Under the pieces are notes generated by a model, which was not told the DNA's origin, ran no database searches, and saw nothing but the letters and a program-made list of their open reading frames with translations. A program made the translations under genes and the position numbers. From positions 1-37,210 of the forward strand of contig JACQDQ010000242.1 of the NCBI GenBank assembly GCA_016201015.1: DNA of 37,210 nt, read 5' to 3'. This DNA comes from Pseudomonadota bacterium. Lineage in GTDB: Bacteria > Pseudomonadota > Alphaproteobacteria > CACIAM-22H2. Shown here piece after piece: positions 1 to 37,210 of the stretch (position 1 is the first letter of the stretch; the number at the start of each line of letters is the position of its first letter).

Positions 1-189
1 GCTGGCCGGATGCAGCCCGGCGACCAGTTTGAGCAGCGATGACTTGCCGCAGCCGCTGGGCCCGACCACGGCGACGAACTCGCCCTTGGCGATCTGCAAG
101 TTCGCCTCCGACAGGGCCAGCGTCGCGTCGCGGTTGGGTCCGTAGGCGAGACTAACGCGATCGAGGTCGACGAAGTTGGTCGTGCTCAT
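1..189 (-). CDS. NitT/TauT-family ABC transporter ATP-binding protein (N-terminal part, runs off the window)
   Basis: Minus-strand translation starts [62 protein letters not shown], containing a Walker A motif (GPSGCGKSS). Confidence 0.85.
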
Positions 190-211
190 CGCGTGCGTTG
201 GCGGGAAGGGA

Positions 212-1252
212 TCAGCGCGTCGGCAGGCGCTCGTTCCGCGGTGGCAGGAACCGGTCGAGGAACACCTGCTCGGGCGCCAGCTTGCGTTCCAGGTTGAAGC
301 CCTCGGTGACGAGATCGATGTTGCGCTGCAGACGCTCGGCCCGCACGCCACCAAGCCCATTGCGCTGCACGTCTTCCGTCATTACGCTCGTTTGGATCGC
401 GAGCTTGAGGCGATCGAGTTCGAGGGCGTCATTGATCAGTGGATCGCGCTTCTTGAGCGCGGCGATGGCTGCCACCGGATCGGCGATGGTGTCCTGCCAG
501 CCGCGAATGGTTGCCTTGACGAAGCCCCGCACGGCGCGCGGGTTGCTCTGGATCAGCGCCGGTGAGGCGATGACGGCGTTCGAGTAGAGATCGACGCCGT
601 GGTCCTTGTACATTAACGTCTGAATGTTCGACTCCGGCACGCCTAGCCCCTTGAGCGCGAGCACGGAGGTGAAGCTGAAGCCGGAGATCGCGTCGGTCTC
701 GCCGCGCGCCAGCATCGGCTCGCGCAGCGGCGGCGCGACGTTCGACCAGGTGACCTTGGTTGGATCGAAATTGTTGGCCTTGGCGAACAGCGAGAACAGT
801 CGGAACGGCGTGTCGAAGGACGGCGCGGCAGCGGTTCGACCGGCGAGGTCGGCAGGCTTGCCGATGTTCTTGCTTTTGAGAGTGATGATGGCGAAGGGGG
901 CGGAATCGTAGACCATCAACACGGCCGGCACCTCCTTGCCGGGGTTCTTGGCGTTGAACTCGATCAAGGCGTTGATGTCGCCGAAACCCATGTCGTAGGC
1001 GCCGCTCGCCACCCGGTTCACCGTGTCGGACGAGCCGCGGCCGGCATCGAGCGCCGTGAGATTGACGCCCTCCTGGGCGTAATAGCCGCGATCCTGGGCA
1101 AGGAAGAATGCTGCCTGCGGGCCCTGCAACGAGAAATCGAGGGTGAACTTGATGTTTGCCGGCTGCGCGCCGGCGGTTGCGGCAACGGCGGCAAAGCCGA
1201 TCGCCGATAGGAAAAGCGCCGTCATCCGCCGTGTGCCCTTGAGCGCCATCAT
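212..1252 (-). CDS. ABC transporter substrate-binding protein, NMT1/SsuA-like (NitT/TauT family)
   Basis: Signal peptide then [61 protein letters not shown], typical of the NMT1/THI5-like family; adjacent to the ATPase. Start taken at [10 protein letters not shown]. Confidence 0.85.
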
Positions 1253-1364
1253 GAATACCCTCTCATGCCGCGGCCGTCGTCTGACGCGCCCGTTACAGGC
1301 AGTATCGGGGCAAGGCGGAAAGCGAGTCAATCGAGGCTTGGCCGCGCTCGAAGCTGGCGATGGC

Positions 1365-2561
1365 TCAGTTGATCTTCGCTCCCTGGACGATCCACCGGCC
1401 GAGCAATGCGCGCTCCTCGTCGGTCATCTCGGTAGCGTTGCCGAGCGGCATGACGTTGGCGCTCACGACCTGGGCGTAGATGGCGAGCGATTGGCGCCGT
1501 ATGTCCTCCGGCGTGATGAAGACGACGCCCTTTGGCGGAATTTGGAACGCCGGATGGGTCGGGCGCGTCGAATGGCAGGCGACGCAGTGCGTGGTGACGA
1601 TCTCGCTCACCTTGGCGAACCCCACCGGCTCGCCCTCTGCGGCGTCCGGGCTGCCGAACAGGCCCTGGCGCGGCGCGCTGGCAACTGCGAGCGCGATCGT
1701 CGCCACCGCCGCCGCCGGTAGAATCCAGAACGCATTGCGTCCCTGGTCGAGCAGATTGAGGTAGTGGCGCACGCCGACGCTGATCAGGGCGAGAGCCGCC
1801 AGAATCAGCCAGTTGTAGGGATGGCCGAAGGTCGCCGGATAATGGCCGCTGAGCATGATGAACAGCACCGGCAGCGTGATGTAGTTGTTGTGCAGCGAGC
1901 GCTGCTTGCCGGCCTGGGCGAGCGTTGCATCCGGCGGGCGCCCCTCGAGTAGCGCGGCGATGATCCGCTTCTGGTTCGGGATGATGACGCGGAAGACATT
2001 GGCCGCCATGATCGTGCCGAGCAAGGCGCCGACCATTACGTAGGTACCGCGCCCGGTGAAGACGCGATTCAATCCGAACGCGATCGCCGCGACAGCGAAA
2101 AAAAGAATGCCGCCGAGCAGCAGATCGCTCTTGCCGCGCATCGCCGTGCACAAAGCGTCGTAGGCCAGCCAGCCGACGGCAAGCAGCGCAAGCGACAGCG
2201 CAATCGCCGCGGCCGGCGCGATGTCGGCTGTGGGTGCGATCAGATAGACGCGTGCGCCGATGAAATAGATGAGGGCGAGAAGGCAGAGGCCGCTGAGCCA
2301 GGTGAGATAGGCCTCCCACTTGAACCAATGCAGGGTCGCCGGCAGGCGCTCCGGCGCCACAAGATACTTGGTCATGCGGTAGAAACCGCCGCCATGCACG
2401 AGCCAGGCCTCGCCATAGACGCCTGTCTCTGGGCGGTCTTGCGGGTGCAGCGCGAGGTCAAGCCAGATGAAGAAAAATGATGTGCCGATCCAGCCGATGC
2501 CCACCGTGATGTGGAACCATCGCAGCAACAGATTGAGCCACTCGCTGACCAGCGCCTCCAT
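1365..2561 (-). CDS. puuD: Urate hydroxylase PuuD-like membrane protein with C-terminal cytochrome c domain
   Basis: MEALVSEWLNLLLRWFHITVGIGWIGTSFFFIWLDLAL...; multiple TM segments; C-terminal CxxCH (THCVACHSTRPTHPAF); divergent from hydroxyisourate hydrolase. Confidence 0.88.
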   Translation of the reverse strand: MEALVSEWLNLLLRWFHITVGIGWIGTSFFFIWLDLALHPQDRPETGVYGEAWLVHGGGFYRMTKYLVAPERLPATLHWFKWEAYLTWLSGLCLLALIYFIGARVYLIAPTADIAPAAAIALSLALLAVGWLAYDALCTAMRGKSDLLLGGILFFAVAAIAFGLNRVFTGRGTYVMVGALLGTIMAANVFRVIIPNQKRIIAALLEGRPPDATLAQAGKQRSLHNNYITLPVLFIMLSGHYPATFGHPYNWLILAALALISVGVRHYLNLLDQGRNAFWILPAAAVATIALAVASAPRQGLFGSPDAAEGEPVGFAKVSEIVTTHCVACHSTRPTHPAFQIPPKGVVFITPEDIRRQSLAIYAQVVSANVMPLGNATEMTDEERALLGRWIVQGAKIN

Positions 2562-2728
2562 GCCAACCCCTTCTCCGCGACTTCGTGGCGGGCCAAGCGG
2601 CACCGCCGGGCGGAGCGGGCGCCACCCTATCATCGGTGGGCCGGTGCGGCCATAGTTCGAGGGTTGGCAGCGAGCGGTCAAATCACGATGATGCCGCGGT
2701 GCCGGATCGCGGCCATTGGGGGAACAGA

Positions 2729-3079
2729 ATGGGCTATTTGACGACACACGTGCTCGACACCGTGCATGGCGGGCCGGGCGCTGGAATGAAGGTTGAGGTC
2801 TATGCTTTGGATGGCGGCCGCCGCTTGCTCAAAGGGACCGCCACCAATGCCGCCGGACGTACGGATCAGCCGTTGATCGAAGGCGCTGCCTTCGTTGCCG
2901 GCACGTATGAGCTGGTATTCGCGGTCGCCGAGTATTTTCGCATGAAGGGCGTGAAGCTACCCGAGCCGCCCTTTCTCGACCACGTCGCAATCTGCTTCGG
3001 CGTTGCCGACCCGACGGCGCATTATCATGTGCCGCTGCTCGCTTCGCCGTTCAGCTATACGACCTATCGGGGCGGGTGA
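2729..3079 (+). CDS. uraH: 5-hydroxyisourate hydrolase (transthyretin-like)
   Basis: MGYLTTHVLDTVHGGPGAGMKVEVYAL...DHVAICFGVADPTAHYHVPLLASPFSYTTYRGG, ending in the family-typical YxTYRGG tail. Confidence 0.95.
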   Translation: MGYLTTHVLDTVHGGPGAGMKVEVYALDGGRRLLKGTATNAAGRTDQPLIEGAAFVAGTYELVFAVAEYFRMKGVKLPEPPFLDHVAICFGVADPTAHYHVPLLASPFSYTTYRGG

Positions 3080-3098
3080 ATTGGCTGGTCAGCTCGCA

Positions 3099-4310
3099 TC
3101 ATGCCCGCGTCAGGCCGTCGAGCGCCGTCGCCGTGCGGCTTTCCGGGAAGACGACGCGTTCGACGGCATCCGACGGAAGGCCGAGATGCCCCGTCAGCAG
3201 CGCCTTGAAGACGCTTCGCAAGTCGAGAGTCGGCATCAAGTCCCGCCCTTCGAACAAGCGGTCGGTGGCCAGGCCGGGCCATTTGGCGACGACGCGCCCG
3301 CCATCGATGGCGCCACCGAGCAGGAAGGCCGCGCCGCCGGTGCCGTGATCGGTGCCGTTGGTCCCGTTGACGGCAACTGTGCGGCCGAATTCAGTGGCGC
3401 AGATTACCGCCGTTTGCCGCCAAGCCGAACCGAGGCCTTCCTTGAGCGCAGCAAGGCCGTCGTTGAATCCGCGCAGCTGGCCGGCCAGGCGGCCGGTGAG
3501 CACACCCTGATTGGCATGGGTATCCCAGCCGCCCACCTCGAGCACGGCAACGCGGGCGCCGTTCGGCGCGGCGAGCAGCTTGCCGACCGCGGTCGCGATC
3601 GCTCGCATCGGACCGGCTCCGCGCACATTGTCGCCGCCCATCCGTTTCTCGTCGCCCAGAACCTCGTCGCTCATCTGCTGGGCGCGTAGGCCTTCGGTGA
3701 TGGCCGGGCCGAACACAGCGTCGCGCTGATAGAGCGCGGCGAGGCGCGACAGGAACTCGCCATCGAGTTGCGGCATCTGCTGCGGGGCATAGGAGCCCAC
3801 CGGCGTCGCGCCGCGCAGGATCAGCGGGACCGTCTGTCCCACCGCGAGCCCGAGGCGCCGATCGGCCGGACCCATCAGCGCCAGGGCCCGATTGAGCCAA
3901 CCGTCGCGCTTGCCGAGCGGCGAAGTCGTGCCGTTCTCGAGCAGATCCTGTCCGTCGAAATGCGAGCGCGAGCGATAGGGCGTGGCCACCGCGTGGAAGA
4001 CGACGAGCTCGTGCGCGCGGTACATCTCGTGCAGAGCGGCAAGCGCCGGGTGCAGCCCGAAACGGCCGTCGAGGTCGAGGGCGCCGTCCTTGCTGTCCGG
4101 CGCTTCGAGCGCCAACGTCCCGCGCAGCGCACGATAATCGGGATCGCTGTAGGCCGGAACAGCGGCAAGCCCGTCGAGCGCGCCGCGCATGACGACGACG
4201 ACGAGGCGCCGGTCGGTGGCGACGCGGGCGACAGCGACGGGTATCGGCCCGCCGCAGACGGCGACCAAGCCGCCGCCCAACAGCCCAAGCGTATGGCGAC
4301 GCGACAGCAT
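3099..4310 (-). CDS. DUF1501 domain-containing protein (Tat-like N-terminus)
   Basis: MLSRRHTLGLLGGGLVAVCGG signal; VVVVMRGALDGLAAVPAYSDPDYRALRG; GWDTHANQGVLTGRLAGQL; follows DUF1800. Confidence 0.85.
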   Translation of the reverse strand: MLSRRHTLGLLGGGLVAVCGGPIPVAVARVATDRRLVVVVMRGALDGLAAVPAYSDPDYRALRGTLALEAPDSKDGALDLDGRFGLHPALAALHEMYRAHELVVFHAVATPYRSRSHFDGQDLLENGTTSPLGKRDGWLNRALALMGPADRRLGLAVGQTVPLILRGATPVGSYAPQQMPQLDGEFLSRLAALYQRDAVFGPAITEGLRAQQMSDEVLGDEKRMGGDNVRGAGPMRAIATAVGKLLAAPNGARVAVLEVGGWDTHANQGVLTGRLAGQLRGFNDGLAALKEGLGSAWRQTAVICATEFGRTVAVNGTNGTDHGTGGAAFLLGGAIDGGRVVAKWPGLATDRLFEGRDLMPTLDLRSVFKALLTGHLGLPSDAVERVVFPESRTATALDGLTRA

Positions 4311-4314
4311 GGCA

Positions 4315-5643
4315 CTATCTCCTCTGAAACTCGGGCGCCGCGAAGACCAAGGCAACGGCCTCGGCCGTCGACGGCGCGCGTTCGATGGCAAGCTGCGTCT
4401 CGCGTCGCATCACCGGCGCGATGGTCGTCGCGACCAACGTGTCGGGCGGGCGAAACTGGTTGATGCGCTGGCCGAGCGCCATCGCCCATTCCGCGCGCCG
4501 CAATACCGACTCGGGGCCGATCCATTGCTCAGCCGTGTCCGGCCAGCCGGCGGGAGACGGCGCCGCGAAGGGGGCTTGGCCGAACAGCCGTAGGGATTGC
4601 ATCAGCTTCTCGTTCTCGCCGGCATAGCCGGTAGCGCGCAGAGCCGAGACGACGTACTCGTTCGGCGTCTTTACTTTGGCAAGCGGCTCGGCCCACGCCT
4701 CCGGAGCATCGACGATGGCACGCGCAAGGGCGCCGAGATCGCAGTCCGTCTCGCGGTATACGCGCGCCAGACGCTTGACTGCCGCCGCGGGTGGATTGTC
4801 TGCGATGAAGTGACGGGCGAATTTCGTGGCGATGTGCGTGGCGGTCGCCGGGTGGCGGGACAGCGCAAGCAGGGCGGTTTCGCCCTCGCGAATGCCTCCG
4901 TCGAGATATTGAACGCCGAGCAGCGTCTTGGTGCCTGGCTCGTGGATGAAGGGGCGGAAGCGAAAAGTACCCGGATCGCCGTCCTCCGGCCGGCTGAGCG
5001 ACCAGCCGGTCAGGATGCGGGCAAACTCGCGCACGTCAGCCTGGGTGTAGCCGGCATTGACGCCAAGGGTATGCAGCTCGAGGATTTCGCGCGCCAGATT
5101 TTCGTTAAGGCCGCGACCGCTGCGCTGGCCGGCCACAGAGGTCGGGCCGACCGACTGTGCGTTGTCGAGGTAGAGCAGCATGCCCGGGTGCCGGGCGACC
5201 GCGAGCAGCATGTCGTAGAAACGACCGGTGACGTGCGGACGGATCGCCTCGCGCTCGAATGCGCCGGCGAGTCCAAGCACGGGCGGCCGCTGCACGGAGA
5301 TCGTGAAGTGGTTCGACCAGAAGGCAACGAGGCGCTCGCGGAACGGAGTGTCGCTGTCGATCTGCACCTGAGTGCGCGCTCCGGCCTCGGCGATGTAAGA
5401 CTCGCGAATCGACCCGCGTAGCGCCTGCTGCAATGCCGCGTCACTCCGCCGCCGCGACGCCTCGAATTCGGCGAAGCGCTGGCTGCCCGTTGGAAAGTGG
5501 GCCAGGCGCTGCGGAAGAGTGCTTCCGCTCTGGAGTTGCTGCTTGAGCCAGCCGCGCGGATCGCCGGCGGCGCTTTGCAGTTCGCTGGGCTTGGCGCCAA
5601 GGCCGAACCGGGTGACAGCGATGAAGGTCTGCAGCGTGGTCAT
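4315..5643 (-). CDS. DUF1800 domain-containing protein
   Basis: ALTRFGLG-type N-terminus (IAVTRFGLGAKPSEL), FWSNHFTISV, NENLAREILELHTLGVNAGYTQADVREFARILTGWS. Confidence 0.9.
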   Translation of the reverse strand: MTTLQTFIAVTRFGLGAKPSELQSAAGDPRGWLKQQLQSGSTLPQRLAHFPTGSQRFAEFEASRRRSDAALQQALRGSIRESYIAEAGARTQVQIDSDTPFRERLVAFWSNHFTISVQRPPVLGLAGAFEREAIRPHVTGRFYDMLLAVARHPGMLLYLDNAQSVGPTSVAGQRSGRGLNENLAREILELHTLGVNAGYTQADVREFARILTGWSLSRPEDGDPGTFRFRPFIHEPGTKTLLGVQYLDGGIREGETALLALSRHPATATHIATKFARHFIADNPPAAAVKRLARVYRETDCDLGALARAIVDAPEAWAEPLAKVKTPNEYVVSALRATGYAGENEKLMQSLRLFGQAPFAAPSPAGWPDTAEQWIGPESVLRRAEWAMALGQRINQFRPPDTLVATTIAPVMRRETQLAIERAPSTAEAVALVFAAPEFQRR

Positions 5644-6152
5644 GGGTTCGTCCTCTCCTGAGGCGGCCGGTCGCGGGGCTGCTCGGCGAGTCGGCGACGC
5701 GCTTCCAGCGGCAGGCGTTCGGCCGCGGCAGCGATGGTCTCGTGCATGATTCTCTGCATCTCCATCGATTTCGCGCGCATCTCGGCAAAGGCGGTGTCGA
5801 CCGCGGCGCGATCGTATTTCTCGGCGTTCATGACGTCGCGCAGCTTGCGGCGGGCCTCGCGGGCAGCGTTGCCGGCCTCATTTGCGGCCTGCCGCCGCTC
5901 GGCGAGAGCGGTCTCGAAGGCCGCACGATTCTCCGGCGGCAGGCTGGCGATCATGCGTTGGATGATCGGCGCTGCCGCCGCGCCGGCCGCCGGGCCGGTC
6001 GGGGCTCCGTGCTCGCCGGAGCGCGAGAATTCACGCGCATGCGGCCCGAAATGGCGCCCGGCAAGAAGGCCGCCGGCGAACACGTTGCCGACAAGCGAGA
6101 TGAAGAGCCCGATCGCCAGCCAGGTACCGGCGCGTGCGCCGAGCGTCACCAC
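5640..6152 (-). CDS. Periplasmic Spy/CpxP-like (heavy-metal sensor / Metal_resist-like) protein
   Basis: N-terminal TM segment, then helical RMIASLPPENRAAFETALAERRQAANEAGNAAREARRKLRDVMNAEKYDRAAVDTAFAEMRAKSMEMQRIMHETI; overlaps neighbours. Confidence 0.75.
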   Translation of the reverse strand: MVTLGARAGTWLAIGLFISLVGNVFAGGLLAGRHFGPHAREFSRSGEHGAPTGPAAGAAAAPIIQRMIASLPPENRAAFETALAERRQAANEAGNAAREARRKLRDVMNAEKYDRAAVDTAFAEMRAKSMEMQRIMHETIAAAAERLPLEARRRLAEQPRDRPPQERTNP

Positions 6153-6580
6153 AGCGTCTCCTCCACGGTCAGGCTGGACAGCATGTCGACACCGTCGGCA
6201 AGGGCGACGATGCCGAAGCTGCCGTCGAGATTGGTGGCGCCGACAATGAAGCCGGCGATCGCCGCGGCCGCGAGGCCGGCGACGTTGAACCAGCCGAACG
6301 AAAGACGCCAGCCGCCGCCCTCGTTGGTGCGGCCCGATACCACACGTCGCTGCGGCGTCGCGGCGATCCGCGCCGCGAGTACGGCGGCATCGAACGACAG
6401 GCCACTGGGCGCCGGCGCCCGGTCGAGCAACCCGTCGAGCTGCCGCGCCGCCGCGACCGCGGCCCGTGCATCGCTCGATCGCGCCAGCAAGCCAAGGGCG
6501 GCCTCGCGCTCTGCGGGCGGCCAGTGATTGGGATCGGCGCCGAAGGCATCGATCATTTCCTGAAAGCGATCGGGAGTCAT
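6146..6580 (-). CDS. Putative anti-sigma factor (single-TM)
   Basis: MTPDRFQEMIDAFGADPNHWPPAEREAALGLLARS soluble N-terminus plus one TM (FNVAGLAAAAIAGFIVGA); overlaps the ECF sigma gene. Confidence 0.6.
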   Translation of the reverse strand: MTPDRFQEMIDAFGADPNHWPPAEREAALGLLARSSDARAAVAAARQLDGLLDRAPAPSGLSFDAAVLAARIAATPQRRVVSGRTNEGGGWRLSFGWFNVAGLAAAAIAGFIVGATNLDGSFGIVALADGVDMLSSLTVEETLW

Positions 6581-7155
6581 CCGACTTTCCTCACAGTATC
6601 TACGGCCAGGTCTGCCAGTATTTCGCGCAAGCTGCGCCGCGCCCGCACCAAGAGGGATTCGAGGGCGCCGACGCCTATTTCCAGAACCTCCGCCGCATCG
6701 ATGTTGCTCATGCCTTCATAGTGGCAGAGGACGAGCGCCGCCCGCTGACGCTCCGGCAAGGTGGCGATCGCGGCATTGACGCGCCGGCCGATTTCGCCCG
6801 AAGCGGTCCGCGCGAACCCGTCGGGCGCCGGATCGGCCACCGCGTCTGCCGCGTCGATCGGCGCGGCGATGGGGCGGCGCTTGCGATCGATGCAGAGATT
6901 AAGCAGCACACGATAGAACCAGGTGGAGAACTGCGCACCGCCGGGGCGGGCGTCGCGATTCTGCCAAGCCGGCGCCTTGAGCCAAGTTCGCAAGAAGGCC
7001 TCCTGCACGATCTCCTCCGCGTCGCTGCGGCTACCGGTGACGCGCCCAGCGAAGGCCGCCGCGCGCGCAAAATGCCGGCTTACCAGACGCGTGAATGCCC
7101 CCCGGTCCCCGCCGCCGGCCAGCCGCATCAGGTCGTCATCCGTGGCGTCCAGCAT
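6577..7155 (-). CDS. RNA polymerase ECF-type sigma factor
   Basis: DLMRLAGGGDRGAFTRLVSRHFARAAAFAGRVTGSRSDAEEIVQEAFLRTWLKAP; region 4 ATLPERQRAALVLCHYEGMSNIDAAEVLEIGVGALESLLVRARRSLRE. Confidence 0.92.
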   Translation of the reverse strand: MLDATDDDLMRLAGGGDRGAFTRLVSRHFARAAAFAGRVTGSRSDAEEIVQEAFLRTWLKAPAWQNRDARPGGAQFSTWFYRVLLNLCIDRKRRPIAAPIDAADAVADPAPDGFARTASGEIGRRVNAAIATLPERQRAALVLCHYEGMSNIDAAEVLEIGVGALESLLVRARRSLREILADLAVDTVRKVG

Positions 7156-7306
7156 CCGGCGATCTTCAGGGTCCGTTATGTCTTAACACGGCCTAGCCGC
7201 CGATTTCCTGCGGCAAAGAAAATACGCCGCAGTCCCCCAGAGGGTGGTAGAGATTCGTTTGGCAAGTACCCTAATTCCCGATTCATCAAGCACTTAAGCC
7301 TCGCCC

Positions 7307-8185
7307 ATGCGCGCTTGGAGCCCAGTGATCCGCGCCATCGTGCTGTATTTGGCCTCCGGAGTCCTATTCTCCGGTCTCGACACGATCGCCAAGGCAATGA
7401 CCGGCCAGTACGACCCGTTGCAGGTGACATGGGGCCGCTACGTCTTCCACGCCGTATTCGTCGGCTTTCTGGTACCGCGCTATGGATTGCTGCGGCCGTT
7501 CATTTCGGCCCGACCCGGATTTCAAATCTATCGCGCCGCACTGCTGGCCGGGGTGACGTTCCTGTCATTCATATCCGTCAAGTTCCTGCCGCTGGCCGAG
7601 GTGACGGCGATCGGCTTCGCCACGCCGCTCATCCTTACAGCGCTCGCCTTCTTCGTTCTGCGGGAGCGTGTCGGCCGGCGCCGCTGGACGGCGGTGGCGC
7701 TGGGCTTCATCGGCGTCGCGATGATCGTGCGGCCGGGATCTGGTGTTGTGCATTGGGCCGCCTTCGTGGCGCTCGCCATGGCCGCCGGCAACGCTTTCTT
7801 CCACCTTGCGACGCGCCAGCTCAGCGCGATCGATTCGCCGCAAACGACGATGTACTACACCGGCGTGGTCGGCGCGGTGATCTTGACCTTGATCGTGCCG
7901 ACGATGTGGCGTACCCCCGATCTCATCGGCTGGATTGGTATGATGGCGATGGGCTTCCTGGGCGGTGGCGGGCACTTATTGCTGATCAAGGCCTACCAGC
8001 ATACGCAGGCCTCGCTGCTCGCGCCTTACACCTATATTCAGATCGTCTGGATAACGATCCTCGGGCTCGTGGTGTTCGACAATTTCCCGGATGCCTGGAC
8101 GATCGGCGGCACGGCCCTCATCATCGCCAGCGGCATCTATGTCTTTCTGCGCGAGGCCCATCTGCGGCGAGTGGGGCGGTTGTAA
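7307..8185 (+). CDS. DMT-family (EamA) transporter
   Basis: Ten-helix hydrophobic pattern; LASGVLFSGLDTIAKAMTGQYDPLQVTWGRYVFHAVF; FVLRERVGRRRWTAVALGFIGVAMIVRPG. Confidence 0.88.
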   Translation: MRAWSPVIRAIVLYLASGVLFSGLDTIAKAMTGQYDPLQVTWGRYVFHAVFVGFLVPRYGLLRPFISARPGFQIYRAALLAGVTFLSFISVKFLPLAEVTAIGFATPLILTALAFFVLRERVGRRRWTAVALGFIGVAMIVRPGSGVVHWAAFVALAMAAGNAFFHLATRQLSAIDSPQTTMYYTGVVGAVILTLIVPTMWRTPDLIGWIGMMAMGFLGGGGHLLLIKAYQHTQASLLAPYTYIQIVWITILGLVVFDNFPDAWTIGGTALIIASGIYVFLREAHLRRVGRL

Positions 8186-8235
8186 CGCGGGCGCGAGGTT
8201 GCGCCTTCGGCACGATGCATACCGGCGGGAACAGG

Positions 8236-8932
8236 CTAGACGCCGAGATATCTGTGCTGCACGCCGGGATCCGATCTAAGCGCGGCGGAGCTGCCGGTCC
8301 ACACGACACGACCCTTCTCGATGATGTAGTGGCGGTCGGCGACGCGGCACAGCGCCTCGACATTCTTGTCGATGACCAGGATCGACTGGCCGGCCGCCTT
8401 GAGCCGCGCAAGGCAGCGCCAAATCTCGGCGCGGAGCAGCGGCGCCAGGCCCTCGGTCGCCTCGTCGAGGATGAGCAGGCGGGGATTGGTCAGCAGAGCC
8501 CGGCCGATCGCCAGCATCTGCTGCTCGCCGCCGGAGAGTTGATTGCCCAGATTGTTGGCTCGCTCGGCGAGGCGCGGGAAAAGCTCGAAGATGCGCCCCA
8601 GGGTCCAGACGTCGCCACGGCCTGGGGCGGGCCGGCGCGCCGTGGCGATCAGGTTTTCGCGCACCGACAGGTTGGGAAAGACCTGGCGCCCCTCCGGCAC
8701 CAGGCCGAGCCCGGCCTTGGCGACGCGATAGGACGGCAGGCCATGAAGCGCGCGGCCATCGAAGGCGATGGTCCCCGCCTTGATCGGCGTGAGGCCCATG
8801 ATCGAGCGGATCGTCGTCGTCTTGCCCATGCCGTTGCGGCCGAGCAGGGTCACGACCTCGGCTGCACCGACCGCGAAATCGACGCCGAACAGCACCTGGC
8901 TTTCGCCGTAGCTGGTCTCGAGGGCCTTGACC

Positions 8933-8940
<8 letters not shown>
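8236..8940 (-). CDS. livF: Branched-chain amino acid-type ABC transporter ATP-binding protein LivF
   Basis: MLEVKALETSYGESQVLFGVDF...LLGRNGMGKTTTIRSIMGL...NQLSGGEQQMLAIGRALLTNPRLLILDEATEGLAP. Confidence 0.9.
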
Positions 8941-9680
<740 letters not shown>

Positions 9681-9694
<14 letters not shown>

Positions 9695-10673
9695 GCCGGT
9701 GCTCCCGCGGCCGCAGCCAGCCGAAGATGCCGCGCTTGGCGAACAGCACGATCAACAGCAACACCGGCCCGAACACGACCGGCCAATGCTCGGTGTAGTC
9801 CGGCAGGAGCTTCTCCATGAGCAGGAACACGGTAGCGCCGACGACTGGACCGATGAGCGAGCCCATGCCGCCCATCACCACCATGACGATGAGGTCGCCC
9901 GAGCGCGTCCAATGCATGATCGACGGGCTGATATAGGATTCGTGTGCGGCGAACAGCGCGCCGGCAAGGCCGGCGATGCCGCCGGCGATCGTGAAGCAGG
10001 CGAGACGATAGCGAAAGGTCGGAAAGCCGATCGCCTGCATGCGCCGCTCATTCTCGCGACAACCCTGGATGACGAGGCCGAAGCGCGATTCGATCATGCG
10101 CTGGCAGAGATAGAGGACGCCGGCCAGGACCGCGAAGACGGCGTAGTAGAACGCGATGTCGTCCTGCGTGTCGATGAGGCCGGCGATCACCGTGTCGCCG
10201 GGAAAGCGCAACCCGTCATCGCCGCCATAGGCGCTGAGGCTGACGAAGAAGAAATAGACCATTTGCGCGAAGGCGAGCGTGATCATGATGAAATAGATGC
10301 CGCTGGTGCGCAACGAGACGAGGCCGATCAGGCCAGCGCTCGCCGCCGCAACGAGCATCGCCAGTGGCCAGGTGATCAGCACGTTCCGGCTGCCGGGGAG
10401 GAGGCCCAGGAACAACGTCTCCTCGGCGGCGTGGTGGTTGAGGATGCCGACGACATAGGCGCCGATGCCGAAGAACGCGGCATGGCCGAGGCTGACCATG
10501 CCGCCATAGCCGAGGATGAGATCGAGGCTGATGGCGGCGATGGCGAAGATGAGGATGCGGCGAAACTGGCCGATATAGAACGGCTGGTCGGCGAGCTGGG
10601 CGGCGATCGGCAGCAGCGCGAACAGCGCCAGGAGCGTGACGACAAACACGTGCCGGCGATCAAGCGCGGCCAT
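9681..10673 (-). CDS. livM: Branched-chain amino acid-type ABC transporter permease LivM
   Basis: MAALDRRHVFVVTLLALFALLPIAAQ...LGYGGMVSLGHAAFFGIGAYVVGIL...GGMGSLIGPVVGATVFLLMEKLL. Confidence 0.88.
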
Positions 10674-10678
10674 CGCAC

Positions 10679-11566
10679 TCAACCCATCACCGGAAACAGG
10701 CCGCGCGGCTTCCAGAACAGGATCGCCGCCATCAAGATGTAGGTCATCATTTCGGCAAGCGCGGCCGGCAGCCCGGCCGCCGAGGGCAGCACGCGTCCGA
10801 AGGTATCGACCATGCCGACGATCAGCGCGGCGACGAAGGCGCCGCGGATCGAGCCGATGCCGCCGATGACGATGACGACGAAGGTCTTGATCAGGATGGC
10901 GTCGCCCATGCCGATCTCGACCACGTAGAGCGGCCCGGCGATCATGCCGGCAAGGCCGGCGAGCGCGGCGCCGAGGCCGAAGACGAGCGTGAACAGCAGC
11001 CTGATGTCGACGCCGAGCGCGCCGACCATCTCGCGGTTGGCGGCGCCGGCGCGGATCAGCATGCCGAGGCGCGTGCGCGTGATCAGCCACCACAGGAACG
11101 CGGCGACCGCCAGGCCGACCGCCAGTACCGCCAGGCGGTAGACGGGATAGGGGGCGCCGGGGATGAACTCGACGCGGCCGGCGAGCAGCGGCGGGATGTC
11201 CATGAAGATGGCGACCGGTCCCCAGACGATCTTGACCAGCTCGTTGAAGAACAGGATCAGGCCGAAGGTGGCGAGCACCTGGTCGAGATGGTCGCGCGCA
11301 TAGAGCGTGCGCAGCGCGACGATCTCGACCGCGAGGCCGATCAGCGCCACCACCGGCAGCGCCAGCAGCACGGCAAGAAAGAAATTTCCGCTCCACTGGG
11401 CGAAGGTGGCGCAGAGATAGGCGCCCATCATGTAGAGCGACCCGTGCGCCAGGTTCACCATGTTCATGATGCCGAAGACGAGGGTGAGGCCCGCGGCGAG
11501 CAGGAACAGGGTGACGCCGAGCTGCAGGCCGTTCAGCATCTGCTCGAGGAAGAGGAGGACTGTCAC
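10679..11566 (-). CDS. livH: Branched-chain amino acid-type ABC transporter permease LivH
   Basis: MLNGLQLGVTLFLLAAGLTLVFGIMNMVNLAHGSLYMMGAYL...IVIGGIGSIRGAFVAALIVG. Confidence 0.9.
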   Translation of the reverse strand: MTVLLFLEQMLNGLQLGVTLFLLAAGLTLVFGIMNMVNLAHGSLYMMGAYLCATFAQWSGNFFLAVLLALPVVALIGLAVEIVALRTLYARDHLDQVLATFGLILFFNELVKIVWGPVAIFMDIPPLLAGRVEFIPGAPYPVYRLAVLAVGLAVAAFLWWLITRTRLGMLIRAGAANREMVGALGVDIRLLFTLVFGLGAALAGLAGMIAGPLYVVEIGMGDAILIKTFVVIVIGGIGSIRGAFVAALIVGMVDTFGRVLPSAAGLPAALAEMMTYILMAAILFWKPRGLFPVMG

Positions 11567-11584
11567 GTAACTCTTGGGCGCAAG

Positions 11585-11923
11585 CTAAAGCGCGAGTTGC
11601 GTGCGAAGGGCCTGCTCGACGGCTGCCATGTCCGATGGATCAAGAACGCCGATACGTTGACGCAATCGAAGCTTTGACGCGGTAGTCAGCTGGTCGGTCA
11701 TCGCCTTGCGCTTCTGCCGGTTGACAGTGACGACGGCCTCGGCAGGATAGAGCCGGTCGACGTTGCTGGTGATGGGTACAACTTGAACGCGGTTCAAATA
11801 GCGGTTCGCGGCGTCGTTGCTGACGATGATCGCCGGGCGGGTCTTGCGGATCTCGCCGCCGACCGACGGATCGAATGCGACCCACCAAACCTCACCGCGT
11901 CTTGGTTCGACGGCGACGGCCAC
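11585..11923 (-). CDS. mazF: Type II toxin, MazF/PemK family
   Basis: [58 protein letters not shown]; 32-nt overlap with the upstream antitoxin ORF. Confidence 0.88.
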
Positions 11924-12137
11924 CGACGTCTCCGATCAGCCCTTCGGCCCAGGCAAGTGCTTCGCGTTCGCGTACTTCATCCGCCGCCATCGCTTTATAA
12001 CCGTCGTCGAGGGCATCGCGGATGACGTGTGGCCGTGCGAGCTCGGTGAGGAACCTGCTGATGTTCCGGCGTCCGACGATTCGGTGCAGGCCTTTGTAAA
12101 CGGCCTCATCGACGGTGATAGTCAATTTCTTTTGCAT
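11892..12137 (-). CDS. Putative antitoxin (RHH/MazE-like) of the MazF pair
   Basis: [73 protein letters not shown]; overlaps mazF; palindromic operator-like site just upstream. Confidence 0.8.
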
Positions 12138-12150
12138 CTCGGTACCTTTA

Positions 12151-12181
12151 CCCTCAATACGTATACTATACGTATTGAGGG
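12151..12181 (-). promoter_or_regulatory. Perfect 15-1-15 inverted repeat, likely autoregulatory operator/promoter of the toxin-antitoxin unit
   Basis: CCCTCAATACGTATA-C-TATACGTATTGAGGG, ending 14 nt upstream of the antitoxin ATG. On the minus strand a TTGAAA / 17 nt / TATACG promoter-like arrangement overlaps it. Confidence 0.8.
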
Positions 12182-12213
12182 TTTTCAAGGAGCCGGTTGC
12201 GTTCGGCCGGCCG

Positions 12214-13392
12214 CTACCACTTCATCTTGCAGTCCTGGGCGTAGGCGTCGGAGTGGCTGGCGAAGATGACGCCGCGCAGGTCCATGACGAGTCGGCCCTT
12301 GTCGTCCTTGACGATCTGGGTGAGGTAGTAGTTCTGGATCGGGAACTGGTTCCGGTTGAACTTGAACGGCCCGCGCACGGAGGCGAAATTGGCCGCCCGC
12401 ACGGCACTGCGGAAGCGGTCCTTGTTGGCGAGGCCGCCGGCGGCCTTGAGAGCGCTGTCGATCAGCATCGCCGAATCGTAGGACTGAGCCGCGAACGGGC
12501 TGGGTATGCGGTTATAGGTGGCCTCGAAATCGCGCACGAAGCGCTCATTTGCCGGGTTCTGCAGGCGCTCCGACCAGAAGGTGCTGGCATAGACGCCGAG
12601 GGCCGCGTCGCCGATCGCCGGCAGAATTGTCTGATCGAGGCTGAACGACGGCCCGAACAGCGGCACCTGCTGGATCAAGCCGGCCTGCTGGTACTGGCGG
12701 ATGAAGGCGACGCCCATGCCGCCGGGATAGAAGATGTATGTCGCCTCCGGCCGCGCGGCGCGCAGGGTCGCGATCTCGGCCGCGTAATCGGTCTGGCCGA
12801 GCTGCGTGTACACCTCGCCGACGATCTCGCCCTTGAAGTAGCGCTTGACGCCGGTAAGCGCGTCCTTGCCGGCCGGATAGTTGGGCGCCATAAGATAGGC
12901 CCGTTTGATCCCGGAATTGGTCATGTGCTGACCCATCGCCTCGTGCACGTTGTCGTTCTGCCACGAGACCGAGAAAAAGTTCGGATTGCACGCCTTGCCG
13001 GCCAGCTCGGACGGGCCGGCATTCGAGTTGATCAGGAACACGCCGCGGCGGTCCTTGAGCACGGTGTCGGAGAGGGCGAGCAGTATGTTCGAAAAGACCA
13101 CGCCGGTCACGATGTCGACGCGGTCGCGCTGGACCATGCGCTCGGCCACCGATTTACCGACATCGGGTTTGAACTGATCGTCGCCGGTGATGATCTCGGT
13201 CGCAAGGCCGCCCAGCTTGCCGCCGCTGTGCTTCATGCCGAGATTGAAGCCGTCGACGATCTCACGGCCGATACCCGCCTGCGGGCCCGACAAGGTGGTA
13301 ATGATACCGATCCTGACGCTGCTCTGCTGCGCGCTGGCCGGGCTGGCGAGCATGACCAAGGCGGACGCGGCAATCATCAGCTTCTTCAACAT
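12214..13392 (-). CDS. livK: Branched-chain amino acid-type ABC transporter substrate-binding protein (LivK-like)
   Basis: Signal peptide MLKKLMIAASALVMLASPASAQ, then VRIGIITTLSGPQAGIGREIVDGFNLGMKHSGGKLGG, typical of periplasmic binding protein family 6. Confidence 0.88.
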   Translation of the reverse strand: MLKKLMIAASALVMLASPASAQQSSVRIGIITTLSGPQAGIGREIVDGFNLGMKHSGGKLGGLATEIITGDDQFKPDVGKSVAERMVQRDRVDIVTGVVFSNILLALSDTVLKDRRGVFLINSNAGPSELAGKACNPNFFSVSWQNDNVHEAMGQHMTNSGIKRAYLMAPNYPAGKDALTGVKRYFKGEIVGEVYTQLGQTDYAAEIATLRAARPEATYIFYPGGMGVAFIRQYQQAGLIQQVPLFGPSFSLDQTILPAIGDAALGVYASTFWSERLQNPANERFVRDFEATYNRIPSPFAAQSYDSAMLIDSALKAAGGLANKDRFRSAVRAANFASVRGPFKFNRNQFPIQNYYLTQIVKDDKGRLVMDLRGVIFASHSDAYAQDCKMKW

Positions 13393-13456
13393 GACGGACT
13401 CCCTGTCGGCTGTGATGAATTATTATGACCCCGGATGCTAGACCAGCCGGTCAACG

Positions 13457-13475
13457 TTTCAAGTCTAAAATGTTT
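13457..13475 (-). promoter_or_regulatory. Shared motif site 1 (upstream of livK)
   Basis: TTTCAAGTCTAAAATGTTT; same core AAGTCTAAA as sites at 19661 and 21908. Confidence 0.65.
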
Positions 13476-13501
13476 CGCAGCTTCATCTGCGAATGGATGG
13501 G

Positions 13502-15016
13502 TTAGTCCGCAACGCTCACGTTGCGCAGCCGGATGAGGCCGTCGGGATAGGGTGCAAATCCCGTCACCTTGGCGCTCACCCCCCAGTGCCATTTCAGGTG
13601 ATAGAGCACGAGATGCGGGCGCGTGGCGAGAATGATGGCCATGGCCTGGCGATAGAGGTCGTAGCGCTCCTCGAACACCGTTGTCGCCTTCGCTCGGTTG
13701 AGCAGCTCGTCGAGCTTGGGGTCGCAATATTTGCCCCAATTGACGAAGCCGTCGCAGGCGTGCCAGATCGAGATGTTGCCGTCGGGATCGGGTCGGCCGC
13801 TCCAGATGACGATGGCTGCCTGGTAATCGCCTTGTCGGTTGCGCTGGACGATCGTGGTGCCGTCATACACCTCGATCTTGATGTCGAAGCCCGCCTCGCT
13901 CGCCATCGACTGGATGACCTGCGCCACCTGCTGCAGGACGGAATTGGTCGAGACGTAGAGAGTGAACGACGGTCGCGCCTCACCAGCTTCGGCAAGGAGC
14001 TGCTTGGCCCGCGCGACGTCGCGCTTGGGCACCGGAAACTCTTTGATGTGGAATGCCGTTCCCGGCGCCAAGGGTTGGTTGCTGGCGATGTACTCGCCGT
14101 TGAACACGACTTGATTGAGAGCATTGCGGTCGATGGCGAGTTCCAGCGCCTCGCGCACTTTGGGATTCTTGGCGAACGGCGTATTCGCTCGCTCGCCATT
14201 GTTGAGATTGATGGCCATCGACTGATAGCCGACCGACGGCGCCTCGTAGACGCGCACGCGGCTGTCGCTCCGCAGCATTGGCAGGTCCGTCGGATTGACC
14301 TGCTCGATGATGTCGAAGCGACAGGACACCAGGTTCGCCAGGCGGACCGTCGTGTCCGTGATCGGGACATACGTCACCATGTCCACGGGGTAGGCGGCTG
14401 ACTCCCAATGACGGTCGAATTTGCGCAGGACGATGCGATCTTGGGCCACGCGCTCGACGAAGCGATAGGGGCCGGAGCACACCGGATTGTTGGTGAATTG
14501 GGCGCCGAGCGCCGCCGCAACTTTCGGCGAAACCATCATGCCGGCACGGTCGGACAGCACGCTGAGCAGCGGGGCATAGGGCTGCGAGAGGTTGAAGCGC
14601 ACTGTCAGCGGGTCGAGGACATCGACGCCTTGCACCGGCGCCAACTCGGCCTTGCGGCGGGACTCCGGGAGAGTCTTGTAGCGCTCGATGTTGAATTTGA
14701 CGGCCTCCGCGGTCAATTTTTCGCCGTCGTGGAAGACGACCCCGGGCCTGATCCTCATCGTCACCGACTTGGCGTCGGGACCCCACGTCCATTCGGTGGC
14801 AAGCTGAGGCAGGTAGCCGAGATCGCGCCCGACATCGACCAGCTTGTCGCACAGCGCGGTCAGCACGACGCGATCGAAGACGCTGCCGCTTTGCGCCGGG
14901 TCGAGCGTCTCGGGATCGGCCGCGAGGCCGATGCGCAGATTTGCCGCAGCGGCCGGAATCGTCGAAATCGCCAGAGACGCCGCAACGAGTGTCGCGGACA
15001 AGATGCGTGTGCGCAT
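13502..15016 (-). CDS. Peptide/dipeptide-type ABC transporter substrate-binding protein (SBP family 5)
   Basis: MRTRILSATLVAASLAISTIPAAAANLRIGLAADPETLDPAQSGSVFDRVVL; TMRIRPGVVFHDGEKLTAEAVKFNIERY. Confidence 0.88.
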   Translation of the reverse strand: MRTRILSATLVAASLAISTIPAAAANLRIGLAADPETLDPAQSGSVFDRVVLTALCDKLVDVGRDLGYLPQLATEWTWGPDAKSVTMRIRPGVVFHDGEKLTAEAVKFNIERYKTLPESRRKAELAPVQGVDVLDPLTVRFNLSQPYAPLLSVLSDRAGMMVSPKVAAALGAQFTNNPVCSGPYRFVERVAQDRIVLRKFDRHWESAAYPVDMVTYVPITDTTVRLANLVSCRFDIIEQVNPTDLPMLRSDSRVRVYEAPSVGYQSMAINLNNGERANTPFAKNPKVREALELAIDRNALNQVVFNGEYIASNQPLAPGTAFHIKEFPVPKRDVARAKQLLAEAGEARPSFTLYVSTNSVLQQVAQVIQSMASEAGFDIKIEVYDGTTIVQRNRQGDYQAAIVIWSGRPDPDGNISIWHACDGFVNWGKYCDPKLDELLNRAKATTVFEERYDLYRQAMAIILATRPHLVLYHLKWHWGVSAKVTGFAPYPDGLIRLRNVSVAD

Positions 15017-15062
15017 ATCCCCTCCGATCGAAATCATGATCGCGGACGGTTCAATCGCGACA

Positions 15063-16718
15063 TTACTTGAACTGGACGGTCTGGTCTTGCGTCTTCGCCT
15101 TTTCCTGCTCTCTCAATTTGAAGCGCTGCACCTTGCCGGTCTCGGTGCGCGGCAGCTCGCGCACGAATTCCACCGCGCGCGGGTATTTGTAGGGCGCGAT
15201 CTGCGCCTTGACGAAATCCTGCAGCGCCTTGGCCGTCGCCTCGTTGGCATCGCGCGCCTCGCGCAGCACGACGAAGGCCTTGACGATCATGCCGCGGTCG
15301 TGGTCCGGCGCGCCGACCACTGCGCATTCGCGCACCTTGGGGTGCTCGAGCAGCACGCCCTCCACCTCCGGCCCGGAGATGTTGTAGCCGGCGGAGATGA
15401 TCATGTCGTCGGTGCGCGCCTGGTACCAGAAATAGCCGTCCTCATCCATCATGTAGGCGTCGCCGGTGAGGTTCCAGCCGTTCTGCACGTATGTCCTCTG
15501 CCGCTCGAGATCGGCGAGGTAGCGGCACCCGGTGGCGCCGCGCACGGCGAGCCGGCCGATCTCGCCCGGCGGCAGCACGCGGCCGTCATCGTCGACGATC
15601 CGGGCCTCGTAGCCTGGAATCGCCTTGCCGGTGGCGCCGGGACGCGTGTCGTCGCCGGCGGACGAGACGAAAATATGCAGCATCTCGGTGGCGCCGAGGC
15701 CGTCGATCAGCTTGTGGCCGGTGGCCTTGTGCCACAGCTCGAAGGTGGCGAGCGGCAGATGCTCGCCGGCCGACACGCCTTTATTGAGCGTGGCAAAGGC
15801 GCCGGGCTTTGCCGTCTCCGCCATGATGCGGTAGGCGGTGGGCGCAGTGAAGGCGACCGTCGCGCGGTGGTCACTGATGATCTGCGGCAGCACGTCGGGC
15901 GCGGCCTTCTCCGCCAGTACGGTCGAGGCGCCGAAGCGCATCGGGAAGGTGACGAGGCCGCCGAGCCCGAAGGTGAAGGCGAGGGGCGGCGAGCCGCAGA
16001 AGATGTCGTCCTTGTCGGGCTTCAAGGTGGAGCGCGGGAAGCAGTCGCAGATCGCCATGATGTCGCGATGAAAGTGCATCGTGCCCTTGGCCGGGCCGGT
16101 GGTGCCGGAGGTGAAGGCGATCATCGCGACGTCGTCGCGCGCGGTATCGCAGTTCTGGAAACTCCGCGCCTGGCGCGCCATGCGCGCCTCGAGCCCGTCC
16201 GCGGCGTCGCTGTTGAAATAGAGTACGTCGCGGCACACCGGCGCTCGATCCTTGGCCGTCTTCATCTCGTCGGCCAGGCGTGCGTCGCACAGCGCGAGGC
16301 CGACCTGCGCCTTCTCCAGGATGTAGGTGAGCTCCTTGGCGCGCAGCAGCGGCATGGTGGCGACCGCGACGCCGCCTGATTTGAGCACGGCGAACCAGCA
16401 CGCCACCATCATCGGGTTGTTGGCGGCGCGCAGCAGCACGCGGTTGCCGGGCTTGAGGCCGAATTCCCCGACCAGCGCATTCGCGATGCGGTTCGCCGTC
16501 TCCATCAGCTCGCGATAGCTCCAGACCTTGCTGCCGAACCAGATGACGGGTCGCGAGGCGTGGCCGGAGGCGACCATCCTGTCGAGCAGCTCGACCCCGG
16601 CATTGAGCCGTGCCGGGTAGCGCAGCTCCGGCCGGTCGAGCGTGATCAGCGGCCACAGCTCGCGCGGCGGCAGATTGTCGCGGGCGAAGCTGTCGCTATG
16701 GGCGCTACGTTCAGGCAT
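15063..16718 (-). CDS. AMP-forming aryl-CoA ligase, 2-aminobenzoate/benzoate-CoA ligase-like
   Basis: FARDNLPPRELWPLITLDRPELRYPARLNAGVELLDR; IAFTSGTTGPAKGTMHF; DDMIISAGYNISGPEVEGVLLEHPKVRECAVVGAPDHDRGMIVKAFVVL. Confidence 0.85.
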   Translation of the reverse strand: MPERSAHSDSFARDNLPPRELWPLITLDRPELRYPARLNAGVELLDRMVASGHASRPVIWFGSKVWSYRELMETANRIANALVGEFGLKPGNRVLLRAANNPMMVACWFAVLKSGGVAVATMPLLRAKELTYILEKAQVGLALCDARLADEMKTAKDRAPVCRDVLYFNSDAADGLEARMARQARSFQNCDTARDDVAMIAFTSGTTGPAKGTMHFHRDIMAICDCFPRSTLKPDKDDIFCGSPPLAFTFGLGGLVTFPMRFGASTVLAEKAAPDVLPQIISDHRATVAFTAPTAYRIMAETAKPGAFATLNKGVSAGEHLPLATFELWHKATGHKLIDGLGATEMLHIFVSSAGDDTRPGATGKAIPGYEARIVDDDGRVLPPGEIGRLAVRGATGCRYLADLERQRTYVQNGWNLTGDAYMMDEDGYFWYQARTDDMIISAGYNISGPEVEGVLLEHPKVRECAVVGAPDHDRGMIVKAFVVLREARDANEATAKALQDFVKAQIAPYKYPRAVEFVRELPRTETGKVQRFKLREQEKAKTQDQTVQFK

Positions 16719-18180
16719 GGCTGGTTTCGCTCGAGGCCGGCGGGCGTTCGGTCAAGTCCGGCATCGGCATGGCGATGGTGACGCTGTTCGACGGCGGGCT
16801 GTGGCGGCCGGCGGCGTCGTAAGCCATCACGTGATAGCGGTAGGTGAGACCGCCGAGCACGACGCGATCGGCGGATTTCGGCGCCTTGACCGCCTCGACG
16901 ACCTTGGCCGTCCCGTCGTCCTCGGCCCGATAGACGTCGTATCCGGTAACCTCGGCGCCTTCGGCGCGCTTCCAAGTGAGCGCGATTGCCCCGTTCCGGA
17001 CCCTGGCGGCGAGTCCAGCGCCGCCCTCGGGCCAGTGCGGGCCGGCGCCGGATTCGTCCTCGACCGGCGCCTGCGTCGTGCCCTTCGGCCACAGGAAGCA
17101 GGTAACTAGCTTGAAATTCTCGTCGAGCTGCTTGCAGACATTGCAGTAGATGCAGCGGATGATCTTCTCGGGCCGGCCGGCCTCCACTTTGCGCACCCAA
17201 TCGGGATCGGCGAGAAGCTGGCGCGCCATGCCGATCATGTCGGCCTTGCCCTCGGCGAGCAGCGATTCCGCCTCCGACGGATCGCTGATCTTGCCGACCG
17301 AGACGATCGGCGTCTGGAAGCCCTTGCCGTTGATATAGGCCTTGATGCCGGCGGCGAGATGGGCGTGCGGCAGCGGCGGATACCAGTCGCCCGGCATGCA
17401 TTTGTCGCCGCTATAGCCGGTATAGGGATAAAGCGGCTGGCCGGGGCGATGCACCGCATCCTCGAACTTGCCGCCGATCGACAGCGAGATGTAGTCGACG
17501 CCCATCTGCGCCATGCGCAGGCCGATGCGCTGCGCATCGGGCAGGCCATAGCCGTCCTTGATCGCTTCCTCGGCAAGGAAGCGGACGCCGATCGGAAAAT
17601 CCGACCCGACCACGCTGCGCACGCGCTGCATCACCTTGCCGAACATGCGCAGGCGGCCTTCGAGCGTGCGGCCGTCATACTCGTCACGCCGCTTGTTGTG
17701 GCGCGAGAGGAAGGACGACAGCGTATACGCGTGCGCCGAATGCAGCTCGACGCCGTCATAGCCGGCCGCGCGCACGCGGCCTGCGGCGGCGCCGAACTGC
17801 TCGATGATGCGGTCGATGTCGGCCGGCGCCAGCATGTCGATGGTCTGCCGCCAGCCTGAGCGCGCGACCTTCATGAAGTGGATGATCTGCGGCACGATCT
17901 TCGACGGGCCGGCCCCGTGCACGCGCGCCGCCAGCTCGCGATGGCCGGGGATGAACCGGTCGTCGGAGATGCGCAGCAGCGGCCCCGATTTCGCATCGTG
18001 GATCGCCGTCGCCTCGACGACGATCAGGCCGACATGCCCCTGCGCGTAGCGCACGTAGCGATCGATCACGCCCTGATTGACCAAGCCGTCCTCGCCCGAG
18101 AGGCGCGTGACCATCGCCGGCACCAGCACGCGGTTGGCGATAGTCATGCCGTTGAGCGCGAACGGTTCGAGCAGTTTCAT
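16711..18180 (-). CDS. Old Yellow Enzyme-family NADH:flavin oxidoreductase with a Cys cluster and an appended C-terminal FN3-like domain
   Basis: [81 protein letters not shown]-terminal AARVRNGAIALTWKRAEGAEVTGYDVYRAEDDG...LTYRYHVMAYDAAGRHSPPSNSVTI. Confidence 0.88.
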   Translation of the reverse strand: MKLLEPFALNGMTIANRVLVPAMVTRLSGEDGLVNQGVIDRYVRYAQGHVGLIVVEATAIHDAKSGPLLRISDDRFIPGHRELAARVHGAGPSKIVPQIIHFMKVARSGWRQTIDMLAPADIDRIIEQFGAAAGRVRAAGYDGVELHSAHAYTLSSFLSRHNKRRDEYDGRTLEGRLRMFGKVMQRVRSVVGSDFPIGVRFLAEEAIKDGYGLPDAQRIGLRMAQMGVDYISLSIGGKFEDAVHRPGQPLYPYTGYSGDKCMPGDWYPPLPHAHLAAGIKAYINGKGFQTPIVSVGKISDPSEAESLLAEGKADMIGMARQLLADPDWVRKVEAGRPEKIIRCIYCNVCKQLDENFKLVTCFLWPKGTTQAPVEDESGAGPHWPEGGAGLAARVRNGAIALTWKRAEGAEVTGYDVYRAEDDGTAKVVEAVKAPKSADRVVLGGLTYRYHVMAYDAAGRHSPPSNSVTIAMPMPDLTERPPASSETSHA

Positions 18181-18365
18181 CGCGGCGCCTCCGCCGCTTG
18201 GCGCAGGCAATTCGGGCAGAGACAGGTCGCCTGCGGATCGCTCGGCAAGGGCAAGCGGAATGATTCCTCGTTGCACCAGCACGGACCCGTCGGATTGCAG
18301 GAGAACTCGACGCCGCATTTGGCGCAGCGCTCGATGATCGGCAAAGGTGGTGTTGCCATGGTCAC
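18177..18365 (-). CDS. Cysteine-rich CWC-family small protein
   Basis: [43 protein letters not shown]; start and stop overlap both neighbouring genes. Confidence 0.8.
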
Positions 18366-19555
18366 TCCGCTGCTTTTCTCGCCGCCGGCGCCTCGGCGGC
18401 AAGCACCTGGCTGGCGATGACCAGGCGTTGGATTTCGCTCGTCCCCTCATAGATGCGCAGCGCGCGGATCTCGCGGTAGAGCCGTTCCACCGTGGTACCG
18501 GCGACGACGCCCTGCCCGCCATGGAGCTGCACCGCCTCGTCGATGACGCGTTGCGCCGCCTCGGTGGCGTAGAGCTTGGCCATCGCCGCCTCGCGCGTCA
18601 CGCGCTCGGCAGCGCAATCCTTGGTCCAGGCGGCGCGGTAGATGAGCAGCGCCGCGGCATCGATGTCGACCGCCATGTCGGCGAGCTTGGCCTGCGTCAT
18701 CTGGAACGCGGCAAGCTTCTGGCCGAAGACCTCGCGCGCATTCACGCGCGCGACCGCTTCGTCGAGCGCGCGGCGGGCAAAGCCGAGCGCCGCCGCGCCG
18801 ACCGTCGCGCGGAACACGTCGAGGGTCGCCATGGCGATCTTGAAGCCGTCGCCGGGCTTGCCGAGAAGCTGCGCGGCGGGAACGCGACAATCACGGAAGG
18901 CGAGGGTGCCGAGCGGATGCGGCGCGATCACCGGGATGCGCTCCGTCACGCTGAGACCGGGCGTATCGGCATCGACGACCAAGGCGGACAGGCCCTTGGC
19001 ACCCGGCGCCCCGCCGGTGCGGACGAAGACGACATAGTGGTGTGCGAGTCCGGCATTCGAGATCCATGTCTTCGAGCCATCGATCACGTAGGTGTCGCCT
19101 TCGTGCCGCGCGATGGTGCGCAGCGCCGCGACATCCGAGCCGCCTTCGGGTTCGGATATGGCAAAGGCGGCGATCTGCGTCCCGGCGCACACTTTCGGCA
19201 GGTAGCGCCGCTTCTGCGCCTCGGTGCCGAATAGCGTGATCGACGCACTACCCAGGCCCTGCATGGCGAAGGCGAAATCGGCGAGCCCAGAGCGCCGCCC
19301 GAGCGTCTCGCGAATGAGGCACAGGGAACGCACGTCGAGCTTGTCGAAACGGCCGCCAAAAGCCTTGGGCACGCAATAGGCGAGGTAGCCGCCCTGCCCG
19401 AGCGCAGCGACGAAGCGTTGCGATAGGGCGTCGACGTCGCGCTCGTCGTGCTCGTGCGGCGCCACTTCCTTGTCCGCCCATGCCTCGAGCCGCGCGGCGA
19501 GCGCGCGATGCGAGTCGTCGAAGAACGGCCAGGCAAGAAAGCTACGGTCGGGCAT
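18362..19555 (-). CDS. Acyl-CoA dehydrogenase family protein
   Basis: [18 protein letters not shown]...[25 protein letters not shown]...[38 protein letters not shown]. Confidence 0.92.
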
Positions 19556-19660
19556 GGCACCGCTCCTCGTATTGAATTGCTGTAGGGGCGGGTTTCAATC
19601 CCGATCCTACGAAAGCCGATACGCGGCATTTTTGCATGTCATGACGGCCCCAGCCGATTG

Positions 19661-19679
19661 CTTTAAGTCTAAAGTATCT
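19661..19679 (-). promoter_or_regulatory. Shared motif site 2 (upstream of the acyl-CoA dehydrogenase unit)
   Basis: CTTTAAGTCTAAAGTATCT; core AAGTCTAAA shared with sites 1 and 3. Confidence 0.6.
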
Positions 19680-19715
19680 TTCGGGTCGCCGGCAAGCGCG
19701 ACATCGTCACGCCGC

Positions 19716-20540
19716 TCAGTCCCCCTTGAACACCGGTTTCTCCTTGGCGACGAAGGCGCGATAGGCGCGCGCGAAGTCCTCGGTCTGCATGCAGATCGCC
19801 TGAGCCTGCGCCTCGGCCTCGATAGCCTCATCGACGCCCATGTTCCATTCCTGATGCAACATCTTCTTCGTCACGCCGTTGGCGAAGCTGGGACCGCGCG
19901 CCAGCTCCTCGGCCGTGCGGCGGGCAGCGCCGAGCAGCTCTTCCGGCGCACACAGGCGGTTGAAAAAGCCCCAGCGCTCGGCCTCTTCGCCGCCCATCGC
20001 GCGCCCGGTGAAAAGCAGTTCGGAGGCGCGGCCGTGGCCGATGATGCGCGGGAGGATGGCGCAGGCCCCCATGTCGCAGCCGGCGAGGCCGACGCGATTG
20101 AACAGGAAGGCGATCTTGGCCCGCGGCGTGCCGAGGCGCAGATCCGCCGCCATGGCGATGCAGGCGCCGGCGCCGGCGCATATGCCATCGATCGCGGCGA
20201 TGATCGGCTGCGGGCAGGCGCGCATGGACTTGACTAGATCGCCGGTCATGCGCGTGAAGCGCAAGAGGTCCGGCATCGTCATGTCGACCAGCGGTCCGAT
20301 GATGTCGTGCACGTCGCCGCCCGAGGAAAAATTGCCGTCGGCCCCGCTGACCGTCACGGCCTTGATATCCGCCACGTAGACGAGATCGCGGAACAGGTCG
20401 CGCATCTCCGCGTAGCTCTCGAAGGTGATCGGGTTCTTGCGCTCCGGCCGGTTCAGTGTGATGTGCGCAACGTTGCCGTCGACCGACCACAGCACATGGC
20501 GCGGCTTGATGCGGTCCGCGGAATAGGACGTCAAAGTCAC
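19716..20540 (-). CDS. Enoyl-CoA hydratase/isomerase family protein
   Basis: [28 protein letters not shown]...[16 protein letters not shown]...[36 protein letters not shown]. Confidence 0.9.
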
Positions 20541-21064
20541 GAGGGATCTCCCTTGGCGCGGCGATCGGTTGGAACCTCTTCTTGCACGGAGCGCTTGAGG
20601 CGGCCGAGCAGGTCGAGCAGCTGTGCCATCTCCTGGCGCGCGAGGCCGGCGAACATCGCATCGATCCAGGCCTCGTGCGCCGGCGTCATCGCGTCGAACG
20701 CGCGCTTGCCGGCGGGAGTCAATTTGACTCGCGCCCGGCGGCGATCCTGACGCGACGGCGCGCGGGTGATCAGGCTCTCGGCCACGAGGCGGTCGACGAG
20801 CCCGGTGATGTTGCCGTTCGAGACCATGAGGCGATCGGATATTGCGCTCATGGTGAGGCCGTCGGGCGCGCGATCGAGTTGCGCCAGCAGATCGAAGCGC
20901 GGCAGAGTGATGTCGAAGGTTTCGCGCAGGCCGGCCCGCACCTGGCGCTCGATCAGATTGGCGCAGGTGAGCAGGCGCAGCCAGACGCGGAGCTCGAGCT
21001 TGTCGTCGCGCGCGACGACGCTTTCGCGGTCGCTGCGCGCAAGTGGGGGAAAATCATCGGCCAT
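20537..21064 (-). CDS. MarR-family transcriptional regulator
   Basis: [100 protein letters not shown]. Confidence 0.92.
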
Positions 21065-21888
21065 CACGTCACCTCGCCGCCGGCGATTGCGATCGCCTGA
21101 CCGGTCATAGCACTCGCTTCGGGCAGGCAAAGCCAGCCCACCACCGCGGCGACTTCGTCCGGCCGCACCAGCCGTCCCATCGGATTGGTCGCGGCGAGCG
21201 ACGCGCGCGCGTCCTCGGCGCTGCGCCTGGTCTTGGCGGCAATGGCGGCGACGGCGTCGGCAATCATCGGCGTATCGGTGTAGCCGGGACACACCGCATT
21301 CACCGTGACGCCGCTCTTGGCGAATTCGAGGGCGAGCGCGCGGGTGATGCCGACGACGCCGTGCTTGGCCGCGACATAGGCGCTGACATAGGCGTAGCCC
21401 TTGAGCCCCGCCGTCGACGCGACGTTGACGATGCGTCCATAGCCTGCGGCGAGCATGGCCGGCGCGACGGCGCGCGTGCACAGATAGACGCTGGTCAGGT
21501 TGAGATCGATCATGCGGCGCCATAGTGCGGGGTCGGTGCGGCCGAATGGCGCGCTTTCCGCGCCCCCGGCGTTGTTGACCAGGATCGATGGCGGTCCGAG
21601 CGTTGCGGCAGCGCGATCGAAGGCGCCGCCGACAGCACGCTCGTCGGTCACGTCGGCGGCGATGTCGGCGACTCGGCCAGCGCCCGCCGCCTTCAGCCTG
21701 GGAACGATATCGCCAAGCGCCGTCGCGCGTCGCGCTACCACCGAAAGATCGGCGCCGAGGCGCGCGAGTTCCAGTGCGATCGCCGCACCGATGCCGCGCG
21801 AGGCGCCGGTGACGATCGCGTGACGTCCGACTAGCGGCCGGTCGGCAGCCGTCGATTGCGCCGGCTTCGCCGGCACTGCCTCGTCCAT
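21064..21888 (-). CDS. SDR-family NAD(P)-dependent oxidoreductase
   Basis: AIVTGASRGIGAAIALELARLGADL; ILVNNAGGAE; YVSAYVAAKHGVVGITRALALEFAKSGVTVNAVCPGYTDTPM. Confidence 0.92.
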   Translation of the reverse strand: MDEAVPAKPAQSTAADRPLVGRHAIVTGASRGIGAAIALELARLGADLSVVARRATALGDIVPRLKAAGAGRVADIAADVTDERAVGGAFDRAAATLGPPSILVNNAGGAESAPFGRTDPALWRRMIDLNLTSVYLCTRAVAPAMLAAGYGRIVNVASTAGLKGYAYVSAYVAAKHGVVGITRALALEFAKSGVTVNAVCPGYTDTPMIADAVAAIAAKTRRSAEDARASLAATNPMGRLVRPDEVAAVVGWLCLPEASAMTGQAIAIAGGEVT

Positions 21889-21907
21889 CGCTCCCTCGCC
21901 GTAGTTA

Positions 21908-21926
21908 TTTCAAGTCTAAAATATTA
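21908..21926 (-). promoter_or_regulatory. Shared motif site 3 (upstream of SDR-MarR-ECH unit)
   Basis: TTTCAAGTCTAAAATATTA, 19 nt upstream of the SDR start; matches site 1 at 16 of 19 positions. Confidence 0.65.
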
Positions 21927-22132
21927 GCCGGCGCCGAAGCAACAACGGCTACCACAATCAGGGTAGGCCGGCTCGCGACTCCACGCACCGGGTCGCAAGC
22001 CATTGCCACAGTTTGGCCATCGTCACGACAAAGTCGCGCAGGAATTTGGCGGCATCGACGTGTCCATAAGACGGGCGGGCTGGTCGACCTGGCAATCTTC
22101 GTCCGCCGCAGAAGCAACAGACTTGGGGCAAC

Positions 22133-23014
22133 ATGACACCGTTTCTGTGGTTGTCGTCATCCGATCGCCTGGGTTCGCGCACAAATACCTTCGGCCTTTA
22201 CGACCTAATCGGCTATCGCCGCCGCTGGCAGCTGCTTTCGATCCTGCGGCCTCGCTATGTGTCGGCGGCGGCACCGATCGTCATCGGCGGTTGCGGCCGC
22301 AGCGGCACGACGTTGCTGAGCACCATGCTCAACCGCCATCCGGATGTCACCTGCGGTCCGGAGAGTACGGTCTTCCTGGGGCGCGTTACCGACCCGTTTG
22401 AGATCGCGCAGCGCTATGGGCTCCCGCCGCACAAGGTCGAGCAGATGCAGCGGCAGAGCCGCTCGCAGGCGGAGTTCATCGATCTTTTCCGGACCGCATG
22501 CCTGGCTGCAACTGGCCGGCGCGTGTGGGCGGAGAAGACACCGGAGAATCTACGGCGGCTGTGCTTCCTTTTTCGGCACTTCCCGCGCGCGCAGTTCGTT
22601 CATATTGTTCGCGACGGCCGTGACGTTGCCTGCTCGCTGCGCCAGCAGCCTTGGATGAAGCTGCCGGGCGACCGTTTCAGTCTAGCCGCGCTCGAGGCCT
22701 GCGCCATGTATTGGCTCGCCCGCGTCGGGCTCGGCCAGGCCTGCCAGCCCGATTGGCGATTTATTGAAGTGCGCTACGAGGACCTGGTGCGCGATCCCGA
22801 GCACGAGCTGCGTCGGCTTCTGCGCGCGCTCGGCCTGCGTTGGCATCCGTCGGTGCTGGATACGCCGCAAGCCGCCGATGTGCCGGAGCACGGTCCAATC
22901 TATAGCACGGCCGTTGGCCGCTGGCGTCACGAGCTCAGCATCGGGGAAACGAATGCCGTTGTGCGTCACGCGGGAACTATGCTGGCCGCGCTCGGCTACG
23001 AGCCGGCCCGGTGA
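22133..23014 (+). CDS. Sulfotransferase family protein
   Basis: APIVIGGCGRSGTTLLSTMLNRHPDVTCGPESTVF (PAPS-loop like); FVHIVRDGRDVACSLRQQPW; YEDLVRDPEHELRRLLRALGL. Confidence 0.88.
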   Translation: MTPFLWLSSSDRLGSRTNTFGLYDLIGYRRRWQLLSILRPRYVSAAAPIVIGGCGRSGTTLLSTMLNRHPDVTCGPESTVFLGRVTDPFEIAQRYGLPPHKVEQMQRQSRSQAEFIDLFRTACLAATGRRVWAEKTPENLRRLCFLFRHFPRAQFVHIVRDGRDVACSLRQQPWMKLPGDRFSLAALEACAMYWLARVGLGQACQPDWRFIEVRYEDLVRDPEHELRRLLRALGLRWHPSVLDTPQAADVPEHGPIYSTAVGRWRHELSIGETNAVVRHAGTMLAALGYEPAR

Positions 23015-23046
23015 CACGGCCTGGCGGCGACGGCACGACTGCGATT

Positions 23047-23391
23047 TTAGCGTAGCGCGTCCAGGTTCAGCTCCGGCATCTCGCCCATCCAGATCGCATG
23101 CTTGGTGTGATCGGTGAGATCGTCGCCGGTCTCGGGGTGCACGAAGACGGTGAGGCCGTCGCGATGCAGCATCAGCCATGGCACGACAGTGCCGAATTGA
23201 TCGGCCGGGATGGTTAGCTGATAGCTCCAACGGGGATGTGGCCCAACCAGCTTCTCGTGGAAGCGGCCGACCGGAATGGCAAAAACTTTGCCGACCGATT
23301 CGCGCAGGGCCCACGCCTTGTCGCGCGTATCGACGTCGAAATAGACATGGGCGTGATAGCCCGTGACAACCGCCGGCGCCGGGTCGGTCAT
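23047..23391 (-). CDS. DOPA 4,5-dioxygenase family protein
   Basis: GYHAHVYFDVDTRDKAWALRESVG...GRFHEKLVGPHPRWSYQLTIPADQFGTVVPWLMLHRDGLTVFVHPETGDDLTDHTKHAIWMG. Confidence 0.88.
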   Translation of the reverse strand: MTDPAPAVVTGYHAHVYFDVDTRDKAWALRESVGKVFAIPVGRFHEKLVGPHPRWSYQLTIPADQFGTVVPWLMLHRDGLTVFVHPETGDDLTDHTKHAIWMGEMPELNLDALR

Positions 23392-23496
23392 GTCGCTATC
23401 ACCCCTTCGTTCATTTGGCGTGTCGGACAGGACGGTCGGGAGCGCGGCTTCGAATCGAGACTGAAGTCGCCGCAATGACGAAGCGGCGGCTAGCTC

Positions 23497-23736
23497 TCAG
23501 GAAAACGCCTTGAAGGTGATGAGCGTGAAGGTGTCCTTGACGCCAGCGAGCTTCTGCACGCCCATGACGAAATGGCCGATATCCTGCTCGTCGGTCAGAT
23601 AGCACTTCATCATCAGGTCGTATTGGCCGGAGATCGAGTAGACCTCCGACACCTGCTCGACGTTCTGGACGGCAAGGTCGGCGACTTCATAGGCCCTGCC
23701 GAGCTCGCATTTCACCATCACGAAGATCGTCTGCAT
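23497..23736 (-). CDS. Lrp/AsnC ligand-binding (RAM) domain protein without HTH
   Basis: MQTIFVMVKCELGRAYEVADLAVQNVEQVSEVYSISGQYDLMMKCYLTDEQDIGHFVMGVQKLAGVKDTFTLITFKAFS. Confidence 0.85.
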   Translation of the reverse strand: MQTIFVMVKCELGRAYEVADLAVQNVEQVSEVYSISGQYDLMMKCYLTDEQDIGHFVMGVQKLAGVKDTFTLITFKAFS

Positions 23737-23754
23737 GCGACAATCGCCCCCGCA

Positions 23755-25212
<1,458 letters not shown>

Positions 25213-25391
25213 TCTGTATTGCTTTGAGTTGGCCCCTAAGCGAGGCGTTTCGGTCACATGCGACGGCCGACGCGGCCGTCTCCGTTGTAAGATTGGGCCG
25301 GGATCATAGGAATTCCAGCCCCAAAGTCAACTTTTCTGCGAGATTTCCGCGGTTGGTGGCCTCATTCCGATGGGCTAAGGTCGTCGCCGAA

Positions 25392-26102
25392 ATGGCGCCG
25401 GGCCCTAGCATACCATTGATCTTGCTGCCCGGCCTGCTGTGCGATCGGGCGCTCTGGGCGCCGCAGATCGCAGCGCTTTCCGACATCGCCGATATCGGCG
25501 TCGCCGACCTTTCCCAAGCCGACACCATGAGTAGTATGGCCGATACGGTCCTCGCCATGGCGCCGGAGCGTTTCGCGCTGGCGGGATTGTCGATGGGCGG
25601 CTATGTCGCGTTCGAAGTCTTCCTCCGCGCGCCGCATCGCATCTCGCGGCTTGCCCTGCTCGACACCCAGGCCGGCGTGAGTTCGCCGGCGGCGGTGGAG
25701 CGGGCGCGGGCCTTGATGAAGCTTGCCGAGCGGGGCGAGTTCAAGGGCGTCACCCACCGGCTGCTGCCCTTGCTTATCCATCCGTCGCGCATGAGCGACG
25801 CCGCGCTGACCGCGACGGTCATGGCGATGACCGCGCGGGTCGGGCGCGACGCCTATCTGCGGCAGCAGCTTGCGCTGCTCGGCCGGGTCGATAGCCGGCC
25901 CGGTCTTGCCCGAATCACCTGCCCGACCCTGGTGCTGTGCGGGCGCGAGGATCAGTTGACGCCGGTCGAGCGGCATCGCGAGATGGCGGCCGACATCGCC
26001 AACGCCCGCCTGGTGGTCGTCGACGAATGCGGCCACCTGTCGCCGCTCGAACGGCCCGACGAGGTCAATCGCGCGATGCGGATCTGGCTGTCACAGGACT
26101 GA
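25392..26102 (+). CDS. Alpha/beta hydrolase
   Basis: IPLILLPGLLCDRALWAPQIAAL; FALAGLSMGGYVAFEVFLRAPHRISRLALLDT; CPTLVLCGREDQLTPVERHREMA; VVDECGHLSPLERP. Confidence 0.9.
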   Translation: MAPGPSIPLILLPGLLCDRALWAPQIAALSDIADIGVADLSQADTMSSMADTVLAMAPERFALAGLSMGGYVAFEVFLRAPHRISRLALLDTQAGVSSPAAVERARALMKLAERGEFKGVTHRLLPLLIHPSRMSDAALTATVMAMTARVGRDAYLRQQLALLGRVDSRPGLARITCPTLVLCGREDQLTPVERHREMAADIANARLVVVDECGHLSPLERPDEVNRAMRIWLSQD

Positions 26103-26210
26103 CATTCTCTCCGCCGGCGAGCCCGTCGTCATTGCAGGCGGCCGGCACTTGATCGGCGGCGGTAATTCGTCTTCACTCTCGGCCGTCGATCCGACAATGG
26201 GAGGCGGCAG

Positions 26211-26528
26211 ATGGCCACAAGGTCGAAGGTGAAACGGAAGGCGAAGTCAAAGACCAAGGCGAAGCGGAAGGCAGTGGCACGGCCCAGGGCGGCGGCGAAA
26301 GCCAGAGTGGTTGCCGTCCCCAAGGGCTATCACACGGTCACGCCCTATCTCTCGCTGAACAACGCCGCGAGTGCTATCGAGTTCTACAAGAACGCCTTCG
26401 GCGCCAAGGAAAAGTTCCGCATGCCCGGGCCCGACAACAAGGTCATGCATGCCGAGCTGCAGGTCGGCGAGGAAATGGCGGAAGCTGCGGCGAAGGCGTT
26501 CCCGCCGCCGAGTCCGCCGTCGAGCTGA
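26211..26528 (+). pseudogene. VOC (glyoxalase/PhnB-like) family gene, apparently collapsed by an internal deletion
   Basis: Lys/Arg-rich N-terminus, then GYHTVTPYLSLNNAASAIEFYKNAFGAKEKFRMPGPDNKVMHAELQVG (VOC N-half) joined to EEMAEAAAKAFPP, resembling the usual C-terminal tail. Confidence 0.6.
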
Positions 26529-26573
26529 ACGCTCCGCCGCGGCTCCGGTCCATCGGCGCGCGGCGCGGCCGAT

Positions 26574-27830
26574 CTAACGAAATGTGTCAAACAGATCGTT
26601 GGTCGGCCAGACCGTCACATCGCGCGCCGCGGCGTTTATCGTGCGATCGATGTCGCCGAGAGCGGCGCCGGCGTCGCGCGCCCGCGAATTGAAGAACGCG
26701 ACCCAGGTCGTGCCATTCGCCAACCGCGCGAAATAGGTTTGCGAGCCCGGCAGGCCGCCGCCATGCCACAGATTGAACCCGGCGCCGACCGGTCGAACGA
26801 GATAGCCGAGGCCGTACCATGAGGCCCGGCCTTCGTCGCCGGCGGTCGCCGGCCGTTCGACCAGCAGCCCAAAGCTTCGCTCGGCGAGCAGGCGAGAGCC
26901 GCGGCGGCCGTCGAGCGCAAGCATGACGCGCGCATAGTCGATCGTGGACGCGACCCAGCCGCCCACGGCCTCGCGTCCTTCGAGCAGGACCAAACCGTAA
27001 GGCCGCAAGACCTTGCCTGTCGTGAAACTCGGCAGCACATCAATGACCGGGGCGCCAGGATAGTCGTAATAGACGGTCTCGCCAGGCGCGCGGTCCCGGA
27101 GCAGCGTGTGGGCCGAGCGAATGCCGCGGGCACCGGACGGCTCCAGGGCCAACTCGCGGGCGAGATCCGGAAAGGGCTTACCGGCCGCGCGCTCGACGAT
27201 TGCGCCGAGAATGCAATAGCCCAGATTCGAATAGGCGTAGCGCTCGCCTGGCGTGAAATCGAGCGCTTCCTCGAGCGCGGGGCCGACGAGGTCGTTGCAG
27301 CGCGGCAAGGCGACGCCGGCGATGGCCGCGAGCTGGGCCGAGCGCGGCAGGATCGTCTGATCGCCACTCTTGATGCGATCCCAACCGCCGGTGTGATGGA
27401 GGAGGTGGCGTATCGTGATGTCGCGAACCCGGAGATCGCGAATGCGATCGACGCGCGGCCCGCGCTCGCCGAGGAGGGGCAGAATTCGATCGTCCAGGCC
27501 GAAGCGGCCCAGCTCAACCAGTTTCAGAACGACGATCGCCGTGATCGGCTTCGACAGGCTGGCGGCGCGGAACAACGTGTCGGGCTCGACCGGCGTGCGC
27601 GCGTCCTTATCGGCAAAGCCGAAGCCGCGCGCGTAGACCAGTCGGCCGTCGCGGGCGACCGCCAGCGCGCCGCCCGGGTATTCCCAGCGATCGAGGATCT
27701 GCGCCATGGCGCGATCGAATGGCGCCAGATCCGGCACGACGCGGCCGGTTGCAACGACCTCTGCGCCGGCGCACGAGAGCGTGGCGGCATAGGCGAGGAG
27801 AAGAAGCGCAAGAACTGCGGGGCGGCGCAC
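26574..27830 (-). CDS. Serine hydrolase / beta-lactamase-fold (class C-like) protein, secreted
   Basis: Signal peptide; LFRAASLSKPITAIVVLKLVE (SxxK); YAYSNLGYCILGAIVERAAG (YxN); LWHGGGLPGSQTYFARL. Confidence 0.9.
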   Translation of the reverse strand: MRRPAVLALLLLAYAATLSCAGAEVVATGRVVPDLAPFDRAMAQILDRWEYPGGALAVARDGRLVYARGFGFADKDARTPVEPDTLFRAASLSKPITAIVVLKLVELGRFGLDDRILPLLGERGPRVDRIRDLRVRDITIRHLLHHTGGWDRIKSGDQTILPRSAQLAAIAGVALPRCNDLVGPALEEALDFTPGERYAYSNLGYCILGAIVERAAGKPFPDLARELALEPSGARGIRSAHTLLRDRAPGETVYYDYPGAPVIDVLPSFTTGKVLRPYGLVLLEGREAVGGWVASTIDYARVMLALDGRRGSRLLAERSFGLLVERPATAGDEGRASWYGLGYLVRPVGAGFNLWHGGGLPGSQTYFARLANGTTWVAFFNSRARDAGAALGDIDRTINAAARDVTVWPTNDLFDTFR

Positions 27831-27925
27831 GCGTCTATCCTAGCAAACGACGGCGTTGCGAGCGAACCTGGCGCCGCCAGCCGACGCAGCCAGCGGCGCT
27901 GATCCGTCATCTGCCCAATCGCCGC

Positions 27926-28669
27926 CTAGCGCCGATTTTGATCCATCATTGACCGCATGCGGGCGATGGTCGGCCCCAGCCCGTCGAAGACCGCGTGGCC
28001 GATGAGGAAGTGGCCGATATTTAGCTCGACGATCGTCGCAATCGCGGCGATGGGACCGACATTGTCGAAGTTGAGGCCGTGGCCGGCGTGGCATTCGAGG
28101 CCGAGCCGTTCGGCGTGGGCGGCGGCCGCGGCGATGCGCCGTAGCTCGCCCTGCTGCGCCGCGCCCTTTGCCTCGCAGTAGGTCCCGGTGTGCAGCTCAA
28201 TCGCCGGCGCTTGCACGCGCGCCGCGGCATCGAGCTGTGCCGGTTCGGGATCGATGAACAGCGAAACCCGAATGCCACCGGCCGTCAGCCGGCGGATGAA
28301 CGGTGCAAACTCAGCCTCGTGCTTCGCCACGTCGAGGCCGCCTTCTGTGGTCAGTTCGGTGCGGCGCTCCGGCACCAGGCAGCATGCATGCGGTCGAACG
28401 TCGAGAGCGATGGCAAGCATCTCGGCGGTCGCCGCCATTTCGAAGTTGAGCGGCTTGGCAATCTGCTGCCGCAAACTGCGGATATCGGCATCGCGAATAT
28501 GCCGGCGATCCTCGCGCAGATGCGCCACGATCCCGTCGGCGCCGGCGGCCACGGCGGCGCGTGCGGCCGCCACCGGGTCGGGATGCGCGCCGCCGCGCGC
28601 ATTGCGCAGCGTGGCCACGTGATCGACATTGATGCCTAAGCGAAGGTAGCGGGTCATCCTTTGCCTCAC
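27926..28669 (-). CDS. pdxJ: Pyridoxine 5'-phosphate synthase
   Basis: [81 protein letters not shown]. Alternative start at 28657 (MTRYLRLG). Confidence 0.96.
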
Positions 28670-29685
28670 GCGGCTGCGGCGCGCCGACGCGACATCGCCA
28701 TTGTCGCCGCCATCTGGATCGCGGCGATCAGGCTGTCGGCGCGGGCATGTCCGGTTCCCGCGATGTCGAGCGCAGTGCCGTGGTCGGGCGACGTGCGGAC
28801 GAACGGCAAGCCCAAGGTGATATTGACGCCGCCGTGGAAATCGATCGTCTTCAGCGGGATCAGGGCCTGATCGTGGTACATGCAGATCGCCGCGTCGTAT
28901 GTGGCGCGTGCTTCGGCGTGGAACATGGTGTCCGGCGGCAGCGGTCCGCGCGCGTCGATGCCGGCTTCGCGCAGCGCCGTGACCGCCGGCAGCACAATCG
29001 CGCGATCTTCCTCGCCCAAAGCGCCGTCCTCGCCGGCATGCGGATTGAGGCCGGCGACCGCAAGGCGCGGCCGGGCGATGCCAAAATCGTGCCGCAGGGC
29101 GTCGTTGACGATCCGCGCCACATATAGGATTCGCTCGGTAGTGAGCGTCTCGATGGCGCGGCGCAGCGGCAGATGCACGCTGACCGGCACGACGCGCAGC
29201 GTGTCGCAGGCCAGCATCATCACCGCGCCTTGCGGCTTCTCCGCGAGATGGGCGAGGTATTCGGTGTGCCCGGGAAAGCCGAATCCGGCGCGGTAGAGCG
29301 TCGCCTTGTGAATCGGATTGGTGACAAGAGCCGCGGCGTCGCCGGCGCGGACGAGATGGACGGCTCGCGCGATGCTTGCCGTTACCGCGTTCGCGTGCCG
29401 TGGATCCAGGCGGCCGGGAGCGGACGGCGAGGCGAGCGCGGCGTGCAGCACCGGCAGCGCCGACGGAAACGGCGCCGTCGCCTCCGCCACAGACTCGATG
29501 CGGCGGATCGGGACCGCGAGGCCGATCATGCGCGCCAGCGCTTCGAGCCGCGCAGCATCATCGACGGCAAAGAAGGCCGGGCCGTCTTGCCGCAGTGCTC
29601 GCCAGGCATTGAGAAGGATTTCGCCGCCGATGCCAGCTGGCTCGCCCATCGTCACGGCGATCGGTAGGTCGCCTCGTCGAAGCAA
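28666..29685 (-). CDS. pdxA: 4-hydroxythreonine-4-phosphate dehydrogenase
   Basis: [78 protein letters not shown]. Confidence 0.96.
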
Positions 29686-29817
29686 GGTCGCTGTTCCGCC
29701 GCTAGCTGGTGGTCTATCGTGCGGCGTGTTCTAGCAACGTCACGAGAGCCAAGCGAGCGGCAAATTGTCCCGCTACATTCGCCGCCGGCGATGCCCTGGG
29801 ATCACGCGGAGCCCGAC

Positions 29818-30366
29818 TTAACAGCTCGCGCCGATGCAGTTGCCGCCGCGGTCGGGGTAGTCGATCGGGAACAGTGCGACGAGCATGTCGCTCATAAGCT
29901 GCTTGAAGCGCGGGTCGTCGGGCTGGCTTGCGCCGGGGCCGATCGCCGAGACCTCGGTCAGCATTGAGTTCCCCAGGCAGAAGGCGGCGGTCGCCGCCAT
30001 CCTCCCGCCGGGCGCGGTGCCAAAGGCGGCCTCGCTGTTGCGGCACAGATCGCGTACGCCCGTCGACTGCGTGCCGAAGACGACGACCACGTGGTAGCTG
30101 TAGGTGTCGTTCGGCCGCGGCGTCTGCGTGTAGTGCAGCCGCGGCCCGAGGTTTTGCCCCTGCATGGCGGCGAGGACGCCGGAATTGTCGCGGTCGGACG
30201 GGAAGGGGTTATTGCGAATGACGGCAAGGGTATCGCCCGCGCCGGCTGCAAACGCGACGGCAGTCGGGTAGTAGGGAGTGTTGCGATACAAACCGTAGAC
30301 GGTCGGGCTATCGGCACATCCGGCAAGCGCGAGGATAGTGCCGACGGCGATCAGTTTGCGGGTCAT
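29818..30366 (-). CDS. Putative lipoprotein, paralogue 1
   Basis: Lipobox-like MTRKLIAVGTILALAGCADSPTVYGLYRNTPYYPT; strong similarity to the next ORF. Confidence 0.7.
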   Translation of the reverse strand: MTRKLIAVGTILALAGCADSPTVYGLYRNTPYYPTAVAFAAGAGDTLAVIRNNPFPSDRDNSGVLAAMQGQNLGPRLHYTQTPRPNDTYSYHVVVVFGTQSTGVRDLCRNSEAAFGTAPGGRMAATAAFCLGNSMLTEVSAIGPGASQPDDPRFKQLMSDMLVALFPIDYPDRGGNCIGASC

Positions 30367-30539
30367 CGGGGTTCCTCAATCCAAGACGCAGTTGGGCCGC
30401 GCGCGAGACATCGCGTCGCACATATGGGGCGGAACAATGGCAGCGCCATATATGACCGCGGAAATCACCAAAAATTGACCGGCCGGCGGACCGTAGCCAC
30501 GACCGGCGCTCGCGGCCCCGCTCCAACCACTTGGGTGGG

Positions 30540-31088
30540 CTAACAATTTCCAGTGCAATCGTCATAGATCAAATTGCTCGGGAAGAGCGCGACCAGGAGC
30601 TGATTCATCAGTCGTTTGAACCGCGGATCTTCGGGGCGGTCGCTCGCGGCGCCGGTCGCGGATGCCTCGGTCAGCATGTTGCGGCCGAAGCAGAATGCCG
30701 CCGTCGCGGCAAGGCGTCCGGCCGGAGATGGACCAAAGGGCGCATCATGGTCGCGACACATATTGCGGCGGCCGATGGGCGGCGTACCGAAGGCGACAAC
30801 CACCTGATAGCCTGACATGCCGCTGGGCTGTTGCATTTGCGTGTAGTGCAGCGGCGGCCCGGCATTCTGGCCCTGCATCGCGGCGAGGACGCCGGAATTG
30901 TCGCGGTCGGCGGCGAAGGGGTTGTGGCGGATGACCGCAAGGGTATCGCCGCGCCCGGCGGCATCGGCGACATAGGTCGGATCGTAGGTCGATGTGGAAT
31001 AGAAGTTGTAGACGGCCGGCTCATCGGCGCAGGCGGCGAGCGCCATGACGGCGGTGGTAAAAATCAGGTTGCGATTCATCGCTGGCAT
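30540..31088 (-). CDS. Putative lipoprotein, paralogue 2
   Basis: MNRNLIFTTAVMALAACADEPAVYNFYSTSTYDPT; shares GDTLAVIRxNPFxxDRDNSGVLAAMQGQNxGPxLHYTQ and MAATAAFC/LAATAAFC blocks with paralogue 1. Confidence 0.7.
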   Translation of the reverse strand: MPAMNRNLIFTTAVMALAACADEPAVYNFYSTSTYDPTYVADAAGRGDTLAVIRHNPFAADRDNSGVLAAMQGQNAGPPLHYTQMQQPSGMSGYQVVVAFGTPPIGRRNMCRDHDAPFGPSPAGRLAATAAFCFGRNMLTEASATGAASDRPEDPRFKRLMNQLLVALFPSNLIYDDCTGNC

Positions 31089-31197
31089 CCGTGTCCGCCG
31101 ACGCGTACGGCAGTCGCGCCGACTATACTAACACGCAAGGCACCGGACTTATTTCATGCGTTGGCACTCCAGTGCCGCCGATCACACCAAGTTGACT

Positions 31198-31261
31198 CGG
31201 ATCCTCCCCTCACCTGGCGCCTGCGGCGCCACTTTCTCTCAGCGGGAGAGGGGACGATCCG
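31198..31261. repeat. REP-like intergenic palindromic element
   Basis: CGGATCCTCCCCTC (31198-31211) pairs with GAGGGGACGATCCG (31248-31261) with one mismatch; inner GGCGCC-TGC-GGCGCC hairpin at 31216-31230. Confidence 0.7.
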
Positions 31262-31284
31262 GTCGGCATTCGCTCAAACAGGCA

Positions 31285-31484
31285 TCATACGTCGAGGCCG
31301 CGGGCGAACTCGGAGTTTACCTGGACAAAGGCATGCCGCGGCTCCGACTTGCGGCCCATCAGGCTCTCGACCAGCTTGGCCGTCCGGTTCTACTCCCCGG
31401 TGCCACCATCGCCGCCAGCGATCTCGAGCCGCAGCACGATACGCCGGCCGGGGTCCGAGGTGGTTTCTTTGAGTTGCGAGGCAG
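31285..31484 (-). pseudogene. Displaced, decayed duplicate of the parE 3' end (copy A)
   Basis: Ungapped match to 35393-35592, about 27 differences in 200 columns by hand; same orientation; the parE frame has an internal stop (GGE*NRTAKLVESLMGRK). Confidence 0.88.
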
Positions 31485-31564
31485 GTACACTAACAACCCC
31501 GCTTGCCCCGACTCGGACCAGTCTGTAATTGTATGGTGCCTACAACCGGTGATGGGTTGTCAGG

Positions 31565-32497
31565 ATGGCAAGGATCTGCATCAACATCGTGCTGATCGGC
31601 TTGGTTGCGCTCGCGGCGGCAGCCGGCGTGGCGGCACAGACGCTGAGCCACGGCATGGTGTTCCGGGATTGCCCGGGATGCCCGGAGATGGTGGTCATCG
31701 GCGCCGGCAGTTTCACCATGGGCGTGCCGCCGGGTGAGGAAGAGCGCGAGCGCCTGCTGGTGGCGGTCCGAGGCCGCTCGGTGCCGCAGCATCCGGTGTC
31801 GGTGCGGCAGTTTGCCATTAGCCGCTTCGAGGCGACGCGTGGCGAGTTTGCGACCTTCATACGTGAAACCGGGCACCAAGCCGGCAGTACGTGCTGGAGT
31901 GTGGGTGAGGATGGCTGGAAGGAACGCACCGGACTGAACTGGCAGGATCCCGGTTTCGAGCAAACAGACCGCCATCCGGTGGCCTGTGTGAATTGGAACG
32001 ATGCCAAGGCTTACGTCGGCTGGCTTGCAAGGAAGACGGGCGGCCCTTATCGGCTGCTGAGCGAGGCGGAATGGGAATTTGCGGCCCGGGCGGCGACCCA
32101 GACATCACGGTATTGGGGCGATGACGCGAGCGCAGCGTGCGGCTATGCCAATGTCTCCGATCAAACGCAAAAGAACGCGGGCTTCACCGGCAGATTTTTC
32201 GAGTGCAGCGATGGTCACGTTTACACTGCGCCGGTCGGGAGTTTTCGCGCCAATGGATTCGCGCTGTACGACATGCTCGGCAATGTATGGGAATGGGTGG
32301 AGGATTGCTGGAACGATACCTATCAGGGCGCACCCAGCGACGGGCAGGCTTGGATAACCGGATACTGCAATCGCCGGGTCGCTCGCGGCGGGTCCTGGTA
32401 CGACCACCCGGGGATCATCCGCGTCGGCATCCGGGACGGCGGCAGCACCCTGAACCGGAACAGCTTTCTCGGCTTCCGCGTGGCCAAAACCTTGTGA
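31565..32497 (+). CDS. Exported SUMF1/formylglycine-generating-enzyme-fold protein without the usual C-terminal Cys pair
   Basis: Signal peptide; MVVIGAGSFTMGVPPGEEE; HPVACVNWNDAKAYVGWLARKTGGPYRLLSEAEWEFAARAAT; NGFALYDMLGNVWEWVEDCW; RVARGGSWYDHPGIIRVGIRDGG. Confidence 0.88.
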   Translation: MARICINIVLIGLVALAAAAGVAAQTLSHGMVFRDCPGCPEMVVIGAGSFTMGVPPGEEERERLLVAVRGRSVPQHPVSVRQFAISRFEATRGEFATFIRETGHQAGSTCWSVGEDGWKERTGLNWQDPGFEQTDRHPVACVNWNDAKAYVGWLARKTGGPYRLLSEAEWEFAARAATQTSRYWGDDASAACGYANVSDQTQKNAGFTGRFFECSDGHVYTAPVGSFRANGFALYDMLGNVWEWVEDCWNDTYQGAPSDGQAWITGYCNRRVARGGSWYDHPGIIRVGIRDGGSTLNRNSFLGFRVAKTL

Positions 32498-32567
32498 CCT
32501 CCTGGTTCTTGTCCTCCTTGCATCTTGGGGGTCGAAGGTGCGAATCCCGCTGGCCGCCGGAAACTGA

Positions 32568-32631
32568 GTCGCGGGCGAACTCGGCGTTTTCCTGGAAATA
32601 GGCCAGGCGCAGCTCCGGCTCGCGGCCAATC
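32568..32631 (-). pseudogene. Displaced short duplicate of the parE 3' end (copy B)
   Basis: 64-bp ungapped match to 35405-35468 with 3 differences by hand. Confidence 0.9.
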
Positions 32632-32637
32632 TGGATT

Positions 32638-33531
32638 TCAGGCTCGGTTTGCCTTCAACCGGCGCAGGAAGCCATGCAGCATCTCGATGGCGAGGCCGTG
32701 CAGCATGAGACGGAATCCGGCCTCAAGAGTTGAATACGGCACCATCGGGTGGCCGTTGCTGATCAGGCCGAGATAGTCCTCGCGGTCGATCAGGCGCGCG
32801 GCGTAGATGCCGACGGTTTCGTCCAGTTGCAGAGAGTTGCTCGCGCGCCAGAAATCGCTGTCGGTCAGCAGCAGCGCGTAGACCGGCGTGTAGGCCTCGA
32901 TCGCGGTATGAAGATCGATGAAGTTCAGCGGCCCGTCGGGCATCGGGGCGAGATCGAACGGCGCATCGCTGATGGCGCTAAAATCAAGCTTGGCACGCGG
33001 ACGAATCTCCTCGCCGCGTCGCTCAAGCTCCTGATTCAGCTGAATCACGAAATTGAAGATGTTGAGATCGTGAATCAGAAAGACATTGTCGAGAATGTCT
33101 TCCAGACAGCGTGGCCGCAAGGCGGGAATATCCGGGCGGAAGCCGGGTGTCGCATTGTCGGCGACGAAAGACAGGATTTCGCTGGCGGCGTTGAAGTGGC
33201 GCAGGATCAGCCGGTTCGCATCGGGCCGTAGGAACGTCTTCATGCCGAAATAAAGAAGCCGATGCAGCAGGCGCGGCGCGTTGGGCCGGCGTGGCGAGAG
33301 CGTGCGCAGGAGTTGGACGAGGATGATCGAGATCCGGGCAAGCGGCCGGACGAACGGCAGGAGAAACTGCCGGCTCCTAGAGGCTTGTGAGCGCAGAAGG
33401 TCGAGCTTGGCGCCGTCGTCCATCGGCATGGCGCGGTCAAGCGCCAGGGCGAGCCAGGGGCTGGGGTCGGCGGGATTATAGGCGCCCAGCGCCGCCTCGA
33501 TCGCTTGGCGTGCAATCGTTCGCTCAGACAT
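32638..33531 (-). CDS. Hypothetical protein, helix-rich, third gene of the parE-proximal cassette
   Basis: MSERTIARQAIEAALGAYNPADPSPWLALALDRAMPMDDGAKLDLLRSQ...; 8-nt overlap with the upstream gene; no family recognised with certainty. Confidence 0.75.
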   Translation of the reverse strand: MSERTIARQAIEAALGAYNPADPSPWLALALDRAMPMDDGAKLDLLRSQASRSRQFLLPFVRPLARISIILVQLLRTLSPRRPNAPRLLHRLLYFGMKTFLRPDANRLILRHFNAASEILSFVADNATPGFRPDIPALRPRCLEDILDNVFLIHDLNIFNFVIQLNQELERRGEEIRPRAKLDFSAISDAPFDLAPMPDGPLNFIDLHTAIEAYTPVYALLLTDSDFWRASNSLQLDETVGIYAARLIDREDYLGLISNGHPMVPYSTLEAGFRLMLHGLAIEMLHGFLRRLKANRA

Positions 33532-34213
33532 TGTCGATCTCTTCGAGCTGCAGGCGATAGAGGCGAGCGACGATGCGCGCCGTGCGGACGATTTCCGTTG
33601 CCGGCGTACCGGCCGAGAGCGCGAGGTCGAGCGCTCTCTCCAGAGCGTCAAGGTGCGCGGGATCGTTGGTGCCGTGATGCCGCAGAAACGAGACGGCGTC
33701 ATCGCCGAGGCCAAGCTGTTCGCGAATGACCTGCGCCCAGGATGCGGCAACGCGCGCTCCAAGACCCTCGATGATCGTCATCGCGCCGATAAGGGCGAGC
33801 GGCGCGGGCCGGCTGGCGGCCTGGAACATCCAGGCGGACAGCGCTTCCGAGCCGATATTCTTAGCGGTGCTGCGGATCTCCGCCAGCATTCCGCCGCAGG
33901 CGACGAAATCCTGCTCCAACATCAGGTAGTCTTTGTGCTCCGCCACGGCGTGGCGCAGGAACATCGAGCGGAGCTCTTCGTGCTCGGGGCCGATATTGGA
34001 GGCGGCGCGGGCGATCCAGCGCGCGCCATCCACGACCTGCTGGCGCAGATTGACCAGCAGGCGGCGGTAATCCTCGAGGCGCAGCTTGCCGCGCTCGATC
34101 TTGGCGATGATCGGCACGATGTGCAGTGCCGATTCAAACTCGAACCGGACCTGCAGCAGCTCGCGGGTCGTCTGCTGCACGGCAGGCGCGAGATCGGTGC
34201 TGGGTGCGTTCAT
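33524..34213 (-). CDS. Heme-oxygenase-like fold (iron-containing redox enzyme / HDO-like) protein
   Basis: HAVAEHKDYLMLEQDFVACGG; TIIEGLGARVAASWA; FLRHHGTNDPAHLDALERALDLAL with an H-x3-D-x2-H ligand-like motif. Confidence 0.7.
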   Translation of the reverse strand: MNAPSTDLAPAVQQTTRELLQVRFEFESALHIVPIIAKIERGKLRLEDYRRLLVNLRQQVVDGARWIARAASNIGPEHEELRSMFLRHAVAEHKDYLMLEQDFVACGGMLAEIRSTAKNIGSEALSAWMFQAASRPAPLALIGAMTIIEGLGARVAASWAQVIREQLGLGDDAVSFLRHHGTNDPAHLDALERALDLALSAGTPATEIVRTARIVARLYRLQLEEIDNV

Positions 34214-35376
34214 TGCCGTGCTCCCGGCGGGGTGGTGACCGTCAGCAGCGCAAAAGAGATGATGCAGCGTCCGCTTTCGGGCACGACGCAGAGAATTTTC
34301 TGGCCATGGCGAAGCGGGCGCTCTTCAACCAGGGCGGCGAGCGAGGCGAGGATAGCCGCACTGCCGATATTGCCGACACGCGGCAAGGTGCCGAACCATT
34401 TCTCGGCCGGAATATTGCAGCCGGCTTTGTCGAGGAGGGCCACCATCTCCTTGCGCAGAAATTCGGCCGAGTAGTGGCAGACAAGCCAGTCGATCTCGGT
34501 GATCGTCAGGCGGCCCTGGCCGACCAACCGCAGAAATTCCGCGATCCACATCGGCAACAGGCGTTCGAGCAGGCGGAAATCCTGGCGCAGGACGAAGTCC
34601 CCGCGTGCGACGGCGGCGCCAGCACTCGCGGCAAGGTTCCAGGGCGTCACATCACCGCTGTCGTCGTCGCGCGCACCGCCACCCCACATGCAGGTCTCGA
34701 CACGATCGGCGAAGGAGCGCAGCTCGATCCACTCGATCTTGAGCGAGAGGCTATGTTCGTTCGGCCGTGGCTCGACGATCGCCGCCGAGGCGCCGTCGGA
34801 GAGCGTCCAGCGCAGGAAATCCGCATCCTTGGGGATGGCGCCGCGCGCATCGACGAGATCCGTGTTTTCATAGGCGCCGGGACGGAAGAAGCGGCTGGCG
34901 AATTCCGAGCCCACCACGGCCGCGGCACGCTTGCCGTCGGCGCGGACCTGCAAGGCGGCAGTCTTCAGTGCCATCATCACGCCGGCGCACACGCTCTGAA
35001 AGCTGGCGATCTCAAGCGGTCCGAGCGCGGTTTCGCCATGAACCATGCTGGCGAAGCCGGGCACGAGGACGTCGTTCTGGGTCGTCGCCGCGGCCAGGAA
35101 ATCAATTTGGGCTGCGGACACTTCCGACTTGGCAAGCGCATCGGCGAGGGCCGAGGCGGCGAGCTTGGCATTGGTCCAGCGCGTGCGCCCGTCGCGGTCG
35201 AGCGCATAGTGGCGCGTGCGGATGCCGTTCTGGGCCAGGGCGATCGGGCCAAGGCGCGAGGCCTTGCCGCAGATTCGGCCGATGAAATCTTCCATCTCGG
35301 CATTGCCGACCGGCTCGCCCGGGAGACAGCGTCCGAGTGCCGTGACGAAGGCCTCGCGCAGCAGGACTTCGCTCAT
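34210..35376 (-). CDS. Beta-ketoacyl-ACP synthase III-like (thiolase-fold) enzyme
   Basis: Candidate Cys-His-Asn triad: FQSVCAGVMMALKTA, DWLVCHYSAEFLRKEM, PRVGNIGSAAILASL; overlaps the HDO-like gene by ATGA. Confidence 0.82.
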   Translation of the reverse strand: MSEVLLREAFVTALGRCLPGEPVGNAEMEDFIGRICGKASRLGPIALAQNGIRTRHYALDRDGRTRWTNAKLAASALADALAKSEVSAAQIDFLAAATTQNDVLVPGFASMVHGETALGPLEIASFQSVCAGVMMALKTAALQVRADGKRAAAVVGSEFASRFFRPGAYENTDLVDARGAIPKDADFLRWTLSDGASAAIVEPRPNEHSLSLKIEWIELRSFADRVETCMWGGGARDDDSGDVTPWNLAASAGAAVARGDFVLRQDFRLLERLLPMWIAEFLRLVGQGRLTITEIDWLVCHYSAEFLRKEMVALLDKAGCNIPAEKWFGTLPRVGNIGSAAILASLAALVEERPLRHGQKILCVVPESGRCIISFALLTVTTPPGARQ

Positions 35377-35392
35377 GGCAGGGCCGAACCTG

Positions 35393-37210
35393 TCACACGT
35401 CGAGGTCGCGGGCGAACTCGGCGTTTTCCTGGATATAGGCCAGGCGCAGCTCCGGCTTGCGGCCCATCAGGCTCTCGACCAGCTTGGCCGTCCGGTTCTT
35501 CTCCTTGGCGCCGCCATCGCCGCCGGCGATCTCGACCCGCAGGAGGACACGCCGGCCGGGGTCCATGGTGGTTTCCTTGAGCTGCGACGCCGGCATCTCG
35601 CCGAGGCCCTTGAAGCGGCTGATCTCGACCTTGGTCTTGCCCTTGAAGGTCGTCTTGAGCAGCTCGTCCTTGTGCTTGTCGTCGCGCGCATAGGTGACCG
35701 TGCCGCCGGCGCTCAGGCGATAGAGCGGCGGCATGGCGAGGAAGAGGTGGCCGCCTTCAATCAGCTTCGGGATCTCGCGATAGAAGAAGGTCATGAGCAG
35801 CGAGGCGATATGGGCGCCGTCGACGTCGGCGTCGGTCATGATGACGATGCGCTCATAGCGCAGCTTGGCTTCGTCATAGGTGTCGCCGGTGCCGCAGCCG
35901 AGCGCCTGGATGAGATCGGCCAGCTCCTGATTGGCGCGCAGCTTGTCGCTCGAGGCGCTGGCGACGTTGAGGATCTTGCCGCGCAGCGGCAGGATGGCCT
36001 GCGTCTCGCGCTGGCGCGCCTGCTTGGCCGAGCCGCCGGCGGAATCGCCTTCGACCAGGAACAGCTCGGTGCCCTCCGGCGTGTTGCGCGTGCAGTCGGC
36101 GAGCTTGCCCGGCAGCCGCAGGCGGCGCGTCGCCGATTTGCGCGCGAGGTCCTTTTCTTGGCGGCGGCGCTGGCGCTCCTCGGCCCGCTCGATGACGCGA
36201 TCGAGCAGCGCCTTGGCGGCGCCGGCATCGTCCGAGAGCCAGTGGTCGAAGTGATCCTTGACCGAGCCCTCGACCAGGCGCTGCGCCTCCGGCATGCCGA
36301 GGCGCTCCTTGGTCTGGCCCTGGAATTGCGGGTCGCGGATGAACAGCGACAGGAGGATGACGGCGCCGTCCATCGCATCCTCGGCGGTGATCTGCGCGGC
36401 GCGGCGATTGCCCAGGCGGTCGCCGCAGTCGCGTAGGCCGCGCGTCAGGGCCGTGCGCAGACCCGTCTCGTGGCTGCCGCCCTGCGGCGTCGGCACGGTG
36501 TTACAATAGGAGTGGACCTCACCCTCCTCGTCGCCTGGCCAGGCCACCGCCCATTCGACATGGCCGAGATTGTCGGGCAGCTTGCCCTCGCCGATGAAAG
36601 ATTGCGGCGTCCAGGTCGGCCGCTTGCCGACCGTCTCGGCGAGAAAATCGCTGAGGCCGCCGGGGAAGTGCAGGGTGGCGGTGGCCGGGGTCTGGTCGTT
36701 GCTCTTGATCAGCTTGGCGTCGCAGGTCCAGCGGATCTCGACGCCCTTGAATAGGAAGGCCTTGGCCCGCGCCATGCGATAGATGGTCGAGGGGCGGAAA
36801 TGAGCGTGGCCGCCGAAGATGTTCGGGTCGGGATGGAAGCGGATCACCGTGCCGCGGCGGTTCTGCACTGCGCCCTTGGATTTGAGCGCGCCTTTGGCCT
36901 TGCCGCGGCTATAGGATTGCGTCCACAGCTTGCGGTCGCGCGCCACCTCGACCTCGAGGACGTCGGACAGGGCATTGACCACCGAGATGCCGACGCCGTG
37001 CAGCCCGCCGGCGGTGGCGTAGGTCTTGCCGTCGAACTTGCCGCCCGAGTGCAGCATGGTGAGGATCACCTCGAGCGCCGACTTGTTCTTGAACTTGGGG
37101 TGCGGGTCGACCGGAATGCCGCGCCCATTGTCGCGGACGGTGACCCAGTCATCCTCGGCCAGCTCGATCTCGATCAGGCTGGCATGGCCGGCCACCGCCT
37201 CGTCCATGGC
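35393..37210 (-). CDS. parE: DNA topoisomerase IV subunit B (N-terminus beyond the window)
   Basis: DEAVAGHASLIEIELAEDDWVTVRDNGRGIPVDPHPK; LHSGGKFDGKTYATAGGLHGVGISVVNALSD; LFLVEGDSAGGSAKQARQRETQAILPLRGKILNVASAS; VIMTDADVDGAHIASLL. Confidence 0.95.
   Translation of the reverse strand, partial: AMDEAVAGHASLIEIELAEDDWVTVRDNGRGIPVDPHPKFKNKSALEVILTMLHSGGKFDGKTYATAGGLHGVGISVVNALSDVLEVEVARDRKLWTQSYSRGKAKGALKSKGAVQNRRGTVIRFHPDPNIFGGHAHFRPSTIYRMARAKAFLFKGVEIRWTCDAKLIKSNDQTPATATLHFPGGLSDFLAETVGKRPTWTPQSFIGEGKLPDNLGHVEWAVAWPGDEEGEVHSYCNTVPTPQGGSHETGLRTALTRGLRDCGDRLGNRRAAQITAEDAMDGAVILLSLFIRDPQFQGQTKERLGMPEAQRLVEGSVKDHFDHWLSDDAGAAKALLDRVIERAEERQRRRQEKDLARKSATRRLRLPGKLADCTRNTPEGTELFLVEGDSAGGSAKQARQRETQAILPLRGKILNVASASSDKLRANQELADLIQALGCGTGDTYDEAKLRYERIVIMTDADVDGAHIASLLMTFFYREIPKLIEGGHLFLAMPPLYRLSAGGTVTYARDDKHKDELLKTTFKGKTKVEISRFKGLGEMPASQLKETTMDPGRRVLLRVEIAGGDGGAKEKNRTAKLVESLMGRKPELRLAYIQENAEFARDLDV

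Follow-up and report, generated by a model that had tools for sequence, protein, structure and literature searches.

The window analysed here (37,210 nucleotides) is a complete contig from an assembly of 5.33 Mb in 551 contigs, whose relatives place it in the Alphaproteobacteria. It contains three overlapping genes that encode a ketosynthase (KAS), a heme-oxygenase-like oxidase (HDO) and a DUF6999 protein, and that belong to a three-part module carried by about 500 species genomes, which represent at least five phyla. The occurrence of the same trio in the same order across phyla is far above chance. Because the three genes travel together in at least five phyla, it is probable that they make one fatty-acid-derived compound. 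We give roughly an even chance to the reading in which this compact module, spread by horizontal transfer, yields a single fatty-acyl-derived product through KAS, HDO and DUF6999 steps.

KAS and HDO are known kinds of component. In a literature search that lay mostly outside subscription papers, so that a prior description is possible, and that took in the accessible text of a 2026 HDO review, we found neither the pairing with DUF6999, nor the KAS-HDO fusion, nor the His-Glu-Asp motif described below; the word ketosynthase is absent from the accessible text of that review (PMC13108848). Neither KAS with HDO nor 'iron-containing redox enzyme family' led to a description of the module in the literature searched, and the search on DUF6999 found none of that family.

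Gene arrangement and probable insertion at parE

The trio and the repeats around it are listed in Table 1. The original prediction, which was made from the sequence of the window, had described three genes with overlapping stops and starts, and this is what we found: KAS and HDO share an ATGA (34213-34210), and HDO and DUF6999 overlap by 8 nt (33531-33524).

Table 1. Features of the trio and its surroundings (positions in the window)
Feature	Position	Strand	Remarks
3′ end of intact parE; trio boundary	35393..35593	-	repeat D1/D2; parE kept in 23/23 family genomes searched
KAS, StlD/DarB-like ketosynthase	34210..35376	-	388 aa; C130/H301/N336
HDO, heme-oxygenase-like oxidase	33524..34213	-	229 aa; H88-x3-E92-x2-D95, E149, H180-x3-D184-x2-H187; PF14518
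DUF6999 protein	32638..33531	-	297 aa; all-helical; PF22523; no solved structural relative
72-nt parE 3′-end copy, flush with DUF6999 stop codon	32568..32639	-	92% identical; 94% over 67 nt in genome search
Formylglycine-generating-enzyme-like gene	31565..32497	+	PF03781; between two parE 3′-end copies
201-nt decayed parE 3′-end copy, distal boundary	31285..31485	-	87% identical; in-frame TAG
Two tandem 182-aa paralogues	29818..31088		secreted or lipoprotein-like; no Pfam match

The trio had also been placed between repeats of the parE 3′ end, with horizontal acquisition as the suggested explanation. The repeats are present as claimed. The intact parE end (35393) and the 72-nt copy bracket 2.75 kb, which correspond exactly to the trio, and the 201-nt decayed copy stands beyond the formylglycine-enzyme-like gene; a search of the genome for further copies of the parE 3′ end found no other comparable one. 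DUF6999 is absent from all 22 other family genomes searched. Since the trio lies flush between parE 3′-end copies and is absent from these 22 relatives, it was probably acquired, and insertion at the 3′ end of parE fits best as the manner of its arrival. The position of the formylglycine-enzyme-like gene suggests that another insertion took place at this site. In a relative, parE, a lipoprotein-like gene, a hydrolase gene and a DEAD helicase gene stand in order, with neither the trio nor the formylglycine-enzyme-like gene. No integrase was identified in the ORFs examined, and no anomaly was detected in the base composition of the trio. A related genome (L145) has a single homologue of the tandem 182-aa paralogues, placed after parE.

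Linkage across phyla and KAS-HDO fusion

DUF6999 is encoded in about 500 species genomes: a scan that took a single genome for each species gave 506 stretches with it. The best 80 of these 506 were analysed together with five genomes taken from an evenly drawn sample of the class. Throughout this set, KAS and HDO are found near DUF6999 wherever the contig permits. The single clear exception to close linkage, and the sole split locus seen, is that of Novosphingobium profundi (L022, 106-1242 and 9286-10852), where about 8 kb separate KAS from HDO-DUF6999; a few loci from acidobacteria have other genes between HDO and DUF6999.

Because the 80-locus scan had selected by similarity, we used two even samples, of 385 alphaproteobacterial genomes and of 399 phylum genomes. 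DUF6999 occurs in six of the former and in eight further genomes of the latter, and in all 14 carriers KAS and HDO are directly upstream of it (fused in six of the eight from the phylum sample). Among the 385 alphaproteobacterial genomes, HDO scores are 309-339 bits in exactly the six with DUF6999 and at most 91 bits elsewhere, and KAS homologues are confined to these six and one other genome (G086), which does not count against the linkage because its KAS stands at a contig end. A plasmid collection yielded one distant DUF6999 match, informative for gene order only: a 26%-identical protein on a Pseudoalteromonas megaplasmid, encoded in the same gene order, with the annotations beta-ketoacyl-ACP synthase III, iron-containing redox enzyme and hypothetical protein. 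The check on co-occurrence thus showed KAS, HDO and DUF6999 to be strictly linked in other genomes. All of the tests that the original prediction had named as able to refute it, on the KAS active site, the HO-like core and co-occurrence, were run, and none refuted it.

Of 84 loci, 35 have KAS and HDO as one ORF, and these come from at least two lineages. The HDO tree covers Pseudomonadota, Bacillota, Acidobacteriota, Myxococcota and Planctomycetota. Three changes in fusion state are required on it, and the starred branches force at least two; fusion was therefore gained or lost more than once. Cultured carriers of the module include Paenibacillus, Cohnella, Sphingomonas, Microbulbifer, Phenylobacterium, Alcaligenes and Luteimonas. 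With no more than three genes, the module can feasibly be expressed in E. coli, and the natural fusions would readily allow O2 chemistry coupled to a ketosynthase to be tested in a single protein.

Large HDO ORFs in genomes without DUF6999 were considered as KAS fusions, and the two that were inspected proved to be AMP-ligase-HDO proteins, whose HDO belongs to a different family that has the canonical Glu-x2-His. This distinct HDO architecture, an alphaproteobacterial AMP-ligase that carries HDO at its C-terminus (about 670-715 aa), was seen in L110 (6266-8410) and L111 (7436-9442), and L114 and L115 have large ORFs similar to them. In the record 'Bacillus sp. 2B10' (L041), the trio groups with Novosphingobium, and this assembly is probably contaminated or misnamed.

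Ketosynthase, oxidase and DUF6999 protein

StlD and DarB are the ketosynthases of bacterial stilbene and dialkylresorcinol pathways, respectively. KAS had been predicted to be KASIII-like with a Cys-His-Asn triad; the triad holds, while the nearest relatives are StlD/DarB and not generic KASIII. The best NCBIfam match is the StlD/DarB model NF005293 (335 bits), compared with 63-78 bits for FabH-type models, and KAS was therefore rejected as an ordinary FabH. The nearest solved structure is StlD (5gk0, E=1e-66), with whose triad Cys130, His301 and Asn336 align; these residues are kept in 84 of 84 family sequences, as is Arg189 of the FLRW motif, also present in StlD/DarB. However, KAS scores below the curated cut-offs of both NF005293 (335 versus 450 bits) and the DarB model NF053539 (295 versus 550 bits), and six relatives, fused and unfused, are likewise under both (318-430 and 250-383 bits, respectively). 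Because all seven members tested miss both cut-offs, ring formation cannot be assumed, and we name KAS StlD/DarB-like: judged from its sequence, it is a sister group and not a proven DarB. The partners differ as well, since dialkylresorcinol clusters pair DarB with the aromatase DarA and an ACP (PMC3949708), whereas KAS is accompanied here by HDO and DUF6999, and is often fused to the former.

HDO matches Pfam PF14518 with E=2e-11, above the gathering cut-off; PF12981 (DUF3865) was also tried and gave no match. The AlphaFold2 model (59 sequences) has a pLDDT of 96.3 and a pTM of 0.91, and its top Foldseek matches are Sden_3740 (PDB 3dde), CADD (TM 0.80-0.87) and UndA (TM about 0.7), with TenA and PqqC also among the fold matches, ranked under CADD. 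Sden_3740, an HO-like protein without an assigned function, is both the best fold match and the sole significant solved relative detectable by sequence (E=5e-13). In all 59 homologues, from five phyla, H88, E92, D95, E149, H180, D184 and H187 are invariant, and the last three of these form the HGTNDPAH motif (H180-x3-D184-x2-H187). The modelled HO-like fold and the conserved set of metal-type residues bear out the assignment to the HDO superfamily with an H-x3-D-x2-H motif. The structure prediction that had been proposed as a check recovered the HO-like core (pLDDT 96), but the first-helix motif is not the canonical Glu-His.

Characterised HDOs have the ligand order Glu-His-Glu-His-(Asp/Glu)-His (PMC11363339), and MboA has Glu86-x2-His89 (PMC13185094). 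E149, H180, D184 and H187 fit the remainder of this order, and HDO departs from it at the first pair, with Glu92-x2-Asp95 and an extra invariant His88. The first-helix motif is thus His-x3-Glu-x2-Asp where relatives have Glu-x2-His: His88 is one turn ahead of Glu92, and Asp95 takes the place of the usual His. Ten more distant HDOs from other genomes retain Glu-x2-His at this position, as does 3dde, in which a His aligns with the invariant Asp95. We infer from the alignment that the His ligand may have been relocated (His88 for position 95). Compared with UndA, CADD, BesC, SznF, AetD and MboA, HDO therefore shares PF14518, the CADD/UndA fold, the alpha2 Glu and the alpha3 His-x3-Asp-x2-His, and differs in its first helix and in being paired with, or fused to, a ketosynthase. 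This invariant change in metal-ligand order provides a test of how the HDO scaffold gets retuned.

Because the canonical Glu-His pair is absent, the metal occupancy of HDO is uncertain, and the altered first helix, together with the presence of TenA and PqqC among the fold matches, could indicate a metal-free, TenA/PqqC-like isomerase or cyclase helper that performs no O2 chemistry. We regard this as very unlikely, given that seven His and carboxylate residues that are invariant across five phyla would not obviously be needed without a metal, and that CADD is ranked above both TenA and PqqC.

The third protein had been called helix-rich and unassignable. It is indeed all-helical, but its family, if not its function, can be assigned: it is a full-length match to DUF6999 (PF22523; E=2e-110, 368 bits versus a gathering cut-off of 27), with residues 19-293 aligned to positions 2-275 of the 275 in the model. 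The AlphaFold2 prediction (58 sequences) has a pLDDT of 92.9 and a pTM of 0.90, and no fold in the PDB matches it with E<=0.001 (best E=0.6); a search of PDB sequences with the DUF6999 profile gave nothing significant. DUF6999 is a possible new enzyme class, since its fold is confidently predicted and is without a solved relative. The invariant polar residues include H112, H154-D155, D237-E238, H278 and E283, and H286 is near-invariant. The most hydrophobic 19-residue stretch is usually at about residues 57-75, with a mean Kyte-Doolittle value above 1.6 in 45 of 58 members, and this hydrophobic helix makes membrane association plausible.

Neighbouring genes and a candidate pathway

Among 69 same-strand genes adjoining the trio, seven encode fatty-acid desaturases and another seven acyl-ACP/phospholipid O-acyltransferases. 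Fatty-acid hydroxylases are near six loci and a TetR-type regulator is near seven; few other families recur, and most loci are without an adjoining lipid gene. Neither darA nor an ACP is among the 25 commonest families of these 69 genes. The recurring lipid enzymes thus point to fatty-acyl substrates. Of the proposed small acyl-derived product modified by an iron oxidase, the general outline agrees with the KAS active site, the HO-like fold and the strict linkage, but long fatty-acyl chains are more likely substrates than small ones.

These lipid-type neighbours could also belong to an olefin or hydrocarbon pathway, as could the fatty-acid decarboxylase UndA among the top structural matches of HDO and the condensation of two chains known for related ketosynthases (PMC4578411). 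Among solved ketosynthases, however, StlD is by far the nearest to KAS, and the neighbour families listed include no other recurring genes of an olefin pathway, so we consider such a pathway unlikely. It is less probable still that HDO acts before KAS, on an amino acid or amine or on one acyl chain prior to condensation, and supplies KAS with an unusual building block. The fusion, which shows joint action but not order, is compatible with this, yet no amino-acid-activating partner recurs beside the trio, where the recurring neighbours are fatty-acid enzymes.

In the preferred reading, of KAS, HDO and DUF6999 acting towards one fatty-acyl-derived product, KAS would, by analogy with its family, load one acyl thioester on Cys130 and condense a second with it, so that a beta-dicarbonyl with two chains or a 2,5-dialkylcyclohexane-1,3-dione-type intermediate results. 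HDO, often fused to KAS, would take this intermediate directly and use O2 to oxidise it at a dimetal site, which is probably diiron. By aromatising the ring or adding oxygen to it, HDO might fill the role that the aromatase DarA has in dialkylresorcinol pathways. The ring-aromatising version is one option within this reading, and a tentative one. In the least certain step, the helical and probably membrane-associated DUF6999 protein, which has many invariant His, Asp and Glu residues, may perform or support a further conversion, or hand over the lipid. The most far-reaching version is a hitherto undescribed bacterial pathway, shared across phyla, for a lipid or a signal. In it, a ketosynthase-oxidase that has both activities and a rearranged His-Glu-Asp dimetal site would oxidise the two-chain product of its own condensation, and DUF6999, as a new enzyme fold, would complete the molecule; we hold this to be somewhat doubtful.

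A divergent fused lineage from Luteimonas, Vulcaniibacterium and Burkholderiales makes up 13 rows of the HDO tree (L051, L054, L058, L059, L066, L069, L070, L074, L075, L077, L081, L086 and L093), and several of its loci have fatty-acid hydroxylase or desaturase neighbours.
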